Shown here in pieces: positions 1 to 64,000 of a stretch of DNA of 64,000 bases. Origin of the DNA: Catenuloplanes niger. GTDB lineage: Bacteria; Actinomycetota; Actinomycetes; Mycobacteriales; Micromonosporaceae. The stretch is taken from the NCBI RefSeq assembly GCF_031458255.1, contig NZ_JAVDYC010000001.1:7426501-7490500 (forward strand). The letters are read 5' to 3'. Numbering within the stretch: position 1 is the stretch's first letter; every line of letters begins with the position of its first letter. Position numbers and translations under genes: made by a program. Under the pieces are notes generated by a model. That model did no database searches. It saw only the letters and a list, made by a program, of their open reading frames with translations, and had not been told where the DNA came from.

Positions 1-302
1 CGGCCGCGCTGCAGCTTCCGTCCGATGACGAACGAGAGCAGCGCCGACGTCGCCAGTACGCCGGCCACCACGTAGGACACCGGGGTCAGCCGGGCCGGGT
101 CGACGAACTGCTCGTCGCCCGCGAACAGGTCCGCCGGTGCCACCCACAGGATCAGCGCGACGCCCGCCAGCTGCACCAGCCCGCCCAGGTAGTGCAGGAT
201 CGCCAGCACGTGCACGCTCGGCGGCGCCGACCGCCGCATCGGCTGCTGCATCGGCACGGCCGGGTACGCCGCGTAGTGGGGCTGCGCATATCCGTACGAC
301 AT
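1..302 (-). CDS. Small membrane protein, 3' end cut by window edge
   Basis: About 100 codons are visible and the gene continues beyond base 1. The start ATG at 302 is preceded by a good GAGGAG ribosome site. The N-terminus is Tyr/Pro/Gln-rich (MSYGYAQPHYAAYP), which looks like a cytoplasmic proline-rich tail. Two hydrophobic segments follow: a first around residues 29-50 (VLAILHYLGGLVQLAGVALIL) and a second starting near residue 75. The order of a Pro/Tyr-rich head before membrane helices is common in small actinobacterial DUF-type membrane proteins. I cannot assign a function. It lies downstream of cobM on the same strand, 101 bases away. Confidence 0.6.
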   Translation of the reverse strand, partial: MSYGYAQPHYAAYPAVPMQQPMRRSAPPSVHVLAILHYLGGLVQLAGVALILWVAPADLFAGDEQFVDPARLTPVSYVVAGVLATSALLSFVIGRKLQRG

Positions 303-403
303 CGTTCGGCTCCTCGTGATCGGGGTCCGCAACAGCTTCGCGAAGCGCCGCCCCCGCCGAATCCCCGAAACATGCCAGCCGGCCGGAAAGCGCCGGATCC
401 CGC

Positions 404-1147
404 TCAGGTGCGGCAGCGATCCGGGCTGTAGAGGTGGCTGTCCGGGAACGCGGACGCGGTCAGCGCGGGACCGACCACGATCACGGCGGTCCGCCGGATG
501 CCGGCGTCGTGGACCAGCGGCGCGATCGTGTCCAGCGTGCCGCGGAGGATCTGCTCGTCGGGCCGGGACGCCCGGGCCACCACCGCGACCGGGCAGTCCG
601 CGCCGTAGTGCGGGATCAGCTCGGTGACCAGGTGGTCGATCCGCTGGACGGCCAGGTGCAGCACGAGCGTGGCGCCGGACGCGGCCAGCGTGGGCAGCTG
701 CTCGCGCGGCGGCATCGCGGTGGCGCGCTCGGCGGTGCGGGTCAGGATCACGGTCTGCGCGACCTCCGGCACGGTCAGCTCGCGGCGCAGGCTGGCGGCC
801 GCGGCGGCGAACGCGGGCACGCCGGGCACCACGTCGTACGGGATGCCGGCCGCGTCCAGGCGGCGCATCTGCTCGGCCATCGCGGAGAAGACCGACGGGT
901 CACCGGAGTGCAGCCGGGCCACGTCGTGACCGGCCGCGTGCGCCGCCACGAGCGCGTCGACGATCTCGTCGAGCGACATCCGGGCGGTGTCGATCAGCCG
1001 GGCGCCGGGCGGGCACCAGGTGAGCATCTCCGGCGGGACCAGACTGCCGGCGTAGAGGCAGACCGGGCTGGCCGCGATCAGGTCGCGGCCGCGCACGGTG
1101 ATCAGGTCGGCGGCGCCCGGGCCGGCGCCGATGAAGTGCACGGTCAT
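404..1147 (-). CDS. cobM: Precorrin-4 C11-methyltransferase
   Basis: The protein (247 aa) is a complete SAM-dependent uroporphyrinogen/precorrin methyltransferase-family enzyme. It starts [20 protein letters not shown], the family's glycine-rich GAGPGAxDLIT opening. It continues with [12 protein letters not shown], a [11 protein letters not shown] loop and [12 protein letters not shown], all CobM/CbiF hallmarks. It methylates C11 of the corrin precursor in cobalamin synthesis, in the cytoplasm. The ATG overlaps the cobL stop as ATGA at 1144-1147, so the two are translationally coupled. The length is normal for the family. Confidence 0.93.
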
Positions 1148-2349
1148 GATCTGCGTACCGTCCATTGGGTGACCGGGAGTGCGGGACGCCAGGCGGTGAA
1201 GCCACCGACCGCGCCGGCGCGGGATATCTCGATGCGGGTGAGGTCGCCGCCGAGCGTGTCGCGCGCGGCCGTGACCACGCGCTCGGACTCGAGCGTGACC
1301 GCGTTGACGACCAGCCGGCCGCCGGGGCGCAGCGCCGCCCAACAGTGATCGATCATGCCGGGTGCGGTGACGCCGCCACCGACGAAGATCGCGTCCGGTG
1401 GTTCCAGGCCGGCCAGCGCGGCCGGTGCCGCTCCACGGACCAGGACCAGCGACGGTACGCCGAGCGCCGCCGCGTTCCCGGTCAGGCGCGTGGCCCGCGC
1501 CTCGTCCGCCTCGATCGCCACGGCCCGGCAGGACGGGGCGGCGCGCATCCACTCGATCGCGATGCTGCCCGCGCCCGCGCCGACGTCCCAGAGCAGCTGG
1601 CCGGGGATCGGGGCCAGCCGGGCCAGCGTGATCGCGCGGATCTCCCGCTTGGTGAGCTGTCCGTCGTGCTCGTAGGCGTCGTCCGGCAGGCCGGGGACCG
1701 TGGGCAGCAGCGCCGCGTCCGGGCCGGCGACGCAGCGGACCGCGAGCACGTTCAGCGGCGCGGCCTCGGCCAGCGGCCAGCCGGCGGCGGTGCCGGTGAC
1801 GACCCGTTCGTCCGGCCCGTCCAGGTTCTCCAGCACGGTGAGCGCGCTGTCGCCGTACCCCCGGGCGGTCAGCAGCCCGGCCACGGCGGCGGGCGAGCGG
1901 CCGTCGGCGCTCAGCACCAGCAACCGCCGGCCGGGTTGGATCGTCGCGTGCAGCGCGTCGAGCGGCCGGCCGACCACGCTCACCACCGCGGTCTCCTCGA
2001 CCGGCCAGCCCAGCCGGGCACAGGCCAGGGAGATCGACGACGGGTGCGGCACGACCCGGAAGGCGCGTGCGCCGGCCAGCCGGGCGAGCGTGCCGCCGAT
2101 GCCGAAGTGCATCGGGTCGCCGCTGGCCAGCACGCACACCGCGCGGTCCGCGAACGAGTCCAGCAGCCCGGGCAGCGCGGGCATCAGGGGCGACGGCCAC
2201 GGTACGCGGTGCGCCGCGATCTCCGCCGGGATCAGCGCGAGCTGCCGGTCGCCGCCGAGCAGCACGCCGGCGTCGGCGATCACGGCCCGGCCGGCGGGCC
2301 CCAGCCCGTCCCAGCCGTCGGCCCCGATCCCGACCACGGTGACGCTCAC
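1144..2349 (-). CDS. cobL: Precorrin-6Y C5,15-methyltransferase (decarboxylating), CbiE-CbiT fusion
   Basis: An N-terminal CbiE-type methyltransferase domain ([15 protein letters not shown], then [17 protein letters not shown]) is fused to a C-terminal CbiT-type Rossmann methyltransferase ([32 protein letters not shown]). This is the CobL two-domain layout that methylates C5 and C15 and decarboxylates the acetate side chain. I chose the GTG at 2349, just before the conserved VSVTVVGIG. The frame stays open to an ATG at 2460, which would add 37 Arg/Pro/Gly residues encoded by an 18-bp tandem repeat. That extension has no family counterpart, but the GTG has no clear ribosome site, so the start is uncertain. 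It is coupled to cobM. Confidence 0.9.
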
Positions 2350-2351
2350 GC

Positions 2352-2460
2352 CGGGCCGCCCGGGCCGCCCGGGCCGCGCTGGTCGCCCGGGCCGCGCTGG
2401 TTGCCCGGGCCGCGCTGGTCGCACGGGCCGCGCTGGTCGCACGGGGCCGGCGTGGTGCAC
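2352..2460. repeat. 18-bp tandem repeat next to cobL start
   Basis: Five 18-bp units built on GGGCCGCGCTGGTCGC begin at 2371, 2389, 2407, 2425 and 2443. Two 9-bp half units (CGGGCCGCC) precede them. The period is a multiple of three, so the cobL frame stays open and would read six-residue Arg/Pro/Ala-Gly units. It could be an expanded 5' leader or a translated N-terminal extension of CobL. Confidence 0.85.
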
Positions 2461-2530
2461 CCGCCGGTCCGCCGCGAGGCCGTCGCCGGGCGGCTGCGGC
2501 CGGCGCGGCGCGGGGTGCTCGGTGCGCCGC

Positions 2531-2938
2531 TCATCGGACGTTGCCCAGCACCCGGGTCAGGGTGATCTCGAGGATGACGCGGTTCGGGTTGACCCGGGGG
2601 ACGCGGTAGCGCTCGGCGTAGCGGCGTTCCGCGTCCGCCACGAAGTCCGGCTCGGTGCGCACCCGCGCGCGGCCCTCGACCGTCGACCAGCGGCGGCCGT
2701 CGACCGAGCAGAGCGCGACCGTGCCGGTGGCCGCGGCGTTGCGGGCCTTCGTGCTGGTGGCGGACGTGAGCACCAGCGCGGTTCCGGCCGCCCAGTTGAT
2801 CACCGCGCCGACCGGGGTCACGTGCGGTGTGCCGTTCGGGCGCAGCGTGGTGAGCGTGCACAGGTGCCGCTCGGTCCAGAACTCCCGGAACTCGTCCCCG
2901 ATGTCCGCCGGACCCCGCCGGCGCTGCACGCTGCTCAC
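2531..2938 (-). CDS. PPOX-class (F420/flavin-binding split-barrel) protein
   Basis: The 135-aa protein has the pyridoxamine 5'-phosphate oxidase-like split-barrel pattern. It contains EFWTERHLCTLTTLRPNGTPHVTPVGA, where a strand with Thr/Arg and the NGTPHVTPV turn line the cofactor site, and later VALCSVDGRRWSTVEGRA. Actinobacterial relatives of this length are often F420-dependent reductases or heme-utilisation-like proteins. The substrate is unknown. It starts at GTG 2938. The downstream repeat separates it from cobL, so a shared cobalamin role is not supported. Confidence 0.75.
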   Translation of the reverse strand: MSSVQRRRGPADIGDEFREFWTERHLCTLTTLRPNGTPHVTPVGAVINWAAGTALVLTSATSTKARNAAATGTVALCSVDGRRWSTVEGRARVRTEPDFVADAERRYAERYRVPRVNPNRVILEITLTRVLGNVR

Positions 2939-3618
2939 CGCACGAACAGTGCCAGACCGCCCACCCGCCGCTCACCCGGCCCCGCACCCCGGTGACGCAG
3001 CACCCAGCCCACCGCACGCGCGCTGCCCGCCCCGGCATGTGCTCAGCCCGGCTCCGCGTCCCGGTGACGCAGCAACCCGTTCGTCGCGCGCGTGCTGTCG
3101 GCGCTCGCGTCCGGTGACGCGGCATCCGTTCGGCGTGTGCCGCTCGCCCGGCCCCGCGTCCCGGTGACGCAGCAACCGGTTCGTCGCGCGCGTGCTGTCG
3201 GCGCTCGCGTCCGGTGATGCGGTAGCCGCTCGGCGTGTGCCGCTCGCCCGGCCCTCGCGTCCCGGTGACGCGGCATCCGCTTCGTCGCGCGCGTGCTGTC
3301 GGCGCTCGCGTCCGGTGATGCGGTAGCCGCCCGGTGAGTGCCGCTCGCCCGGCCCTCGCGTCCCGGTGACGCGGCATCCGCTTCGTCGCGCGCTGCTCGC
3401 CCGGCCCCGCGTCCCGACGACGAGGCGCCGAGCTGGGCGCGTGCCGGGTTCGCGTCCGGGGAGGCGTCCGGTGCGCGGCATCCGCCGGCAGGCGGGTGCG
3501 CCGGGGCTGTGGGACGCGGCGCCGGCCGGCTCCGGTGTGGTGGAACCCGGCGCGCGGCGCCGGTGCGCGGCGGTCTCGGCGGGATCGCGCCGGATTCCGC
3601 CGTCGCCGGGTTGCGGCG
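2939..3618. other. 680-bp intergenic region, no credible gene
   Basis: No frame here has family-like sequence. The open frames on the minus strand read as Arg/Ala/Pro-rich repeat translations. The first part (2983-3480) is the 50-bp-period palindrome array described separately. The rest (3480-3618) is unremarkable GC-rich DNA lying beyond the 3' end of the EamA-type transporter gene. Confidence 0.7.
3056..3480. repeat. Array of short palindromes at 50-51 bp spacing
   Basis: The core GCGTC-(C)CGGT-GACGC is a 5-bp inverted repeat. It starts at 3056, 3107, 3156, 3207 (GATGC variant), 3257, 3308 (GATGC variant) and 3358, with degraded copies at 3409 and 3464 and a partial one near 2985. Spacings are 51, 49, 51, 50, 51, 50 and 51. 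Spacers alternate between two types, one containing TTCGTCGCGCGCGTGCTGTC and one containing CCGCTCGCCCGGCCC, so the true unit is about 100 bp and was duplicated in tandem. There is no cas gene and the spacers are not unique, so this is not a CRISPR array. Confidence 0.9.
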
Positions 3619-4965
3619 TCAGTTGTTGGGGCGGCGGCCCGGGCGGGGGTAGAAGCCGCGACCGGGGCGGATCAGGCGGCGGCGCGGGCCGCCGGGGACC
3701 GCGCATGACGGCACGCCACGGTCGCCGACCGCGATCTGCGCCCGGCGGCGGCCCGGGATGACCGCGGCCGCGTCCGGCAACGCGGCGCCGTCGCGTGGGG
3801 CGGGCGCCGGGTCGCCGTCGCGGGACGCGGCACCGGCCTCGTGCGGGACGGCCGGGCCACGGGTGGCCGCGGCGGCGCGCGAGCCGATGTCACCGGCACC
3901 GGCACCGGCACCGGGATCACGGGAACCGGTGTTGCCGGCGGAGGCAGCCCGGGAACCGGTGCCGCGGGCCGAGGCACCCTGCGAAGCGGTATCGGCGGCG
4001 CCCCGAGCAGCGGCACCGGAAGCAGCGGCACCGGAAGCAGCGGCACCGGAAGCGGTGTCGCCCGAAGCGGTGGCGTTGGTGGTCGCCGGGGCCGGGGTGC
4101 CGGCCGCGTCGGTCTCCGGCGTCTCGGTGATCTCGGTGTCCTCGCCGTCGGCCGGCCGGGTGAGCAGCAGCACGCCCGCGATCGCCAGCACGCCACCGGT
4201 GGCCGCCACACCGCCGCCGGCGACGCCGCCGACGAACCGCTCGTCCAGCAGCAGCATGCCGATCACCGCGGACGCGACCGGGTTCGTCAGCGACACCGTG
4301 GCCAGCGGCGCGCCGAGCCCGCCGTCGCGGTACGCGGCCTGGGAGAGCAGCACCCCGGCGGACATGAACGCGGCCAGCGTGAACGCGGCGGGGGACAGGA
4401 TCGCGAGCGGGCCGGAGGAGGTGACCTGCAGCGACACGGTCTGGGTGAGCGCGGACGAGCAGGCGAACGCGATGCCGGACGCGACCGCGTAGAGCAGCCC
4501 GGACGACGTGGCCGCGTGGATCTGCCGGGCCAGCAGCGTCAGGCCGAGCACGACTCCGCCGCCGAGCATGGCCACGGTCAGCACCTCGGTGGAGTCCAGC
4601 TCCCGGGCGCTGCCCATCGGCGCGGTGATGACCAGCAGGCCGAGCCCGGCGATGGTGAGCGAGGCGCCGCGCCAGTGCACGGCGGCGACCCGGCGGCCGA
4701 TCACGGCCGCGCCCATCGGCAGCGCGAAGACCAGCGTGAGCAGGCCGAGCGGCTGGACGATGCTGAGCGGCCCGTACGCGAGCGCGCCGACGTGCAGGCC
4801 GGCGCCGGCGCCGTTGAGCGCCACGGAGAGCCACCAGTGCGGGATGCGGAGCGACGCGAGGATGCCGGTGCCGTGCGCGGCCACCCGCTCCTGGACCACC
4901 GCGCCCGCGGCGTAGGCGCTCGCGGAGGCGATGCTGAGCGTGATGGCTATCGCCAGGGCGTTCAT
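3619..4965 (-). CDS. EamA/DMT-type membrane transporter with long low-complexity tail
   Basis: Residues 1 to about 275 contain nine or ten hydrophobic helices typical of drug/metabolite (EamA) exporters and of the related actinobacterial magnesium-transporter-like DMT proteins. Landmarks are the start MNALAIAITLSIASASAYA, then GPLSIVQPLGLLTLVFALP and a second half with ATVSLTNPVASAVIGMLLLDE. The substrate is unknown. The last 170 residues are Ala/Ser/Gly/Thr-rich, include three perfect 15-bp repeats, and end in a basic stretch (RRRLIRPGRGFYPRPGRR). A tail this long is not part of the family fold and is probably a cytoplasmic extension grown by repeat expansion. Confidence 0.8.
   Translation of the reverse strand: MNALAIAITLSIASASAYAAGAVVQERVAAHGTGILASLRIPHWWLSVALNGAGAGLHVGALAYGPLSIVQPLGLLTLVFALPMGAAVIGRRVAAVHWRGASLTIAGLGLLVITAPMGSARELDSTEVLTVAMLGGGVVLGLTLLARQIHAATSSGLLYAVASGIAFACSSALTQTVSLQVTSSGPLAILSPAAFTLAAFMSAGVLLSQAAYRDGGLGAPLATVSLTNPVASAVIGMLLLDERFVGGVAGGGVAATGGVLAIAGVLLLTRPADGEDTEITETPETDAAGTPAPATTNATASGDTASGAAASGAAASGAAARGAADTASQGASARGTGSRAASAGNTGSRDPGAGAGAGDIGSRAAAATRGPAVPHEAGAASRDGDPAPAPRDGAALPDAAAVIPGRRRAQIAVGDRGVPSCAVPGGPRRRLIRPGRGFYPRPGRRPNN
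4006..4050. repeat. Three perfect 15-bp tandem repeats in transporter tail
   Basis: AGCAGCGGCACCGGA is repeated at 4006, 4021 and 4036. In the minus-strand gene it encodes repeated five-residue Ala/Ser/Gly units. The reading frame is kept. Confidence 0.85.
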
Positions 4966-5088
4966 ATCGCTGACCAGACCGGACCATGCGTCGTCATGCT
5001 CTCAACGATCCCCCATTGATCGGCGGCAGTCGTCCGGATAACGAGTGATTGTTGCGTAGAGCACGTGTCATACCTCAGATTGTGACCA

Positions 5089-5104
5089 TCATCCTTGAGG
5101 ATGA
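5089..5104 (-). terminator. Weak hairpin after the GCS2 gene
   Basis: TCATCC-TTGA-GGATGA forms a 6-bp stem with a 4-nt loop eight bases beyond the stop of the minus-strand ligase gene. No T-run follows, so its role as a terminator is tentative. Confidence 0.35.
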
Positions 5105-5111
5105 CGTCGCC

Positions 5112-6584
5112 TCAGTCCCACTCGTGCACCGGACGGTTCGTGTGCATGTGGTCCAGGTAGCGGCCGAGCATCTCGTGCAGCGCGTCGGTCCGCGAGAGGT
5201 TGGCGCGGTCCTCCAGGTCACGCACCGTCTCGACCTGCCAGGTGGCGCCGTTCGCGGAGGCCAGGCAGCGCGCCTCGATCACGCCGAGCAGCCGGTCGCG
5301 TTCGTCCGCGCGGACGCCCCAGGCGTCCAGCCCCTGGTGTGCCAGCGGCAGCAGCCGGCGCAGCACCAGCTCGGTGACCGGCAGCGTGCCCGCATCCGGC
5401 CAGTAGACGGACGCGCCGATGCCGTGCCGGGACGCGGCGTGGAAGTTCTCCTCCGCGGCGCCGAAGGACATCCGGGACCAGAGCGGGCGTTCCGCCTCGG
5501 CCAGCGCACGGACCAGCCCGAAGTAGAACGCGCCGTTCGCCAGCGTGTCGACCACGGTCGGGCCGGCCGGCAGCGTCCGGTTCTCCACGCGCAGGTGCGG
5601 TACGCCGTCCACGACGTCGTACACCGGGCGGTTCCAGCGGTAGATGGTGCCGTTGTGCAGGCGCAGCTCGGGCAGGCTGGGCGTCTCGCCGCGGGACAGC
5701 GTCTCGACCGGGTCGTCGTCCTCGCAGACCGGCAGCAGCGCGGGGAAGTACCGGACGTTCTCCTCGAACAGGTCGAACACCGAGGTGATCCACCGCTCGC
5801 CGAACCACACGCGTGGCCGTACCCCCTGGGCCTTGATCTCTTCTGATCTGGTGTCCGTGGCCTGCTCGAAGAGCGGGATGCGGGTCTCCCGCCACAGCTC
5901 CCGGCCGAGCAGGTAGGGGGAGTTGGCGCCGAGCGCGACCTGCACGCCCGCGATGCTCTGCGCCGCGTTCCAGTACGCGGCGAAGTCGTCCGGGCTGACC
6001 TGGAGGTGGAACTGGGTGCTGGTGCAGGCGGCCTCCGGCACGACCGTGTCCGCGGTCAGCTCCAGCCGTTCCGCGCCGTCGATCCGGATGTCCAGGTCCT
6101 CGCCGCGGGCCGCGAAGATCTGCTCGTTGAGCAGCTGGTAGCGCGGGTTCACCGAGAGCGACTCGAGCGTGAGGTGCTCCGGCCGCAGCGTGGGCAGGAT
6201 GCCGATCATCGCCATCCGCGCGCCGACGGCCCGGGCCTTGGACTCGGCCTCGTTCAGGCTGTCCCGGAGATGCTTCTCGAAGCCGGTCAGTCCGCCCTCG
6301 GACAGCGCCAGCGGCGGTACGTTTATCTCGATGTTGAACTGGCCCAGCTCGGTCTGGAACGCCGGGTCCGCGATCGCGGCGAGCACGTCCGCGTTGCGCA
6401 TGGCCGGGTCCGCGCCCGGGTCCACCAGGTTGAACTCGATCTCCAGGCCGGTGAGCGGCCGCTCCGCGTCGAAGCGGTGCTCGGCCAGCATCTCGGCCAG
6501 GACGTCCAGGCAGCGCCGGATCTTCTGCCGGTACCTCGCACGGTCCTCGCGGGTGAACTCCCGCGGACCGACCTCCTCGCCCAT
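5112..6584 (-). CDS. GCS2-family glutamate-cysteine ligase-like enzyme
   Basis: This 490-aa protein belongs to the GCS2 carboxylate-amine ligase family. GLEIEFNLVD near residues 46-55 gives the metal/glutamate-binding strand, and ELGQFNIEINVPP, SVNPRYQLLNEQIF and LRVENRTLPAGPTVVD follow as in actinobacterial homologues of about 500 aa. Such enzymes join an amino acid to a gamma-carboxylate using ATP. Actinomycetes normally use mycothiol rather than glutathione, so the true product may be gamma-glutamylcysteine or another gamma-glutamyl compound. It is a single gene, not in an operon. A GGAAGG purine run lies upstream of the ATG. Confidence 0.85.
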   Translation of the reverse strand: MGEEVGPREFTREDRARYRQKIRRCLDVLAEMLAEHRFDAERPLTGLEIEFNLVDPGADPAMRNADVLAAIADPAFQTELGQFNIEINVPPLALSEGGLTGFEKHLRDSLNEAESKARAVGARMAMIGILPTLRPEHLTLESLSVNPRYQLLNEQIFAARGEDLDIRIDGAERLELTADTVVPEAACTSTQFHLQVSPDDFAAYWNAAQSIAGVQVALGANSPYLLGRELWRETRIPLFEQATDTRSEEIKAQGVRPRVWFGERWITSVFDLFEENVRYFPALLPVCEDDDPVETLSRGETPSLPELRLHNGTIYRWNRPVYDVVDGVPHLRVENRTLPAGPTVVDTLANGAFYFGLVRALAEAERPLWSRMSFGAAEENFHAASRHGIGASVYWPDAGTLPVTELVLRRLLPLAHQGLDAWGVRADERDRLLGVIEARCLASANGATWQVETVRDLEDRANLSRTDALHEMLGRYLDHMHTNRPVHEWD

Positions 6585-6665
6585 GAGCGCCGCCGCCTTC
6601 CAGAAACGTCCCAGGCACCTCTTATTACGATCTGCTACTCATCATTTCCAACCGGGGGAGGAATC

Positions 6666-7043
6666 ATGCGACGCGCCGCGTTGTCCCTGTTCTCGATCGT
6701 GGCGATCGCCGAGGCATGCTCCTGGACCGGGCTGCTCATCGGCATGTTCTTCAAGTACGTGGTGGTCGGCAACGAGATCGGCGTGAAGATCTTCGGGCCG
6801 ATCCACGGCGCGCTGTTCACCGCCTACGTGGTGCTGACCCTGGCGGTCGCCTGGCTGAACCGGTGGCGTTGGACGACCGCGCTGGTCGCGCTGGCCTGTT
6901 CGATCCCGCCGCTGGCCACGCTCGCCTTCGAGCGGTGGGCGCGGCGCCGGGGACTACTGCAGAACCACCCACAGCGTCACGGCGAGCCCGATGATGACGA
7001 GGCCGGCGGCGGCCTGGAGCAGCATGCCAGGGCCGAGGTGTGA
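6666..7043 (+). CDS. DUF3817-type small integral membrane protein
   Basis: A strong ribosome site (GGGGGAGGAATC) precedes the ATG at 6666. The 125-aa protein has three hydrophobic helices, including LFSIVAIAEACSWTGLLIGM and a loop GPIHGALFTAYVVLTL. The pattern EA.S......K.......K..GPIHG is typical of the DUF3817 family, whose function is unknown. The last 30 residues are hydrophilic and encoded in the region where the opposite-strand gene ends, giving a 90-bp 3' overlap. Confidence 0.8.
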   Translation: MRRAALSLFSIVAIAEACSWTGLLIGMFFKYVVVGNEIGVKIFGPIHGALFTAYVVLTLAVAWLNRWRWTTALVALACSIPPLATLAFERWARRRGLLQNHPQRHGEPDDDEAGGGLEQHARAEV

Positions 7044-7517
7044 CCAGATGGTCGGCGGGTGCGGGACGATCACCTGCTGCGTGGTGATGTTGACGATCCG
7101 CTCGACCCGCGGCTGAAGCTGCGGGTCCTTCTGCGGGCGCACTCTGACCTGGATGTGGTCCTGCCGGAGGATCGTGCTCTGGCCGACGTGGCCGTGCAGC
7201 TCCATCTCGTAGAGCTGGCCGTCGTCGCCGCGGATGCGCATCGGCGTGACCAGGAACTCCGGCCCCTTCTTCAGTTCCTTGAACTTGCGCCGTGTCGCGC
7301 CGCTGCCGGCCGCGCCGCGCACCAGCGAGAGCAGCGCGGTGCCGACCAGCTGGGCCGTGGTCGCGGCCACGAAGACGAGCATCAGGATCGGCTGGTCGAC
7401 CTTGAGTTCGCGGGTGTAGCCGGCGAGGTAGTTGAGGAACCGGCCGGTCACCACGGGACCGAATCGGCGGACGACGGGCTCCGGGAAGAGCTCCTTGTCC
7501 CAGACTGCCTCGGGCAT
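6954..7517 (-). CDS. Conserved hypothetical protein with two membrane segments
   Basis: I place the start at the ATG at 7517 (MPEAVWDKELFPEPVVRRFG), which has a GGAG site seven bases upstream. Frames further 5' look non-coding. The 187-aa protein has a hydrophobic stretch near residues 43-62 (LMLVFVAATTAQLVGTALLSL), a charged middle (RRKFKELKKGPEFLVTPMRI, then DGQLYEMELHGHVG) and a C-terminal membrane anchor. The central beta-rich part could be a soluble sensor or adaptor. I do not recognise the family. It is convergent with and overlaps the DUF3817 gene. Confidence 0.65.
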   Translation of the reverse strand: MPEAVWDKELFPEPVVRRFGPVVTGRFLNYLAGYTRELKVDQPILMLVFVAATTAQLVGTALLSLVRGAAGSGATRRKFKELKKGPEFLVTPMRIRGDDGQLYEMELHGHVGQSTILRQDHIQVRVRPQKDPQLQPRVERIVNITTQQVIVPHPPTIWSHLGPGMLLQAAAGLVIIGLAVTLWVVLQ

Positions 7518-7756
7518 GGGTGTCACTCCGTTTCTGCTGCCACCGATGGAACGCCGGATGAGCGTGGCACCCTTCGATTCTACTTTTCGTAGCCGATAGG
7601 CGACATTGAGTGAATCGCGCGTGAGAACAAGCTCCAACAACCCCAAAACGCCCACACGGTACGGGTACGCCGCGCGCGGATGGGCCTTTCCGCCGCGCCG
7701 ACCCCCGGTTTCGAGGGAAGATATCGGGCATAGGCCGCGGATCATCTGGGGGAACA

Positions 7757-8263
7757 GTGCTGAGCAGCCACTCGTACATCAATCCGGAGAGCGTCTTCGC
7801 GCAGACGGCGCTGGAGATGGTGGCGACCCACGGACCGGAGAACGGGGCCTCGGACGACACCATGTGTGACCGCTGCCAGCAGCCGCTGCCCTGCCCGCCG
7901 GTGCGCAACGCGATCCCGGTGCTCGAGGCGGCGGGCCTGCCGGTCTACCCGGCCGGCAGCGCCGAGGCGCGCCGTGCCGCGGCCGAGGCGGCGCTGGGCC
8001 GCACGGCCGGGCCGCCGTCCGGTGCCACGCTGCCCGGCGCCTCGAGGTCCACGCTCCCCGGCCTGCCCGAGGCGACGCTGCCCGGGCTGCCGGAGGGCGC
8101 GCTGCCCGAGGATGCGCTGACCGGCCGGTCCGAGGGTGCGGTGCCGGAGGGGGAGCCGGTCGAGGCGGCCGTGGGTGCGCCGGCCGCAGACCGGAGTGCG
8201 CCCACGTCGCCGGCCGGCCCGCCGACATGGCCGGACCCGACCTCGGTGCGCGCGGTCGCCTGA
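7757..8263 (+). CDS. Hypothetical protein with CxxC knuckle and LPG-rich tail
   Basis: It starts at GTG 7757 with GGGGGAA just upstream. The first 60 residues are compact and include CDRCQQPLPC, a C-x2-C-x5-C cluster that could bind zinc. After that come an Ala/Arg-rich helix and a tail made of LPG-containing repeats (GATLPG, STLPGLPE, ATLPGLPE), then Ala/Pro-rich sequence. The tail looks like repeat expansion. The function is unknown. The gene stands alone, divergent from the membrane protein at 7517. Confidence 0.55.
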   Translation: MLSSHSYINPESVFAQTALEMVATHGPENGASDDTMCDRCQQPLPCPPVRNAIPVLEAAGLPVYPAGSAEARRAAAEAALGRTAGPPSGATLPGASRSTLPGLPEATLPGLPEGALPEDALTGRSEGAVPEGEPVEAAVGAPAADRSAPTSPAGPPTWPDPTSVRAVA

Positions 8264-8270
8264 CCCGCGG

Positions 8271-8669
8271 CTACTCCGCGTCGGTCCGCAGCGCCGCCCA
8301 GACGACCTTGCCGCCGTCGGGCAGCGCCAGGCTGCCCCACGCCTGTGACATCTCGCCGACCAGCAGCAGGCCGCGGCCGCCCGGCGTGTGCGGGTCCGGG
8401 TGGGTGGGCACGGCCGGCCGTGGGCTGCCGTCGCGCACCGCGAGCAGCAGTTTTCCGTCCGCGATCGCGAGCGTCATGTCCATCGGGGTGCCGGCGTGCC
8501 GGACCGCGTTCGTGACCAGCTCGCTGGCGATCACGCAGGCGGTGTCCGCGACCGCGGGCACGTTCCACCGGGTGCAGGCGTCGACGACCAGGTGCCGGGC
8601 TGCCCGACTGGAGTCCGCGACCGGCGGCAGCGAGGCCCGGACCGTATGGTGCGAGGGCTGGGCTGTCAT
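8271..8669 (-). CDS. RsbW-like ATP-binding protein (HATPase, anti-sigma type)
   Basis: This single-domain protein of 132 aa has a histidine-kinase-type ATPase fold: the N box reads ACVIASELVTNAVRHAGTP and the G boxes read LLLAVRDGSPR and HTPGGRGLLLVGEMSQAWG. Such proteins are abundant in actinomycetes and bind ATP to phosphorylate or sequester anti-sigma-factor antagonists or sigma factors. No partner is adjacent. The start ATG at 8669 gives the normal family length. The frame stays open far upstream, but that part is not conserved-looking. A perfect inverted repeat lies about 60 bases upstream. Confidence 0.85.
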   Translation of the reverse strand: MTAQPSHHTVRASLPPVADSSRAARHLVVDACTRWNVPAVADTACVIASELVTNAVRHAGTPMDMTLAIADGKLLLAVRDGSPRPAVPTHPDPHTPGGRGLLLVGEMSQAWGSLALPDGGKVVWAALRTDAE

Positions 8670-8729
8670 CACTGGCGACGGTCTTCCCGCTCGGCGGTAC
8701 GCGTTCGTAGCAGGCGACCAATACCCACG

Positions 8730-8756
8730 ATGACGGAACGTGAAACAATCCGTCAT
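8730..8756. promoter_or_regulatory. Inverted repeat ATGACGGA-N11-TCCGTCAT
   Basis: The two 8-bp arms are perfect complements in an AT-richer stretch between the divergent RsbW-like gene (start 8669) and the ABC exporter gene (start 8854). The position and symmetry fit an operator for a dimeric regulator, although no regulator is adjacent. Confidence 0.45.
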
Positions 8757-8853
8757 AAAGTAACTTTGAGTGCTTTCTTGATGGCTCGTCGTATCTGAGG
8801 TTTCGCTGAGGGCGGAGGGCCGATCCGGGCCCTCCGTGGCTAGCGTTGACCGC

Positions 8854-10641
8854 ATGACGGGGGAGACCACACCGCCGGTCGGGCTGCGCGCGCTCGCGCC
8901 CCACCTGCGCTCGCACTGGCCCACGCTGACGGTCGTCGCGCTGCTGTCCATGCTGGGCGCGGCCGCCTCGCTGGTCCAGCCGCTGCTCACCCGCGACCTG
9001 CTGGACGCGATCGGCGCGTCCGAGACGATCGGCGGCCTGGTCGTGCTGCTGGCCGTGCTGGTGCTGGCCGCCGCCGGCATCAACGCGGTCCGGGACTACC
9101 TGTTGCAGCGCACCGCCGAGGGCGTGGTGCTCGGCACCCGCCGCCGGCTCGCCCACCACCTGCTGCGCCTGCCGATCGCGGAGTACGACGCCCGGCGCAC
9201 CGGCGATCTGCTCTCCCGGGTCGGCGCGGACACCACGCTGCTGCGCGCGGTCGTCACGTCCGGGCTGTTCGACATCGCGGCCGGCGTGGTGATGGTGGTC
9301 GGCGCGATCGTCGCGATGGCGTTGCTCGATCCGCTGCTGCTCGGCGTCACGCTGCTCGCGCTGGTCCTGGGCATGGGCATCGCGATCACCGCGTCCCGGC
9401 GGGTGCGCGCGCTGTCCCGCGCCACCCAGGCCCGGATCGGCGAGATGACCTCCACGGTGGAGCGGGCGATCTCCGCGGCGCGCACGATCCGGGCCGCCCG
9501 CGCCGAGGGGCGCGAGGCCGACCTGGTGGTGGCGAGCGCCGAGGGGGCGTACGCGGCGGGTCTGCGGGTGGCCCGGCTGCAGGCGCTGATCTCCCCGGTG
9601 GCGACCACGGCCACCCAGGGCGCGTTCCTGGCGGTGCTGGGCGTGGGTGGCGCGCGGGTCGCGGCCGGCGACATCACGGTCGGTGACCTGGTGGCGTTCA
9701 TCCTCTTCCTCTTCTTCCTGGTGATGCCGCTCGGCCAGGCGATCGGGGCGTACACCCAGCTGCAGACCGGGCTCGGCGCGCTGGAGCGGATCGAGGAGGT
9801 GCTGCGCATCCCGGCGGAGGAGAACGGTGCCGACGCCACGGGCGCGGCCCCCGGCCGTACCGCGGTGGAGTTCGAGGGCGTCGGTTTCGGCTATCCGGCG
9901 GCGGACGGGCCGGTGCTGAGCGACGTCAGTTTCACCGTGCCGTACGGGACGCGGACCGCGCTGGTCGGTCCGTCCGGCGCGGGGAAGTCCACGCTGCTGG
10001 CGCTGGTCGAGCGGTTCTACGAGAGCACGGCCGGCACGATCCGGGTGGACGGGCGGGACGTGCGTGAGCAGAGCCGCGACGCGCTGCGGTCCCGGCTCGG
10101 CTACGTCGAGCAGGAGGCGCCGGTGCTGGCCGGCACGATCCGGGAGAACCTGCTGCTGGCCGCGCCGGACACGGACGACGCCCGGCTGCTGGAGGTGCTG
10201 GAGTCGGTCAACCTCACCGGCATCGTCACGCGCACCGGCCTCGGGCTGGACGCGCAGGTCGGCGAGGGCGGCGTGCTGCTGTCCGGCGGCGAGCGGCAGC
10301 GGCTGGCGATCGCCCGCGCGCTGCTCACCGACGCGCCGATCCTGCTGATGGACGAGCCGACCAGCAACCTGGACGCGCGCAACGAGGCCGCGCTGCGCCG
10401 CGCGATCGACGCCGCCGCCGCGACCCGCACGCTGCTGGTGGTGGCGCACCGCCTCTCCACGGTCGTCGAGTCCGACCAGATCGTGGTGATGGAGTCCGGG
10501 CGGGTGGTCGCGACCGGGCGGCACGAGGAGCTGGTGGAGTCGAGTCCGCTCTATCGCGAGCTGGCCGCGCACCAACTGTTGGTTCCGGAGGCGGAGTCGC
10601 TCCGGTCCGGCGCGGCATGGTCGGGTCGGAAACCGGGCTGA
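8854..10641 (+). CDS. ABC exporter, fused membrane and ATPase domains
   Basis: A typical type IV ABC half-transporter of about 595 aa. Six transmembrane helices fill the first 310 residues. The ATPase domain follows, with Walker A GPSGAGKST (about residue 371), signature LSGGERQRLAIARAL, Walker B ILLMDEPTSNLD and the H-loop histidine in VVAHRLST. It would act as a homodimer in the plasma membrane, exporting a lipid, peptide or drug. The substrate cannot be read from sequence. I chose the ATG at 8854 (MTGETTPPVG). secA2 follows after 53 bases and may share the transcript. Confidence 0.92.
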   Translation: MTGETTPPVGLRALAPHLRSHWPTLTVVALLSMLGAAASLVQPLLTRDLLDAIGASETIGGLVVLLAVLVLAAAGINAVRDYLLQRTAEGVVLGTRRRLAHHLLRLPIAEYDARRTGDLLSRVGADTTLLRAVVTSGLFDIAAGVVMVVGAIVAMALLDPLLLGVTLLALVLGMGIAITASRRVRALSRATQARIGEMTSTVERAISAARTIRAARAEGREADLVVASAEGAYAAGLRVARLQALISPVATTATQGAFLAVLGVGGARVAAGDITVGDLVAFILFLFFLVMPLGQAIGAYTQLQTGLGALERIEEVLRIPAEENGADATGAAPGRTAVEFEGVGFGYPAADGPVLSDVSFTVPYGTRTALVGPSGAGKSTLLALVERFYESTAGTIRVDGRDVREQSRDALRSRLGYVEQEAPVLAGTIRENLLLAAPDTDDARLLEVLESVNLTGIVTRTGLGLDAQVGEGGVLLSGGERQRLAIARALLTDAPILLMDEPTSNLDARNEAALRRAIDAAAATRTLLVVAHRLSTVVESDQIVVMESGRVVATGRHEELVESSPLYRELAAHQLLVPEAESLRSGAAWSGRKPG

Positions 10642-10694
10642 TCTGACCGGTGCCCCTCACCACTCTGCGGCGTGATGAAGTAGCGTTTCGCACC

Positions 10695-12992
10695 ATGGGT
10701 GTGTCGTCACGGTTGAAGAGCCGCTTCCAGAAGTTCCTGCAGCGCCCAGGGACGACCGTCGATCTCGCGCCGCTGCAGAAGCGGCTGCCGGCGGTCGAGG
10801 CGCTGGAGGAGGAGCTCAAGGAGCTCGACGACGCCGAGCTGACCGAGCGGGCCGGCGCGGCGGACGAGATCGTCGAGATCTGCGCGATCGGCCGTGAGGC
10901 CGCGCGCCGGGGCCTCGACCAGCGGCCGTACGACGAGCAGGTGCTCGGCGTGATGGCGCTGCTCTCCGGCAAGGTCGCCGAGATGGCCACCGGCGAGGGC
11001 AAGACGCTGACCGCCGCGATCGCCGCCTACGGCCACGTCCGCCAGGGCCGCGGCCCGGTGCACGTGCTGACCGTCAACGACTACCTCGCGGCCCGCGACG
11101 CGGACTGGATGCGCCCGGTCCTGACGCTGCTCGGCCTCACGGTCGGCTCGGTCACCGAGGCGTCCACGCCGGAGGAGCGGCGCGCCGCCTACGGCTGCGA
11201 CGTCACCTACGTCTCCGTCTCCGAGGCCGGCTTCGACTACCTGCGCGACCAGCTCGTGGTCGACATCGAGGACCGGGTGCAGCGCGAGCTGTCCACCGCG
11301 ATCGTCGACGAGGCCGACTCGATCCTGATCGACGAGGCGCGCGTGCCGATGGTGCTGGCCGGCACCGTGCCCGGCGAGCAGGACCCGGTGCACGCCGCCG
11401 CCGCGCTGGTCAAGGGCCTGCGGCGGAACCGCGACTACGAGATCGCGGAGGACGGCCGCAGCGTCGCGTTCACCACCGAGGGCACCGAGAAGATCGAGAA
11501 GAAGCTCGACGGCATCGACCTCTACGCCGACGAGAACTTCGACCAGCTCTCCGCGCTCAACGTGGCGCTGCACGCGCACGCGCTGCTGCACCGCGACGTC
11601 GACTACATCGTGCGCAACGGCGCCGTCGAGCTGGTCGACGAGTCGCGCGGCCGGGTCGCGCAGCGCCGCCGCTGGCCGGACGGGCTGCAGGCCGCGGTCG
11701 AGGCCAAGGAGGGGCTGTCGGCGACCAGCGAGGGCGAGGTGCTGCAGACCATCACGGTGCAGTCCTTCATCGCGCTCTACAAGACGGTCTGCGGCATGAC
11801 CGCCACCGCGGTGCTCGTCGGTGACCAGCTCCGCGAGTTCTTCAAGCTCGAGGTCGCGGTCATCCCGCCGCACAAGCCGAACATTCGCGAGGACCTTCCC
11901 GACCGCATCTTCGCGACGCGGCAGGAGAAGGAGGACGCGCTGGTCAAGGAGATCCAGGAGGCCCACGAGACGGGCCGCCCGGTGCTGATCGGCACGCGCG
12001 ACGTGAAGGAGTCGGAGAGCCTGGCCGCCGCGCTCGAGGCCGCCGGCGTCCCGTGCGTGGTGCTGAACGCGAAGAACGACGCGGAGGAGGCGGCGATCAT
12101 CGCGGAGGCCGGCAAGCGCGGCGCGGTGACCGTCTCCACCCAGATGGCCGGCCGCGGCGTCGACATCCGGCTCGGCGGCAGCGACGAGGCCGACCACGAC
12201 GAGGTCGCCGAGCTCGGTGGGCTCTACATGATCGGCACCGGCCGGTTCGACAGCGGCCGCATCGACGACCAGCTCCGCGGCCGCGCCGGCCGGCAGGGCG
12301 ACCCGGGCACGTCCGTCTTCTACGGCAGCCTGGAGGACGACCTGATCGTCCGGAACGCGGGCGACATGATCCCGCCGTCGCCGCACATGGACATGGACGG
12401 CGTGGTCACCGACGAGCGGGTGGACTACGCGGTCGGGCACGCGCAGCGCGTCGCCGAGGGCGTCGGTCACGAGATCCACCGCAACACCTGGCGCTACAAC
12501 GTGGTCATCGAGCAGCAGCGGGCGGCGCTCTCCGAGCGTCGCGAGCGCCTGCTCACCACGGACGTCGCGGCGGACATGCTGCGGTCGAAGTTCCCGGAGG
12601 AGACCGCGGAGGTCGACGACGAGGTGCTGAGCAAGGTCTCCCGGTCGATCGCGCTCTACCACCTCGACCGGCTCTGGGCCGAGCACCTGTCCTACCTGTC
12701 CGAGGTGCGGGAGGGCGTGCACCTGCGGGCGCTCGGCAAGCTGGACCCGCTGGACGAGTTCCACCGGGCCGCGGTGCCGGCGTTCGGCAAGATCATGCCG
12801 GAGATCGAGGACCGGACGGTCGACACGTTCGCCGAGATCGACGAGGTGACCGACACCTGGGAGCCGGCCCAGGCCAACCTGGTCCGCCCGTCCGCGACGT
12901 GGACGTACCTGGTGCACGACAACCCGTTCGGTTCCGAGCTCGACCGGCTCATCGCCGCGGTCGGCCGTCGCCTCGTCACCGGCCGGAAATAA
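10695..12992 (+). CDS. secA2: Accessory preprotein translocase ATPase SecA2
   Basis: The protein (765 aa) has the full SecA DEAD-motor: Walker A MATGEGKT (residues 97-104), VLTVNDYLAARDADWM, the Walker B region IVDEADSILIDEA, MAGRGVDIRLGG and RGRAGRQGDPG. It is shorter than housekeeping SecA (about 900 aa or more) and lacks the C-terminal zinc/SecB-binding tail, as expected for actinobacterial SecA2. It works with SecYEG to export a small set of proteins. No accessory SecY2 or dedicated substrate is adjacent. A strong terminator follows. Confidence 0.92.
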   Translation: MGVSSRLKSRFQKFLQRPGTTVDLAPLQKRLPAVEALEEELKELDDAELTERAGAADEIVEICAIGREAARRGLDQRPYDEQVLGVMALLSGKVAEMATGEGKTLTAAIAAYGHVRQGRGPVHVLTVNDYLAARDADWMRPVLTLLGLTVGSVTEASTPEERRAAYGCDVTYVSVSEAGFDYLRDQLVVDIEDRVQRELSTAIVDEADSILIDEARVPMVLAGTVPGEQDPVHAAAALVKGLRRNRDYEIAEDGRSVAFTTEGTEKIEKKLDGIDLYADENFDQLSALNVALHAHALLHRDVDYIVRNGAVELVDESRGRVAQRRRWPDGLQAAVEAKEGLSATSEGEVLQTITVQSFIALYKTVCGMTATAVLVGDQLREFFKLEVAVIPPHKPNIREDLPDRIFATRQEKEDALVKEIQEAHETGRPVLIGTRDVKESESLAAALEAAGVPCVVLNAKNDAEEAAIIAEAGKRGAVTVSTQMAGRGVDIRLGGSDEADHDEVAELGGLYMIGTGRFDSGRIDDQLRGRAGRQGDPGTSVFYGSLEDDLIVRNAGDMIPPSPHMDMDGVVTDERVDYAVGHAQRVAEGVGHEIHRNTWRYNVVIEQQRAALSERRERLLTTDVAADMLRSKFPEETAEVDDEVLSKVSRSIALYHLDRLWAEHLSYLSEVREGVHLRALGKLDPLDEFHRAAVPAFGKIMPEIEDRTVDTFAEIDEVTDTWEPAQANLVRPSATWTYLVHDNPFGSELDRLIAAVGRRLVTGRK

Positions 12993-13378
12993 ACGACATA
13001 CCACGCTCGGGTGAAGCCCGCCTTGTCCGGTATTGAGCCGGTAAGGCGGGCTTCGTGCTGTCTCACTCATCACCCACCGCATCGCGGGTAGAAGCCCAGC
13101 GTGATGTGGTTGCCGCCTCATGAAAATTCTCAGAATCCGTTAATCCTTCTGTGGCTACCGGTGCGTACATCGTGGCGAACCCAGCAGGCGTGCGGATGAG
13201 CCCCGCGCGCCGGCCGGTTCACGCAGGTTCCGAGTTCGACCGGGCGATGGGGACAGCAGGAATGACCGTGGGTTGCGCGAAACGACTTCATAGCTGAGGC
13301 CGTACGAAGAACGCGCTGGCCGTCAGGGATCCGGCCGCGCGCAACGGTGGTGGCGCGAATGCAGAAGATCGAGGAGCG
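12993..13378. other. 386-bp intergenic region
   Basis: It holds the secA2 terminator (13014-13053), then an AT-richer patch around 13120-13150 (TGAAAATTCTCAGAATCC) that is a reasonable place for the promoter of the next gene. I see no small gene or RNA motif in the remainder. Confidence 0.5.
13014..13053 (+). terminator. Terminator of secA2
   Basis: AAGCCCGCCTT and AAGGCGGGCTT form a perfect 11-bp stem around an 18-nt loop that itself contains CCGG pairs. It lies 21 bases after the secA2 stop. There is no long T-run, as is usual in high-GC actinomycetes. Confidence 0.85.
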
Positions 13379-15466
13379 ATGGCTAAACGCAAGCAGGTTC
13401 AACGGTCCACCCGCGAGACCGGTCCCGTCGTGGCCCCGGCTGACGGCGAGAAGAAGAAGGGCATGTCGGCCGGGATGTCCTGGCTGATCATCGGTCTCGG
13501 CGTCGTCGCCTCGCTGTGGGCCATCGGCGCGCTGACCAACGCGGGCGTCGTCCCGGCCGCGTACCTCTTCGCGTACCTGGACTTCTACGCCGGCGTGGTG
13601 GTGCTGGTGTCCCTGTCGATCACGGTCATGGTCGGCCTGGCCGCCACCGACCGGCTGATCCTCACGCCCAAGCACCGGGTGCTCGTCCAGGGCGTGCACC
13701 GCACCACCGGCACCATCGCTGTGTCGTTCCTGCTGCTGCACGTCATGGTGAAGATCCTCGAGGCGCACGCGTCCGTCATCGACCTGGTGATCCCGTTCCT
13801 CAACCCGAACACGCTGTACGTCGGCATGGGCACCATCGCGGCGTGGTGCCTGGTCGGCACGTTCTGGAGCGGCGTCGCCCGGGTCAAGTTCGCCGGCAAG
13901 GGCAAGCCGTGGATGTGGCGCGCGGTGCACTCCGTCGGGTACCTCGCCTGGCCGCCCGCGCTCGGCCACGGCCTGCTCGCCGGCCGCGCGGCCGCCACCT
14001 GGGTCGTCGTCTCCTACATCCTCTGCGTGGTCGGCGTCGTCATCGCGATGCTGGTCCGGGTGGTCGGCGTCTACAACAAGCGCATCTCGCAGCCGAAGGC
14101 CGTGCCGTCCGCCGCGAAGGCCGCCGGCAAGGCACAGGCCGGACCGCTGGAGGCCGCGAACGGCGCTCGTGCCACCGGGAACCGCCCGATGTACCGCGGC
14201 GCGGTCCGCAACCAGCCGTCCGCCGACGAGTCGCTCAGCGCGCCGCGCGGCGCCGCCTGGGGTGGCTTCTCCGACGAGGGCGCCGAGCAGCGCCGCCAGC
14301 GCCAGTCGCCGCTGCCGGTGAACGCGCTGGAGGAGACGCAGCTGATGTCCAAGATCTCCCGGGACGTGGTGGAGGAGGCGGAGGAGCTGGTCCAGGCAGC
14401 GGCCCGCCGGGCTCCGGCCACGGCCACGCTGGACGAGGACCTGATCGAGACGCGGCCGGTCCGCCGTACGCCCGCGCCGCGCGAGCCGGAGCCGGTCGAC
14501 GACTACGAGGACGAGGCGCCGCGCCGCCCGGGCCGCCGCCCGCTCGTCCCCGAGCTGGTGGAGGAGGAGACCCCGGCCGTCCGCCGGCCCCGCCGCCCCG
14601 CGCCGCCGGTCGAGGACGACTACGACGAGGCGCCGGTGCCGGTTCGCCGCGCCGGACGTGACCCGGAGCCGGAGTTCGACGACGACTACGAGGACGAGGC
14701 CCCCGCGCCGCGCCGCACCCGCCGGCCGACCGCGGAGGCCCCGGGCAAGCCCGCGCCGCGCCGGTCCCGGCGTACCGAGGACGAGGAGGAGTTCGGCGAG
14801 GCGCAGATCTCGGCCGCGGCCACGCCGCCGCGGCGGACCCGCCGGGCCGTGGAGGAGCCGGAGGAGACCGTCGCGCCGCGCCGCGCCCGCCGGGCCGCGG
14901 AGGACGACGACGACGCGTACGTGACCGGCGAGTACGAGACCGTGTCCCGCCGCAGCCGCCGCGCCGCCGTGGACGAGGAGGACGAGGTCGCGGCCGCCAC
15001 CGCGCCGCGCCGCGCCCGCCGCGCGGTCGAGGAGGACGAGGAGGACGAGGTCGCGATCGCCACCCGGCCGCGCCGCGCCCGCCGCGCCGTCGAGGAGGAG
15101 GACGAGGAGGACGCCCGCCCGCGCCGCTCGCACCGCGCCACCGAGGACGTGGAGCCGGAGGTGGCCGAGGTCGCCGCGCCGCGCCGGGCCCGCCGGGCCG
15201 TCGCACCGGAACCGGAGGAGGAGGAGGCGGTCGTCGACGAGTACTGGCGCCCGCCGGCGAACCCGGTCAGCCGGTACGAGGCGGAGGAGACCCGCCCGGA
15301 CTTCAACGGCGACGACACCCCGACGCTGGTCGACCTGACCGCCCGCCGGGCCGCCCGTTCGGCCCGTCCGGCGAAGGACGCCAAGACCCGCCGCCCGGGC
15401 CGCGCCGCCGCCGACGAGGTCTCCGACGAGGAGTTCTGGGCGCGCATGCGTGGCGAGGCCAAGTAG
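13379..15466 (+). CDS. Ferric-reductase-like diheme membrane protein with long charged tail
   Basis: Residues 30-230 hold five or six membrane helices. Two of them carry histidine pairs, H107/H121 and H184/H197, spaced 14 and 13 residues apart. This is the arrangement used to hold two stacked hemes in cytochrome b561/ferric-reductase-like domains. The remaining 450 residues are a disordered tail with some ten repeats of a basic box (PRRARRAV) followed by acidic runs (EEDEEDE). It is followed after 68 bases by a NuoF-like protein. The pair probably forms a membrane redox complex, with the tail as a docking or phase-separating segment (inference). The electron acceptor is unknown. Confidence 0.8.
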   Translation: MAKRKQVQRSTRETGPVVAPADGEKKKGMSAGMSWLIIGLGVVASLWAIGALTNAGVVPAAYLFAYLDFYAGVVVLVSLSITVMVGLAATDRLILTPKHRVLVQGVHRTTGTIAVSFLLLHVMVKILEAHASVIDLVIPFLNPNTLYVGMGTIAAWCLVGTFWSGVARVKFAGKGKPWMWRAVHSVGYLAWPPALGHGLLAGRAAATWVVVSYILCVVGVVIAMLVRVVGVYNKRISQPKAVPSAAKAAGKAQAGPLEAANGARATGNRPMYRGAVRNQPSADESLSAPRGAAWGGFSDEGAEQRRQRQSPLPVNALEETQLMSKISRDVVEEAEELVQAAARRAPATATLDEDLIETRPVRRTPAPREPEPVDDYEDEAPRRPGRRPLVPELVEEETPAVRRPRRPAPPVEDDYDEAPVPVRRAGRDPEPEFDDDYEDEAPAPRRTRRPTAEAPGKPAPRRSRRTEDEEEFGEAQISAAATPPRRTRRAVEEPEETVAPRRARRAAEDDDDAYVTGEYETVSRRSRRAAVDEEDEVAAATAPRRARRAVEEDEEDEVAIATRPRRARRAVEEEDEEDARPRRSHRATEDVEPEVAEVAAPRRARRAVAPEPEEEEAVVDEYWRPPANPVSRYEAEETRPDFNGDDTPTLVDLTARRAARSARPAKDAKTRRPGRAAADEVSDEEFWARMRGEAK

Positions 15467-15534
15467 AGTCGCTTTCTCTTCCCGGGGGAGCCCACTCCCC
15501 GCACGACCCGTACAGCACGTGAAGGAGACAAGCG

Positions 15535-17058
15535 GTGAGCACAGGCGTTGTGCCTCCGGTGGGGTGCATCGGCCCGGCCCGGTTGACGGCGGGATTCGAG
15601 GACTTCGGCCGTCTGGACCTCTATGCCCACCTGGAGGTCCACGGCGATCTGCGCCCGCTGTCCGCCGACGATCTGATCGACCTCGCCGAGAAGATCAAAC
15701 TCACCGGCCGCGGTGGGGCGGGCTTCCCGTTCCACCGCAAGGTGAAGGCCGTCGTCGAGTCCGCCGACCGGCAGGACCGCGCGCCGGTCGTGGTGGTCAA
15801 CGCCACCGAGGGTGAGCCGCCCTCGTGGAAGGACAAGATGCTGCTCACCCGGGCACCGCATCTGATCCTGGACGGGGCCGCGCTCGCCGCGTGGGCGCTG
15901 GAGGCCGAGGAGATCGTCATCGGCGTGGCCGACGACGGCGTCGGCCAGAGCTCGCTGGAGGAGGCGCTCGCCGAGCGCCGCATGCCGGCGCCGACCCGCA
16001 TCGTGACCGTCCCGCACCGGTTCATCGCGGGTGAGGGCGGCGCGCTGGTCCGCGGCATCAACGGCGAGGCGCACATCCCGCCGGGCATCAAGCAGCGCTC
16101 GTCGGAGAGCGGCGTCAACGGCCAGCCGACGCTGCTGTCGAACGCGGAGACGTACTCGCAGATCGCGGTCGCGGCCCGGCTGGGCCCGGAGGAGTACGCC
16201 GCGGTCGGCACGAAGAAGGAACCGGGCACGGTGCTGCTCACGGTCGGTGGCTCGGCCGCGCAGCACATGGTGCTGGAGTGCCCGACCGGCGTGCCGCTGC
16301 GCGAGGTGCTGGACATCTGCGGCGCCACCGAGGGCCCCGGCATCCTGGTCGGCGGCTACCACGGCAAGTGGATCACCTGGGAGAACGCGCAGAAGGCGGA
16401 GATCTCCCGGGAGAGCTTCGCCGCGATCGGCGGCACGCTGGGCGCCGGCATGATCATCCCGCTGGGCAACGACACCTGCCCGCTCGGCGAGGCCAGCCGG
16501 ATCGTTCGCTACCTGGCCGGTGAGTCCGCCGGTCAGTGCGGCCCGTGCCGGCTCGGCCTGCCCGACGTGGCCAACCAGTTCCAGCTGCTCACCGCGTCCG
16601 GTTCGGCCGCGGCCGAGCAGGCGGTGCGCAACGCGGCCGGCATGGTCCGCGGCCGCGGCGCGTGCAGCCACCCGGACGGCACGTCCCGGTTCGCGCTCAC
16701 CGCGCTGGAGGTCTTCGCCGAGGACATCAAGCGGCACCGGCTGGGCGAGGGCTGCGGCAAGCCGGTCAAGAAGCTGCTGCCGATCCCGAACGAGCTGCCC
16801 GGCGGCCCGAGCATCGGCAAGCTCAAGCTGGACTGGGCGCGCTGCGACGGGCACGGCCTCTGCGCCGAGGTCTTCCCCGAGCTGATCAAACTGGACGGCA
16901 ACGGCTACCCGACGTTCCCGGACGCGCCGGTGCCGATCTGGCTGGAGTCGGCCGCGAAGAAGGCGATCCTGGTCTGCCCGGCGCTCGCGCTGCACCTGGA
17001 CAAGGGCGGCAACGACCGGGACAAGGGCAAGCCGAAACCCGCGCCACGGCGGCGCTGA
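15535..17058 (+). CDS. NuoF-like NADH/flavin protein fused to a ferredoxin domain
   Basis: It starts at GTG 15535 after GAAGGAG. Residues 57-240 match the FMN/NADH-binding half of complex I subunit NuoF (TGRGGAGFPFHRKVK, NATEGEPPSWKDK). SLBB-type and iron-sulfur parts follow, and a C-terminal ferredoxin has C437, C443 and C481 (C-x5-C-x37-CP, a 3Fe-4S pattern). In NuoF the N3 cluster motif is ESCGxCxPC; here it reads ESAGQCGPC, so the first ligand is A332 and only C335, C338 and C377 remain. It likely passes electrons between NAD(P)H, the ferredoxin domain and the heme protein encoded upstream (inference). Confidence 0.82.
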   Translation: MSTGVVPPVGCIGPARLTAGFEDFGRLDLYAHLEVHGDLRPLSADDLIDLAEKIKLTGRGGAGFPFHRKVKAVVESADRQDRAPVVVVNATEGEPPSWKDKMLLTRAPHLILDGAALAAWALEAEEIVIGVADDGVGQSSLEEALAERRMPAPTRIVTVPHRFIAGEGGALVRGINGEAHIPPGIKQRSSESGVNGQPTLLSNAETYSQIAVAARLGPEEYAAVGTKKEPGTVLLTVGGSAAQHMVLECPTGVPLREVLDICGATEGPGILVGGYHGKWITWENAQKAEISRESFAAIGGTLGAGMIIPLGNDTCPLGEASRIVRYLAGESAGQCGPCRLGLPDVANQFQLLTASGSAAAEQAVRNAAGMVRGRGACSHPDGTSRFALTALEVFAEDIKRHRLGEGCGKPVKKLLPIPNELPGGPSIGKLKLDWARCDGHGLCAEVFPELIKLDGNGYPTFPDAPVPIWLESAAKKAILVCPALALHLDKGGNDRDKGKPKPAPRRR

Positions 17059-17132
17059 GTTTAGGGATCCGGCAGCTCCGGGTACACCCTCCTCAACGGA
17101 CGCACTCGCACCCCTTGAGGAGGGCCGCACCC

Positions 17133-17369
17133 ATGGCTTACCAGACCGGTCGCCGCAGCAACGTCTCGACCGCCCGCATCCTGACGATCATCGCCTTCGT
17201 CTGCGCGGCGCTCGCCCTGTTCATCTCGCCGCTGATCTTCGGCCTCGCGGCCATCGTGCTCGGCGCGGTCGGCGCGTCCATGGGCGACAAGCCGCTCGGC
17301 TGGTACGCCGCGGCCGCCGGCGCCGTGGCCCTGCTCCTCGGCTACCTGCTCGCCATGGCCGTCCTCTGA
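17133..17369 (+). CDS. Small two- or three-helix membrane protein
   Basis: The 78-aa protein starts MAYQTGRRSNVSTARILTII after a GAGGAGGG ribosome site. It consists of a basic N-terminus and three closely packed hydrophobic segments around a short GASMGDKPLG loop. It resembles short DUF4190-type proteins of actinomycetes. The function is unknown. It sits 74 bases after the NuoF-like gene, so it could be the third gene of that unit. Confidence 0.65.
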   Translation: MAYQTGRRSNVSTARILTIIAFVCAALALFISPLIFGLAAIVLGAVGASMGDKPLGWYAAAAGAVALLLGYLLAMAVL

Positions 17370-17383
17370 CGCGGCTCACCGGA

Positions 17384-17414
17384 AACCGGTCGTGAGGTCA
17401 CCTCACGACCGGTT
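17384..17414. terminator. Bidirectional terminator between convergent genes
   Basis: AACCGGTCGTGAGG and CCTCACGACCGGTT form a perfect 14-bp stem with a 3-nt loop (TCA). It follows the small membrane gene on the plus strand and overlaps the last codons of the minus-strand ankyrin gene. Confidence 0.88.
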
Positions 17415-17807
17415 CTTCGTCTCCAGCAGCGCCCGCATCTCGGCGAGCGTGAAGAAGTCCGCCGTGGCCAGCGCGCTGGGTGAGCCGGCCTCCGGCCGCG
17501 CGCCCGCGTCGAGCAGGATCGTCACGGTCGTCGCGTTCTGCCGGAAGACCGCGGCCGCGAGCGCGGTCTGGCCGCGATCGTTGACCCGCGCGTGGTCGGC
17601 GCCCCGGGCCAGCAGCGCGGCCACGGTCTCCGGGTGATTGTGGTAGGCCGCGAGGATCAGCAGCGTGTCGCCCTTGCCGTTGGTCAGGTTCGCCGGCACC
17701 CCGGCGTCCACGTTCGCGGCGAGCTCCTCGGTGGCCCCGGTGCGGGCCAGGTCGAACATGCGGTGGGCGAACTCCAGCGTCGCCTCGTCGAGCTCGTGCG
17801 TCGTCAC
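17403..17807 (-). CDS. Ankyrin-repeat protein
   Basis: The 134-aa protein has about three ankyrin repeats, readable as NGKGDTLLILAAYHNHPETV, then DRGQTALAAAVFRQNATTVTI, with the usual TxLxxAA helix starts and LLxxGA turns (LLARGAD, LLDAGAR). These proteins bind partners and have no enzymatic part. The start is GTG 17807 (VTTHELDEATLEFAHRMFDL). The ribosome site is weak. The last codons lie inside the terminator stem. Confidence 0.85.
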   Translation of the reverse strand: MTTHELDEATLEFAHRMFDLARTGATEELAANVDAGVPANLTNGKGDTLLILAAYHNHPETVAALLARGADHARVNDRGQTALAAAVFRQNATTVTILLDAGARPEAGSPSALATADFFTLAEMRALLETKNRS

Positions 17808-17824
17808 GCCCACCACCCTAGGGC

Positions 17825-18235
17825 CTACTCCCGGGGCGCGCCGATGTTGACCATCCAGCCGATCCCGAACCGGTCGGTGAGCTGCCCGTACTCGTCGCCC
17901 CACATCTGCTTGGCCAGCGGCGTGTGCACGGTCGCGCCGTCCGACAGCCGCTCCCAGTACCCGTGCAGCAGCTCCGCCTCGTCGCCGCTGAGACAGATCG
18001 TGATCACCGAGCCCGGCGTGACCTCCATCTCCGGCGGCGTGTCCGCGGCCATCAGCGTCATCCCGGACGGCGTCTCCAGCTGCCCGTGCATCACCTGGTC
18101 GGCGAGCGGTCCGTCCTGCCCGTACTGGCCGAACGTCATCACCTCGACCTCGCCGCCGAGCGCGCTCCGGTAGAACTCCAGCGCCTCCCTCGCCTGGCCG
18201 CGGAAGTTGATGTACGGGTTGAGCCGAGCCACCAT
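17825..18235 (-). CDS. VOC-superfamily (PhnB-like) protein
   Basis: The 136-aa protein begins MVARLNPYINFRGQAREALEFYRSALGG, the standard opening of PhnB/glyoxalase-like proteins, and ends with GDEYGQLTDRFGIGWMVN, their C-terminal strand. Two beta-alpha-beta-beta-beta modules form a vicinal-oxygen-chelate fold. The substrate is unknown, since PhnB-type proteins are often annotated as 3-demethylubiquinone methyltransferase-like without proof. It sits 17 bases upstream of the ankyrin gene on the same strand. Confidence 0.85.
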   Translation of the reverse strand: MVARLNPYINFRGQAREALEFYRSALGGEVEVMTFGQYGQDGPLADQVMHGQLETPSGMTLMAADTPPEMEVTPGSVITICLSGDEAELLHGYWERLSDGATVHTPLAKQMWGDEYGQLTDRFGIGWMVNIGAPRE

Positions 18236-18362
18236 GCCATGCCCCCTGAGCTGCGCGGATGTTCGTCGCTCGCAGCGTAGCCCCGTACGCGTGCGCGCGG
18301 TGTCCCGTTCCCTCGCGGCGTGTCGGCCGTACCCGTCCGGGGTGATCGGCGAGAGTCGGCGG

Positions 18363-18722
18363 ATGCCGGTCTACGTCGGAAACGCGCACACGGACGCGCC
18401 AGCCGAGCGCGGGTGGCTGCTCGGCCACTTCATGCCGCCCGGCGACCCGCGGCACAGCACGGACGTCGAGGTGAAGTGGGGCGTCCATCCGGCCGGGGAC
18501 CGGCGCGCGGCCTGGGCGACCGGTGAGACCCGGACCGCGCTGCTGCTCCTGGTCAGCGGCGAGTTCACGCTGGAGTTCCGGGACCGTGCGGTCACGCTGG
18601 CCGCGCAGGGCGACTACGTGGTCTGGGGCCCGGGCGAGGACCACACCTGGCACGCGCCGCGGGACGCCGTGGTGTGCACGGTGCGCTGGCCGTCCGTACC
18701 CGGGTGGCGGTTGCCGGGGTGA
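18363..18722 (+). CDS. Cupin-fold protein
   Basis: The 119-aa protein starts MPVYVGNAHTDAPAERGWLLGHFM. It has a small beta-barrel pattern: LLLLVSGEFTLEFRDRAVTLAAQGDYVVWGPGEDHTWHA fits cupin motifs 1 and 2, with the final histidines (DHTWH) as possible metal ligands. Relatives in actinomycetes have no established role and are sometimes mislabelled as signal peptidase. It is a lone gene divergent from the VOC gene. Confidence 0.7.
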   Translation: MPVYVGNAHTDAPAERGWLLGHFMPPGDPRHSTDVEVKWGVHPAGDRRAAWATGETRTALLLLVSGEFTLEFRDRAVTLAAQGDYVVWGPGEDHTWHAPRDAVVCTVRWPSVPGWRLPG

Positions 18723-18770
18723 TCGCGCCGTCGGCTGTGGAGTCCGCGGAATGCGCCTAAATTAGGACGC

Positions 18771-19565
18771 ATGAACGGACTTCCGGTCTGGTACGAGGCG
18801 CGCGGCGCCGGCCCCGTGATCATCTTCCCGTGCCGGACCCGCAAGGAGCACGCGGACCTCGCCGAACGGCTGGCCGACCGGTTCCGGGTGGTCCGCTACA
18901 TGCCCCGGCACGTCACCGGCATCGACGCGCCCGAGGGCGATGCCGAGGACTGGGTGACCTGGGAGGAGCAGGAGGACGGCCCGGCGTTCTGGGGCGGCAA
19001 GCCGATCGAGGACTTCCCGGTCGAGCTGGAGGTCGCCGACCTGCACCGGGTCGCGGACGAGGCCGGAGCCGACCGGTTCGTACTGGCCGGCTACTCCGGG
19101 ACGGCCGCGCTGGCCGCGTTCCTCGCGCCGCTCACGCCGCGCGCGGCCGGCCTGCTCGCCGGCGGTTTCCCGATCCTCGGCCCCAAGGAGTACTGGATGG
19201 GCTCGTCCGAGGGTGCCCGGCTCGCCTACCTGACCGCCGGCCTGCGCGCGCTCGCCGACAACGCGTTCGCCACCGCGCTCATGTACCGGGCCTGGCACGA
19301 GCGCGACGACCGCCCGGCGCTGACCGCGCTGACCGGCCCGAAGATCGTCTGGTTCGGCGCGGACGACGGCGAGCCCGGCTGCCTGCTGCACGAGGCCCGG
19401 CCCGGCATCCGGCTGGCCCGCCGCCTCCGCGAGACCCGCGCCGAGCTGGCGGACTGCGGCTTCACCGTGCTCGAGCTGCCCGGCCTGGACCACATGTCCG
19501 TGCAGGCCAGCCCGGACACGGTGGCCGCCAGGCTGCGCGTGCTGCTGGCCGGCGCGACCTGGTAG
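18771..19565 (+). CDS. Alpha/beta-hydrolase
   Basis: The 264-aa protein carries the alpha/beta-hydrolase signature: an oxyanion-hole strand VIIFPCRTR, the nucleophile elbow GYSGTAA (G-x-S-x-G-like), an acid around IVWFGADDGEPG, and a catalytic histidine in LPGLDHMSVQ. The lid is short. The substrate is unknown. The gene is convergent with an epoxide hydrolase gene 22 bases away. Both are hydrolases, but I see no shared pathway. Confidence 0.85.
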   Translation: MNGLPVWYEARGAGPVIIFPCRTRKEHADLAERLADRFRVVRYMPRHVTGIDAPEGDAEDWVTWEEQEDGPAFWGGKPIEDFPVELEVADLHRVADEAGADRFVLAGYSGTAALAAFLAPLTPRAAGLLAGGFPILGPKEYWMGSSEGARLAYLTAGLRALADNAFATALMYRAWHERDDRPALTALTGPKIVWFGADDGEPGCLLHEARPGIRLARRLRETRAELADCGFTVLELPGLDHMSVQASPDTVAARLRVLLAGATW

Positions 19566-19587
19566 CGCCGGCCGGCAGCACGCCGGG

Positions 19588-20721
19588 TCACCGCCCGCGC
19601 GCGTGCCGGAACGCGTCCCGCAGCTCCGCGACCAGCGTCCCCGGCCGCTCCCAGCCGGGGAAGTGGCCGCCGCGGTCCATCTCGTGCCACGCGACGATGT
19701 TCCGGTAGCGGCGCTCGGCCCATCGCCGGGCCGTCGGGTGCGGCTCGCCGGGGAAGAGCGTGAACGCGGCGGGCACGGTGACGGGCTGCGCGTTCATCTC
19801 CTCGGCCGTGCGCGGCCCCCAGCGCAGGTTCTCCCAGTACCAGCGCGCGGTGGCGGCGCCGGTGGCGGTGAACCAGTACAGCGCGATCGTGTCCACCTGC
19901 CGCTCCTGGCTGACGCCGTGGTTCTCGGCGAACGCGTCCAGGTGCTCGCCCAGCCACGCGGCGAGCCCGGCCGGCGAGTCGACCAGCGAGTAGCCGAACG
20001 TCTGCGGGCGCGCGCCCTGGAACATCACGTGCGGGATGCCGCCCCGCATGAACAGCTCGCGCTTCTCGATGATCCGCCGCTCCGCCGGGTCGGTGGTGGC
20101 CAGGTCCGCCGGCAGCGGTGCGGCGAGCGGCATCGTGCTGTGCAGGCCCACCACCCGATCCGGCGCGATCCGGGCCAACTCCGTGCTGACGTGCGAGCCC
20201 CAGTCGCCGCCGTGCACGCCGAACCGCGGGTAACCGAGCTCGCTCATCAGCGTGGCCCAGGCCCGTGCCGTACGCCCGACGTTCCAGCCCGGCTCGGCCG
20301 GCCGCTCGCTGAACCCGAAGCCGGGCAGCGCGGGCACCACCAGGTGGAACGCGTCCGCCGCCGGGGCGCCGTGCGCGACCGGGTCGGTCAGCGGCCCGAT
20401 CAGGTCCTCGAACTCCAGCACCGAGCCGGGCCAGCCGTGCGTCAGCACCAGCGGCAGCGCGCCGGGTTCGGGCGAGCGTACGTGCCAGAACGCGACGCCG
20501 AGCCCGTCGACGCGCGCGCGGAAGTGCGGGATCGCGTTCCAGCGGCGCTCCAGTGCGCGCCAGTCGTGTCCGCGCAGGACGTCCAGCAGCGACCGGAGGC
20601 GGTCCAGCCCGATGCCCTGCGAGTCGTCGGTCGCGGGCTCCGGCAGCCGGGTCCGGTCGAGGCGGTCGCGCAGGTCCGCCAGGTTGTCGTCGGGAACGTG
20701 AATCGGGAACGGGGTGATCAT
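19588..20721 (-). CDS. Epoxide hydrolase (microsomal type, EHN domain)
   Basis: The 377-aa protein has the N-terminal EHN region (FPIHVPDDNLADLRDRLDRTRLPE) followed by an alpha/beta-hydrolase core. The core has the oxyanion loop HGWPGS (95-100), the nucleophile D173 in HGGDWG, and a late catalytic His in DRGGHFPGWERP. Juvenile-hormone/microsomal-type epoxide hydrolases open epoxides to diols through an aspartyl ester. The length is normal. The ATG at 20721 is 67 bases from the divergent STAND gene, so one control region could serve both. Confidence 0.9.
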   Translation of the reverse strand: MITPFPIHVPDDNLADLRDRLDRTRLPEPATDDSQGIGLDRLRSLLDVLRGHDWRALERRWNAIPHFRARVDGLGVAFWHVRSPEPGALPLVLTHGWPGSVLEFEDLIGPLTDPVAHGAPAADAFHLVVPALPGFGFSERPAEPGWNVGRTARAWATLMSELGYPRFGVHGGDWGSHVSTELARIAPDRVVGLHSTMPLAAPLPADLATTDPAERRIIEKRELFMRGGIPHVMFQGARPQTFGYSLVDSPAGLAAWLGEHLDAFAENHGVSQERQVDTIALYWFTATGAATARWYWENLRWGPRTAEEMNAQPVTVPAAFTLFPGEPHPTARRWAERRYRNIVAWHEMDRGGHFPGWERPGTLVAELRDAFRHARGR

Positions 20722-20788
20722 GCAGGTGGACGGTAGGCCGGTCCGCGCGCCGGATCGATGCGAAAAATTGCGGAGTAGCCTTCCCCCG

Positions 20789-22738
20789 GTGATCACTCTG
20801 GGGCAGCGGCTCGGTGAGCTGCGGCGACGGGCGTTCGTCGGCCGGGACGGCGAGCTCGCGCTGTTCCGGCAGGTCACCTCCGGTGTGATCTTCCTGCACG
20901 GGCCCGGCGGCGTCGGCAAGAGCACGCTGCTCGACCGGTTCGCGCTGATCGCCACGGAGACCGGCCGGGAGCTGCACCGGGTCGACGCACGGCACCTCGA
21001 GCTCGGCCCGGACCGGCTGCCCGCCCCGGCCGGCGGCCGGCCCGCCGTGGTGCTGATCGACACGTACGAGCTGCTGGAACCGGCCGACGACTGGGTCCGC
21101 GAGCGGTACCTGCCGTCGCTGCCGGCGGACACGCTGGTGGTGCTGGCCGGCCGGCGCCCGCCGGGGGTCCGCTGGCGGGCCGATCCCGCGTGGCACGAGC
21201 TGCTCCGGATCGTCGCGCTCGGGAACCTGCCGGCGGCGGACGGCCGGCGGTACCTCGCGGCGCGCGGCGTCCCCGAGCCCGCCCGGGAGCGGCTGCTGGA
21301 GATCGGCCACGGCCACCCGCTCACGCTGTCCATGCTGGCCGACGCGGTGCACCGGGGTGCGCAGACCCGTACCCTCGCCGACCTGCCGGACGTCGTCGGC
21401 GCGCTGCTGACGCAGCTGGTCGAGGCGGCACCGAGCCCACGGCACCGCGCCGCGCTGGAGGTGTGCGCGCACGTCCCGGCCACCACCGAGGACCTGCTGC
21501 GCGCGGTGACCGGCGACGACGCCGGCGAACTGTTCGCCTGGCTGCGCACGCTGCCGTTCGTCGCGGAGGGCCCGTACGGGCTGTATCCGCACGACGTGGT
21601 CCGTGACGTGCTCGACGCCGACCTGCGCTGGCGCGACCCGGACCGCTACGCCGAACTGGACCGGGCGCTCTCCGCGGCGACGCTGGCCCGGATCCGCGCG
21701 GCCGGAGACCGGCGGGAACGCCTCCGGCTGATCGTCGACCACATCGTCGTCGCCGGCGCCCGCTCCCGGATCGAGAGCTGCTGGACGCCGTCGCCGGCCG
21801 CCCGGGCGTACGTCGACGACCTGCGCGACGGCGACCGGGCCCCGATCGCCGAGATGACCGCCCGGTGGCAGGGCGCGGAGCAGGCCACACTGGTGGCGTC
21901 CTGGATGGACCGCGACCCCGGTGCGTTCCGGGTCTTCCGCACGCCGTCCGGCGCGGTCCGGGGCTACGCCGCCTGCCTGGACCTGACCGCGGACTCCGGC
22001 GGTGACCCGGGCGCCGAGGCGATGTGGCGGTACGTGCGGGAGCACGCGCCGCCACGGGACGGGGAGCGGGTACGGGCCTGGCGCTTCTACCTCGACCGCG
22101 AGCACGGCCAGTCGCCGTCCCCGTCGGTGACGCTCTTCGCGGCCTGCCAGACGCTGGACATCCTCACCTCGGACGACGTCGCCTGGACGCTCGTCGGCGC
22201 CTACGCGGACCCGGAGCGCTGGGACGCGACGCTGGACAACCTCGGCTTCTGGCGGGCCGGCTCCTACCGGGTCGGCGGCACGCGGTACCCGGTCTACGCG
22301 CACGACTGGCGCCGCACCGGGGTCCCGGAGTGGATGCGCCGGGTCCGGGCCCGCCACGCCGGTGCGTCCGCGCCGCCCGCCGCCGTGGACGCCGGCGACC
22401 CGGTCCTCTCCCGCGCCGAGTTCGGTGACGCGGTCCGGGCCGCGCTGCGCGACCTGGACCGGCTCGACGGCAACCCGCTGCTGCGGTCGCGCCTGGTGCG
22501 CGGGGCCGGCCCGGACCCGGCGGCCGCGCTCCGCGGGCTGATCGAGGCGGCGACCGCGACGCTGCCGGACGCACTGGCCCGGCTCGTCGACCACACGTTC
22601 CTGCGCCGCACCACCACGCAGGAGCGGGTCGCGCAGCGGCTGCACCTGTCGTTCAACACCTACCGCCGGCACCGGGACCGGGCCGTCGCCCGGATCGCGG
22701 ACCGGCTGTGGGAACGGGAGATCCGCCCGCACGAGTGA
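20789..22738 (+). CDS. STAND-type AAA ATPase with C-terminal HTH-like segment
   Basis: I start it at GTG 20789, which gives VITLGQRLGELRRRAFVGRD and matches the paralogue's start. The 649-aa protein has a FVGRDGEL motif, Walker A HGPGGVGKST (about 37-46), Walker B AVVLIDTYELL and winged-helix/arm regions as in STAND NTPases. A last helix-turn-helix-like stretch reads TTQERVAQRLHLSFNTYRRHRDRA. These ATPases are signalling switches. The C-terminus suggests transcriptional control, probably of the divergent epoxide hydrolase or of itself (inference). A paralogue is encoded at 23126-25435. Confidence 0.8.
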   Translation: MITLGQRLGELRRRAFVGRDGELALFRQVTSGVIFLHGPGGVGKSTLLDRFALIATETGRELHRVDARHLELGPDRLPAPAGGRPAVVLIDTYELLEPADDWVRERYLPSLPADTLVVLAGRRPPGVRWRADPAWHELLRIVALGNLPAADGRRYLAARGVPEPARERLLEIGHGHPLTLSMLADAVHRGAQTRTLADLPDVVGALLTQLVEAAPSPRHRAALEVCAHVPATTEDLLRAVTGDDAGELFAWLRTLPFVAEGPYGLYPHDVVRDVLDADLRWRDPDRYAELDRALSAATLARIRAAGDRRERLRLIVDHIVVAGARSRIESCWTPSPAARAYVDDLRDGDRAPIAEMTARWQGAEQATLVASWMDRDPGAFRVFRTPSGAVRGYAACLDLTADSGGDPGAEAMWRYVREHAPPRDGERVRAWRFYLDREHGQSPSPSVTLFAACQTLDILTSDDVAWTLVGAYADPERWDATLDNLGFWRAGSYRVGGTRYPVYAHDWRRTGVPEWMRRVRARHAGASAPPAAVDAGDPVLSRAEFGDAVRAALRDLDRLDGNPLLRSRLVRGAGPDPAAALRGLIEAATATLPDALARLVDHTFLRRTTTQERVAQRLHLSFNTYRRHRDRAVARIADRLWEREIRPHE

Positions 22739-22807
22739 TCGGCGCCGGGCACCGGACGGGCACCGCGCGGGCTGTGCGGCGGCGGTGCCCGCGGCCACGA
22801 TCGGGAC

Positions 22808-23338
22808 GTGTCCACCACAGACCTCCGGGTGAGCCGGGCCGTCGCCTGCATGGAGGCGCGGTTCGGCGACCGGCTGACCGTCGCCGACCTGGCGCGCGAG
22901 GCGCTGCTCAGCCCGTACCACTTCGTGCGGGTCTTCACCCGCGAGGTCGGCCGCACCCCGCACCGCCATCTCACGCTGCTGCGGATCGACGCGGCGTGCC
23001 GGCTGCTGGAACGCGGCCGCACCGTCACCGTGGTCGCGGCACGCTGCGGCTACTCCAGCGCCGCCCACTTCTCGGCCGTGTTCCTGCGGGAGACCGGGGT
23101 CCGTCCCGGCCGGTGGGGTAACCGGTTACGGAGCGGCCGACTCGTGGCGCCAGAGGTGGGTGCAGACCAGGTCGAGGCCGCGGTGCAGGTGCCGGCGGTA
23201 GGTGCTGAACGACAGCCCCAGCCGATCCGCGGCGGCGGCCTGGGTGGGGAGCCGGTGGAAGTACGTGGTGGCGACGACGCGGTGCAGGCGGGCCTCCCGC
23301 GCGTCGTCGCGGAGCGTGTCGACCGCGTCGGTCAGTAG
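22808..23338 (+). CDS. AraC-type HTH regulator, probably with a shifted 3' end
   Basis: Residues 8-104 are a single AraC DNA-binding domain with two HTH motifs: LTVADLAREALLSPYHFVRV and VTVVAARCGYSSAAHFSAVF, ending GVRPGRWGNR. The domain normally ends here, near 23120. The frame continues for 70 more codons antisense through the conserved end of the convergent STAND gene, giving unlikely sequence. A TAA at 23119-23121 lies one base out of frame inside the perfect palindrome GTAACCGGTTAC. The true protein is therefore probably about 104 aa and the reading frame may carry a recent 1-bp change. Confidence 0.7.
   Translation: MSTTDLRVSRAVACMEARFGDRLTVADLAREALLSPYHFVRVFTREVGRTPHRHLTLLRIDAACRLLERGRTVTVVAARCGYSSAAHFSAVFLRETGVRPGRWGNRLRSGRLVAPEVGADQVEAAVQVPAVGAERQPQPIRGGGLGGEPVEVRGGDDAVQAGLPRVVAERVDRVGQ
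23118..23129. other. Perfect palindrome at convergent gene ends
   Basis: GTAACCGGTTAC holds a TAA in each direction: the real stop of the minus-strand STAND gene (23126-23128) and an out-of-frame TAA for the AraC gene (23119-23121). It may be only a shared stop region, or a protein-binding site. Confidence 0.5.
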
Positions 23339-25435
23339 CTCACGGAGCGCCTCGACCGGGTCACCGGTCCCGCCGGACGCCGCCACGATCATGCGGGTGC
23401 GCAGCAGCGGGCTGGCGGCCAGCGCGGCGGCCCGGTGGAAGTCCCGCAGCGCCGCACGGACGGCGGCGTCGAAGTCCGGCCGGGCGAGCGCGGGCACGGC
23501 CGGCGGTCGCGGCGACGCGGGCGGCGGGGCCAGCGAGAACCACACGTCGTGCGGGGTCACCCGCCAGTCGCAGGCGAACAACGTGTACGCCCGGCCGCCG
23601 ACCGTGACGGTGCCGTCGACCGGGCGGTGCCCGACCAGGCCGAGCAGGCGCTCCCACCGGTGCGCGCCGGCCGCGGGGACGTACGTCCACGCGAGGCGGT
23701 CGGACCGGATCCACAGCGCGTAGACGCGCAGCTGGAGCGTGTGCATCGCGGACGTCATCTCGTCGTGCCCGGTGCCGTCCAGCATGAAGCGCATCATCCC
23801 GACGTGCTCGCCCGCGCCGAGCGGACGGGTGCGCTCCGCGTGCGCCAGCGCGGCGGCGGCGAGCGGGTCCGCGGCGAGCACGGCCGGGTCCGGGGAGCCG
23901 TCCGGGCCCACGGCCGGGAGGCGCAGCCAGAGCAGGAAACCGGCCGCGGAGTCGTCGGTGGAGCGACGGTAGACCCGGAACGACTCGGGCTGGACGCCCA
24001 GCCAGTGCGTGACGACCGCGGCCGCCTCGTCGCCCTGGGCCGCCCGGGCCATCGCCACGATCGCGGCGTGGTCGCCGGGGCGCAGGCCGTCCTCGTAGCC
24101 GTCGCCGTGCCGGGGGAGCAGCGTCAGCCACTCCGCGGCCGGGCCGTACCGCTGCAGGTGGGCGAGCGCGCGGGCGGCGGCGAGCGACTCGGCCGGGGTG
24201 CCCGCCGCCCGCACCCGGGCGAGCAGGTGGTCGCCGATCGCGTGGTGCATCCGCTCGTACGCGGCCGGATCGCGCCAGCGCAGGTCCGCGTCGACCGCCT
24301 CGCGCACCATCTCGTGCAGCGCCACGCCGTGCCGTCCGGCCTCGGCGAACGGCAGCGCCCGCAGCCAGCGCACCAGCGCTCCGGCGTCGGCCGGGTCCGG
24401 CCCGCCCGGGAGGCCGACACCGGCCGGCCCGTCGAGGACCGCGGTGAGCAGCGCTTCCGTGGTGTGCGGCGCGTGCGCGCAGATCTCCAGGGCACGCCGG
24501 TGCCGCTCGGACGGCACGTCGCCGATCAGCGCGCCGAGCAGCGACGCCAGCACCTCGGGCGCCGGTCGCCAGACCGCACCACCCGGCGAAGGCACGCTGC
24601 CCGGCGCACCCGGCGCACCCGCGTCACCGGGCGCAGCGGAACCACCGGGCGCAGCGGGATCACCGGGCGCAGCGGGATCACCGGGCGCAGCGGGATCACC
24701 GGGCGTGACCGAATCGCTGGGCGCAGCGGCATCATCCGGCGCGGTCGCGCCACCGGCGGACGGAACCGGGCCGCCGGCTGCGGGCGCCGAACGGCCGGCC
24801 GGCGGCGCCGGGTCGGTGGCCGGGTGACGGGGGCCGGCCGGAAAGGTCGCGCGGCCGGGCAGCGAGCCGTCCGGGAGCGTGGCGGCGAGGCTGAGCGCGA
24901 GCGGGTGCCCGCCGGCGAACGACAGCACGGCCGGCCGCGACTCCGCGGGCACGCCGCGCAGCTCCAGCAGCCGGTCCGCCTCCGCCGGGCTCAGGTCGCC
25001 GAGCTCCCGGGAGCCGGGCACGCACGGCTCCCGGCCCGCGATCACCACGGCGCTGCCGGCCGGCAGCCGGGGCAGGAACACGTCCCGCAGCCAGCCCTCC
25101 AGGCCCTGGCAGTGCTCGAACGCGTCGACGAGCAGCACGGAGCCGCCGGCCCGGTCCACCTCCGCGGCGAACGCGACCGGCGTCGGCTCGATCGCCCGGC
25201 CGTCCACCTCGGCGACGGTCCGGCCCGCGTCCCGGGCCTCGTCCGCGAGCCGGCGCAGCAGCGTGGACTTGCCGATGCCGCCGGGGCCGTGCAGCCCGAG
25301 GAGACCGCCGTCGCGCAGCACGGTGCGGAACGCGTCCAGCTCGCGTTCCCGGCCGACGAAGAAGCGGTCGCGCGCCGCGCGCAGCCGCTCACCGAGCGAC
25401 CTCGCGGGCGCCATGACCTGGCCGCCAGCATCCAT
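23126..25435 (-). CDS. STAND-type AAA ATPase, paralogue with Pro/Ala-Gly insertion
   Basis: The 769-aa protein mirrors the protein at 20789-22738. It has SLGERLRAARDRFFVGRERELDAF, Walker A HGPGGIGKST (about 49-58), Walker B SVLLVDAFEH, an arm region with RRALEICAHAPHTTEALL, and a C-terminal HTH-like LSFSTYRRHLHRGLDLV. The main difference is an insertion of about 100 residues (GDPAAP repeats) between the ATPase and arm regions, encoded by an 18-bp repeat. The start could be the ATG at 25435 or at 25414; the paralogue fits 25414. It is probably a ligand- or partner-gated signalling switch. Confidence 0.8.
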   Translation of the reverse strand: MDAGGQVMAPARSLGERLRAARDRFFVGRERELDAFRTVLRDGGLLGLHGPGGIGKSTLLRRLADEARDAGRTVAEVDGRAIEPTPVAFAAEVDRAGGSVLLVDAFEHCQGLEGWLRDVFLPRLPAGSAVVIAGREPCVPGSRELGDLSPAEADRLLELRGVPAESRPAVLSFAGGHPLALSLAATLPDGSLPGRATFPAGPRHPATDPAPPAGRSAPAAGGPVPSAGGATAPDDAAAPSDSVTPGDPAAPGDPAAPGDPAAPGGSAAPGDAGAPGAPGSVPSPGGAVWRPAPEVLASLLGALIGDVPSERHRRALEICAHAPHTTEALLTAVLDGPAGVGLPGGPDPADAGALVRWLRALPFAEAGRHGVALHEMVREAVDADLRWRDPAAYERMHHAIGDHLLARVRAAGTPAESLAAARALAHLQRYGPAAEWLTLLPRHGDGYEDGLRPGDHAAIVAMARAAQGDEAAAVVTHWLGVQPESFRVYRRSTDDSAAGFLLWLRLPAVGPDGSPDPAVLAADPLAAAALAHAERTRPLGAGEHVGMMRFMLDGTGHDEMTSAMHTLQLRVYALWIRSDRLAWTYVPAAGAHRWERLLGLVGHRPVDGTVTVGGRAYTLFACDWRVTPHDVWFSLAPPPASPRPPAVPALARPDFDAAVRAALRDFHRAAALAASPLLRTRMIVAASGGTGDPVEALRELLTDAVDTLRDDAREARLHRVVATTYFHRLPTQAAAADRLGLSFSTYRRHLHRGLDLVCTHLWRHESAAP
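24629..24715. repeat. 18-bp tandem repeat in STAND gene
   Basis: Five units of CCGGGCGCAGCGGGATCA-type sequence recur at 18-bp spacing (24629, 24647, 24665, 24683, 24701). In the gene they encode the six-residue unit GDPAAP, giving a flexible linker that is absent from the paralogue. Confidence 0.85.
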
Positions 25436-25541
25436 GGACCGGGATCTTAGCCCGGCACCGACACGCCGAACATTGCGCAGAGTGACGGACGATCCGCCGA
25501 CGTACCCGGGATCGCACCCGGCACTCCCGGGACGGCCCGGG

Positions 25542-26924
25542 TCAGCGGGTGCCGCGGCGCAGTGAGCGGGTCCGGCGGCCGCTGGTGCGGTGCCGGGCGC
25601 CGGCCGCCTCCGCCACGATGTCCGCCAGGTCGTCGAAGCCGTCCCGGATCAGCCCGACCGTGATCCGGATGTGGTCACCGTCCCGCGGCTCCACCTCGAA
25701 CGGTGTCCCGGGCGCCACCCCGATCCCGTGCGCGGCCAGGCTCAGCATCGCCACCTGCTGGTCCCGCACGCTCACCCACATGTTGATGCCGTCCGCCGCG
25801 GTCGCCCGCACGTCCCGCTCCGCGAGCGCGGCCAGCAGCGTGGTGCGCCGGGCCGCGTACTCCCGCCGGGCCACCGCCACCTGCCGGGCCGTGGCCGAGT
25901 CGGTGAGCAGGTCGAGCAGCACCGCCTGCAGGATGCGGCTGGACCAGCCGGGGCCGAGCAGCCGCCGGTCCGCGACCGCCGCGATCAGCGCGCTCGGCCC
26001 GCCGATCGCGGCGAGTCGCAGGTCCGGGCCGTGCGACTTGGCGAAGCTGCGCACGTGCGCGGTCTGGTCCGGCAGCCACGCGCCGATGCTGACCGCGGTC
26101 GCGGTGGCGATGTCACCGGCGTGGTCGTCCTCCACCACCGTCACGCCGCGGCCGAGCGGGTGCGCGGCGAGCACGGCGGCGAGCTGCTCGGCCCGTTCCG
26201 AGGTCATCGACGCGCCGGTCGGGTTGTGCGCCCGGGGCTGCAGGTAGAGCGCGGTCGGACCGGCGTCGAGCGCGGCCCGCAGGGCCGGTGGCAGCAACCC
26301 GACCGAGTCCATCGCCACCGGTACGGTGATCGCGCCCACGGATTCGAGCAGGTCCAGCACGGGCGGGAACGCCGGGTTCTCGACCAGCACGTGGTCGCCG
26401 AACCGGACCACGGCGGAGGTGAGCCGGTCGATCGCGTCCAGCGCGCCGTCGACGACGGTCAGCTGGTGCGGCGGGAACGGCCAGCGGTCGCGCAGCACCG
26501 CCTCCAGCCGGGGCAGCACCGGCTCCTCCAGGTACGACGTGGTGAACCGGGTGTCGCCGATCCGCCGCAGCGCGCCGGAGATGTCGGGCAGCAGGTCGTG
26601 GTCGGGTACGCCGGTGGAGAAGTCGTGCGGCAGCACGGCCGGCCCGGCCGTGACCCGCGCGTACCGCAGCTTCTGCCGGGGCCGGCCGGGGGTCAGCACG
26701 AACGTGCCGGACCGGCCCCGGGTCTGGATCGCGCCGGCGCCGGCGAGGCTGCGCCAGGCCTCGCTGACCGTGGTCGGGCTGATGCCCAGCTCGCGCGCGA
26801 CGGACCGGACCGTGGGCAGGCGGGTGCCGGCCGGGATCTCCCCGGTGTGGACGAGCCGGCTGACCGCGGCGGCTATTCCGCGCGCGGAGCGGTCATTGAC
26901 CGCTCCGGCAATGAGCTGCAGCAT
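25542..26924 (-). CDS. MocR/PdxR-type regulator (GntR HTH fused to aminotransferase)
   Basis: An N-terminal GntR winged helix (GTRLPTVRSVARELGISPTTVSEAWRSL) is fused to a type I aminotransferase fold. The PLP lysine is in SFAKSHGPDLRLA (about K296), with the HNPTGASMTSER and VVEDDHAGD motifs. MocR proteins bind PLP plus an amino compound and activate or repress the neighbouring operon. I start at the ATG at 26924, preceded by GGAGA seven bases upstream. A TTG at 26939 is also open. It is divergent from the beta-ureidopropionase operon and likely controls it. A pathway product such as beta-alanine is a plausible ligand (inference). Confidence 0.9.
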   Translation of the reverse strand: MLQLIAGAVNDRSARGIAAAVSRLVHTGEIPAGTRLPTVRSVARELGISPTTVSEAWRSLAGAGAIQTRGRSGTFVLTPGRPRQKLRYARVTAGPAVLPHDFSTGVPDHDLLPDISGALRRIGDTRFTTSYLEEPVLPRLEAVLRDRWPFPPHQLTVVDGALDAIDRLTSAVVRFGDHVLVENPAFPPVLDLLESVGAITVPVAMDSVGLLPPALRAALDAGPTALYLQPRAHNPTGASMTSERAEQLAAVLAAHPLGRGVTVVEDDHAGDIATATAVSIGAWLPDQTAHVRSFAKSHGPDLRLAAIGGPSALIAAVADRRLLGPGWSSRILQAVLLDLLTDSATARQVAVARREYAARRTTLLAALAERDVRATAADGINMWVSVRDQQVAMLSLAAHGIGVAPGTPFEVEPRDGDHIRITVGLIRDGFDDLADIVAEAAGARHRTSGRRTRSLRRGTR

Positions 26925-27050
26925 GTTACTTCTCCGCAATAGGCTGTAACAAATTCGCCATTGTCCGCCTCAACTTGTGTCGTTAAAGTCCTACGCCATC
27001 GGCCTCTACGAACACAAGACTGCATATATCAGCGACCCTTGGGGGGAAGC
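26925..27050. promoter_or_regulatory. Divergent promoter region between MocR gene and pyrimidine operon
   Basis: This 126-bp gap is AT-richer than its surroundings (for example TAACAAATTCGCCATTG and TGCATATATCAGCG), as expected for divergent promoters with a MocR-bound operator. It ends in the strong ribosome site GGGGGGAAGC. I do not see a clear repeat pair that fixes the operator. Confidence 0.5.
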
Positions 27051-27911
27051 ATGGCAGACTCTGATCCTTCGAGCCGAAACGTCGTTCGCGCCGCCATCGT
27101 CCAGACGAACTGGACCGGCGACAAAGAAAGCATGATCAAAGCGCACGAGGAGTACGCGCGGCAGGCCGCCGCGCAGGGCGCCGAGGTCATCTGTTTCCAG
27201 GAGCTGTTCTACGGGCCGTACTTCTGCCAGGTGCAGGACACGGAGTTCTACTCGTACGCGGAGTCGATCCCCGGGCCGACCACCGAGCGGTTCCAGGCCC
27301 TGGCCCGTGAGCTGGGCATGGTCATGGTGCTGCCGATGTACGAGCAGGAGCAGCCCGGCGTCCTCTACAACACCGCGGCCGTGGTCGACGCGGACGGCAG
27401 TTACCTCGGTAAATATCGCAAGAACCACATCCCGCAGGTGAAGGGGTTCTGGGAGAAGTTCTACTTCCGTCCCGGCAACCTGGGATATCCGGTCTTCGAC
27501 ACGGCGGTCGGCCGGATCGGTGTCTACATCTGCTACGACCGGCATTTCCCGGAGGGCTGGCGCGCGCTCGGCCTGGCCGGCGCCAAGATCGTATTCAACC
27601 CGTCCGCCACCAGTCGTGGTCTCTCCGCCTATCTGTGGCAGCTGGAACAGCCGGCCAGCGCGGTGGCGAACGAGTATTTCATCGGCGCGATCAACCGCAC
27701 CGGAATCGAAGAGCTCGGAGACAACGATTTCTACGGTACGTCGTACTTCGTCGACCCGGAGGGCAAGTTCGTCGGCGCGGTCGGCGACGCGCACCAGCCC
27801 GAGCTGATCGTCCGCGACCTGGACCTGGGCCTGCTCGACACGGTCCGCGACCGGTGGCAGTTCTACCGCGACCGCCGGCCGGACACCTACGACGGGCTGG
27901 TGGCGCCGTGA
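27051..27911 (+). CDS. Beta-ureidopropionase / N-carbamoyl amidase (nitrilase family)
   Basis: The 286-aa protein is a carbon-nitrogen hydrolase with the catalytic triad E51 (CFQELFYG), K124 (KYRKNHIPQ) and C161 (YICYDRHFPEGW). The long AASRGLS-like NPSATSRGLSAYLW and the C-terminal TYDGLV fit N-carbamoyl-beta-alanine amidohydrolases. It releases beta-alanine (or an amino acid), CO2 and ammonia from the carbamoyl compound made by the next enzyme. The stop overlaps the next start as GTGA, so the two are coupled. Confidence 0.92.
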   Translation: MADSDPSSRNVVRAAIVQTNWTGDKESMIKAHEEYARQAAAQGAEVICFQELFYGPYFCQVQDTEFYSYAESIPGPTTERFQALARELGMVMVLPMYEQEQPGVLYNTAAVVDADGSYLGKYRKNHIPQVKGFWEKFYFRPGNLGYPVFDTAVGRIGVYICYDRHFPEGWRALGLAGAKIVFNPSATSRGLSAYLWQLEQPASAVANEYFIGAINRTGIEELGDNDFYGTSYFVDPEGKFVGAVGDAHQPELIVRDLDLGLLDTVRDRWQFYRDRRPDTYDGLVAP

Positions 27912-29308
27912 CCACGCTGATCACCGGCGGCACCGTCGTCTCCGCGACCGGCCGGCACCCCGCGGACGTGCTGATCGACGGCGAGAGGATCGTCGCGCTG
28001 TTCGCGCCCGGCACCGGCCCCGCGGACGTGCCGGCCATCGACGCGACCGGGAAGTACGTCATCCCCGGCGGCGTGGACGCGCACACGCACATGGAGCTGC
28101 CGTTCGGCGGCACGCACGCGTCCGACACGTTCGACACCGGCACCCGCGCGGCCGCGTTCGGCGGCACCACCACGATCGTCGACTTCGCGGTGCAGCGCAC
28201 CGGTGAGGTGGTCCAGGACGGACTGGCCGCCTGGCACGCGAAGGCGGCCGGCGAGGCGCACGTCGACTACGCGTTCCACATGATCCTCGGCGGCGTGGAC
28301 GACGACGCGCTCAAGGCGATGGACGTGCTGGTCGCGGACGAGGGCATCACCAGCTTCAAGCTGTTCATGGCGTACCCCGGCGTGTTCTACAGCGACGACG
28401 GGCAGATCCTGCGCGCGATGCAGAAGGCCCGGGACAACGGCGCCATGATCATGATGCACGCGGAGAACGGCCCGGCCATCGACGTGCTGGTCCAGCAGGC
28501 GCTGGCCCGCGGTGAGACCGCGCCGTACTTCCACGGCGTGACCCGGCCGGAGGCCCTCGAGGCGGAGGCGACGAGCCGGGCGATCTGGCTGGCCGGCGTG
28601 GCCGCGGACTGCCCGCTCTACATCGTGCACCTGTCCGCGAGCAAGGCGCTGGCGGCGGTCGCGGAGGCGCGCGACGCCGGCCGCAACGTGTTCGCCGAGA
28701 CCTGCCCGCAGTACCTCTACCTCTCCCTCGAGGACCAGCTCGGCGCGCCCGGGTTCGAGGGCGCGAAGTGGGTCTGCTCCACGCCGCTGCGGTCCAAGCA
28801 CGAGAGTCACCGGCGCGACCTGTGGACGGGCCTGCGCAGCAACGACCTGGCCGTGGTCTCCACCGACCACTGCCCGTTCTGCATGAAGGACCAGAAGGAG
28901 CTCGGCGTCGGCGACTTCTCCAAGATCCCCAACGGGATCGGCGGCGTCGAGCACCGCGTCGACCTGCTCTACCAGGGCGTGGTCGACGGCAAGCTGTCGC
29001 TGGAGCGCTGGGTGGAGACGATCGCGACCACGCCGGCCCGGATGTTCGGCCTCTACCCGCGCAAGGGCGTCATCGCGCCCGGCTCCGACGCGGACATCGT
29101 GCTCTACGACCCGGCCGGGCGCACCCGGATCAGCGCGGCGACGCACCACATGAACATGGACCACTCGGCCTGGGAGGGCTGGGAGATCGCCGGCCGGGTC
29201 GACACGGTCATCTCCCGCGGGACCGTCCTGGTCGCGAACGGCGAGTACCACGGCCGGAAGGGCCACGGGCGGTACGTCAAGCGCGGACTCTCCACCTACC
29301 TGCACTGA
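27908..29308 (+). CDS. hydA: Dihydropyrimidinase / D-hydantoinase
   Basis: The 466-aa cyclic amidohydrolase has the dinuclear metal site: H59 and H61 (DAHTHME), the carboxylated lysine K151 (SFKLFMAYPG), then histidines in MMHAEN and IVHLSASKAL and the aspartate in VSTDHCPF. The dihydropyrimidine-ring opening gives N-carbamoyl-beta-amino acids, feeding the preceding gene's enzyme. Family length is normal. Start is GTG 27908, overlapping the amidase stop. Both catabolic steps are therefore side by side, but no dihydropyrimidine dehydrogenase is in the window. Confidence 0.93.
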   Translation: MTTLITGGTVVSATGRHPADVLIDGERIVALFAPGTGPADVPAIDATGKYVIPGGVDAHTHMELPFGGTHASDTFDTGTRAAAFGGTTTIVDFAVQRTGEVVQDGLAAWHAKAAGEAHVDYAFHMILGGVDDDALKAMDVLVADEGITSFKLFMAYPGVFYSDDGQILRAMQKARDNGAMIMMHAENGPAIDVLVQQALARGETAPYFHGVTRPEALEAEATSRAIWLAGVAADCPLYIVHLSASKALAAVAEARDAGRNVFAETCPQYLYLSLEDQLGAPGFEGAKWVCSTPLRSKHESHRRDLWTGLRSNDLAVVSTDHCPFCMKDQKELGVGDFSKIPNGIGGVEHRVDLLYQGVVDGKLSLERWVETIATTPARMFGLYPRKGVIAPGSDADIVLYDPAGRTRISAATHHMNMDHSAWEGWEIAGRVDTVISRGTVLVANGEYHGRKGHGRYVKRGLSTYLH

Positions 29309-29319
29309 GAGGGTGGTAC

Positions 29320-30321
29320 ATGGACATCGGTGTCGTCTTCCAATGTGACCCGCCGGCCCGCCGCGTGGTGGAGCTGGCCCAGCAGGCCGAGGCCGCCGGC
29401 TTCAGTCACGTCTGGACCTTCGACTCGCACCTGCTCTGGCAGGAGCCCTACGTCATCCACTCGCAGATCCTGGCCGCCACCGAGCGGGTGATCGTCGGCC
29501 CGATGGTCACGAACCCGAGCACCCGCGACTGGACCGTCACGGCCAGCACCTTCGCCACGCTCAACGAGCTCTACGGCAACCGGACGGTCTGCGGCATCGG
29601 CCGGGGCGACTCCGCGGTCCGCACGCTCGGCCTGAAGCCGACCACGCTGGCCGAGCTGCGCGAGTGCGTCCAGGTGATCCAGGCGCTGGGCAACGGCCGG
29701 CCCGCCACGATCAACGGCAACGACGTGCACTTCCCGTGGATCCCGGACCGGGCCGCGCTGGAGGTCTGGGTCGCCGCCTACGGCCCGAAGGCGCTGAAGC
29801 TGACCGGCGAGGTCGCGGACGGCTACATCCTGCAGCTCGCCGACCCGGACATCGCGGCCTGGATGATCAAGTCGGTCCGGGACGCGGCGTCGGACGCCGG
29901 CCGGGACCCGATGGCCATCACGTTCTGTGTGGCGGCCCCGGCCTACGTCGGCGACGACCTCGCCCACCAGCGGGAGCAGACGCGCTGGTTCGGCGGCATG
30001 GTCGGCAACCACGTCGCGGACATCGTGGCGCGCTACGGCGCGGCCGGCGCGGTGCCGCAGGCGCTCACCGACTACATCCAGGGCCGCCAGGGGTACGACT
30101 ACGCCGAGCACGGGCGGGCCGGCAACAGCCACGCGGAGTTCGTCCCGGACGAGATCGTCGACCGGTTCTGCGTGCTCGGCCCGATCGAGGCGCACCTGGA
30201 GAAGCTCACCGCGCTGCGCGAGCTCGGCGTCGACCAGTTCGCGCTCTACCTGCAGCACGACGACCAGGAGCACACGCTCGCCGAGTACGGCAAGCACGTC
30301 GTCCCGGCCTTCGCCGGATGA
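29320..30321 (+). CDS. LLM-class F420/flavin-dependent oxidoreductase
   Basis: The 333-aa TIM-barrel protein has the luciferase-like/F420 signature: MDIGVVFQCDPPARRVVELAQ, GFSHVWTFDSHLLWQEPY, and TVCGIGRGDSAVRTLG. It matches the subgroup that often lies beside dihydropyrimidinase genes (TIGR03842-like, from memory). Its reaction is not established. It may supply the reduction or oxidation that links a pyrimidine or hydantoin to the ring-opening step (inference). The stop overlaps the permease start as ATGA at 30318-30321. Confidence 0.85.
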   Translation: MDIGVVFQCDPPARRVVELAQQAEAAGFSHVWTFDSHLLWQEPYVIHSQILAATERVIVGPMVTNPSTRDWTVTASTFATLNELYGNRTVCGIGRGDSAVRTLGLKPTTLAELRECVQVIQALGNGRPATINGNDVHFPWIPDRAALEVWVAAYGPKALKLTGEVADGYILQLADPDIAAWMIKSVRDAASDAGRDPMAITFCVAAPAYVGDDLAHQREQTRWFGGMVGNHVADIVARYGAAGAVPQALTDYIQGRQGYDYAEHGRAGNSHAEFVPDEIVDRFCVLGPIEAHLEKLTALRELGVDQFALYLQHDDQEHTLAEYGKHVVPAFAG

Positions 30322-31172
30322 GGGCCGGGACCCCGCTCGCGGCCGGTGCCGGGCTGGTCGTGGGCGTGGTGCTCTGGGAGGGCTACAAGGCGATCGGCGA
30401 CCCGCGGGGCACCGAGCTGTTCGGCGTCCGGCTGCTGCCGCGCGCGAGCGACGCCGCGATGCCGCACGTCTGGGACGTCCTGGCCCGCTTCGGCCGCGCG
30501 GAACTGGCCGGCGGCGACCCGCTCTGGCTGGTCGTGCTGGCCGCCTGCCTGTTCACGCTGCGCGGCGTGGTGGCCGGGCTGGTCGCCGGCGGCGCGATCG
30601 GCATGCTGCTCGCGGTGCTGATGCAGCGGTTCCGGATCGCCGAGCGCGGCCTGCTGCCCCACGTGATCCTGTCGCAGACCGTGCCGCTGATCGCGCTCGC
30701 ACCGGTGATCGCGGGCTGGGGCGGGCGGTTGTCGCTCGGGCCGTACCCGTGGCAGCCCTGGATGTCGGTCTCGGTGATCGCGGCCTACCTGGCGTTCTTC
30801 CCGATCGCGGTGGGCGCGCTGCGCGGTCTGCAGAGCCCGGCGCCGATCGCGGAGGAGCTGATGCGCAGCTACGCGGCCGGCTGGTGGCGCACGCTGTGGA
30901 AGCTCCGGCTGCCCGCGTCCACGCCGTACCTGTTCCCGGCGCTGCGGCTGGCCGGCGCGTCCGCGGTGGTCGGCGCCGTGGTCGGCGAGATCTCCACCGG
31001 CACCCGCGGCGGCATCGGCCGCCTGATCATCGAGTACTCCCGGGAGGCGACCGGCGACCCCGCGAAGGTCTACACCGCCATGATCGGCGCGGCACTGCTC
31101 GGCCTCGCGGTGGCCGGCGCGCTCGCGCTCGCCGAGCTGTTCCTCACCCGCCGCACGGCGCTCCCGCGCTGA
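30318..31172 (+). CDS. ABC importer permease, first of two
   Basis: The 284-aa membrane protein has six helices and the binding-protein-dependent transport loop EELMRSYAAGWWRTLWKLRLPASTPYLFPALR (EAA motif), as in SsuC/TauC-type importers. It pairs with the ATPase and second permease downstream. It is coupled to the LLM gene by ATGA. Its last codons (RRTALPR) are the first copy of the tandem repeat that fills the following gap. Confidence 0.88.
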   Translation: MRAGTPLAAGAGLVVGVVLWEGYKAIGDPRGTELFGVRLLPRASDAAMPHVWDVLARFGRAELAGGDPLWLVVLAACLFTLRGVVAGLVAGGAIGMLLAVLMQRFRIAERGLLPHVILSQTVPLIALAPVIAGWGGRLSLGPYPWQPWMSVSVIAAYLAFFPIAVGALRGLQSPAPIAEELMRSYAAGWWRTLWKLRLPASTPYLFPALRLAGASAVVGAVVGEISTGTRGGIGRLIIEYSREATGDPAKVYTAMIGAALLGLAVAGALALAELFLTRRTALPR

Positions 31173-31308
31173 CCCACCGGACCCCGCCGCACGGCGCTCC
31201 CGCGCTGGCCCACCGAACCCCGCCGCACAGCGCTCCCGCGCTGACCCACCCGCCGCACAGCGCTCCCGCGCTTGAACCCCGCGGCACCCAGCGCTCGCGC
31301 GCTGACCG
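31149..31308 (+). repeat. Tandem repeat built from the permease 3' end
   Basis: Five copies of a CGCCGCACGGCGCTCCCGCG-type unit start at 31149, 31185, 31221, 31251 and about 31280, so the period is 36, 36, 30 and 29. The first copy is the last codons and stop of the permease. Later copies are degenerate. The repeat separates the first permease from the ATPase gene and may have arisen by slippage at the gene end. Confidence 0.85.
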
Positions 31309-31342
31309 ATCCCCGCCGGCTCGCCACGGAAGGCGCAGACAG

Positions 31343-32149
31343 ATGACCGCACCCGAGACGGCCGTGGAGCTGAGCGGCGTCAACAAGATCTTCAACGAGG
31401 GGCGCACGGGCGAGGTACCCGCGCTCACCGGCGTCGACCTGACCATCGCGCGCGGCGAGTTCGTCGCGCTGATCGGCCCGTCCGGCTGCGGCAAGTCCAC
31501 GCTGCTGCGCCTGGTCGCGGACCTGATCGCGCCGACCTCCGGCACGGTCACCGTGGCCGGCAAGCCGGCTCGGCAGGCGCGGCTGGACCAGGAGTACGGC
31601 ATCGCGTTCCAGCAGGCCGGGCTCTTCGAGTGGCGGACCGTGCTGCGCAACGTGGAGCTGCCGCTCGAACTGCGCGGTCACGGCCGCCGGGAGCGCCGGG
31701 CCCGCGCGGAGGAGATGCTGGAGCTGGTCGGGCTGGCCGACTTCGCGCGGCACCGTCCGGCGCAGCTGTCCGGCGGCATGCAGCAGCGGGTCGCGATCGC
31801 CCGCGCGCTCGCGGTGCACCCGCCGCTGCTGCTGATGGACGAGCCGTTCGGCGCGCTGGACGAGATGACCCGCGAGCGGCTGCAGGACGAGCTGCTGCGG
31901 ATCTGCGGCGCGACCGGCACCAGCACGATCTTCGTGACCCACTCCATCCCGGAGGCGGTCTACCTGGCCGACCGCGTGGTGGTGATGAGCGCGCGGCCGG
32001 GCCGGATCACCGACGTCGTCCCGATCGACCTGGGGGAGCGCACCGAGGCCACCCGGCAGTCACCCGCCTTCTTCACCGGCATCACCACGGTCCGCGCGGC
32101 GCTGCGCGGCACCCGCACGACGGCGGGGATCGTGGGGGCGGACCGGTGA
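31343..32149 (+). CDS. ABC importer ATPase
   Basis: The 268-aa protein has Walker A GPSGCGKST, Q-loop FQQAGLFEWRTVLRN, signature LSGGMQQRVAIARAL, Walker B LLMDEPFGALD and the switch histidine FVTHSIPEA. It is of the nitrate/sulfonate/taurine (SsuB-like) importer subfamily. It energises uptake with the flanking permeases and the lipoprotein at 32990. Its stop overlaps the second permease start (GTGA). Confidence 0.92.
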   Translation: MTAPETAVELSGVNKIFNEGRTGEVPALTGVDLTIARGEFVALIGPSGCGKSTLLRLVADLIAPTSGTVTVAGKPARQARLDQEYGIAFQQAGLFEWRTVLRNVELPLELRGHGRRERRARAEEMLELVGLADFARHRPAQLSGGMQQRVAIARALAVHPPLLLMDEPFGALDEMTRERLQDELLRICGATGTSTIFVTHSIPEAVYLADRVVVMSARPGRITDVVPIDLGERTEATRQSPAFFTGITTVRAALRGTRTTAGIVGADR

Positions 32150-32970
32150 CGGCGCCGGTCGACAGGGCGCTCGCGGCGGACCCGGCCGGGCCGTCGCGCG
32201 GCCGGCGGCGTACCGCTGATGGCCTGTGGGTTGTCGTGCCTCCGCTGCTGGTGGCGGTCGCCGGGCTGGCCGCGTGGGAGGCGGTCGTCACGCTCGGGCG
32301 GGTGGCGCCGTTCGTGCTGCCCGCGCCGTCCGCCATCGGGGAGCAGTTCACCCGCAATCTGGACACGATCATCAAGACCGGGCTGGCCAGTGGTACGAAC
32401 GCGCTGGTGGGCCTGGTGCTCGGCACGATCGTCGCGCTGCTCGCCGCGATGGCCGCCGCGCAGTCCCGGTTCCTCGCCGACGCCTCCGTGCCGGTCGCGG
32501 CCGCGCTCAACGCGCTGCCGATCATCGCGCTGGCCCCGATCCTGAACAACATGTTCTCGGCCACCAGCAACATCCCGCGCCGGCTGGTGGTCGCGATCGT
32601 GGTGTTCTTCCCCGTCTTCATCAACACGCTGCGCGGGCTGCGCGAGGTCGACCCCGTCCACCGGGAGCTGATGGACAGCTACGCCGCGAGCGGTGTGGCG
32701 TTCACCCGGCTGGTGCGGTTGCCCGGCGCGCTGCCGTTCGTCTTCACCGGTCTGCGTCAGGCGTCCTCCCTGGCGGTGATCGCGGCGGTGGTCAGTGAGT
32801 ACTTCGGCGGTCTGCAGGACGGCCTGGGCTCGCGGATCACCTCGGCGGCGGCCAACACGGCGTACCCCAGGGCATGGGCGTTCGTGCTCGGGGCGTGCGT
32901 GCTCGGACTCGTCTTCTACCTCATCGCGCTGCTGCTGGAGCGGCTGGCGACGCCGTGGCGCTCCCGCTGA
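32146..32970 (+). CDS. ABC importer permease, second of two
   Basis: The 274-aa protein has six helices and the EAA loop RELMDSYAASGVAFTRLVRLPGALPFVFTGLR. The N-terminus is basic (GRRRTADGLW). It differs clearly from the first permease, so the importer is probably a heterodimer of permeases rather than two transporters. It starts at GTG 32146, coupled to the ATPase. Confidence 0.88.
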   Translation: MTAPVDRALAADPAGPSRGRRRTADGLWVVVPPLLVAVAGLAAWEAVVTLGRVAPFVLPAPSAIGEQFTRNLDTIIKTGLASGTNALVGLVLGTIVALLAAMAAAQSRFLADASVPVAAALNALPIIALAPILNNMFSATSNIPRRLVVAIVVFFPVFINTLRGLREVDPVHRELMDSYAASGVAFTRLVRLPGALPFVFTGLRQASSLAVIAAVVSEYFGGLQDGLGSRITSAAANTAYPRAWAFVLGACVLGLVFYLIALLLERLATPWRSR

Positions 32971-32989
32971 CTTCCCCCGGAGGACATTC

Positions 32990-34123
32990 ATGAGGAAACG
33001 TCTGTTGATGAGCGCCGTGCTGGCCGCGAGCCTGGCCCTGACCGGCTGCGGGACCGCCGACCAGGGCAGTCCCGCGCCCGGCGGCAGCGGCGGGCTGACC
33101 CCGGTCAAGCTGCAACTGCAGTGGTTCGTGCAGGCCCAGTTCGCCGGGTTCCTGGCCGCGGTGGACCAGGGCTTCTACCGCGAGCAGGGCCTCGACGTGC
33201 AGATTCTCGAGGGCGGCGTCGACATCGTGCCGCAGACCGTGCTCGCCCAGGGGCAGGCCGACTACGCGATCGCCTGGGTGCCGAAGGCGCTCGCCTCCCG
33301 CGAGCAGGGCGCCGGCATCACGCAGGTGGCGCAGGTCTTCCAGCGGTCCGGCACGTACCAGGTGTCGTTCGCGTCGTCGAACATCAAGGCCCCGGCCGAC
33401 CTGCGCGGCAAGAAGGTCGGCAACTGGGGCTTCGGCAACGAGTTCGAGCTGTTCGCGGCCATGACGAAGGCCGGCCTGGACCCCGGCCGGGACGTCACGC
33501 TGGTGCAGCAGCAGTTCGACATGCAGGCGCTGCTCGCCGGCGACATCGACGCGGCCCAGGCGATGAGCTACAACGAGTACGCCCAGCTGCTGGAGGCGAG
33601 GAACCCGCGGACCGGGCAGCTCTACCAGCCGTCCGACTTCACCGTGCTGGACTGGAACACGGTCGGCACCGCGATGCTGCAGGACGCGGTGTGGGCGTCC
33701 ACGGACCGGCTCACCGACCCGGCCTATCAGGACACGACCGTCAAGTTCCTCGCCGGTACGGTGCGGGGCTGGGCGTTCTGCCGGGACAACGCGGAGAAGT
33801 GCCGGGACATCGTGGTGGCCAAGGGGTCGAAGCTCGGCGCCAGCCACCAGCTCTGGCAGATGAACGAGGTCAACAAGCTGATCTGGCCGTCCGCGTCGCG
33901 CGCCGGCCTGATCGACGAGGCGGCCTGGAACGCCACGGTCGACCTGGCGATGACCACGCGGAACCAGGACGGCCAGACCGTGCTGACCACGCGGCCGGAG
34001 GGCACGGCGTACACGAACGAGTTCATCCAGAAGGCGCTCGACTCGCTGGCCGGTGCCGGGACCGACGTGGTGGGTGCGGGCTTCACGCCGGCCACGGTGA
34101 CGCTGACCGAGGGCGGCGCCTGA
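32990..34123 (+). CDS. ABC importer substrate-binding lipoprotein (NMT1/THI5-like)
   Basis: A lipoprotein signal (MRKRLLMSAVLAASLALTGC, lipobox LTGC) is followed by an NMT1/THI5-like periplasmic domain with LQWFVQAQFAGFLAAVDQGFYREQGLDV, DYAIAWVPKALAS and KKVGNWGFGNEFELFAAM. The QWxxQAQFAG pattern is typical of pyrimidine- or thiamine-precursor-type binding proteins. The likely cargo is a pyrimidine, hydantoin or ureido compound, from context. It ends the operon. A strong terminator follows. Confidence 0.9.
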   Translation: MRKRLLMSAVLAASLALTGCGTADQGSPAPGGSGGLTPVKLQLQWFVQAQFAGFLAAVDQGFYREQGLDVQILEGGVDIVPQTVLAQGQADYAIAWVPKALASREQGAGITQVAQVFQRSGTYQVSFASSNIKAPADLRGKKVGNWGFGNEFELFAAMTKAGLDPGRDVTLVQQQFDMQALLAGDIDAAQAMSYNEYAQLLEARNPRTGQLYQPSDFTVLDWNTVGTAMLQDAVWASTDRLTDPAYQDTTVKFLAGTVRGWAFCRDNAEKCRDIVVAKGSKLGASHQLWQMNEVNKLIWPSASRAGLIDEAAWNATVDLAMTTRNQDGQTVLTTRPEGTAYTNEFIQKALDSLAGAGTDVVGAGFTPATVTLTEGGA

Positions 34124-34132
34124 GTCGCTGAG

Positions 34133-34171
34133 CGGAGGCGCCCGGTCACCCGTGCGGGCGCCTCCGTTTTT
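34133..34171 (+). terminator. Terminator of pyrimidine operon
   Basis: CGGAGGCGCCCG and CGGGCGCCTCCG form a perfect 12-bp stem with a 10-nt loop, followed by TTTTTG. It lies 10 bases after the lipoprotein stop and is the most classical intrinsic terminator in the window. Confidence 0.93.
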
Positions 34172-34184
34172 GTGTCCCGCATCC

Positions 34185-34209
34185 CTATCAAACCGATAGG
34201 CTTTATCGG
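34185..34209. promoter_or_regulatory. CTATC/GATAG palindromes upstream of cysteine dioxygenase
   Basis: Two overlapping short inverted repeats, CTATC-AAACC-GATAG (34185-34199) and CCGATA-GGCTT-TATCGG (34193-34209), sit 52-76 bases before the cysteine dioxygenase start. The same half-site (CTATC/GATAG) recurs beyond the regulator gene at 35875-35914. Both may be operators for the orphan OmpR-type protein of this cluster (inference). Confidence 0.55.
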
Positions 34210-34260
34210 CTACACTCGGTGTACTTCGGTTGTTCCGACGAGCCCTGAGGGACCTCAACG

Positions 34261-34749
34261 ATGAGTGCACTGGACCTGGAAACGCCCGGCCGCGTCGGCC
34301 GCCTGCGCGATATCGCCCGGCACGTCTCCGCCGCCCCGGAGTCGTGGGGCGTGACGCCGCGGTTCGACCCGGTCAGCCGGTGGTACACGCGGTTGTTCGC
34401 CGCGGCCGACCACGAGGCCTGGCTGCTGACCTGGCTGCCCGGGCAGTCCACCGACCTGCACGACCACGGCGGCTCGGCCGGCGCGTTCGCGGTGGTCGCG
34501 GGCGAGCTGACCGAGGAGACCGTGCGCGCCGGTGCCGGCGGCGCGGCCGTGCTCCGCAGCGCGTCGTTCACCGCCGGTGACGTGCGGCCGTTCGGGTCGC
34601 AGCACGTGCACCGGATCGTCAACGCCTCCGCCGGGCCCGCGATCAGCCTGCACGTCTACGGCCCCGCGCTCACGCAGATGACGCGGTACCGGCTGGCGGA
34701 CGGCGCGCTGCGCGTGCTGGAGATCGACCGCGCGGGGGTGGCCTGGTGA
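34261..34749 (+). CDS. Cysteine dioxygenase family enzyme
   Basis: The 162-aa cupin has the iron-binding residues of cysteine dioxygenases: H67 and H69 (TDLHDHGGSAGAF) and H117 (SQHVHRIVN), then SLHVYGPAL. It would oxidise cysteine (or a related thiol) to the sulfinate using O2. It overlaps the rhodanese gene by four bases. The two plus the downstream regulator read as a sulfur-handling unit that converts cysteine and sulfane sulfur. Confidence 0.9.
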   Translation: MSALDLETPGRVGRLRDIARHVSAAPESWGVTPRFDPVSRWYTRLFAAADHEAWLLTWLPGQSTDLHDHGGSAGAFAVVAGELTEETVRAGAGGAAVLRSASFTAGDVRPFGSQHVHRIVNASAGPAISLHVYGPALTQMTRYRLADGALRVLEIDRAGVAW

Positions 34750-35231
34750 TCACGCCCTGGAACAGCTCGGTCCTCGGTTCGTGTCCGGCCCACCACACCC
34801 CGCCGAGCGGCTCGGTCGGCATCGCGGACGTGCTGGAGAACGCGCGCCGCGGGCTCCGCCGCCTCGAGCCGGAGGCCGCGCACCTGGCCGCCCGGGCCGG
34901 CGCGCTGCTGGTCGACATCCGGCCGGCCGCCCAGCGCGCGGCCACCGGTGAGATCCCCGGCGCGCTGACCATCGAGCGGAACGTGCTGGAGTGGCGGCTC
35001 GACCCGCGCTCCGACGCCCGTCTGCCGTTCGCCGACCGGTACGACCTGCCGGTGATCGTCTTCTGCCAGGAGGGCTACACGTCCTCGCTGGCCGCGGCCG
35101 CGCTCCAGGAGCTCGGCCTGCACCTGGCCACCGACCTCACCGGCGGCTTCCGCGCCTGGCGCAACGCCGGGCTGCCCGCGTTCCCGCCCGCCAACGCACC
35201 CCGGTTGCAACCCAGCTATCAGCCCGCCTGA
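34746..35231 (+). CDS. Rhodanese-domain sulfurtransferase
   Basis: A single rhodanese domain of 161 aa. ALLVDIRPAAQRAATGEIPGALTIERN is the N-terminal strand and CH2A-like region, and the active-site loop is VIVFCQEGYTSSLAA with the catalytic Cys in FCQEGYTS. It would move sulfane sulfur to a thiol acceptor. Start GTG 34746 overlaps the dioxygenase stop. The N-terminal 50 residues before the fold are not recognisable. Confidence 0.85.
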   Translation: MITPWNSSVLGSCPAHHTPPSGSVGIADVLENARRGLRRLEPEAAHLAARAGALLVDIRPAAQRAATGEIPGALTIERNVLEWRLDPRSDARLPFADRYDLPVIVFCQEGYTSSLAAAALQELGLHLATDLTGGFRAWRNAGLPAFPPANAPRLQPSYQPA

Positions 35232-35258
35232 CGTTCGCCGTTTCCCGTAGGAGGAGAC

Positions 35259-35858
35259 ATGTCGGTCATCGCTCTCGCCCCCCGTCACCAGCGGCCCGCC
35301 GCCGGTCTCGGCCGCGCCACCACCCCCGGCGCCCGCCGCCCGGCCGTGACCGTCACGCTCTCCATCCCGCTGGGCGCGGGTGACAACACGCGCCTGCTGG
35401 AGGTGATCCGGGAGCTGGCCGCGCTGGGCGGGGGCCAGGTGTCGGTGCTGGACGCGCCCGGCCCCGCCGCGCTCGCCGAGTCCGGCGGGCCAGCCGCGCT
35501 CGCCGACCTCGGCGGCGCGGTGGCCGAGCCGGAGCTGCGAGTGGTCGCGGACCCGGCGGAGCTGACCGTCTACGCCGGGTCCCGGACCGCCTTCGCCGGG
35601 CGTGAGCCGCTCGCGCTCACCCGCCTCGAGTTCGACCTGCTGCACTTCTTCGCGGACAACCCACGCCGCGTCTTCAGCCGGGTGCAGCTGCTCTCCGCGG
35701 TCTGGGGATACGAGCACGCCGGGGTCCGCACGGTCGACGTGCACGTCCGCCGCCTTCGGATGAAGCTCGGCACCGAGTTCCCGCTGATCACCACGGTCTA
35801 CGGCGTCGGCTACCGCCTCGCCGACGAGGCCCGGGTCACGATTCGCACGGACGGCTGA
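35259..35858 (+). CDS. Orphan OmpR/PhoB-type winged-helix protein without receiver
   Basis: An AGGAGGAG site precedes the ATG. The C-terminal 100 residues are an OmpR-type DNA-binding domain (LALTRLEFDLLHFFADNPRRVFS, then VQLLSAVWGYEHAGVRTVDVHVRRLRMKLG, TVYGVGYRL). The first 100 residues have no phosphorylation-site pattern and are Ala/Gly/Pro-rich, so it is not a normal response regulator. Its position after cysteine dioxygenase and rhodanese suggests it senses a thiol or sulfide state, or simply controls the operon (inference). Confidence 0.8.
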   Translation: MSVIALAPRHQRPAAGLGRATTPGARRPAVTVTLSIPLGAGDNTRLLEVIRELAALGGGQVSVLDAPGPAALAESGGPAALADLGGAVAEPELRVVADPAELTVYAGSRTAFAGREPLALTRLEFDLLHFFADNPRRVFSRVQLLSAVWGYEHAGVRTVDVHVRRLRMKLGTEFPLITTVYGVGYRLADEARVTIRTDG

Positions 35859-35861
35859 GCC

Positions 35862-35876
35862 CCGGGGTTGCCCCGG
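35862..35876 (+). terminator. Short hairpin after the regulator gene
   Basis: CCGGGG-TTG-CCCCGG gives a 6-bp GC stem four bases past the stop. Its 3' arm abuts the GGATAG palindrome, so it may be part of that control region rather than a terminator. Confidence 0.4.
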
Positions 35877-35914
35877 ATAGCTGAACTATCCATAATTGGA
35901 TAGTCCGGCTATCC
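35875..35914. promoter_or_regulatory. Compound palindrome of GGATAG/CTATCC half-sites
   Basis: Two 17-bp palindromes, GGATAG-CTGAA-CTATCC and GGATAG-TCCGG-CTATCC, are separated by a 6-bp AT-rich stretch, and their inner arms also form ACTATCCA-TAAT-TGGATAGT. They lie directly before the membrane protein gene at 35932. The four half-sites at regular spacing fit cooperative binding of a dimeric regulator. Confidence 0.75.
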
Positions 35915-35922
35915 GAAGGGGT

Positions 35923-38787
35923 TCATCCGCCATGTCTCCGATTTCGTTGATCATCACCGGCGCCACCGTCCTCACCGTCGTCTCCATCGCGTTCGGCGGT
36001 ACGTTCGTGCTGCGCGTCGTCACCGGCGGCCACCCCGCCAACGACCTGCAGAGGTCGTTCTTCCGAGCCGGGCACGCCCACGCCGGCGTGCTGGTCACGC
36101 TCGGTCTGGTCTGCGCGCTGCTGCTCACCGCCGGCGACGTCACCGGCCCGTGGTCCTACTCCTACGTCGGAGTCCTCGGCGCCGCGATCCTCATCCCGGC
36201 CGGCTTCTTCCTCAGCGTGCTCGGCCGTGATCCGCGGCGCCCCGGCCCGCTGATCGCCCTGCTCTGGGCCGGCGCCGCGGTCCTCGCCCTCAGCCTCCTC
36301 ACGATCGGCGTCGCCCTGATCACCACCGGCGCCGGCGCGCTCTGAGGACCGGTCGGCCCCGACCGGCGCACGGGCCGCCACGACCGGCGCCGGCCGGTCG
36401 CGATCGGCCGGCGCGCCGGTCGCGCTGACCGGTCCGCCGGGGTCGTCGTCCGGCGCGCTGGGGTCGTCGCCCGGTGCGTCGAATCCGCCGGCCGGTCCGC
36501 CGGGGCCGGTGCCCGGCTCGCCGTGGCCGGTGGCCGGACCGGTCGTCGCGGGCAGGCCCAGCCGGTCGCGGACCGAGGTCAGCAGCGTCATCGCGGCGGC
36601 CGGGTGGAGCGTCAGCAGCCGGTGCACGGAACAGAGCAGGTCCAGTTCCACGAGGGAGCCGGGCGGCAGCGCCGACTCGGGGACGCCGACGGCGGCCGCC
36701 AGCCAGCTCGCGAACTCCTCCGGCGGGAGCGACGCCGCGGCCCGCATCGGCGGCGCCGGCGGTTCCAGCCGGGCCGGCCGGCGCAGCAGGATCGCCCACT
36801 CGTCGACCGTGCCGGGCCGCTCCGTGAAGATCTCCAGCACGGTGGCGTAGAAGTGCAGCGCGACCGCGACGGGCCGCAGATCCGGCAGCGCGGCCGCGGC
36901 CGTCCGGATGCCGTCCGGATCGGTGCCCGGCCACTCCGGGTCGAGGTGGATGCGGGCCAGCAGCTCCGCGTCCACGTCCCGGTTCTGCGCGTCCTGGAGG
37001 AAGCCCCGGCGCACCGAGGTGACCTCCTCGTGCACCAGTCTGCGCGTCAGGTCCGGCAGCGACAGCGGGCGGTTGTGCTCCGCCCTCAGGTCGATCATCC
37101 GCCGGGCCGCGCGGACCACGTCCCGCGGCATCCCGCCGGCCAGGCAGTGGCAGAGCACCAGGAAGGAGTCCGGCACGCCGGTGAGCCGCCGCCGCAGCAG
37201 CTCGACCGAGTCGTTCGCGTTGAGCGGGTTGAGCCGCACCACCTCGTCGAACGCGCTGTCGAACGCGGTCCGCACGCGCAGCACCCGGCGTTCCAGGTTC
37301 GCCAGCGCCTCCTCGGAGACGGAGACGACGTACACGCAGCCCGGCACGCCGAAGATCGACTTGATCTCGTTGAGGAATCGTTCCGCCAGGTCGGCGTCGA
37401 CGATTCGGTCGATCTCGTCGATCGCGATGACCAGGCGGGTGGCCTCCGGCGCGCCGGGCCGCCCGGCGGCGACCAGGCCCGCGAACTCGCGGTAGCTCGC
37501 CACGATCTCCGGCAGGGTGAGCGGCTGCTCCGCGAGCTGCCGCGACCGCCGGCTGCCCAGTTGGAGGACGCCGCGGGCGAGCGCGGCCTGATGCTCCATC
37601 GACAGCGTCTGCAGGAACCGGGTCTGCTCCAGCCGCCGCACCGCCTCGGCGGCCAGCGAATGGTCGCGGACCAGGCGCGGCGGGCCGCCGCGCAGCGACA
37701 CCCGGAGCAGGGTCACCGCGAGCAGGAGCAGCACCACCGGGGCGGTCGGCGCGGGCCGGCCGGTGGCGAGCCAGCCGGCGAACGCCGGTGACAGCACGCC
37801 GAGGATCGCGGCGCCCGCGGCCGCCAGGAGCACCGCCGTCCCCGACCGCACGGCCAGGACCCGGAGGCGGGCCACCCACCGGCGCCGGGGCGGGACGCCG
37901 GAGCGCCGGAGCACCGCGCGCGCCAGTTCCGCGTACAGGTGCAGCAGGAAATCCCGTGCGTCGTAGTGCACCGGCGCCGCGACGCCGACCAGGAGCGGGC
38001 CGGACCGGTCGGCGGAGCCCAGCATGGACAGCAGCGTGGTCTTCCCGACGCCGCGGCCGCCGCTGATCGCGATCGCGCCGGCGCCGAGGTGCTGCGCGAG
38101 CGTCTCCACCCGCCGCATCTCGCGGCGGATCAGCAGCGCCTGCGCGGCACCGCCGCCGAGACCACGCGCGGTCTGCAACGTGAGGACCCGCTGTTCCGCC
38201 GAGTTGATCAGCTGGTGGTACGCCGCGCGCAGGCGCTCCGCGATCAGCTCGGTCAGCGCCGCCCGCCAGCGCCGCGCCGCGCGGACCGCCGCGAGCGTGA
38301 CCCGCCCGGCGAACCGGAACCAGCGCCAGCACCAGTACGCCAGGCACGCCGTGCCGGCCACCAGGTCCGGCACGCCGAGGCCGGACGCGCGCACCGCGTC
38401 CGCCCAGTGCCAGTGCGCGGCCACGCTGTCGGCCGGGGAGAGCGCCGCGTCGGCGAGGACCCGCAGGTCGGCCCAGACCGCCTGACCGGCCTCCAGCAGC
38501 AGGACCGCGGTGATCGCGGCGATCGGCACCACCAGGACCAGCGGACGCTGGTTGCGCACGGTCTCGGTGTCGGCCGCGATCTGCTCCTGGTCCGCCAGCG
38601 CCAGCGTGAACGCCGTGGTCTGCCGGTTACCGCTGGCCGTGTCCAGGTTCGCGAACTCCGGCGTGTCCATCAGGTCGCGTGCGATGTTCCGGCACACCGT
38701 GTACTGGCCACTCAGGAACGCGGCGGCGAGGCGGTCGCGTCCCGCCTCGAGCCAGCGCTCCCACGCGGGAGTCGTCCCCGACGCCAT
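35923..38787 (-). CDS. Membrane-anchored KAP/STAND-like P-loop NTPase
   Basis: Residues 82-100 and 140-156 are membrane helices. Walker A is GGRGVGKT (243-250) and Walker B is RLVIAIDEIDRI (451-462). Another pair of helices (about 316-340 and 348-363) sits between the Walker motifs, which is the KAP-family hallmark. These NTPases link membranes to large complexes or defence. The final 200 codons (after RLGLPATTGP) are Asp/Glu/Gly/Arg-rich, and the last 140 codons run antisense through the whole gene at 35932-36345. I suspect the protein ends in reality near 36350-36540 and the frame merely lacks stops. I see no nearby stop in frame. Confidence 0.75.
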   Translation of the reverse strand: MASGTTPAWERWLEAGRDRLAAAFLSGQYTVCRNIARDLMDTPEFANLDTASGNRQTTAFTLALADQEQIAADTETVRNQRPLVLVVPIAAITAVLLLEAGQAVWADLRVLADAALSPADSVAAHWHWADAVRASGLGVPDLVAGTACLAYWCWRWFRFAGRVTLAAVRAARRWRAALTELIAERLRAAYHQLINSAEQRVLTLQTARGLGGGAAQALLIRREMRRVETLAQHLGAGAIAISGGRGVGKTTLLSMLGSADRSGPLLVGVAAPVHYDARDFLLHLYAELARAVLRRSGVPPRRRWVARLRVLAVRSGTAVLLAAAGAAILGVLSPAFAGWLATGRPAPTAPVVLLLLAVTLLRVSLRGGPPRLVRDHSLAAEAVRRLEQTRFLQTLSMEHQAALARGVLQLGSRRSRQLAEQPLTLPEIVASYREFAGLVAAGRPGAPEATRLVIAIDEIDRIVDADLAERFLNEIKSIFGVPGCVYVVSVSEEALANLERRVLRVRTAFDSAFDEVVRLNPLNANDSVELLRRRLTGVPDSFLVLCHCLAGGMPRDVVRAARRMIDLRAEHNRPLSLPDLTRRLVHEEVTSVRRGFLQDAQNRDVDAELLARIHLDPEWPGTDPDGIRTAAAALPDLRPVAVALHFYATVLEIFTERPGTVDEWAILLRRPARLEPPAPPMRAAASLPPEEFASWLAAAVGVPESALPPGSLVELDLLCSVHRLLTLHPAAAMTLLTSVRDRLGLPATTGPATGHGEPGTGPGGPAGGFDAPGDDPSAPDDDPGGPVSATGAPADRDRPAPVVAARAPVGADRSSERAGAGGDQGDADREEAEGEDRGAGPEQGDQRAGAPRITAEHAEEEAGRDEDRGAEDSDVGVGPRAGDVAGGEQQRADQTERDQHAGVGVPGSEERPLQVVGGVAAGDDAQHERTAERDGDDGEDGGAGDDQRNRRHGG
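35932..36345 (+). CDS. Four-helix membrane protein
   Basis: I start at the ATG at 35932 (MSPISLIITGATVLTVVSIAFGG), which follows the palindrome closely, rather than at an ATG at 35896 inside it. The 137-aa protein has four helices, with FFRAGHAHAGVLVTLGLV (two His in helix 2) and a cytoplasmic loop LGRDPRRPGPL. The HAHAG pattern resembles small heme- or metal-binding membrane proteins, but I do not recognise the family. The opposite strand is open across the whole gene as the tail of the KAP-like ATPase. Confidence 0.7.
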   Translation: MSPISLIITGATVLTVVSIAFGGTFVLRVVTGGHPANDLQRSFFRAGHAHAGVLVTLGLVCALLLTAGDVTGPWSYSYVGVLGAAILIPAGFFLSVLGRDPRRPGPLIALLWAGAAVLALSLLTIGVALITTGAGAL

Positions 38788-38843
38788 CGACGGAGTTTAG
38801 TGAACCGGCGCCCGGAACGGCAGAGCCGAACGGTCCGGACCGG

Positions 38844-40859
38844 TCAGCTGCCCACCCGCCCGCCGTCCGGGCGCCAGACGACCGTGACCGCGGGCTTGGC
38901 GAAGTCGCCGTCCGGCCAGCGGGACGCCGGCGAGTCGAGCGTCGCGCCGTCGACCTCGCCGGGGTGCTGCACCGCGACGAAGACCGAGCGGCCGTCGCCG
39001 GTCAGGAACGGGCCGCAGGTCTCCGCGCCGGGCGGCACGGTCAGGAACTGCCGCAGGTGACCGCGCTCCGGCCCCTCGACCGGCGTGGCGAACAGGCCGT
39101 CGTTGCTGCCCAGCGCGTTGCCGTCGGTGGCCAGCCAGAGGTTGCCGGCGGCGTCGAAGGCCACGTTGTCCGGGCAGGAGATCGGGGACACCGCGGACTT
39201 GTCGTACCCGGCGAAGTAGGTGTTCGGGTCGTCCGGGTCACCGCAGACGATCGGCAGCGACCAGGTGAACGTCTCGCCGGTGTGGTCGCCGTGGTCCTCG
39301 GCGATCTCCAGCACCTGGCCGTGCCGGTTCTCCCGGCGCGGGTTCGCCTCGTCCACGTCCGGGCGCCCGCCGATGCCCCGCTCGACGTTGTTGGTCAGCG
39401 CCGCGTAGATCTTGCCGGTGCGCGGGCTGGGCTGCACGTCCTCCGGGCGGTCCATCCTGGTCGCGCCGGCCGCGTCCCCGGCCTGCCGGGTGAACGTGAG
39501 CACCTCCTCGACCGTCATCCCGGGCACGAACGACCGGTTCCCGGACGCCAGCGGGATCCACCGGCCGGTGCCGTCGAACGCCCGGTCGGACGGCAGCGTG
39601 CCGGTCCCGTCGATCTCGGACGGCGGGCTGTCACCGGTGAGCCGCGCGACGTAGAGCGTGCCGGCGGAGAGCAGCGACAGGTTGTGCCGCCGGTCGCCCG
39701 GCCGGTACCGGCCCGCGGAGACGAACTTGTAGAGGTACTCGAAGCGCTCGTCGTCGCCCATGTACGCCGCCACGTTGCCGCGCCGGGACACGATCACGTT
39801 CGCGCCCTCGTGCTTGAACCGGCCCATCGCGGTGTGCTTGCGCGGCACGCTGCCCGGGTCGTACGGGTCGACCTCCACGATCCAGCCGAACCGGTGCGCC
39901 TCGTTCGGGTGCCGGGCCAGATCGAAGCGCTCCTGCGCGCGTTCCCACCGGCGGGAGTCCTCCGGGAACCGGGTGGCGACCGGGAAGCCGTACCGGGCCA
40001 GCCGGGGCTTGAGCGCCTCCGGGGCCGCGTCGCCACCGACGAAGTACTGGTTGACGTTCTCCTCGCCGGACAGCACCGTGCCCCACGGCGTGACGCCGCC
40101 CGCGCAGTTGTTCAGCGTGCCGATCGCGGTGCGCCCGGCCGGGTCCGCCGCCGTGCGCAGCCAGGCGCTGCCCGCGGCCGGCCCGTCGAACCGGAACGGC
40201 GTGGACAGCATGGTCAACCGCCGGTTGTACGGCCGGCGCCCGCGCACCGGCCGCCACCGCCCGCTCCGGCCGGCCCGCTCGATCTCCACCACGGACATCC
40301 CGTGCGCCGCCATCGCGACCTCGACCTGCGCGACCGTCATCGCCTCCAGCGAGGTGAAGCCGGGGAACATCAGCTCCTCGTTGGTGTACTCGTGGTTGGC
40401 CACCAGCAGCGCCCGGTCCCGGCCGAGCGGCAGCACGCCGAGGAAGTCGTTGTTGAAGCCGAACTGCCGTTCCTGCCGTCGCGGTGTCTGCCGGTGCACG
40501 TCGAGCGCGGGCGCGTCCGGCAGGATCGGGTCGCCCCAGCGGATCACCACGGCGGACTCGTACCCGGCCGGCACCAGGACCCGGTCCAGCACGTTCGGCG
40601 GCACCGGCGAGAACGTCAGCGCGCCGCCGGCCGAACCGGTCCCGCCGGCCGGTGCGGCCCCGGCCGGCCCCGGCGCGCCACCCGCGCCGAGGACCAGCGC
40701 GCCCGCTGCGCCGGCCCGGAACAGGGTGCGGCGGCTCGCGACGAGGTCACCGAAGTAGGGGTTGCCGGAACCGTTCGGCGCCGCGTGCGCGCACGCGTTC
40801 CCGCACCGGTAGCGGCAGGTCATCGCGGAGCGCCCGCCGTGGATGGGCAGACCGGACAT
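38844..40859 (-). CDS. phoX: PhoX-family secreted phosphatase (DUF839)
   Basis: The ATG at 40859 has a perfect GGAGG site. The 671-aa protein carries a Tat-type signal SRRTLFRAG (42-50), preceded by a Cys-rich MTCRYRCGNACAH head often seen in actinobacterial PhoX. The beta-propeller fold follows with NNDFLGVLPLGRDRALLVANHEY, GGVTPWGTVLSGEEN, EVDPYDPGS, the metal residues in MGRFKHEGAN, and CPDNVAFDAAGNLWLATDG near the end. PhoX enzymes release phosphate outside the cell using Ca and Fe. It lies 78 bases downstream of a sensor kinase gene. Confidence 0.92.
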   Translation of the reverse strand: MSGLPIHGGRSAMTCRYRCGNACAHAAPNGSGNPYFGDLVASRRTLFRAGAAGALVLGAGGAPGPAGAAPAGGTGSAGGALTFSPVPPNVLDRVLVPAGYESAVVIRWGDPILPDAPALDVHRQTPRRQERQFGFNNDFLGVLPLGRDRALLVANHEYTNEELMFPGFTSLEAMTVAQVEVAMAAHGMSVVEIERAGRSGRWRPVRGRRPYNRRLTMLSTPFRFDGPAAGSAWLRTAADPAGRTAIGTLNNCAGGVTPWGTVLSGEENVNQYFVGGDAAPEALKPRLARYGFPVATRFPEDSRRWERAQERFDLARHPNEAHRFGWIVEVDPYDPGSVPRKHTAMGRFKHEGANVIVSRRGNVAAYMGDDERFEYLYKFVSAGRYRPGDRRHNLSLLSAGTLYVARLTGDSPPSEIDGTGTLPSDRAFDGTGRWIPLASGNRSFVPGMTVEEVLTFTRQAGDAAGATRMDRPEDVQPSPRTGKIYAALTNNVERGIGGRPDVDEANPRRENRHGQVLEIAEDHGDHTGETFTWSLPIVCGDPDDPNTYFAGYDKSAVSPISCPDNVAFDAAGNLWLATDGNALGSNDGLFATPVEGPERGHLRQFLTVPPGAETCGPFLTGDGRSVFVAVQHPGEVDGATLDSPASRWPDGDFAKPAVTVVWRPDGGRVGS

Positions 40860-40937
40860 CGGAACCTCCGTGTTCCGGCGCCGCGGCGATCGCGACACCT
40901 GTCGATGCGTGATCGTCGTAGCGTAACCCCGGCCCGC

Positions 40938-42095
40938 TCAGCGAGCGGTCGATTCCGGTACGGGCAGGTCCAGCAGGACGGTCAGGCCACCGGAGGGATT
41001 GGGCAGCAGCGTGAGGACGGCGTCGTGCGCGGAGGCGACCGCGGCGACCAGGGGCAGGCCGAGGCCGTGGCCGGCGCCGCGGGTCAGCGCCCGGCCGGCC
41101 GCGCGGGTGAACGGCTCGGTCAGCGTGGCCACGGCGGACTCGGGCACCCGCGGGCCGGTGTTGGTGACCGTGACCCGGGCGTGCCGGCCGGCACGGTGCA
41201 GCACGATCGCGGCCCGGCCGCCGGCGTGGTTGTGCCGGATCGCGTTGCGCAGCAGGTTGGAGACGGCCTGGCGGAGCAGGACCGGGTCGCCGATCGCGGT
41301 GGCCGCGCCGGCCGGGTCCGCGAGCGTGACCGCGGCGGCGGACGCCTCGGCGCGCAGCTCCGCGACCGCGGACGCGGCGACGGCGGCGAGGTCGACGGGC
41401 TCGCGGACGGTCGTGCCGGACTGCGCGTCGGCGAGGTCGAGCAGCGCGTCGACGGTCTCGATGCTGGCCCGGTTGACCTCCCGCAGCCGCTCCGCGAGCT
41501 GCCGGAACGCGGCGGCGTCGGTGCCCGGGTCGTCCAGCGCGACGTCCAGCATGGTCTTCGTGGTGGCCAGCGGCGTACGCAGCTCGTGCGAGGCGTTCGC
41601 GGCGAAGCGGCGGTGGGCGGCGAAGGAACGTTCGAGCGAGGCGAGCATCCGGTCGAACGTGTCGGACAGGTCACGGATCTCGTCGCGCGGGCCGGACAGC
41701 GCGATCCGGTGGTCCAGCGTGCCGGTCGCGGCGCGGGTGGCGGCCGCGTTGATCGTGGCGAGCGGGCGGACGATGCGGCCCGCCATGATCCAGCCGGCCA
41801 GCACGCCGGCCGCGGTCAGCAGCACCAGCGCGCCGGACGAGGCCAGCAGCAGCGTGTTGAGGAAGTCGCCGGCGGTGGCGATCGAGATCCCGTCGAGTTC
41901 GCCGAGCCGCCGGACCCGCGTGGCCCCCGCCGGTGCCGCCGTCCCGCTGTCCACGCCCGGTACGGCCAGCGCGACGTGGTAGGCGGGCACGTACCGCATG
42001 AAGAGGTAGACCGCCGCGGTCAGCGCGACCGTGCAGCCGGCCACCAGCGCCGCGTAGGTGAGCGTGAGACGGGCCCGGACGGTGAGGCGCGGCAC
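40938..42095 (-). CDS. Sensor histidine kinase
   Basis: The 385-aa protein has two membrane helices (about 11-33 and 80-103) around a short extracellular loop, a HAMP linker (RIVRPLATINAAATR), the phospho-acceptor H170 (NASHELRTPLATTK) and an ATPase with NLLRNAIRHNHAGG, NTGPRVPESAV and RGAGHGLGLPLV. It is encoded right after its response regulator with a 3-bp gap. Together they face a divergent ABC efflux operon, so they probably sense its substrate or membrane stress. Confidence 0.9.
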   Translation of the reverse strand: MPRLTVRARLTLTYAALVAGCTVALTAAVYLFMRYVPAYHVALAVPGVDSGTAAPAGATRVRRLGELDGISIATAGDFLNTLLLASSGALVLLTAAGVLAGWIMAGRIVRPLATINAAATRAATGTLDHRIALSGPRDEIRDLSDTFDRMLASLERSFAAHRRFAANASHELRTPLATTKTMLDVALDDPGTDAAAFRQLAERLREVNRASIETVDALLDLADAQSGTTVREPVDLAAVAASAVAELRAEASAAAVTLADPAGAATAIGDPVLLRQAVSNLLRNAIRHNHAGGRAAIVLHRAGRHARVTVTNTGPRVPESAVATLTEPFTRAAGRALTRGAGHGLGLPLVAAVASAHDAVLTLLPNPSGGLTVLLDLPVPESTAR

Positions 42096-42098
42096 CGG

Positions 42099-42758
42099 TC
42101 AGTCCCCGAACCGGTAACCGGCGCCGGGCACGGTCCGGATCACCCACGGCTCGCCCAGGCGCTTGCGCAGGTTGGAGATCGTCACCCGGATGGTGTTGGT
42201 GAACGGGTCCGCGTTCGCGTCCCACGCCTTCTCCAGCAACGTCTCCGCGCTGAGCACGCCGCCGGCCGCGTTCATCAGCACGTGCAGCACCGCGAACTCC
42301 TTCGGGGTGAGCCGGACCAGCCGGCCGTCCCGGTAGACCTCGCGCCGGAACGGGTCCAGCCGCACGCCGTGCGACTCGGCCACCGGCGGCCGGGCCGGCG
42401 CGATCCGGCGTTCCAGCGCCCGCAGCCGCGCGACCAGCTCCGCGAACTCGAACGGCTTGGCCAGGTAGTCGTCCGCGCCCAGTTCGAAGCCGGCCACCCG
42501 GTCCCGGAGCGTGCGGGCCGCGGTGAGCATCAGCACCCGCAGTTCGGGGTGGCCGGCCGCGAGCCGCGCGCAGACCTCGTCGCCGTGTACGACGGGCAGG
42601 TCACGGTCGAGCACCACCACGTCGTACCCGCCGGCCGCGACCGCGTCCAGCGCCGCCGCGCCGTCGTGCACCACGTCCGCGGCGATGGTGGCCCGGCGCA
42701 GGCCGGCGCGGATCGCGTCCGCGAGATAGGGCTCGTCTTCGACGATCAGGACCCGCAT
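42099..42758 (-). CDS. OmpR-type response regulator
   Basis: The 219-aa protein has a receiver domain with MRVLIVEDEPYLADAI, the phosphorylated D51 in VVVLDRDLPVVHGDE and the Lys of GADDYLAKPFEF, then an OmpR winged helix (LVRLTPKEFAVLHVLMNAAGG, LLEKAWDANADPFTNTIRVTISNLRKRLG). It pairs with the kinase at 40938. The divergent lipoprotein start is 133 bases away. Confidence 0.93.
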   Translation of the reverse strand: MRVLIVEDEPYLADAIRAGLRRATIAADVVHDGAAALDAVAAGGYDVVVLDRDLPVVHGDEVCARLAAGHPELRVLMLTAARTLRDRVAGFELGADDYLAKPFEFAELVARLRALERRIAPARPPVAESHGVRLDPFRREVYRDGRLVRLTPKEFAVLHVLMNAAGGVLSAETLLEKAWDANADPFTNTIRVTISNLRKRLGEPWVIRTVPGAGYRFGD

Positions 42759-42797
42759 GACCGGCAGCCAACCACACCAGGCATTGAGAAAACGTAA

Positions 42798-42818
42798 AGG
42801 AATTCCTGAACATCCTGA
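42798..42818. promoter_or_regulatory. Candidate response-regulator site in divergent promoter
   Basis: The AT-rich divergent gap holds the palindrome AGGAATTCCT (42798-42807) and a TCCTGA direct repeat at 42804 and 42813. OmpR-type regulators bind direct repeats, usually at 10-11 bp spacing. The 9-bp spacing here makes this tentative. Confidence 0.35.
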
Positions 42819-42891
42819 CAATGCGGGCGGTGCTCGACTGGTCGGCGCCGCGGCATCCCCGCCGCGGCCGAGAACACGATGGAGCCCGACT

Positions 42892-43359
42892 GTGAGACAG
42901 CGGACGCTGATGATCGCCACCCTCGCCACCGCGATCGCGCTGCTCGGCGCGTGCGGCGGCCGGGACGGGGCCGCGGAGCCCGACCGGGACGCGGGACCCC
43001 CGGCGACCTATCACGAATGGTCGCTCGCCTACGCGACCTGCATGCGGGAGCAGGGCGTCGACATGCCCGACCCGAAGCCGGGGGAGGGCCTGTCGATGCC
43101 GATGGGCGGACCCGGCGCGGACGCCACGGTCGAGGCGTCGCAGGCCTGCCGGGCCCGGCTCGGCGATCCGCCGGCGGCCGAGGGCGCGCCGAAGACCGAC
43201 CAGGAGCGGGAGGAACAGCAGCTCAAGATGGTGCAGTGCCTCCGCGAGCACGGCGTCGACGTGCCGGACCCGCAGCCCGGGCAGGGCCTGGCATTCGACC
43301 TGAGCTGGCCGGCCGAGGCGCTCGAGGCCTGCGGCCTGCCCGTCCCCGGGGCGAACTGA
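42892..43359 (+). CDS. Lipoprotein with duplicated Cys/Pro motif
   Basis: It starts at GTG 42892 with GGAG eight bases upstream. A lipoprotein signal ends LLGAC. The mature 130-aa part holds the same block twice: CMREQGVDMPDPKPGEGL and CLREHGVDVPDPQPGQGL, each with a Cys at its head, and a further paired Cys near each (SQACRARLG and LEACGLPV). Such proteins are common beside actinobacterial TCS/ABC loci. They may form disulfides or bind a ligand at the cell surface. Its stop overlaps the adaptor start. Confidence 0.8.
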   Translation: MRQRTLMIATLATAIALLGACGGRDGAAEPDRDAGPPATYHEWSLAYATCMREQGVDMPDPKPGEGLSMPMGGPGADATVEASQACRARLGDPPAAEGAPKTDQEREEQQLKMVQCLREHGVDVPDPQPGQGLAFDLSWPAEALEACGLPVPGAN

Positions 43360-44414
43360 TGCGCCGCCGCACCCTGGTCCGGATCGTCGCCGGTGGGGTG
43401 GCCGCGACCGCGGCCGGCGCCGGCGTCCGCGCCGCACGCGCGTCCGGCCGGGAGCCGGACGACACCGCCCCCGGTTTCCGGGGCGACACCGACACGATCG
43501 TGCGGGGCGACCTGGCCGGCAGCACGGCCGCGACCGGCACGCTGCGCTTCGCCGGCGAACGCACCGTCCAGGCCGCCCGCGCGGGTACGCTGACCGGCCT
43601 GCCCGCGCCCGGCACCGTGATCCGGCTCGGCGGCCGGCTCTACGCGGTCGACAACGTGCCGGTGCCGCTGCTGCACGGCGCCCTGCCCGCGTGGCGGGAC
43701 TTCGTGATCGGCATGGCCGACGGCCCGGACGTCACCCAGCTGGAGCGGGGCCTGCACCGGCTCGGACACCTGCGCCGCCCGCCCGGCCCCGCGTTCACCT
43801 GGGCCACCGCGGACGCGATCGACCGGTGGCAGAAGTCGGCCGGCCTGGACCGCACCGGCACGCTCCCGCTCGGCTCCGTGCTCTTCGCGGACGGCGACCT
43901 GCGGGCCGGCGCCGCGACCGCGCGGATCGGGGACCTGGTCGGGCCGGGCACCGGCCTCTACACCGCGACCGGCACCACCCAGATCGTGGAGATGAACCTC
44001 AAGCTCGCCGACCAGCGCCTCGCGGTGGTCGGCACCCCGGTCGGCCTCCAGCTCCCCGGCGGCACCGGCACCACCGGAAAGATCTCCTCGGTCGGTACGC
44101 CGGTGGAGAGCGGCGAACCGAAACAGACCGTCGTCCCGGTGGTCGTGGCGCTCGACGACCCGGCGGCGGCCGGCCCGCTGCAGGCCGCGTCCGTGACGGT
44201 CAGCGTGCCGAGCGAGCGCCGCACGGACGTGCTCTCCGTGCCGGTCGGCGCGCTGCTCGCGATCGACGCGCAGCGGTTCGGCGTGGAGATCGTCGCGGAC
44301 GACGGCACCACCCGCCGGGTGCCGGTCACCACCGGGCTGTTCGCCGCGGGCCGGGTGGAGATCTCCGGCGAGGGCGTCTCCGCCGGCCAGCGCGTGGTGG
44401 TGCCGCGCCGATGA
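43359..44414 (+). CDS. MacA-like adaptor with peptidoglycan-binding domain
   Basis: The 351-aa protein has a signal-like N-terminus (RRRTLVRIVAGGVAATAAGAG), a short lipoyl-like beta domain (TIVRGDLAGSTAATGTLRF), a peptidoglycan-binding (PGBD) helix set (PDVTQLERGLHRLGHL, FTWATADAIDRWQKSAGLDRTG), and C-terminal beta strands (TVSVPSERRTDVLSVPVGALLAI). The layout fits actinobacterial efflux adaptors that join an ABC transporter to the cell wall. It overlaps the lipoprotein stop (TGATG) and the ABC ATPase start. Confidence 0.85.
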   Translation: MRRRTLVRIVAGGVAATAAGAGVRAARASGREPDDTAPGFRGDTDTIVRGDLAGSTAATGTLRFAGERTVQAARAGTLTGLPAPGTVIRLGGRLYAVDNVPVPLLHGALPAWRDFVIGMADGPDVTQLERGLHRLGHLRRPPGPAFTWATADAIDRWQKSAGLDRTGTLPLGSVLFADGDLRAGAATARIGDLVGPGTGLYTATGTTQIVEMNLKLADQRLAVVGTPVGLQLPGGTGTTGKISSVGTPVESGEPKQTVVPVVVALDDPAAAGPLQAASVTVSVPSERRTDVLSVPVGALLAIDAQRFGVEIVADDGTTRRVPVTTGLFAAGRVEISGEGVSAGQRVVVPRR

Positions 44415-45076
44415 GCACGATCGTCTCCCTGGAGGGCGTGGAACGCGCGTACGGCGACCCGCCGGTGCTCGCCTGTGCGGGCGTCTCGCTGACGATCGCG
44501 CGCGGCGAGCTGTGCGCGATCGTCGGGCCGAGCGGCTCCGGCAAGTCCACGCTGCTCAACATCATCGGCACGCTCGACCGGCCGACCGCGGGCGTCGCCC
44601 GGATCGACGGGCGGGACGTGGCGGAGCTCGACGACCGGGCCCTCGCGGCGCTCCGGGCGTACCGCATCGGTTTCGTCTTCCAGCAGTTCCACCTGGCGGA
44701 GGGCACGACCGCGGTGGAGAACGTCGCGGACGGGCTGCTCTACACCGGCACGCCGGTCGCGGAGCGCCGCCGCCGCGCGGCCGAGGCCCTGCGCCGGGTC
44801 GGGCTGGAACACCGGCTCACCCACCGGCCGCACCAGCTCTCCGGCGGCGAGCGCCAGCGGGTCGCGATCGCGCGCGCGGTGGTCGGCGACCCGCCGCTGC
44901 TGCTCGCGGACGAGCCCACCGGAAACCTGGACACGGAGGCCGGCGCGTCCGTGGTCGCGCTGCTGCACGAGCTGAACCGGCACGGTACGACGATCGTGGT
45001 GATCACCCACGACGTCGAACTGGCCGCGCGGCTGCCCCGCCGGATCACGGTGCGGGACGGGCGGGTGATCGAATGA
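44411..45076 (+). CDS. MacB-type ABC transporter ATPase
   Basis: The 221-aa ATPase has Walker A GPSGSGKST, Q-loop VFQQFHLAEGTTAVENV, signature LSGGERQRVAIARAVV, Walker B LLLADEPTGNLD and VITHDVELA. The ADEPTGNLD form is typical of MacB/LolD-type ATPases that push substrates from the membrane or act on lipoproteins. It is coupled to the adaptor (ATGA at 44411-44414) and to the permease. Confidence 0.93.
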   Translation: MSTIVSLEGVERAYGDPPVLACAGVSLTIARGELCAIVGPSGSGKSTLLNIIGTLDRPTAGVARIDGRDVAELDDRALAALRAYRIGFVFQQFHLAEGTTAVENVADGLLYTGTPVAERRRRAAEALRRVGLEHRLTHRPHQLSGGERQRVAIARAVVGDPPLLLADEPTGNLDTEAGASVVALLHELNRHGTTIVVITHDVELAARLPRRITVRDGRVIE

Positions 45077-46248
45077 GATCCCGGCTCCGCGGCCCGGACC
45101 TGCTCCGGCTCGGCACGACCGGCCTGCGCGCCCGGCCGGCCCGCGCGGTCCTCTCCGCGCTCGGCATCGCGATCGGTATCGCCGCGATGATCGCGGTGGT
45201 CGGCATCTCCGCGTCCAGCCAGGCGCGGCTGAACGCGGAACTAGACCGGCTCGGCACGAACCTGCTCACCGCGACGGCCGGGACCGGGCTGACCGGGGAA
45301 CCGGCCGTGCTGAGCCCGGACGCGGTCGCCGCGGTCGGCATGATCGAGGGGGTGGAGTCGGCGAGCGGCACCGCGGCGCTCACCGAGCCGGTCTACCGCA
45401 GCACGCTCACCGACCGCAACGAGACCGGCGGGATCACCGCGACGGTCGCGGACCTGTCCCTGCTCGAGGTGGTGTCCGGCAGCGTCCGGACCGGCGCCTG
45501 GCTGAACCCGGCGACCGCGCAGTTCCCGGCCACGGTGCTCGGCGACGCCGCGGCGCGCCGGCTCGGCGTGGTCTCGCCCGGCACCCAGATCTCGCTCGGC
45601 GGCGTCATGTTCACCGTGACCGGCATCCTGGACCCGGTGGCGCTGGCACCGGAACTGGACGACGCCGCGCTGATCGGCGCCGCGCCGGCGACCGCGCTGT
45701 TCGGCTTCGAGGGCAACCCGACGACGATCTACGAGCGGTCCGCGGACGAGGCCGTGGACCGGGTGCGGACGCTGCTGGCCCGCACCGTCCTCCCGCAGGC
45801 ACCGGACCGGGTCGAGGTGTCCCGGCCCTCGGACGCGCTCGCCGCCCGGAACGCGGCCGACCGTGCCTTCACCGGCCTGCTGGTCGGCATCGGCGCGGTC
45901 GCGCTGCTGGTCGGCGGCATCGGCGTGGCCAACACGATGATCATCTCGGTGCTGGAGCGCCGCCGCGAGATCGGCCTGCGCCGCGCGCTCGGCGCGACCC
46001 GCGGCCACATCCGCGCCCAGTTCCTCACGGAGGCGCTGCTGCTGTCCGTCCTCGGCGGCCTGACCGGCTGCGCACTCGGCGCGGCCGTGACCCAATCCGT
46101 GGCGCTGCTCAACACGTGGCCGTTCGCGCTGCCGGCGGCAACGCTCGCGATCGCGGTCACGGCCACGCTGCTGATCGGCGCCGTGGCCGGCTTCTACCCG
46201 GCCGTCCGGGCCGCCCGCACACCACCCACCACCGCGCTGAACGGATGA
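45073..46248 (+). CDS. MacB/FtsX-type ABC permease
   Basis: The 391-aa protein has one N-terminal helix (AVLSALGIAIGIAAMIAVVGI), a large extracytoplasmic domain (residues 50-270), and three C-terminal helices with the FtsX signature ERRREIGLRRALGATRGHIRAQF. It uses the mechanotransmission mechanism of MacB-like systems. The four-gene set (lipoprotein, adaptor, ATPase, permease) is probably regulated by the divergent two-component system. Confidence 0.92.
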   Translation: MRSRLRGPDLLRLGTTGLRARPARAVLSALGIAIGIAAMIAVVGISASSQARLNAELDRLGTNLLTATAGTGLTGEPAVLSPDAVAAVGMIEGVESASGTAALTEPVYRSTLTDRNETGGITATVADLSLLEVVSGSVRTGAWLNPATAQFPATVLGDAAARRLGVVSPGTQISLGGVMFTVTGILDPVALAPELDDAALIGAAPATALFGFEGNPTTIYERSADEAVDRVRTLLARTVLPQAPDRVEVSRPSDALAARNAADRAFTGLLVGIGAVALLVGGIGVANTMIISVLERRREIGLRRALGATRGHIRAQFLTEALLLSVLGGLTGCALGAAVTQSVALLNTWPFALPAATLAIAVTATLLIGAVAGFYPAVRAARTPPTTALNG

Positions 46249-46311
46249 CCCACCGCCCTCACCACCCACCCGACGAGGCCGGCCCCACCCCGATCCCGGC
46301 CGGATAACCCC

Positions 46312-46366
46312 GGCCGGACAACCAGGGCCGGGAAACACTGGCCGGACAGCGCGGGCCGGGAAACAC
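46312..46366. repeat. 28-bp direct repeat, two copies
   Basis: GGCCGGACA followed by a short variable stretch and GGGCCGGGAAACAC occurs at 46312-46338 and 46340-46366. Confidence 0.75.
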
Positions 46367-46371
46367 GGGTC

Positions 46372-46405
46372 GGTGGCGGCCACGGCTCCGGCCGTGGCCG
46401 CCACC
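46372..46405. terminator. Large GC hairpin downstream of ABC permease
   Basis: GGTGGCGGCCACGG and CCGTGGCCGCCACC form a perfect 14-bp stem with the loop CTCCGG. No T-run follows. It is 123 bases past the permease stop, so it may end this transcript or act as a barrier element. Confidence 0.65.
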
Positions 46406-46481
46406 GGCCCGCCCGGCGCCGGGAGCCGAGCCCGCCCATCCCGCCCGCGGCGCCCCGGTTCTCGGTGACCACCGCGGACGT

Positions 46482-46552
46482 GGAAGGGAGGCCGCCCGCG
46501 GCCGAGCGGTGCCCGCGGGAGCATGCGGGCCGGGCCGCGCCGGGAGTGGGAA
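46482..46552 (+). repeat. 71-bp structured element, copy A
   Basis: It begins GGAAGGGAGGCCGC and ends GCCGGGAGTGGGAA. Internal palindromes are GGCCGC-CC-GCGGCC (46490-46503) and GCCCGC-N8-GCGGGC (46511-46530). The inverted copy B at 49678-49748 has 66 of 71 bases identical. Copy A lies 78 bases upstream of the kinase-like gene, pointing toward it. Confidence 0.9.
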
Positions 46553-46630
46553 GAAGGAGGGTTGTGTGGTCCTCCCCTGGGGAGGAAGTCAGGGCCGCGG
46601 CACAGGTAATCATCAGGTTCGGCGGGCACG

Positions 46631-47260
46631 ATGTTGCGCATGATGATCCGGCCGATCTCCCCGGCGAAGCTGGTGGCGGAGCTCGCCGACCGTCTCGCGG
46701 CGGACGCGCCCGGTGGTCGCCTGCGTGTCGCCGTGGACGGTCCGGCGTCGGCGGGGCCGGACCCGCTGGCGGCGGCGTTGGTCGATCCGTTGCGGGTGCG
46801 GGGCCGGGCGGCCGTGCACGTGCCCGCGAGCGGGTTCCTGCGGCCCGCGTCGCTGCGGTTCGAGTTCGGGCGGCACAACCCGGACGCGTTCTACGAGGGC
46901 TGGCTGGACGAGGCGGGGCTGATGCGCGAGGTGCTGGACCCGGTCGATCCCGGCCGGATCCTGCCGTCGCTGTGGGACCCGGTGACCGACCGGGCCACCC
47001 GCGCGCCCTACCGGGAGCTCCCGGCGGACGGGATCGTCCTGGTCAGCGGCCAGTTCCTGCTCGGCGGGCTGCTCGCGTTCGACGTGGCCGTGCATCTGAC
47101 CCAGTCCGCGGCGGCACTCGCGCGGCGGACCCCCGCGAGTGAGCTGTGGACGGTGCCGGCGTTCGCCCGGTACGACGACGAGGTCGCGCCCGCCACGTTC
47201 GCCGACGTCGTTGTCCGGATGGACGATCCCCGGCACCCCGCACTGGTCGAGAATGCGTGA
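46631..47260 (+). CDS. Uridine-kinase-like protein with broken P-loop
   Basis: The 209-aa protein resembles actinobacterial uridine kinase-like proteins (LRVAVDGP, then VHVPASGFLRPASLRFEFGRHNPDAFYEGWLDEAGL, ILPSLWDPVTDRATR, VLVSGQFLLGG, and an arginine-rich end). A working enzyme of this type has GxxxxGK[ST] at the first strand. Here residues 36-46 read DGPASAGPDPL, with the Lys-Thr of the P-loop replaced by Asp-Pro. It is therefore likely to be a non-catalytic relative or to use nucleotide differently. I picked the first of three close ATGs (46631, 46640, 46643). Confidence 0.75.
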   Translation: MLRMMIRPISPAKLVAELADRLAADAPGGRLRVAVDGPASAGPDPLAAALVDPLRVRGRAAVHVPASGFLRPASLRFEFGRHNPDAFYEGWLDEAGLMREVLDPVDPGRILPSLWDPVTDRATRAPYRELPADGIVLVSGQFLLGGLLAFDVAVHLTQSAAALARRTPASELWTVPAFARYDDEVAPATFADVVVRMDDPRHPALVENA

Positions 47261-47404
47261 TCTTTCCCCGGGAGATCCGGTTTGGAGGACGATTACGCGG
47301 GGTACCTGGCCGACCTCACAACAGCGACGGCATGCGGGCTCCTCGTGCGGGGGACGAAGGCCGAGGCGACACATCAACCCACACCGAAGGCAAGAGGGGG
47401 GACC

Positions 47405-47815
47405 ATGCTCGTCAACAGCGTCATGACCGGTGGCACCAAGACCGCGCGGCCGGAGCACGAGACCGACCAGATCCGGCAGAGTCTCCAGGACCGGTTCAAC
47501 GAGCTGGCCGCGGAGTACGAGACCGCGCTCGCCGACAGCCAGGCCCTGCGCCTCGCGGAGATGGACGACGCGGCCGGTGACGACAGCGCGGACAGCGGCA
47601 CCAAGGTCGCCGAGCGGGAGGCCGCGGCGCTGCTGCTGCAGACCGTGCTGGACCGCCGTGACCAGTTCGCCCGCGCGCTCGAGTCGCTGGACGCCGGCAC
47701 GTACGGGTACTGCGAGTCGTGCGCGAAGCCGATCGCGGTGGAGCGGCTGGCGATCTTCCCGTCCGCCACCACCTGCGTCGCCTGCAAGAGCAACCGCGAG
47801 CGCCGCGCGTTCTGA
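47405..47815 (+). CDS. DksA/TraR-family zinc-finger protein
   Basis: The 136-aa protein has an alpha-helical coiled N-terminal part (residues 20-95, including DQIRQSLQDRFNELAAEY) and a C4 zinc finger (C103-x2-C106, C124-x2-C127: YCESCAKPI and TTCVACKSN). TraR/DksA-type proteins enter the RNA polymerase secondary channel and alter promoter use. The stalk's acidic tip (AEMDDAAGDDSADSG) matches the usual DxxDxA-like position. A strong terminator follows. Confidence 0.88.
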   Translation: MLVNSVMTGGTKTARPEHETDQIRQSLQDRFNELAAEYETALADSQALRLAEMDDAAGDDSADSGTKVAEREAAALLLQTVLDRRDQFARALESLDAGTYGYCESCAKPIAVERLAIFPSATTCVACKSNRERRAF

Positions 47816-47829
47816 GATCACGCAGTACG

Positions 47830-47858
47830 AAGGCCCCGGGCGTCGCGCCCGGGGCCTT
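47830..47858. terminator. Terminator after the DksA-like gene
   Basis: AAGGCCCCGGGCG and CGCCCGGGGCCTT make a perfect 13-bp stem with a TCG loop. It may serve both this gene and the convergent DHH gene. Confidence 0.92.
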
Positions 47859-47862
47859 AAAC

Positions 47863-47905
47863 GTGCTCGGGAGTAACCGTGCTCGGGAGTGACGTGCTCG
47901 GGGGT
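47863..47905. repeat. Three short direct repeats in gene gap
   Basis: GTGCTCGGGAGT occurs at 47863 and 47879, with a third near-copy at 47894 (GTGCTCGGGGGT). They fill the gap between the terminator and the DHH gene's stop. Confidence 0.7.
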
Positions 47906-48840
47906 CAGGCGGGCACGCGCGGGGCGCTGCACGCGGCGATGATCTCGCCGAGCACCCGCTCCGCGTCGTCGTGCGGCACCTGGCAGGTCCCGGCCGCGAG
48001 GTGACCGCCGCCGCCGTACCGCAGGCAGATCTCGCCCACGTCCACCGGCGAGCTGCGGTCCACGATCGACTTGCCGACCGCGAACACGGTGTTCAGCTTC
48101 TGCCGGCCCCAGATCACGTGCACGGAGACGCGCGCCTCCGGGAAGAGCGCGTAGACCATGAACCGGTTGCCGGCGTGGATGATCTCCTCGTCGCGCAGGT
48201 CGACCACGACCACGTCGTTCCGGAGCGTGGTGACGCGCTTGAGCTGCGCCACGAACAGCTCCGACTGGTCCCGGTAGAGCCGCACCCGCTCGGCCACGTC
48301 CGGCAGCGCCAGGATCTGCTCCACGTCCTGGTGGTGCAGGCACGCGTCGATCAGCTGCATCATCAGCTGGTAGTTCGAGATCCGGAAGTTCTGGAAGCGG
48401 CCCAGCCCGGTGCGGCTGTCCATCAGGTAGTTCAGCAGCGTCCAGCCGGTCGGCCGGAGGATCTCGTCCACGCTGTACGCGGCCGAGTCCGCCTTGTCGA
48501 CCGCGTCCATCAGGTCGAACGACAGGTCCGGGAAGCGGGCCACCCCGCCGTAGTAGTCGTAGACCACCCGCGCGGCCGACGGTGCGCTCGCGTCGATGAT
48601 GTGGTTGTCCGGCTTGCCCTCGACCCGCAGCGTCTCGGAGTGGTGGTGGTCGAAGACCAGGTGCGCCTGCGGTGCGTACGGCAGGTTCGTCAGGATGTCC
48701 GTCGGCCGGATGTCCACGACGCCGTCCTGCACGTCCTTCGGGTGCACGAAGAGCACGTCGTCGATCATGTCGAGCCGGCGCAGCAACACCGCGCAGACCA
48801 GGCCGTCGAAGTCGCTCCGGGTCACCAGCCGATGCTTCAC
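47905..48840 (-). CDS. DHH-family phosphoesterase
   Basis: I start at GTG 48840 (VKHRLVTRSDFDGLVCAVLL), with the strong ribosome site GGAGGGG eight bases upstream; an ATG at 48885 is less likely. The 311-aa protein has the DHH metal residues (SDFDG, VFDHHHSE) and a DHHA1-like C-terminus (RYGGGGHLAAGTCQV). This family cleaves phosphodiesters such as nanoRNA or cyclic dinucleotides, but the substrate is not fixed by sequence. It sits 53 bases downstream of the DUF72 gene. Confidence 0.88.
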   Translation of the reverse strand: MKHRLVTRSDFDGLVCAVLLRRLDMIDDVLFVHPKDVQDGVVDIRPTDILTNLPYAPQAHLVFDHHHSETLRVEGKPDNHIIDASAPSAARVVYDYYGGVARFPDLSFDLMDAVDKADSAAYSVDEILRPTGWTLLNYLMDSRTGLGRFQNFRISNYQLMMQLIDACLHHQDVEQILALPDVAERVRLYRDQSELFVAQLKRVTTLRNDVVVVDLRDEEIIHAGNRFMVYALFPEARVSVHVIWGRQKLNTVFAVGKSIVDRSSPVDVGEICLRYGGGGHLAAGTCQVPHDDAERVLGEIIAACSAPRVPA

Positions 48841-48893
48841 GTGGGTCCCCTCCGGGCCGTTCGCGGTATCCACCGCGTGTCCCATCGGCCCGC

Positions 48894-49649
48894 TCAGGCG
48901 CGGCCTGAGCCTTTTACTCCGGTTCTGCTCGCCTTCGCCGCGGCCCGGGCCGCGGTCATCGCGTCGCCGACCGCCGCGCCGCCCTGGTCGTTGTTCAGGA
49001 ACAGAAAGGCGTCCTCGTCCCCGAACGTCTCGGTCAGCCGCCGCACCCAGGACGCCAGCGCGTCCCGCCCGTAGTGCGGCCACGGCGCCGCCCGCCCCTC
49101 GTGCAGCCGCAGGTAGCCGAAGTCCGTGGTCCGCCAGCGCGGCGTCAGCGGGCGGCTGCGCCGGTCCGCCCAGCACAGCGCCGCGCCCCGCTGTTCCAGC
49201 AGCTGCCGGGTCCGGGGCGTCCACCAGCTCGGGTGCCGTGGCTCCACCGCCACCCGCACGCCGCGCGGGAACTGCCGCAGCGTCTCGTCCAGCGCGTCGT
49301 GGTCGGCCCGCAGCGTCGGTGGCAGTTGCAGCAGCACCGGCCCGAGCTTCTCGCCGAGCGCCTCGGCCCGCTCCATGAACCGCGCCACCGGCTCGGCCGG
49401 CTCCCGCAGCCGCTTCACGTGCGTCAGGTACCGGCTCATCTTCACCGCCACCCGGAAGTCCCGCGGCGTGCGCGCCCGCCAGTCCGCGAACGTCGCCCGC
49501 TCCGGCAGCCGGTAGAACGCCCCGTTCGCCTCCACCGCCCCGAACCGCTCCGCGTAGTGCTCCAGCCACAGCCGCTGCGGCAGCCGCATCGGATAGAACC
49601 GGCCCCGCCAGTCCTTGTACTGCCACCCGGACGTCCCGACGACGATCAC
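48894..49649 (-). CDS. DUF72-family protein (YecE-like TIM barrel)
   Basis: Starts at GTG 49649 (VIVVGTSGWQYKDWRGRFYP), the family's IxVGTSGWxYxxWRGxFYP opening. It continues with the ANGAFYRLPERATFADWRARTPRDFRVAVKMSRYLTH block, VLLQLPP and VEPRHPSWW, and ends LFLNNDQGGAAVGDAM. DUF72 proteins are TIM barrels of unknown role, possibly in nucleic-acid or iron-sulfur metabolism. Copy B of the 71-bp element ends 28 bases before its start, in the same orientation as copy A before its own gene. Confidence 0.9.
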   Translation of the reverse strand: MIVVGTSGWQYKDWRGRFYPMRLPQRLWLEHYAERFGAVEANGAFYRLPERATFADWRARTPRDFRVAVKMSRYLTHVKRLREPAEPVARFMERAEALGEKLGPVLLQLPPTLRADHDALDETLRQFPRGVRVAVEPRHPSWWTPRTRQLLEQRGAALCWADRRSRPLTPRWRTTDFGYLRLHEGRAAPWPHYGRDALASWVRRLTETFGDEDAFLFLNNDQGGAAVGDAMTAARAAAKASRTGVKGSGRA

Positions 49650-49677
49650 CTTCGGTGATTACCCACAAATCATGATT

Positions 49678-49748
49678 TTCCCACTCCCGGCGTGGTGCGG
49701 CCCGCATGCTCCCGCGGGCCCCGGTCGGCCGCGGGCGGCCTCCCTTCC
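49678..49748 (-). repeat. 71-bp structured element, copy B
   Basis: On the minus strand it begins GGAAGGGAGGCCGC and ends GCCGGGAGTGGGAA. It differs from copy A at five positions, and the stem halves are kept: GGCCGC-CC-GCGGCC, and GCCCGC-N8-GCGGGC. It ends 28 bases before the DUF72 start. Confidence 0.9.
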
Positions 49749-49814
49749 GGTTCCCGGGTGGTCCGGCAGATCACCCGCCGGTCACCGCGCTCCGCCGCGC
49801 CCCGGGTGGATCGG

Positions 49815-51290
49815 TCAGGACCGGTAGAGGTCGGCCGCGGTGACCAGGACGACGCTGTCGTCCCGGCGGGCGGCCTCGAGCAGGTCGTCGTGGAACCCCA
49901 CGCCGCTGAAGCAGGCCAGCCGGGCGTGCTCCGCGCCGAACCGGCCCTGCGCGGTCAGCAGCGTGCGGATCCGGCGCAGCCGGTCGAGGTGCCCGAGGCC
50001 CATCCGTTCGCCCCACTTCGCCTCGCCGATCGCGAGCAACGGCCGGCGGTCGTCGTCGTCCAGGCCGAACACCACGACGTCGACCTGGTGCGACGTCCGC
50101 CCGGCCGGGTCGTGCACGGCGCCGGTGCCGACCACGTTCGGATAGTCGCCGAACAGGTCGGGTGGGGCCATGTGCCGGGCCCAGCTCCGGCAGACCTGCT
50201 CGAAGTGCGGCCCGAGCACGCTGCCCAGGAACCGTCGCTGGCTGCGCTGCCACAGCCGGGTCGCGTCGCGCGTGTGCTCGAGGTCGGACCAGATCGGGCG
50301 CATGACCGCGTGGTAGAAGGTGACCAGCGGCTCCGCGATCCGGAACGTGGTCCGGTTGTCCCGGAAGACGTCCGGCTCGCGCGTGACCAGCCCGCTGTCC
50401 TCCAGGACGTTGAGCGGATGCGCCAGGTCGCTGCTCTTCCGGCCGAGATAGCTCGCGATGCCCCCGCGCTGCGCGTTGCCGGACGCGATCGCGGCGAGCA
50501 CGGAGTGGTAGAGCGATATGTCGTGCAGCTCGGGCTCGTCCGCCAGCAGGTAGCGGGCCTCGCGGAACAGCGGGCTGGTGGGGGAGAGGACCGTGCGCAG
50601 CACCCAGTCGTCGAAGTCGTCCGGCCCGGCGGGGGTGTCGTCCCGGACGAACTCCCGCCGGTACGCGGGGGTGCCGCCGACGATCGCGTTGACCCGCAGC
50701 GCGGTCACCGGGTCGGCGACCTCCCAGAACTCGGCCGCGAGCCGATGGTCGAGGGTGGGGACGACCAGCTCCAGCCCGGCCCGGCCGCGCAGCGGCGCGT
50801 TGCCGCTGAGCAGCTTCCCCATGAACGACATCGCGGAGCCGCAGAGCAGCAGCGCGGCCCGGCTGTCGTCCCGTTCCGGGCGCAGCGGCGCGAACGCGTT
50901 CTGCACGATCGAGGGCAGCTGCGGGTTGGCGCGCGCCAGGTACGGGAACTCGTCGATGACGACCGGGACCCGGCGCTCCCGGCCCAGCGCGAGCAGCGCG
51001 TCGATCGCCGTGTGCCAGCCGTCGAAGACGAACGGCGCGGGTGCGCCGCCGTGCTCGGCGAGCGCGGCACCGAGCCGGTTCAGCGAGTCCCGGTCGGTGG
51101 CCTCGTCGGCCCCGAAGTAGAAGCCGCCGGTCGCGGCGCACAACGCCCGCAGCAGGTAGGTCTTGCCCTGCCGGCGCCGGCCCGAGACCACGCCGAGCGT
51201 GGCGCCGGGGGCGGGGTCGGTCGCGAAGGCGGTGAGCGCACGCCACTCGCGCTCCCGGTCGAACATGCCCGCCGGTCTCGACAGCGCCAC
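49815..51290 (-). CDS. AAA ATPase with C-terminal DUF234/nuclease-like domain
   Basis: I start at GTG 51290, which has GGGGAGG in place. A longer frame to 51353 reads a translated repeat (YHKWSYHKC) and is rejected. The 491-aa protein has Walker A GRRRQGKTYLLR, Walker B VPVVIDEFPYLA, the arginine-finger strand LLLCGSAMSFM, a winged-helix region and a C-terminal PD-(D/E)xK-like stretch (VDVVVFGLDDDDRRPLLAIGEAKWGERMG: the D, E-x-K). This is the archaeal-type ATPase/DUF234 layout. The role is unknown; defence or mobile-element control is possible. Confidence 0.82.
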   Translation of the reverse strand: MALSRPAGMFDREREWRALTAFATDPAPGATLGVVSGRRRQGKTYLLRALCAATGGFYFGADEATDRDSLNRLGAALAEHGGAPAPFVFDGWHTAIDALLALGRERRVPVVIDEFPYLARANPQLPSIVQNAFAPLRPERDDSRAALLLCGSAMSFMGKLLSGNAPLRGRAGLELVVPTLDHRLAAEFWEVADPVTALRVNAIVGGTPAYRREFVRDDTPAGPDDFDDWVLRTVLSPTSPLFREARYLLADEPELHDISLYHSVLAAIASGNAQRGGIASYLGRKSSDLAHPLNVLEDSGLVTREPDVFRDNRTTFRIAEPLVTFYHAVMRPIWSDLEHTRDATRLWQRSQRRFLGSVLGPHFEQVCRSWARHMAPPDLFGDYPNVVGTGAVHDPAGRTSHQVDVVVFGLDDDDRRPLLAIGEAKWGERMGLGHLDRLRRIRTLLTAQGRFGAEHARLACFSGVGFHDDLLEAARRDDSVVLVTAADLYRS

Positions 51291-51312
51291 GGAACCTCCC
51301 CGGCCGTAACCG

Positions 51313-51350
51313 CACTTATGGTAACTCCACTTATGGTAACTGGAGTTACC
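51313..51350. promoter_or_regulatory. Direct repeats and palindrome upstream of AAA ATPase
   Basis: CACTTATGGTAACT occurs twice 15 bp apart (51313 and 51328). The second copy runs into the palindrome GGTAAC-TGGA-GTTACC (51335-51350). A larger 10-bp stem pairs GGTAACTCCA (51320-51329) with TGGAGTTACC (51341-51350). It lies between the LacI gene stop and the ATPase start, so it may be an operator, or a terminator of the LacI gene. Confidence 0.7.
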
Positions 51351-51363
51351 CAAACTCGGGGGC

Positions 51364-52371
51364 TCAGGCCGTGCCGCGGCGCACCAGCGCGGTGGACAGC
51401 GTGATCGGGGCCGGTGCGGGCGTGTCCGGGGCGGCCTGGATCATCGCGATCAGCGCCTCGGCCGCGGCGGTGCCGAAGCCGGCGCGGTCCTGCGCGACCG
51501 TGGTGAGGCCGGGCGGGATGAGCGCGGCCGGCTCGATGTCGTCGAAGCCGACGATCGCGAGGTCGTCCGGGACGCGCAGGCCGGCCTCGGCGGCGGCCTG
51601 GAGCGCGCCGATCGCCATCTCGTCGCCGGCCGCGAAGACCGCGGTGGGCGGCGCGCCGAGCAGCAGCAGCTCGCGCATGGCGGCCCGGCCGCTGTCCAGG
51701 TAGAAGTCGCCGGTCACCACGTACTCCGGCGGCAGCGGGACGTCGTGCGCGGCCAGCGCGGCACGGAAGCCGGTCAGCCGGTCGGTGCCGGGCCCGGTGC
51801 GGGCCGGGCCGGCGATCGTGGCTATCCGGCGGTGGCCGAGTCGCACCAGGTGGTCGACGGCCTGGCGGGCGCCGCCGGCGTTGTCGGACGTGACGTACGT
51901 GCAGCACGGCCCGCTCAGCGGCAGGTCCAGCGCCACGCACGGGATGCCCGCCTCGGCCAGCCCGAGCACGGCCGGGTCCCGGCTGCCGTTGTCGATCAGG
52001 ACCACGCCGTCCAGGTTGTGCCGCCGCACCGCCCGCAGGTGCCGGTCCGGCTCGTCCGCGCCGGTGGCGAGCAGCAACAGGTGCAGGCCGTGGGCGGAGA
52101 GCGCGGTCTTCAGCGCGACCAGGATCTCCTGCAGGAACGGGTGCCGCCAGCCGGTGCGCCGGTGGTCGGTGTCCCAGACCAGGCCGATCATGTTCGACTT
52201 CTTGGTGGCGAGCGTGCGCGCGGACTCGTTCGGCAGATAGCCGATCTCCACGGCCGCGGCCTCGACGCGCTGCCGGGTCTCGCGGCTGACCACCTCCGGC
52301 GTGTTGAACACGCGGGACACCGTGGCCACGGAGACGCCGCAGTGCCGGGCCAGTTCGCGGATCGTCGCCAT
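51364..52371 (-). CDS. LacI-family transcriptional regulator
   Basis: The 335-aa protein has an N-terminal LacI HTH (MATIRELARHCGVSVATVSRVF), the hinge, and a periplasmic-binding-type sensor domain with SNMIGLVWDTD, DNAGGARQAVDHLVRLGHRRIATIAG and VPDDLAIVGFDDIEPAAL. It is divergent from the beta-glucosidase gene and the operator between them fits a CelR/BglR-type role, derepressed by a glucoside. Confidence 0.93.
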   Translation of the reverse strand: MATIRELARHCGVSVATVSRVFNTPEVVSRETRQRVEAAAVEIGYLPNESARTLATKKSNMIGLVWDTDHRRTGWRHPFLQEILVALKTALSAHGLHLLLLATGADEPDRHLRAVRRHNLDGVVLIDNGSRDPAVLGLAEAGIPCVALDLPLSGPCCTYVTSDNAGGARQAVDHLVRLGHRRIATIAGPARTGPGTDRLTGFRAALAAHDVPLPPEYVVTGDFYLDSGRAAMRELLLLGAPPTAVFAAGDEMAIGALQAAAEAGLRVPDDLAIVGFDDIEPAALIPPGLTTVAQDRAGFGTAAAEALIAMIQAAPDTPAPAPITLSTALVRRGTA

Positions 52372-52397
52372 GACGCCACCTCACCACACGGGGGCTA

Positions 52398-52411
52398 TGT
52401 AACCGGTTTCA
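52398..52411. promoter_or_regulatory. LacI-type operator between lacI-like and GH1 genes
   Basis: TGTAACCGGTTTCA is a near-palindrome with the central AACCGGTT expected for LacI-family sites. It is 20 bases before the beta-glucosidase ATG and 27 bases before the regulator's ATG, so it can control both. Confidence 0.8.
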
Positions 52412-52430
52412 GGCAGCGTACCATCGGGCC

Positions 52431-53822
<1,392 letters not shown>

Positions 53823-53830
53823 GCGAGGCG

Positions 53831-53867
53831 GCGTCCCGCGGGCCGTCCGGAACGGCGGGCGGGACGC
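53831..53867. terminator. Bidirectional terminator after GH1 gene
   Basis: GCGTCCCGC and GCGGGACGC form a 9-bp stem, and the 19-nt interior forms GCCGT-CCGGA-ACGGC. It lies between convergent genes and serves both. Confidence 0.9.
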
Positions 53868-53888
53868 CCCGAGCATGCGGTGGGCCGG

Positions 53889-56855
53889 TCATTCGCCGCG
53901 CCGGTGTTCGCGGGTGATGCGCCAGATCAGGCGGCGTACCGGGTCCGGCTCGGCGACGCGGAAGTCGACCGGCGGCACGTCGCGCAGGAACGGCGGGAGG
54001 TCCGGCTCCTCGGCCTTGGTGGGCAGCACCACCGGCACGAAGCGCACCCGGCGCGCGATGAACTCGTTCACGGTCGCCAGCTGCGACTCGTCGTCCCACG
54101 GGCCGCCGTGCGCGCCGAGCACCATGACGACCACGCCGATCCGGGCGCGCTCGGCCGGGCCGGCGCCGGTCTCCTCGCCGTGCATCCACGGCAGCAGGCC
54201 CTCGTCCAGCAGCTGCTGGCGCAGGCGTTCCACGGTGCCGCGGTCGGTCGCCTGGTACGCCAGGTACACGTCGAAGTCGCCGACCGCGCGCTTGCCGCGG
54301 ACCGTCGCGGTCGCGGTCTCCCGGCGGCGCCGCAGGTCCGCGCTCGCGTTCATCGCGGAGACCTCGTCCGCCACCGCCGGCACCATCCGGTCCCGCTCGC
54401 GCAGCGAGATCTCACCGGACAGGCAGGCCGGGCACTCCATCGCGGCGTCGCCCCGGGCCAGCCGGCGGCGGGCGAGCTCCTCGTCGAGCTGGTAGCCGCA
54501 GTCCGGGCGCGGGCAGGTGAACACGCGGCGGCGGACCACGGTGTCCGGCAGCGCGCGCTTGGCCAGGTGGTCGGCCACGTAGTCCTCGAAGATCAGCCGG
54601 GTCTCCTCGGCGGTGCCGGGCGCGTAGCACAGCTCCAGCCGGCCCACGCCCTCGTCCGGCTCGGTCAGCCGGAACCCGCACCGGCCACCGGCCCGGGTCA
54701 CGTAGACGGCCGCGCCGCGCCACAGCTCGTGCTTGACGAACGTGGCCGCGTGCGAGAGCCGGACCGCGAGCGTGGCGTACACGTTCTGCAGCGCGCCCTC
54801 GAACAGGAACTCCACGTCGGCCGGCCCCAGGTAGGGCGCGTCCGGCCGGTCCCGGGTCAGCTGGGACGGGAACACCAGGTCCACGCCGCCGTCGTTCGGC
54901 TCGCGCAGTGCCAGGTCGTGCTGCAGCAGCTCCTCCACCATGGCGATCAGCAGCAGCCGTTCCTCGCCCGGCTCGGCCAGCCGGGTCTCCTCCGGGATCG
55001 GGAACCGGCCGGCCAGCGCCTCCTCCTCGGCCAGGTAGCCGAGCCCGTCCGGCTGCGCCCGGGCCGCGTTGATCAGCGCGGACGCGTACCCGTCGAGCAG
55101 TTCCGGGCGCAGCAGCACGTACCCGCCGAAGGTGAACCGGCGGATCAGGTCGCGGCTCTCCAGCAGGCCCGCGCACGTGTCGAAGCCGGCCCGCAGCTCC
55201 GGCTCGCCGGCCAGCTCCCGGTGCCGCGCCTGGAACAGCCGGAACAGGTCGTCGGCGCGGGACAGCGCGTGCCAGTCCGCCTTCTCGTCGATCAGGAACC
55301 GTTTGATCGTCTCGAACAGCCGCGTGGAGATCGACTGGGGCTGCGCGGACCAGTCGATGGCGGACGCGATCACGCCGGTCAGGTCCGCGACGCCGCGGAG
55401 CTCCCGCGCGCTGGTCTCCGCGTACCCGTCCAGTTTCAGCTCCCGGACCAGGTCGTTGATCCGGCCCCGGCTGACCTGCGGGCCGCCGCGGTCCTCGCGC
55501 GCGGAGACCAGCAGCGTGTGCACCGGCCGGCGGCCGTGCCGCAGCGCCCGCGCCCAGTAGCGCACGCCGGAGAACGGGTCCACCTCGCTGCGCGCGTCGA
55601 ACACGATCAGCGCGACCGCGGCCTCGGCCAGGTGCAGCTGGTGCACCAGGCGGTAGCCGGGCTGCCCGGCCAGGTCCCAGAGCAGCACCTCGCGGGTCTC
55701 GGTGCCGCCGTCCGGCTGCTGCGCGGTCTCCTCGCTGAACCGCCACACCTGACGCCCGTGCGTGGAGTCGGTCGCCCGGTACGGCTGCCCGGACAGCACC
55801 AGCCCGAGCCCGGACTTGCCGACCCCGGTGTCGCCGAGCAGCACCACCTTCGCGTTGCGGTAGCGCGACGAGTCCTGCCGGGGCGCGTCGTAGAGCCGCT
55901 CCACGTCCAGCTCCAGCAGGTTCAGCCGCCGGTTGCGGTGGCTGCGGAACGCCAGCAGCGGCCGCTCCGGGTGGAACGCCAGCCCGTCGGCCGACTCCTC
56001 GCCACCGCCGGCCAGGTCCACCACGGCCAGGCACTCCAGCGAGTCGGTACGCCACAGCCGCAGCTCGCCGTCCTCCGACTCGGACGCGAGCAGGCTGCCG
56101 TCCGCGGACGCGGCCAGCCCGATCACCGGCGCGGTGTGCCCCTCGGCCCAGGACAGCAGCGTGCCGGTGTGACTGTTCGCCACCCCGATCGTCGCGTCCA
56201 GGGCCAGGCACACCTCGACACCGTTCGGCATCCAGATCATCGCGTCGGCCGGGCCGGCGTGCAGCGTCGTGGCCTGCTCCGGCGCGCCGGCCGGGTGCAG
56301 CAGCACCGCGCCCGCCCCGTCCCGGTGCCGGCTGGCCAGCGCCCGGCCGCGCGGCGACCAGGACAGCCCCTCGGTGTGCGGCGACACCCGGAACGACGAA
56401 CGGGCCCGGCCGGTGGCGCTGTCCACCGTGGTCACCGAGTGCCCGGCGGTGGCCGCGACCCGGCGCCCGTCCGGCGAGATCGTCACCGCGTGGTGCGTGC
56501 CCCGGTCCGGCAGGCTCTGGTCCCACCGCTCCCGGTTGGTCTGCACGTCCAGCATGGTCACCCGGCCGGAGCTGACCACCGCCATCTCCCGGTTCGCCAC
56601 CGGCGACCAGCAGTACGCGCGGAGCAGCGTCTGCCGAGCCACCGGCCGCTCCGCCACGTGCGACTCCGGGCCGAGCACGGCCGGGACCAGCCACAGGCAC
56701 AGGCCGAGGTCCTGCCCGATCGCGGACAGCAACCGGCCGTCGCAGGACCAGCCGAGCCGGGACCACTCCCGGTACTGCAGGTCCCGCACGCTGTGCAAGG
56801 TCAGCCCGGACCCGTGCGGAAGCGCATCGACGGACAGGCGGCGTGAGGTGGCCAC
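53889..56855 (-). CDS. WD40-GTPase-zinc ribbon-TIR multidomain protein
   Basis: The 988-aa protein starts at GTG 56855. Residues 25-320 form a WD40-like beta-propeller (ADGSLLASESEDGELRLW, SPDGRRVAA). A Ras/Roc-like GTPase follows with G1 GDTGVGKS (341-348), G3 DLAGQ (394-398), G4 read as SAREDRG (451-457) and G5 SAREL (482-486). Residues 500-770 resemble the COR-like middle of ROCO proteins (VFPSQLTRDRPDAP). A C4 zinc ribbon (C781, C786, C808, C811) precedes a C-terminal TIR domain (859-970; FDVYLAYQATDRGTVERL, FVPVVLP, PPFLRDV). It probably senses a signal through WD40 and switches with GTP. The TIR lacks its usual catalytic block. Confidence 0.85.
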   Translation of the reverse strand: MATSRRLSVDALPHGSGLTLHSVRDLQYREWSRLGWSCDGRLLSAIGQDLGLCLWLVPAVLGPESHVAERPVARQTLLRAYCWSPVANREMAVVSSGRVTMLDVQTNRERWDQSLPDRGTHHAVTISPDGRRVAATAGHSVTTVDSATGRARSSFRVSPHTEGLSWSPRGRALASRHRDGAGAVLLHPAGAPEQATTLHAGPADAMIWMPNGVEVCLALDATIGVANSHTGTLLSWAEGHTAPVIGLAASADGSLLASESEDGELRLWRTDSLECLAVVDLAGGGEESADGLAFHPERPLLAFRSHRNRRLNLLELDVERLYDAPRQDSSRYRNAKVVLLGDTGVGKSGLGLVLSGQPYRATDSTHGRQVWRFSEETAQQPDGGTETREVLLWDLAGQPGYRLVHQLHLAEAAVALIVFDARSEVDPFSGVRYWARALRHGRRPVHTLLVSAREDRGGPQVSRGRINDLVRELKLDGYAETSARELRGVADLTGVIASAIDWSAQPQSISTRLFETIKRFLIDEKADWHALSRADDLFRLFQARHRELAGEPELRAGFDTCAGLLESRDLIRRFTFGGYVLLRPELLDGYASALINAARAQPDGLGYLAEEEALAGRFPIPEETRLAEPGEERLLLIAMVEELLQHDLALREPNDGGVDLVFPSQLTRDRPDAPYLGPADVEFLFEGALQNVYATLAVRLSHAATFVKHELWRGAAVYVTRAGGRCGFRLTEPDEGVGRLELCYAPGTAEETRLIFEDYVADHLAKRALPDTVVRRRVFTCPRPDCGYQLDEELARRRLARGDAAMECPACLSGEISLRERDRMVPAVADEVSAMNASADLRRRRETATATVRGKRAVGDFDVYLAYQATDRGTVERLRQQLLDEGLLPWMHGEETGAGPAERARIGVVVMVLGAHGGPWDDESQLATVNEFIARRVRFVPVVLPTKAEEPDLPPFLRDVPPVDFRVAEPDPVRRLIWRITREHRRGE

Positions 56856-56932
56856 CCACGCAGCGTATTGGCCGCTGTCACGCCCGGGATGCCCGCTGTT
56901 CGGCCGACCCCGTTCCGGCTACCCCGTTCCGG

Positions 56933-57817
56933 CTACCGCCGGTCCGCGCCGATCGCGCGCGCGACCGCCTCGATCGCGGCCGGGCCGACGCGGCAGCAGC
57001 CGCCGACCAGCGCGGCACCCGGCGGGATCTCGGGTGGGAGCGGGTCCCCGGTCCAGGCGCGTGCCGTCGCGTCCCAGGTCTCGCCGCTGTTCGGGTAGAC
57101 GACCACGGGTTTCCCGCCGCTGGCCTGCCGGGCGACCGGGACGGCCGCGGCCGCGTCGGCCGGGTCGCAGCAGTTCACGCCGACCGCCACGATCGCGTCG
57201 ACGCCGGCGGTCAGCGCGACGGCCTCGGCGAGCGGCTGGCCGGCGCGGGTGCGGGTGCCGGCGACGGTGAAGGACAGCCACGCGGGTACGCCCAGACCGT
57301 CCAGCGCGGTCAGCAGCGCCTCGGCCTCGCGGGCGTCCGGGACGGTCTCCAGCGCCAGCACGTCCGGCGCGGCCTCGGCGAGGATCTCCAGCCGGGGCCG
57401 GTGGAACGCGGCCAGCTCGCGCACGCTCAGGCCGTAGTTCCCGCGGTACTCCGACCCGTCGGCCAGCATCGCGCCGTACGGTCCGGCGGACGCGGCGACC
57501 CACGCGCGCCCCCGCGCGGTCTCCCGGGCCAGCGCCACGCTGCGGTGCAGCAGCGCGGCGGCCTCGGGCGCGGCGATCCCGGCACGGGCGAAGCCGGGCA
57601 GCGTGGCCTGGTAGCTCGCGGTGGTCAGCACGTCCGCGCCGGCCCGCAGGTAGGCGGTGTGCGCGGCGACGATCGCGGCCGGGTCGTCGCGCAGCAGGCG
57701 GGCCGACCACAGCTCGCCGGAGAGGTCCGCGCCGCCCGCCTCCAGCTGCGTGGCCAGCCCACCGTCGAGCACCAGCGGGCCGGTGGCCAGCGCATCCGCG
57801 AAACCCATGATCTCCAC
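56933..57817 (-). CDS. mmuM: Homocysteine S-methyltransferase
   Basis: The 294-aa protein has the homocysteine-binding zinc site: C216 in VGVNCCDP and the C274-C275 pair in VGGCCRVGP. The start FADALATGPLVLDGGLATQLEAGG is the family opening. It transfers a methyl group from S-methylmethionine or SAM to homocysteine. It lies 30 bases after the coiled-coil membrane protein gene and 77 bases before the TIR gene, all on one strand, so it could be co-transcribed. No functional link is apparent. Confidence 0.92.
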   Translation of the reverse strand: MEIMGFADALATGPLVLDGGLATQLEAGGADLSGELWSARLLRDDPAAIVAAHTAYLRAGADVLTTASYQATLPGFARAGIAAPEAAALLHRSVALARETARGRAWVAASAGPYGAMLADGSEYRGNYGLSVRELAAFHRPRLEILAEAAPDVLALETVPDAREAEALLTALDGLGVPAWLSFTVAGTRTRAGQPLAEAVALTAGVDAIVAVGVNCCDPADAAAAVPVARQASGGKPVVVYPNSGETWDATARAWTGDPLPPEIPPGAALVGGCCRVGPAAIEAVARAIGADRR

Positions 57818-57847
57818 GGTACGCCGGGGGCCGGGGCCGCTGCGGGG

Positions 57848-58498
57848 TCAGACGTTCTGCACGACGATGGCGAGGCCGGCCGTGACCAGGGCGGAGACCA
57901 CCAGCACGGAGACCGCGCCGGACTCCAGCACCGCGCCGCGGCGGTCCGCGTAGACCTTCGCGGCGAGCAGCGCGATGATCGGGCCGAGCGCGAGCGTGAG
58001 CAGCAGCGCCAGCACCGGGAGCACCACGGCGAGGTCACCGCCGACCGAGTCGCCGGCCGCGCGCACGCCGAAGCCGGCCAGCCCGGCCAGCACGCCGCCG
58101 AGCACGCCGAGCGCGACCAGGATGTTGCGGGTCTGCTCCGGCAGGCCGGCGCGGCGGCCGGAGCGGGCCAGCTGCGCGTGCGCGTCCATCAGCCACTCCT
58201 CCGCGCCGCGCCGGTCGCCGTCCGGCGGCAGCACGGCCGAGGGTGCGGCGCCGATCCGGCCGAACCGCGCGGTGGTCTCGCCCCAGGCGTCGTAGACGCG
58301 CATGTCGATGTCGTCCGCGTGCCGGTTCGCGTCGCGCAGCCGGGCGTCGGCCGCGGCGGCGCGCTGCTCGGCCTCGCGGTACTTCGCCTCCGCGTTCGCC
58401 ACGGTCCGCTCGTACCAGTCGCGGGCCTCGGCGCGGTGCGTGTCGACCTCCGCGTCGATGCCGGCCAGGCTGCGGATCAGCTCGCGATAGGACGTCAT
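57848..58498 (-). CDS. Coiled-coil membrane protein of the FtsK cluster
   Basis: The 216-aa protein has an N-terminal coiled coil (residues 1-75; SYRELIRSLAGIDAEVDTHR, NAEAKYREAEQRAAAADAR), a short charged linker, and three C-terminal helices (about 127-147, 157-180, 193-214). It overlaps the FtsK-like gene by ATGA at 58495-58498. The layout suggests the membrane partner of the ATPase, like an EccB- or EssB-type element, though I see no direct similarity. Confidence 0.7.
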   Translation of the reverse strand: MTSYRELIRSLAGIDAEVDTHRAEARDWYERTVANAEAKYREAEQRAAAADARLRDANRHADDIDMRVYDAWGETTARFGRIGAAPSAVLPPDGDRRGAEEWLMDAHAQLARSGRRAGLPEQTRNILVALGVLGGVLAGLAGFGVRAAGDSVGGDLAVVLPVLALLLTLALGPIIALLAAKVYADRRGAVLESGAVSVLVVSALVTAGLAIVVQNV

Positions 58499-61353
58499 CA
58501 GGTCCACCCGTACGGGATGATCGCCTCGGCGACGCGGTGCACCGCCCGGTCGAAGAACAGCCCGCGCCACGGCCGCGGGTACCAGGCCGGGCCGCGCCCG
58601 TCCGGGTAGAACTGGGACAGCTCGCTGCCGTGCACGTCCAGCGCCAGCCAGGACCCGATCGCGTCGGTACGCGAGCCGATGCCGCCCAGGTCGTCGCGGA
58701 GCCGGCCGGGCTGCCGCCACCAGCCGAGCACGTGCGTGTGGTGCTCCGGCCCGGCGGTCAGGATCCGGCGCAGGTCGTCCAGCCCGGTGGGTGCGGCCGC
58801 GGGCTGCTCCGGGCCGGCGGGTCTCGCGCCGGCGCCCGCGTGCGCGCCGACCGGCGGGATGATGCCGCGCCGCTGCGCCGGGGCCGGCCCCGAGCGGGCC
58901 AGTCGCGGCGTGACCGCGTCCACCGCGTAGAGCAGCAGGAAGTGCGGCTCGTCGCCGTCGTCCTCCAGTCCGGCCGCGGTCGCCCGGAGCAGCGCGGTCA
59001 CGTTGTCCGCGTGGTAGACCGCGGTCCGGTCCGGCGGCAGGATGCCGTGCAGCGCGTCCACGGCCAGCGCGGCGGACGCGTCCAGCACCGCGACCGAGAA
59101 CCGCGCGCCACCGTCCGGGTACTGGGCCGCCAGCGACCGGGCGGCCGCGTTCAGCACCGCGCAGGCCTCGTCCGGCCGCGTGCCGAGCACGGCCAGGTTG
59201 CGCCCGGGCGCGCGGTTCAGCGTCAGTCGCGCGGACCGGGCCTGCACGTCGATCGCCTCGCCGAGCAGCGCGACCGGTGCGCCGGCGCTCCACCGGCGCC
59301 CGGCCGGGTCCGCGCCCGGGGCCAGCGCAAGGAAGTCCGGGGCCGTCTCGAGCCGCGGGATCGCGTCGCCGTCGAACAGGCGCGGCGGCAGCGACCCCTC
59401 CGGCCGGGACGTCCACAGCTCGCGTTGCAGCGACCCCCAGGCCTCCCGGTCGCCGGCCGGTGGCACGCGCAGGATGCGGTTCGCCTCCGGCGCGCCGGAG
59501 TCCGGGTTGACGATCGCGTGGTGCCGGGGCAGCGTGTCCGCGGCCGTGTTCTGCTCGGGCAGCACCTTGCGCGCCTTGGGAAGCGCGATCCGCAGCGAGA
59601 ACTGGGCGACCAGCGACGGCCGGCCCCACAGCGCCTCGATGCCGGAGACGTCCTGGCTGGCCAGGATCAGGTGGATGCCCTGCGAGCGGCCGCGCCGGGC
59701 CAGGTCGTCGAGCAGGTTGACCGACTCGGTGACCACCGCGTCCCGGCCGTTGAGCAGCACCTGGAACTCGTCGATCACGGCGACGATCCGCGGCCAGTGC
59801 CCGGCCGGGTCCTCCGCGCGCAGCTCGGGCAGCTTGGTCGCGTCGAACGCCTTGGCCGCGTCCGCCCGCCGACGCAGCTCCTCGCCGAGGAAGCGCAGCA
59901 GCGCCAGCCCGAACTCCCGGTCCGTGTTGACGTTCACGCCGACCAGCCGCACGTGCGGCAGCCAGCTCGGATCCCGCCGGCCGGGCGCGAACCGGGCGAA
60001 CGACACGCCCTCCTTGAAGTCGAGCAGGTAGAACTCCAGCTCGGCTGGGGAGTAGCGGGCGGCGAGCGCGCCCATCCACGCGTAGATCAGGTTGGTCTTG
60101 CCGGTGCCGGACGGGCCGGCGATCAGCGCGTGCGGCGGGTAGTCGGCGAGCGTCACCGGCACCGGGCGGCCCTGCGCGTCCTCACCGACCGGCGCGACCA
60201 GGCCCTCCGCGGACGACTCGCGCCAGAACTCGGCCGGCAGCAGGTCGCCGAAGCGCACCGGGGCCGGGCCCTCGGCCGCGCGCCGGGCCAGCGTCGCGGA
60301 CGTCTCGGTGACCAGCCGCGGCGGGGGCGGCGGGTCGAGCACCACCGGCAGGCCGCCGAGCCCGCCGACGCGCACCCGGCCGTTCGCGCCGGTGCGGACG
60401 CGTTCCACGGACGGGCCGGCCGGCATCGGCAGGCCGCGCACGATCAGGTGCACGCCGCAGGCCACGCCGGTGCGCGCGATCCGTTCCAGCTGCGCCTGCT
60501 CGTGCGGGGTCAGCTCGTCCTTGCGGCCGGCGCCGAGCAGCACCGCGATCCGCCACGGCTCCGGGCGCCGGCCCTCGGTCTCGGCCAGCTCGCGCAGCGA
60601 CGTGTGCGCACCCGCGAGCACCTTCTCGTTGATCCGCCGGATGTGGTCGACCAGGCCGTCCAGCAGCGCGGACAGGCCACCGGGGCCGACGAACGTGAGC
60701 AGGCCCGCGTTCGCCAGCGGCGCGAAACCGGCCAGCCCGCCGCCGAGTTGCTCCGGGTCGTACCCGGTGATGTGCACCTGACCCGGCGGTGCGCTGCCGA
60801 GCGCGCGCAGCAGCAGCGTGGTGACCACCCGGTCACCGGTCTCGGCGTAACCGGGCGCGTGCGCGGGATCGGCGTCGCCCGGCCCTATCTGCCGTGCGGT
60901 CGCCGCGTCCTCCGCCGCGGGCAGGTCGGACAGGTGCACGTGCGCACGATCGAGAAGCGGGACCAGCGCGGGTACGGGTACGGTGCGCGCGATCCGGACC
61001 GCGCCGATCCGCAGCTCCGGTGCCACGTGCCCGCGCTCGGCCGGTGTCGGCTTCCACTCGTCCCAGCCGTCCCCGGCCGCGCCCGGCGCCTCCCGGTCCC
61101 CGGCCTCCGCCGCGGCGCGGGTCAGCTGCGCGAGCCGGGCCGCGTACATCTGGTCGATCTCGGCCAGCCGGGCGTCGCGCTGCCGGGCGGCCCGGACCGG
61201 CACCTCGTCCGCGGCCGCGGCGAGCCGGTCCAGCCGGGACAGCGCGGCGTCCAGCTCGCGCTCCGCCTCGGCCAGGTCGCCGCGGGCCCGGCCGAGCGCG
61301 TAGGACAGCGTCCGGCGGATCTGACCGGCGACGCCGGCCCGCGAGTCAGCCAT
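58498..61353 (-). CDS. FtsK/SpoIIIE-like ATPase with N-terminal coiled coil
   Basis: The 951-aa protein starts with a coiled coil (residues 20-80). The first half holds degenerate nucleotide-binding-like sequence (residues 110-370) before a proline-rich linker. One clear FtsK/SpoIIIE ATPase follows: Walker A GPSGTGKT (413-420), FYLLDFKEGV, Walker B IVAVIDEF (523-530) and RRGRSQGIHLILASQD. The remainder again looks like a degraded second ATPase. ESX/T7SS EccC proteins have several such domains, but this one lacks obvious membrane helices. It lies between the coiled-coil membrane protein and an unknown partner. Confidence 0.85.
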   Translation of the reverse strand: MADSRAGVAGQIRRTLSYALGRARGDLAEAERELDAALSRLDRLAAAADEVPVRAARQRDARLAEIDQMYAARLAQLTRAAAEAGDREAPGAAGDGWDEWKPTPAERGHVAPELRIGAVRIARTVPVPALVPLLDRAHVHLSDLPAAEDAATARQIGPGDADPAHAPGYAETGDRVVTTLLLRALGSAPPGQVHITGYDPEQLGGGLAGFAPLANAGLLTFVGPGGLSALLDGLVDHIRRINEKVLAGAHTSLRELAETEGRRPEPWRIAVLLGAGRKDELTPHEQAQLERIARTGVACGVHLIVRGLPMPAGPSVERVRTGANGRVRVGGLGGLPVVLDPPPPPRLVTETSATLARRAAEGPAPVRFGDLLPAEFWRESSAEGLVAPVGEDAQGRPVPVTLADYPPHALIAGPSGTGKTNLIYAWMGALAARYSPAELEFYLLDFKEGVSFARFAPGRRDPSWLPHVRLVGVNVNTDREFGLALLRFLGEELRRRADAAKAFDATKLPELRAEDPAGHWPRIVAVIDEFQVLLNGRDAVVTESVNLLDDLARRGRSQGIHLILASQDVSGIEALWGRPSLVAQFSLRIALPKARKVLPEQNTAADTLPRHHAIVNPDSGAPEANRILRVPPAGDREAWGSLQRELWTSRPEGSLPPRLFDGDAIPRLETAPDFLALAPGADPAGRRWSAGAPVALLGEAIDVQARSARLTLNRAPGRNLAVLGTRPDEACAVLNAAARSLAAQYPDGGARFSVAVLDASAALAVDALHGILPPDRTAVYHADNVTALLRATAAGLEDDGDEPHFLLLYAVDAVTPRLARSGPAPAQRRGIIPPVGAHAGAGARPAGPEQPAAAPTGLDDLRRILTAGPEHHTHVLGWWRQPGRLRDDLGGIGSRTDAIGSWLALDVHGSELSQFYPDGRGPAWYPRPWRGLFFDRAVHRVAEAIIPYGWT

Positions 61354-62350
61354 CGGCGTCCGGCTCCCGGTAGGTGGGCACCGTCTCCGGTGCCGCCGCG
61401 TTCAGCGAGCCGGGGTCCCGGCCGAGGCGCTTGAGCAGCACGCCGGTGAGCACCGCGCCGGCCACGGCCGCGTCCGCCGGGTGCGCGCGCTCGGCCTCGT
61501 TGCGGCGCCGGCCGTCCTCGGTGCGCTCCGCGTCGTCGTCGCCGCTGTCGTTCTCCCGGGACCTGCGCTGCTCCGGCGGGACCCGGCAGACGCGCTCGGC
61601 GAGCACGTCGATGGTGTTCGCGGGCAGGCCGGGCAGCAGTTCGCGCAGTTGCTCGGCCTCCTTGCGCACCCGCGGCAGGTCCTCGGGCCGGGGTTCGTGA
61701 CCGAGCAGGTCGGCGGTCAGCCGGTGCAGCAGCGCGGGGGAGAGCGCGGCCAGGCCCAGCCCGACCGGCGGCTCGACCTCGCCCAGCTCGCGGCGCATGC
61801 GGCCGGGGCTGTCCGAGCCGACCGAGGCGGCGACGCGGCGCAGCAGGTCCGCGCTGTCCGTGGCCGCGTCCCGGTCGTGCCGGTCCCGCTCGCCGGGCGT
61901 GGCACGGCCGGGGCCGCCGGCCGCGCCGGCCGACTCGTCCTCGCTCGCCTCGCCACCGGTGAGCACCGTGACGCGCGCCTTCCACCAGCGGCCGAGCGGC
62001 GCCGCGTCCGGCGTCTGCGGTGTCTCCTGGGGACGGTCGCGCTCCTCGAACGCGACCGCGTCCCGCCAGCTGCCGTCCGCGCCGCGGGTGGCGTCGTGGC
62101 TCAGGCCGATCGCGGCCAGGTATTCGGAGATCGCGTCCTGGGCGCTGCGCAGCGCGAACGCGGCGTGCTCGGCGTGCTCGGTGGCGTTGGCCAGCTGCGG
62201 CACGCCCATCGGCTGGGAGGACGCCTGGCGGACCCAGGCCAGCAGCTCGGACGCGACCCGGAGGCGCTCCAGCGCGGCGAGGACCAGCCCGACCGGGAGC
62301 TCGTCGTTGGTGGCGCGGATGCGCGCGCCCAGCTCTTCGAGCAGAGACAT
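61346..62350 (-). CDS. Unknown protein of the FtsK/WXG cluster
   Basis: The 334-aa protein overlaps the FtsK-like gene by 8 bases. The N-terminus (residues 1-100, MSLLEELGARIRATNDELPVGLVLAALERLRVASELLAWV) is helical, with a possible WXG-like fold; the middle is Asp/Glu/Ser/Arg-rich and disordered, and the end is Ala-rich with GAVLTGVLLKRLG. I do not recognise it. The close coupling suggests it works with the ATPase, perhaps as a chaperone or adaptor for the WXG-like protein. Confidence 0.6.
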   Translation of the reverse strand: MSLLEELGARIRATNDELPVGLVLAALERLRVASELLAWVRQASSQPMGVPQLANATEHAEHAAFALRSAQDAISEYLAAIGLSHDATRGADGSWRDAVAFEERDRPQETPQTPDAAPLGRWWKARVTVLTGGEASEDESAGAAGGPGRATPGERDRHDRDAATDSADLLRRVAASVGSDSPGRMRRELGEVEPPVGLGLAALSPALLHRLTADLLGHEPRPEDLPRVRKEAEQLRELLPGLPANTIDVLAERVCRVPPEQRRSRENDSGDDDAERTEDGRRRNEAERAHPADAAVAGAVLTGVLLKRLGRDPGSLNAAAPETVPTYREPDADG

Positions 62351-62359
62351 GACGTGGAT

Positions 62360-62620
62360 CTACAGCGTCGCGGTGTAGGTCTGCGCCTGTTCCACCGCGG
62401 CGAGCGTGGCGGTGTAGCAGTTCTCCAGGTCCACCGTGGCCTGCTGCAGCGACGCGTACGCCGCCTGCGTGGCCTGATGGCCGGAGCCGTCCCATGCCGT
62501 CGCCAGACTCATCTGCGCCTCCGAGAGTTTCTCGTTGGCCGCGCTGATCGCCACCTGGGACTCGGTCACCTGCTGGATCGCGGCTTCGATGGCGGCGCGA
62601 ACCTCAGCAACACTGGCCAC
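62360..62620 (-). CDS. WXG100-like small helical protein
   Basis: I start at GTG 62620 because GGGAGGGG lies just before it. The 86-aa protein is all-helical: VAEVRAAIEAAIQQVTESQV, then a turn with AWDGSG, then QATQAAYASLQQATVDLENC. The W-D-G turn in the middle of a roughly 90-aa two-helix hairpin is the WXG100 pattern. The C-terminal YxxxD/E secretion motif is not clear. It opens the FtsK cluster and is the probable substrate or partner. Confidence 0.72.
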   Translation of the reverse strand: MASVAEVRAAIEAAIQQVTESQVAISAANEKLSEAQMSLATAWDGSGHQATQAAYASLQQATVDLENCYTATLAAVEQAQTYTATL

Positions 62621-62815
62621 TCGAACCCCTCCCACTCTGCGGGGAGATCCTAACGGAGACCGAGATCGTCCGTGGAGCGCCCCAAGCGGTCTCGTAGGGC
62701 ATTTACCCCGAATCGCCGGACTTGGGTCTGCGCGACTCTGCGTGTGGCAACCGTAACCACAAGTGTCTGGTTGTGCTACTTGAAACGAAGTGAATAGTTG
62801 TTCATCCCGGATCAG

Positions 62816-63178
62816 TCATCGGACGGAGCGCGGCCCGAGCACCTCGGCGCCCAGCGCGGTGACGCGTTCCCGCAGCCCGCGGTCCGCGGTGACGACCACG
62901 ACGGCGGGATCGTCCGCGTCCCGGACGAGATCCACGATGGTGTCGTCGCCGGAGCCGGGCGCGTCCACGACGGACACCTCGGGCGCGGCGCCGATGCCCG
63001 TCGCGTGGCCCTCGACGACCAGCACCACGTCCAGCGGGGGCGGCAGGCCGGGCAGCCCGGCGGCGGCGAGCGGGCGCAGTCGCTCCCGCAGCCGCACGGC
63101 GGCGCCGGCGCGGTCCTTCCACCACCCGTCCGGGACCGAGCCGACCACGTTCGCCCCGTCGACCAGCAGTAACGTCAT
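62816..63178 (-). CDS. NYN/PIN-like (YacP-type) ribonuclease-domain protein
   Basis: The 120-aa protein begins MTLLLVDGANVVGSVPDGWW, the NYN-domain opening with a metal-binding Asp, and continues LDVVLVVEGHATG, SGDDTIVDLVRDADDPAVVVVTADRGLRERV with further conserved Asp. NYN/PIN-like enzymes cleave RNA. The length is short but complete. The start is set by the conserved Met at 63178. It is a single gene between the WXG cluster and a LysR gene. Confidence 0.85.
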   Translation of the reverse strand: MTLLLVDGANVVGSVPDGWWKDRAGAAVRLRERLRPLAAAGLPGLPPPLDVVLVVEGHATGIGAAPEVSVVDAPGSGDDTIVDLVRDADDPAVVVVTADRGLRERVTALGAEVLGPRSVR

Positions 63179-63235
63179 GCGGTCCACCCTAGGCCGCGCG
63201 GCCCGCGTTTCCGCGCACCCGGAGCGGGACGTTCC

Positions 63236-64000
63236 TCATGTCGCCAGGGCGACGTGCGGCCGGCCCGGCTCGTGCGGGACGGTGGCGGCCGCGGGGCCGG
63301 GGCTCTGGACGCCGAGCCGCGGCTTGCCGGCCACCCAGTCGAGGTACCGCGTGTTGCGGGCGATCGAGTCCAGGTACGACTCGGTGGCCAGCTCGACCAC
63401 GCGGTGCGCGAAACCGGCCGCGCCGCTCTCCGGGTGCCAGCCGACCAGGTGCCGCCAGCGCAGCGGCGTGCCGGCCAGCGGCACCGTCACCAGGCCGGGC
63501 GGCGGCCGGAAGGTGGGCTGGCAGATGCCGATCGCGGCGCCGGACTCGACCATGTCGATCGCGGCCCGCACGTCGATCTCGAACACCTGGCGCGGCGTGA
63601 ACCCGGCCCGCGCGCACGCGGCGGCGAAGCAGTCCGCGAAGCAGCCGTCGCCGGGCGCGGCCACCCAGTTGTCGTCCGCGAGCTCGCCGAGCGCGACCTC
63701 GTCCGCACCGGCCGCCTTGTGGCTCTCCGGCAGCATCACGCACACGCCGTCCACCGCGACCGCGGTCCAGGCGAGCCCGAACTCGGCGGACGGCGACGAG
63801 TCGCCGCACATGCCGAGCATTGCGAAGTCCAGCCGGCCGCCGGCCAGCTTCTCGTAGAGCTCGTCCCGCAGCCACGTGGAGTACGTGGTGATCTGCGCCT
63901 GGGGCTGGTCCTCCGCGAGCCGGCGCAGCAGTCCGCCGACGATCGGCCCCATGGTCGAGCCGATCCGGTACCGGGTGAGCGCGCTGCCGTTGCCGGCCAG
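63236..64000 (-). CDS. LysR-type regulator, N-terminus beyond window
   Basis: The visible 254 codons are the effector-binding half of a LysR regulator, reading RIGSTMGPIVGGLLRRLAEDQPQAQITTY, DELYEKLAGGRLDFAML and VDGVCVMLPESHKAAG, then FEIDVRAAIDMVESGAAIGICQP. The N-terminal DNA-binding domain lies past base 64000. The co-inducer is unknown. It ends 57 bases upstream of the NYN gene's start on the same strand. Confidence 0.85.
   Translation of the reverse strand: MAGNGSALTRYRIGSTMGPIVGGLLRRLAEDQPQAQITTYSTWLRDELYEKLAGGRLDFAMLGMCGDSSPSAEFGLAWTAVAVDGVCVMLPESHKAAGADEVALGELADDNWVAAPGDGCFADCFAAACARAGFTPRQVFEIDVRAAIDMVESGAAIGICQPTFRPPPGLVTVPLAGTPLRWRHLVGWHPESGAAGFAHRVVELATESYLDSIARNTRYLDWVAGKPRLGVQSPGPAAATVPHEPGRPHVALAT

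Follow-up and report, generated by a model that had tools for sequence, protein, structure and literature searches.

The gene at 53889..56855 on the minus strand of the window (the whole stretch of 64,000 nucleotides that was analysed) encodes a WD40-Roc-COR-zinc ribbon-TIR protein. At a probability of about 0.6, it is read here as a divergent bacterial Roco switch with a WD40 propeller in place of leucine-rich repeats (LRR), acting as a modular conflict receptor whose TIR output is non-enzymatic in this genus. Most likely the window protein is a GTP-switched receptor of this kind with a putative immune function, its TIR domain acting by contact. The ligand sensing, the GTP-controlled assembly, the immune role and the adaptor role discussed below are all what we infer.

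The gene and its reading frame

The gene starts with GTG and forms an open frame of 988 aa. A plus-strand frame of equal length overlaps it, which the high GC content here (about 74%) permits; the minus frame was taken as the coding one since it carries the domain matches and the identity to the congeners (95-96% in two of them and 84-85% in the third). A pseudogene was ruled out: the frames of two congeners (G003 and G004) are open without inner stops, that of G002 ends only about four residues short of the end of the window protein, and dN/dS is below 1 in every compared domain (pairwise NG86, few differences). The full-length AlphaFold2 (AF2) model has a mean pLDDT of 83.6 and a pTM of 0.80. 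PADLOC gave no match for the window protein.

The propeller and the GTPase

The putative sensor, a WD40 beta-propeller, occupies about residues 18-316 (55908..56804, minus strand). Pfam recognises a THOC3-type beta-propeller at residues 32-303 with 91.1 bits, which falls short of the cut-off specific to this model (305), and a WD40 repeat at residues 238-268 with 28.6 bits (cut-off 27). All 50 Foldseek matches listed for the full model are WD40 propellers, with a TM score (target) of up to 0.85.

The Roc GTPase follows at residues 329-500 (55356..55871, minus strand). It matches Pfam Ras (residues 336-493, 51.6 bits) and also Roc (residues 336-451, 50.8 bits, cut-off 27), the GTPase domain of Roco proteins. 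The motifs read in the sequence are G1 GDTGVGKS (341-348), G2 STHG, G3 DLAGQ (394-398), G4 ARxD with D455, and G5 TSA. Among the aligned family rows the P-loop GK is kept in 24 of 25, and both D[LF]AGQ and the G4 Asp in all 25. The combination of a propeller, a Roc GTPase with intact G1 and G3 and a TIR domain in one polypeptide, put forward in an earlier note on this DNA, is thus borne out by Pfam, the motifs and the AF2 model.

The same note saw here the logic of STAND/ROCO proteins. The kinship to Roc/ROCO and the sensor-GTPase-TIR layout held, the STAND part did not: by Pfam the window protein has just one NTPase, a GTPase of the Ras-like kind, and no AAA+ ATPase of the NACHT or NB-ARC type. 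Roco proteins are Ras-like GTPases and not AAA+ ATPases, and hence not STAND proteins.

The COR domain and the zinc ribbon

The middle region directly after Roc (residues 503-770; 54546..55349, minus strand) is clearly a COR domain by predicted fold, not by sequence profile. Its AF2 model has a pLDDT of 89.1 and is matched in Foldseek by 3dpt_B (E 4.1e-10) and 6hlu_A (E 1.1e-9); the 23 PDB matches at E <= 1e-3 all belong to Roco proteins or LRRK1/2. Pfam COR-A and COR-B were found in none of 21 members at E <= 1, the hhalign comparison with two Roco COR sequences was not significant (probability 1.7%, E 0.029, the second profile being shallow), and querying the PDB sequences with the COR profile gave three weak zinc-finger chains. 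COR is the defining domain and is detected with greater sensitivity by fold than by profile, so the window protein was filed, with this caveat, as a divergent Roco, and the 'COR-like middle' of the earlier description can be called COR on the strength of the model.

The COR domain is closed by a C4 zinc ribbon at residues 771-822 (54390..54545, minus strand). The ribbon had been predicted, and C781, C808 and C811 are indeed the same in all 16 aligned rows. It had also been regarded as peculiar to the order WD40-Roc-ribbon-TIR, which was not supported: a Cys4 ribbon ends COR in all seven of the other Roco-type loci examined, and a novel insertion was ruled out on this ground.

Comparison with known systems

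The closest published counterparts are the bacterial AP-GTPase (Roc-COR) conflict systems described by Kaur et al. 2021 (PMC8195603). Like the window family, they combine a Roc-type GTPase and COR with variable C-terminal effectors, TIR among them, and their predicted role is directed against invaders (PMC8195603). They are described with N-terminal leucine-rich repeats (PMC8195603); the window family has a WD40 propeller instead, and its COR is too diverged for Pfam. Because WD40 replaces LRR, the window protein is called a variant and not a member of the LRR AP-GTPase set. The family as a whole fits these published systems, with a WD40 propeller where they have leucine-rich repeats.

The Roco protein of Chlorobium tepidum (PDB 3dpt/3dpu/6hlu) shares the Roc-COR tandem by fold, but is LRR-Roc-COR. 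The Roco-type loci examined in related genomes have STHG-type and DxxGQ motifs (read by eye) together with the Cys4 ribbon. According to a 2019 review, all prokaryotic Roco proteins identified to date form the LRR-Roc-COR group (PMC6337361). The paper on brown algal ROCO proteins describes N-terminal repeats, ankyrin and WD40 among them, as frequent in ROCO proteins and names a TPR-ROCO-TIR protein of the red alga Chondrus (PMC11378527); its statements on repeats are general or eukaryotic, and for prokaryotes it also names LRR-ROC-COR (PMC11378527). In the open-licence literature we came across no account of WD40-Roco-TIR proteins from bacteria, although the source data of PMC8195603 may list a WD40 member, and no papers on antiphage Roco proteins.

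LRRK1/LRRK2 and DAPK1 likewise use the Roc-COR core with an output domain, which in them is a kinase, and the WD40 domain of LRRK is C-terminal, unlike that of the window protein. Receptors of the NLR/STAND and APAF-1 type follow the same logic of sensor repeat, nucleotide switch and output, but they are AAA+ ATPases, so the Ras-like window protein works alike without being a member.

Exchange of output domains and distribution of the family

A search for the architecture in other genomes, as had been proposed, revealed a patchy family that spans several bacterial phyla and includes one archaeal MAG. Its members share the WD40-Roc-COR-ribbon core and swap the C-terminal output, as in AP-GTPase systems: the 25 rows comprise 15 TIR, 7 DUF4365, 2 SEFIR/TIR and 1 cyclase. 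Two relatives sit on cyanobacterial plasmids (L085 and L086, counted apart from the 25 rows), one ending in TIR and the other in Metallophos+CHAT. The TIR is intact in L038, for example, and in the copy on a Calothrix plasmid. Three members (L040, L041 and L046) have an extra N-terminal TIR; L025 has an added NNH7-NACHT by Pfam, a module shared with NLR/STAND-type receptors, and L026 a similar P-loop extension by eye. A fragment (L045), short or weak matches (L047-L049), other Roco-type proteins (L015-L018) and repeat loci were dropped before counting. Since the outputs of the relatives include TIR with catalytic residues, SEFIR, DUF4365, a nucleotide cyclase and phosphoesterase/CHAT, the family appears to behave as a modular receptor in conflicts, serving immunity or suicide.

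The WD40 sensor diverges faster than the Roc-COR switch. Identities in WD40, Roc and COR are 30%, 68% and 65% between the window protein and L022, 39%, 78% and 77% between L025 and L026, and 35%, 75% and 68% between L023 and L039. In the first pair, the TIR domain (39%) and the ribbon (50%) are likewise less conserved than Roc and COR. The rapid divergence of WD40 may reflect relaxed constraint or misalignment of repeats.

Within the genus the gene lies at the same site in 4 of 5 genomes and is missing from the fifth (G001). The order sample gave matches in 10 of 397, four of them weak Roc matches to other Roco-type proteins, and the phylum sample in 1 of 396, the window's own genome. The census counted at least 592 stretches, so that the 20 contig loci drawn from it are a minimum; in several cases the contig comes from a MAG, and its taxon assignment may be wrong. 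The family tree is incongruent with the species. The copy on a conjugative plasmid (p057_H) lies about 5 kb from MoxR/VMAP genes and has NACHT genes on both sides. Viral contigs including IMG/VR yielded 24 pattern stretches and no relatives, and phage records no relatives.

The constant site in the four genus genomes and the purifying selection would also suit an endogenous switch that governs growth or developmental processes, with no part in defence, in a probably filamentous bacterium with a large genome, and the Roco genes of Dictyostelium are reported to rise on starvation (PMC6337361). We consider this unlikely: the patchiness described above speaks against it, and a housekeeping switch would not usually exchange its effectors, occur on plasmids or have NACHT and VMAP genes nearby. 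The conflict-type switch suggested in the earlier note gains instead from the interchangeable effectors, the faster-changing sensor, the patchiness, the plasmid copies and the one relative near VMAP/MoxR.

The degenerate TIR domain of the genus

A long helical linker in the AF2 secondary structure (residues 826-858; 54282..54380, minus strand) leads to the TIR domain at residues 861-985 (53901..54275, minus strand), which Pfam detects as TIR_2 (residues 863-977, 31.0 bits, cut-off 28). The model retains TIR-like alternation of strands and helices, but helix alpha-B is nearly gone. The WxxxE position reads W920-DDE-S924 and the beta-B Asp position is H892. Position W+4 is occupied by S, S, S and L in the four genus members, so that the WxxxE Glu is present in 0 of 4 versus 14 of 14 other aligned TIRs (a count that excludes the SEFIR members L023 and L039), and the beta-B Asp is replaced by His in 4 of 4. 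In bacterial TIRs the NADase activity depends mostly on the WxxxE Glu, and AbTir is inhibited by D167A in beta-B (PMC11374754). AbTir and other bacterial TIR NADases thus have the TIR domain in common with the window protein, but not these two residues.

With the WxxxE Glu, the beta-B Asp and most of alpha-B lost, NAD cleavage by TIR is unlikely in the genus, and the predicted enzymatic activity appears lost in the window organism, contrary to the TIR output assumed before. An active TIR receptor, in which the triggered WD40 sensor releases NAD cleavage that kills or arrests the cell, could appeal to the TIR_2 match above its cut-off, the TIR-like strand-helix pattern of the model, the WxxxE of the relatives and a Glu one residue early in the window TIR (E923, W+3); given the losses common to all four genus members and the published dependence on these residues, it is judged improbable. 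The domain is under purifying selection (dN/dS 0.17-0.54 in five pairs by simple pairwise NG86 with few differences). Since the catalytic residues are lost and the TIR is kept by selection, an output through contact of the TIR with a second protein, or a role as adaptor or regulator, would be more likely in the genus than NAD cleavage.

Proposed mode of action

In the preferred reading of a GTP-switched conflict receptor, the WD40 propeller would bind a cue, either an invader protein or a damage signal, and this binding would alter the GTP/GDP state of Roc. Roc together with COR would control a dimer/monomer transition or higher assembly, and the change in assembly would present or cluster the C-terminal output domain. 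The host genome has six TIR_2 matches besides the window protein.

A further-reaching proposal, offered tentatively, is that WD40-Roc-COR-ribbon proteins form an undescribed, horizontally moved, NLR-like class of immune receptors in bacteria, where the link between a propeller sensor and exchangeable killers is made by a Ras-type GTPase and not by an AAA+ ATPase. The killer of the genus would then have been disarmed into a TIR scaffold, which might signal through, or restrain, another TIR protein in trans.

With a WD40-sensing branch whose outputs (TIR, DUF4365, CHAT) are assayable, the view of Roc-COR as an immune switch could be put to a direct test, which would also be relevant to how LRRK2/DAPK-type signalling arose. 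Enzymatic and scaffolding roles of TIR could be told apart along the natural series in which the domain passes from intact to disabled while the scaffold stays the same.

Genomic neighbourhood

As described before, the same strand carries WXG100-like and EccC/FtsK-like genes upstream of the WD40-Roco gene. Their tight run (57848..62635, minus strand) consists of an unassigned product with a membrane stretch seen by eye (57848-58507), the EccC/FtsK-like ATPase (58498-61353), another unassigned product (61346-62350) and the WXG100-like gene (62360-62635), all on the minus strand. A functional link to this run was not supported. That the WD40-Roco protein is part of the type VII-like cluster, as the common strand, the position 77 bp past the S-methyltransferase gene and the arrangement kept in all four genus genomes with the gene might suggest, is highly improbable and was rejected, since the linkage to EccC/WXG100 is confined to the genus, G001 keeps the whole cluster with an empty WD40-Roco site, tblastn placed the window's neighbour genes beside none of the non-genus homologues at the loci examined (some on short contigs), and the FtsK homologues of G034 and G247 are about 190 kb or more from the homologue or on another contig.

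A defence-island context, as proposed earlier, was looked for among the neighbours of 20 loci, up to three genes per side with a simple frame caller, which gave 103 neighbours, 20 of them scanned singly; the 20 loci do not include those of the genus or the short contigs L033 and L045. Among the families listed (25 of 49 and 25 of 67), a clear Septu pair was seen beside one of the 20 contig loci (L044), a raw count. A PDC-S60 match was present beside L037 among the neighbours scanned, and the Pfam matches listed for the 103 neighbours include two to NCH2. In the window, the gene between the WD40-Roco gene and the tight run (56933..57817, minus strand) belongs to the homocysteine S-methyltransferase family by Pfam and genus synteny, and by the evidence does not belong to the system; an S-methyl_trans match also occurs once among the 103 neighbours at other loci.

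Domain architecture and assignment to the Roco proteins

The gene at 53889-56855 on the minus strand lies in a genome of a single contig of 9.74 Mb, in a stretch of about 74% GC, and encodes 988 aa from a GTG start. A Pfam domain search matched a WD40-type propeller (residues 32-303), Ras/Roc (residues 336-493) and TIR_2 (residues 863-977; score 31 bits, cut-off 28), the domain types that the earlier note had claimed. The AlphaFold2 model, based on 16 aligned sequences, had a mean pLDDT of 83.6 and a pTM of 0.80, and all top 50 Foldseek matches listed for the full-length model were WD40 propellers.

The Pfam COR-A and COR-B profiles matched none of the 21 family members; L027, an LRR-Roc-COR locus from a same-family genome, scored 94 and 61 bits with them. 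Nor did the COR regions of two LRR-Roc-COR-type proteins give a significant match in a profile comparison. Residues 503-825 were modelled separately (pLDDT 89.1), and the PDB fold matches at E <= 1e-3 were Roco or LRRK1/2 chains in 23 of 23 cases. The best match was the isolated COR domain 3dpt_B (4.1e-10), with a TM of about 0.4 and an rmsd of about 9 over the two-part domain. Judged by predicted fold, the middle first called COR-like is a COR domain to which the Pfam profiles are blind, and the protein is read as a divergent Roco.

The zinc ribbon residues C781, C808 and C811 were present in all 16 rows compared; a Cys serves as the second ligand, replaced in a few members by a nearby His. 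The ribbon had been regarded as a peculiar feature ahead of the TIR domain, but a C-x3-C...C-x2-C pattern was present at the corresponding place in all seven other Roco-type loci examined: L027 (LRR-Roc-COR by Pfam), L028 (by eye), L066-L068 (picked by COR-B matches), and L050 and L051 (picked by Roc matches). The ribbon thus belongs to COR as its tail and is not a module inserted ahead of the TIR domain.

Family members and exchanged C-terminal domains

The contig scan gave at least 20 loci, 16 of which were used; with eight from other genomes and the window protein they made up 25 rows. The contig members come from Nostoc, Calothrix, Anaerolineae, Ardenticatenaceae, Planctomycetota/Gemmataceae, Acidobacteriota, Chlorobiaceae, Magnetospirillum, Pseudonocardiales, Bacterium UASB270 and a Methanosaeta MAG. 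The C-terminal domain was TIR in 15 rows, DUF4365, named as a nuclease domain tied to short Argonautes (PMC10810196), in seven, SEFIR/TIR in two and a nucleotide cyclase in one. TIR_2 was matched by Pfam in eight of the 15 (the window protein, three congeners, L024, L025, L033 and L037) and the remaining seven were called via alignment; Pfam agreed on DUF4365 in 7/7, SEFIR in 2/2 and the cyclase member. Three DUF4365 members have an N-terminal TIR as well (by Pfam on L041). The N-terminus of L025 is NNH7-NACHT (Pfam) and that of L026 a like extension with a P-loop (by eye). These 1.6-kaa proteins (L025:7215-12260 and L026:7051-11937) thus place NACHT-like and Roc-COR parts ahead of TIR, two different NTPase switches per chain.

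The P-loop GK was conserved in 24 of the 25 rows (all except L043), and D[LF]AGQ and the G4 Asp in all 25. In 11 of 12 pairs WD40 was less conserved than either Roc or COR, by at least 20 points of identity in eight; in the twelfth, the window protein with L019, the sequences were too close to judge. The values for WD40, Roc and COR were 30, 68 and 65% for the window protein and L022 (from the related genome G034), 39, 78 and 77% for L025 and L026, and 35, 75 and 68% for the SEFIR members L023 and L039. The WD40 divergence may reflect repeat misalignment or relaxed constraint, and the TIR domain and ribbon likewise outpace Roc-COR in several pairs. A quick-changing sensor on a slow switch would fit a receptor facing shifting targets.

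Bacterial AP-GTPase-COR proteins that carry leucine-rich repeats have been described as a conflict system, TIR being one of at least 24 domains at their C-termini (Kaur et al. 2021, PMC8195603). The effectors of VMAP ternary systems also include AP-GTPases with COR (Kaur et al. 2020, PMC7159879). The logic is the same, whereas the sensor is WD40 here and leucine-rich repeats there; by this analogy the WD40 family is most likely a GTP-switched conflict receptor, for which we infer each of a ligand, a GTP cycle, assembly and an immune role. Prokaryotic Roco proteins so far are all LRR-RocCOR according to a 2019 review (PMC6337361), and LRR-ROC-COR is what a 2024 paper (PMC11378527) gives for prokaryotes, which lists WD40 among the N-terminal repeats of ROCO proteins generally and mentions a red algal TPR-ROCO-TIR protein. 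The bacterial WD40 Roco branch thus appears new within the literature searched.

Degenerate TIR domain of the genus

The earlier note took the TIR domain for the output, which as an enzymatic one is opposed by the loss of both catalytic residues in all four genus members. Position W+4 of WxxxE holds E in each of the 14 TIR domains from outside the genus, but S, S, S and L in the four from within it. The beta-B Asp, to which D167 of the NADase AbTir was matched by motif position and not by structural alignment, is conserved in 12 of the 14 outside TIRs and replaced by H in all four genus members. The helix alpha-B stretch is mostly absent from the genus TIRs. The two outside TIRs that lack the Asp, those of Chloroflexota L031 and L032, have a similar alpha-B shortening, possibly a parallel reduction, and keep the WxxxE Glu. 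As L022 has both catalytic residues, parsimony would place their loss on the genus branch after the G034 split. Pairwise dN/dS of the TIR domain within the genus was 0.17-0.54 (five pairs), so the domain has been kept, and in this organism it most likely works through contact, not catalysis. The genome has seven TIR_2 matches, the window protein counted; as a speculation, any of the other proteins could be its partner.

Distribution and genomic context

Of 397 genomes in the order sample, 10 matched at E <= 1e-10, four of them only because other Roco-type proteins gave weak Roc matches; in the phylum sample the COR profile found 1 of 396 at E <= 1e-15, the window's own genome. The core tree mixes phyla (e.g. 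Chlorobiaceae with Gemmataceae at 96/90). Within the genus the gene is present in four of five genomes. In the fifth, G001, about 90-100 bases separate the GH1 gene from the S-methyltransferase gene, the remainder of the cluster follows and the WD40-Roco gene is missing, which is presence/absence at a fixed site.

The same-strand WXG100/FtsK run reported earlier does lie beside the gene. Four closely packed genes make up the run, coding for a WXG100-like protein (62360-62635), an unknown 334-aa protein, an EccC/FtsK-like ATPase and a 219-aa protein; after them come the S-methyltransferase gene and then the WD40-Roco gene. By tblastn, however, these neighbours adjoin it in the genus only, and G001 has the cluster without it. 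ATPases like that of the four-gene run (57848-62635) also occur in related genomes. A P-loop ATPase gene, for which ATPase_2 and MarR_2 scored weakly and below cut-off, lies at 49815-51353 (minus strand) by a LacI-family regulator gene.

PADLOC was applied to 103 neighbours of 20 contig loci; among the matches listed were a clear Septu PtuA/PtuB pair by L044 and a PDC-S60 match by L037. The neighbour Pfam families among those listed were chiefly metabolic or cell-wall, with two NACHT C-terminal (NCH2) matches. These counts refer to the family loci alone and are not claimed to show defence enrichment. The Septu-like pair (L044:7253-9282) immediately adjoins a WD40-Roc-COR-DUF4365 gene.

Two members are carried by cyanobacterial plasmids. 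On the mobilizable Calothrix NIES-4101 plasmid4 a phage integrase adjoins the member gene, whose TIR keeps both WxxxE and the beta-B Asp. The conjugative Nostoc C057 p057_H encodes WD40-Roc-COR-ribbon with a calcineurin-like phosphoesterase and CHAT (L086:8005-12336). A VMAP-M1/VMAP-C gene and a MoxR ATPase lie about 5 kb from the start of this member, and NACHT genes are found directly downstream of it and about 3 kb upstream.
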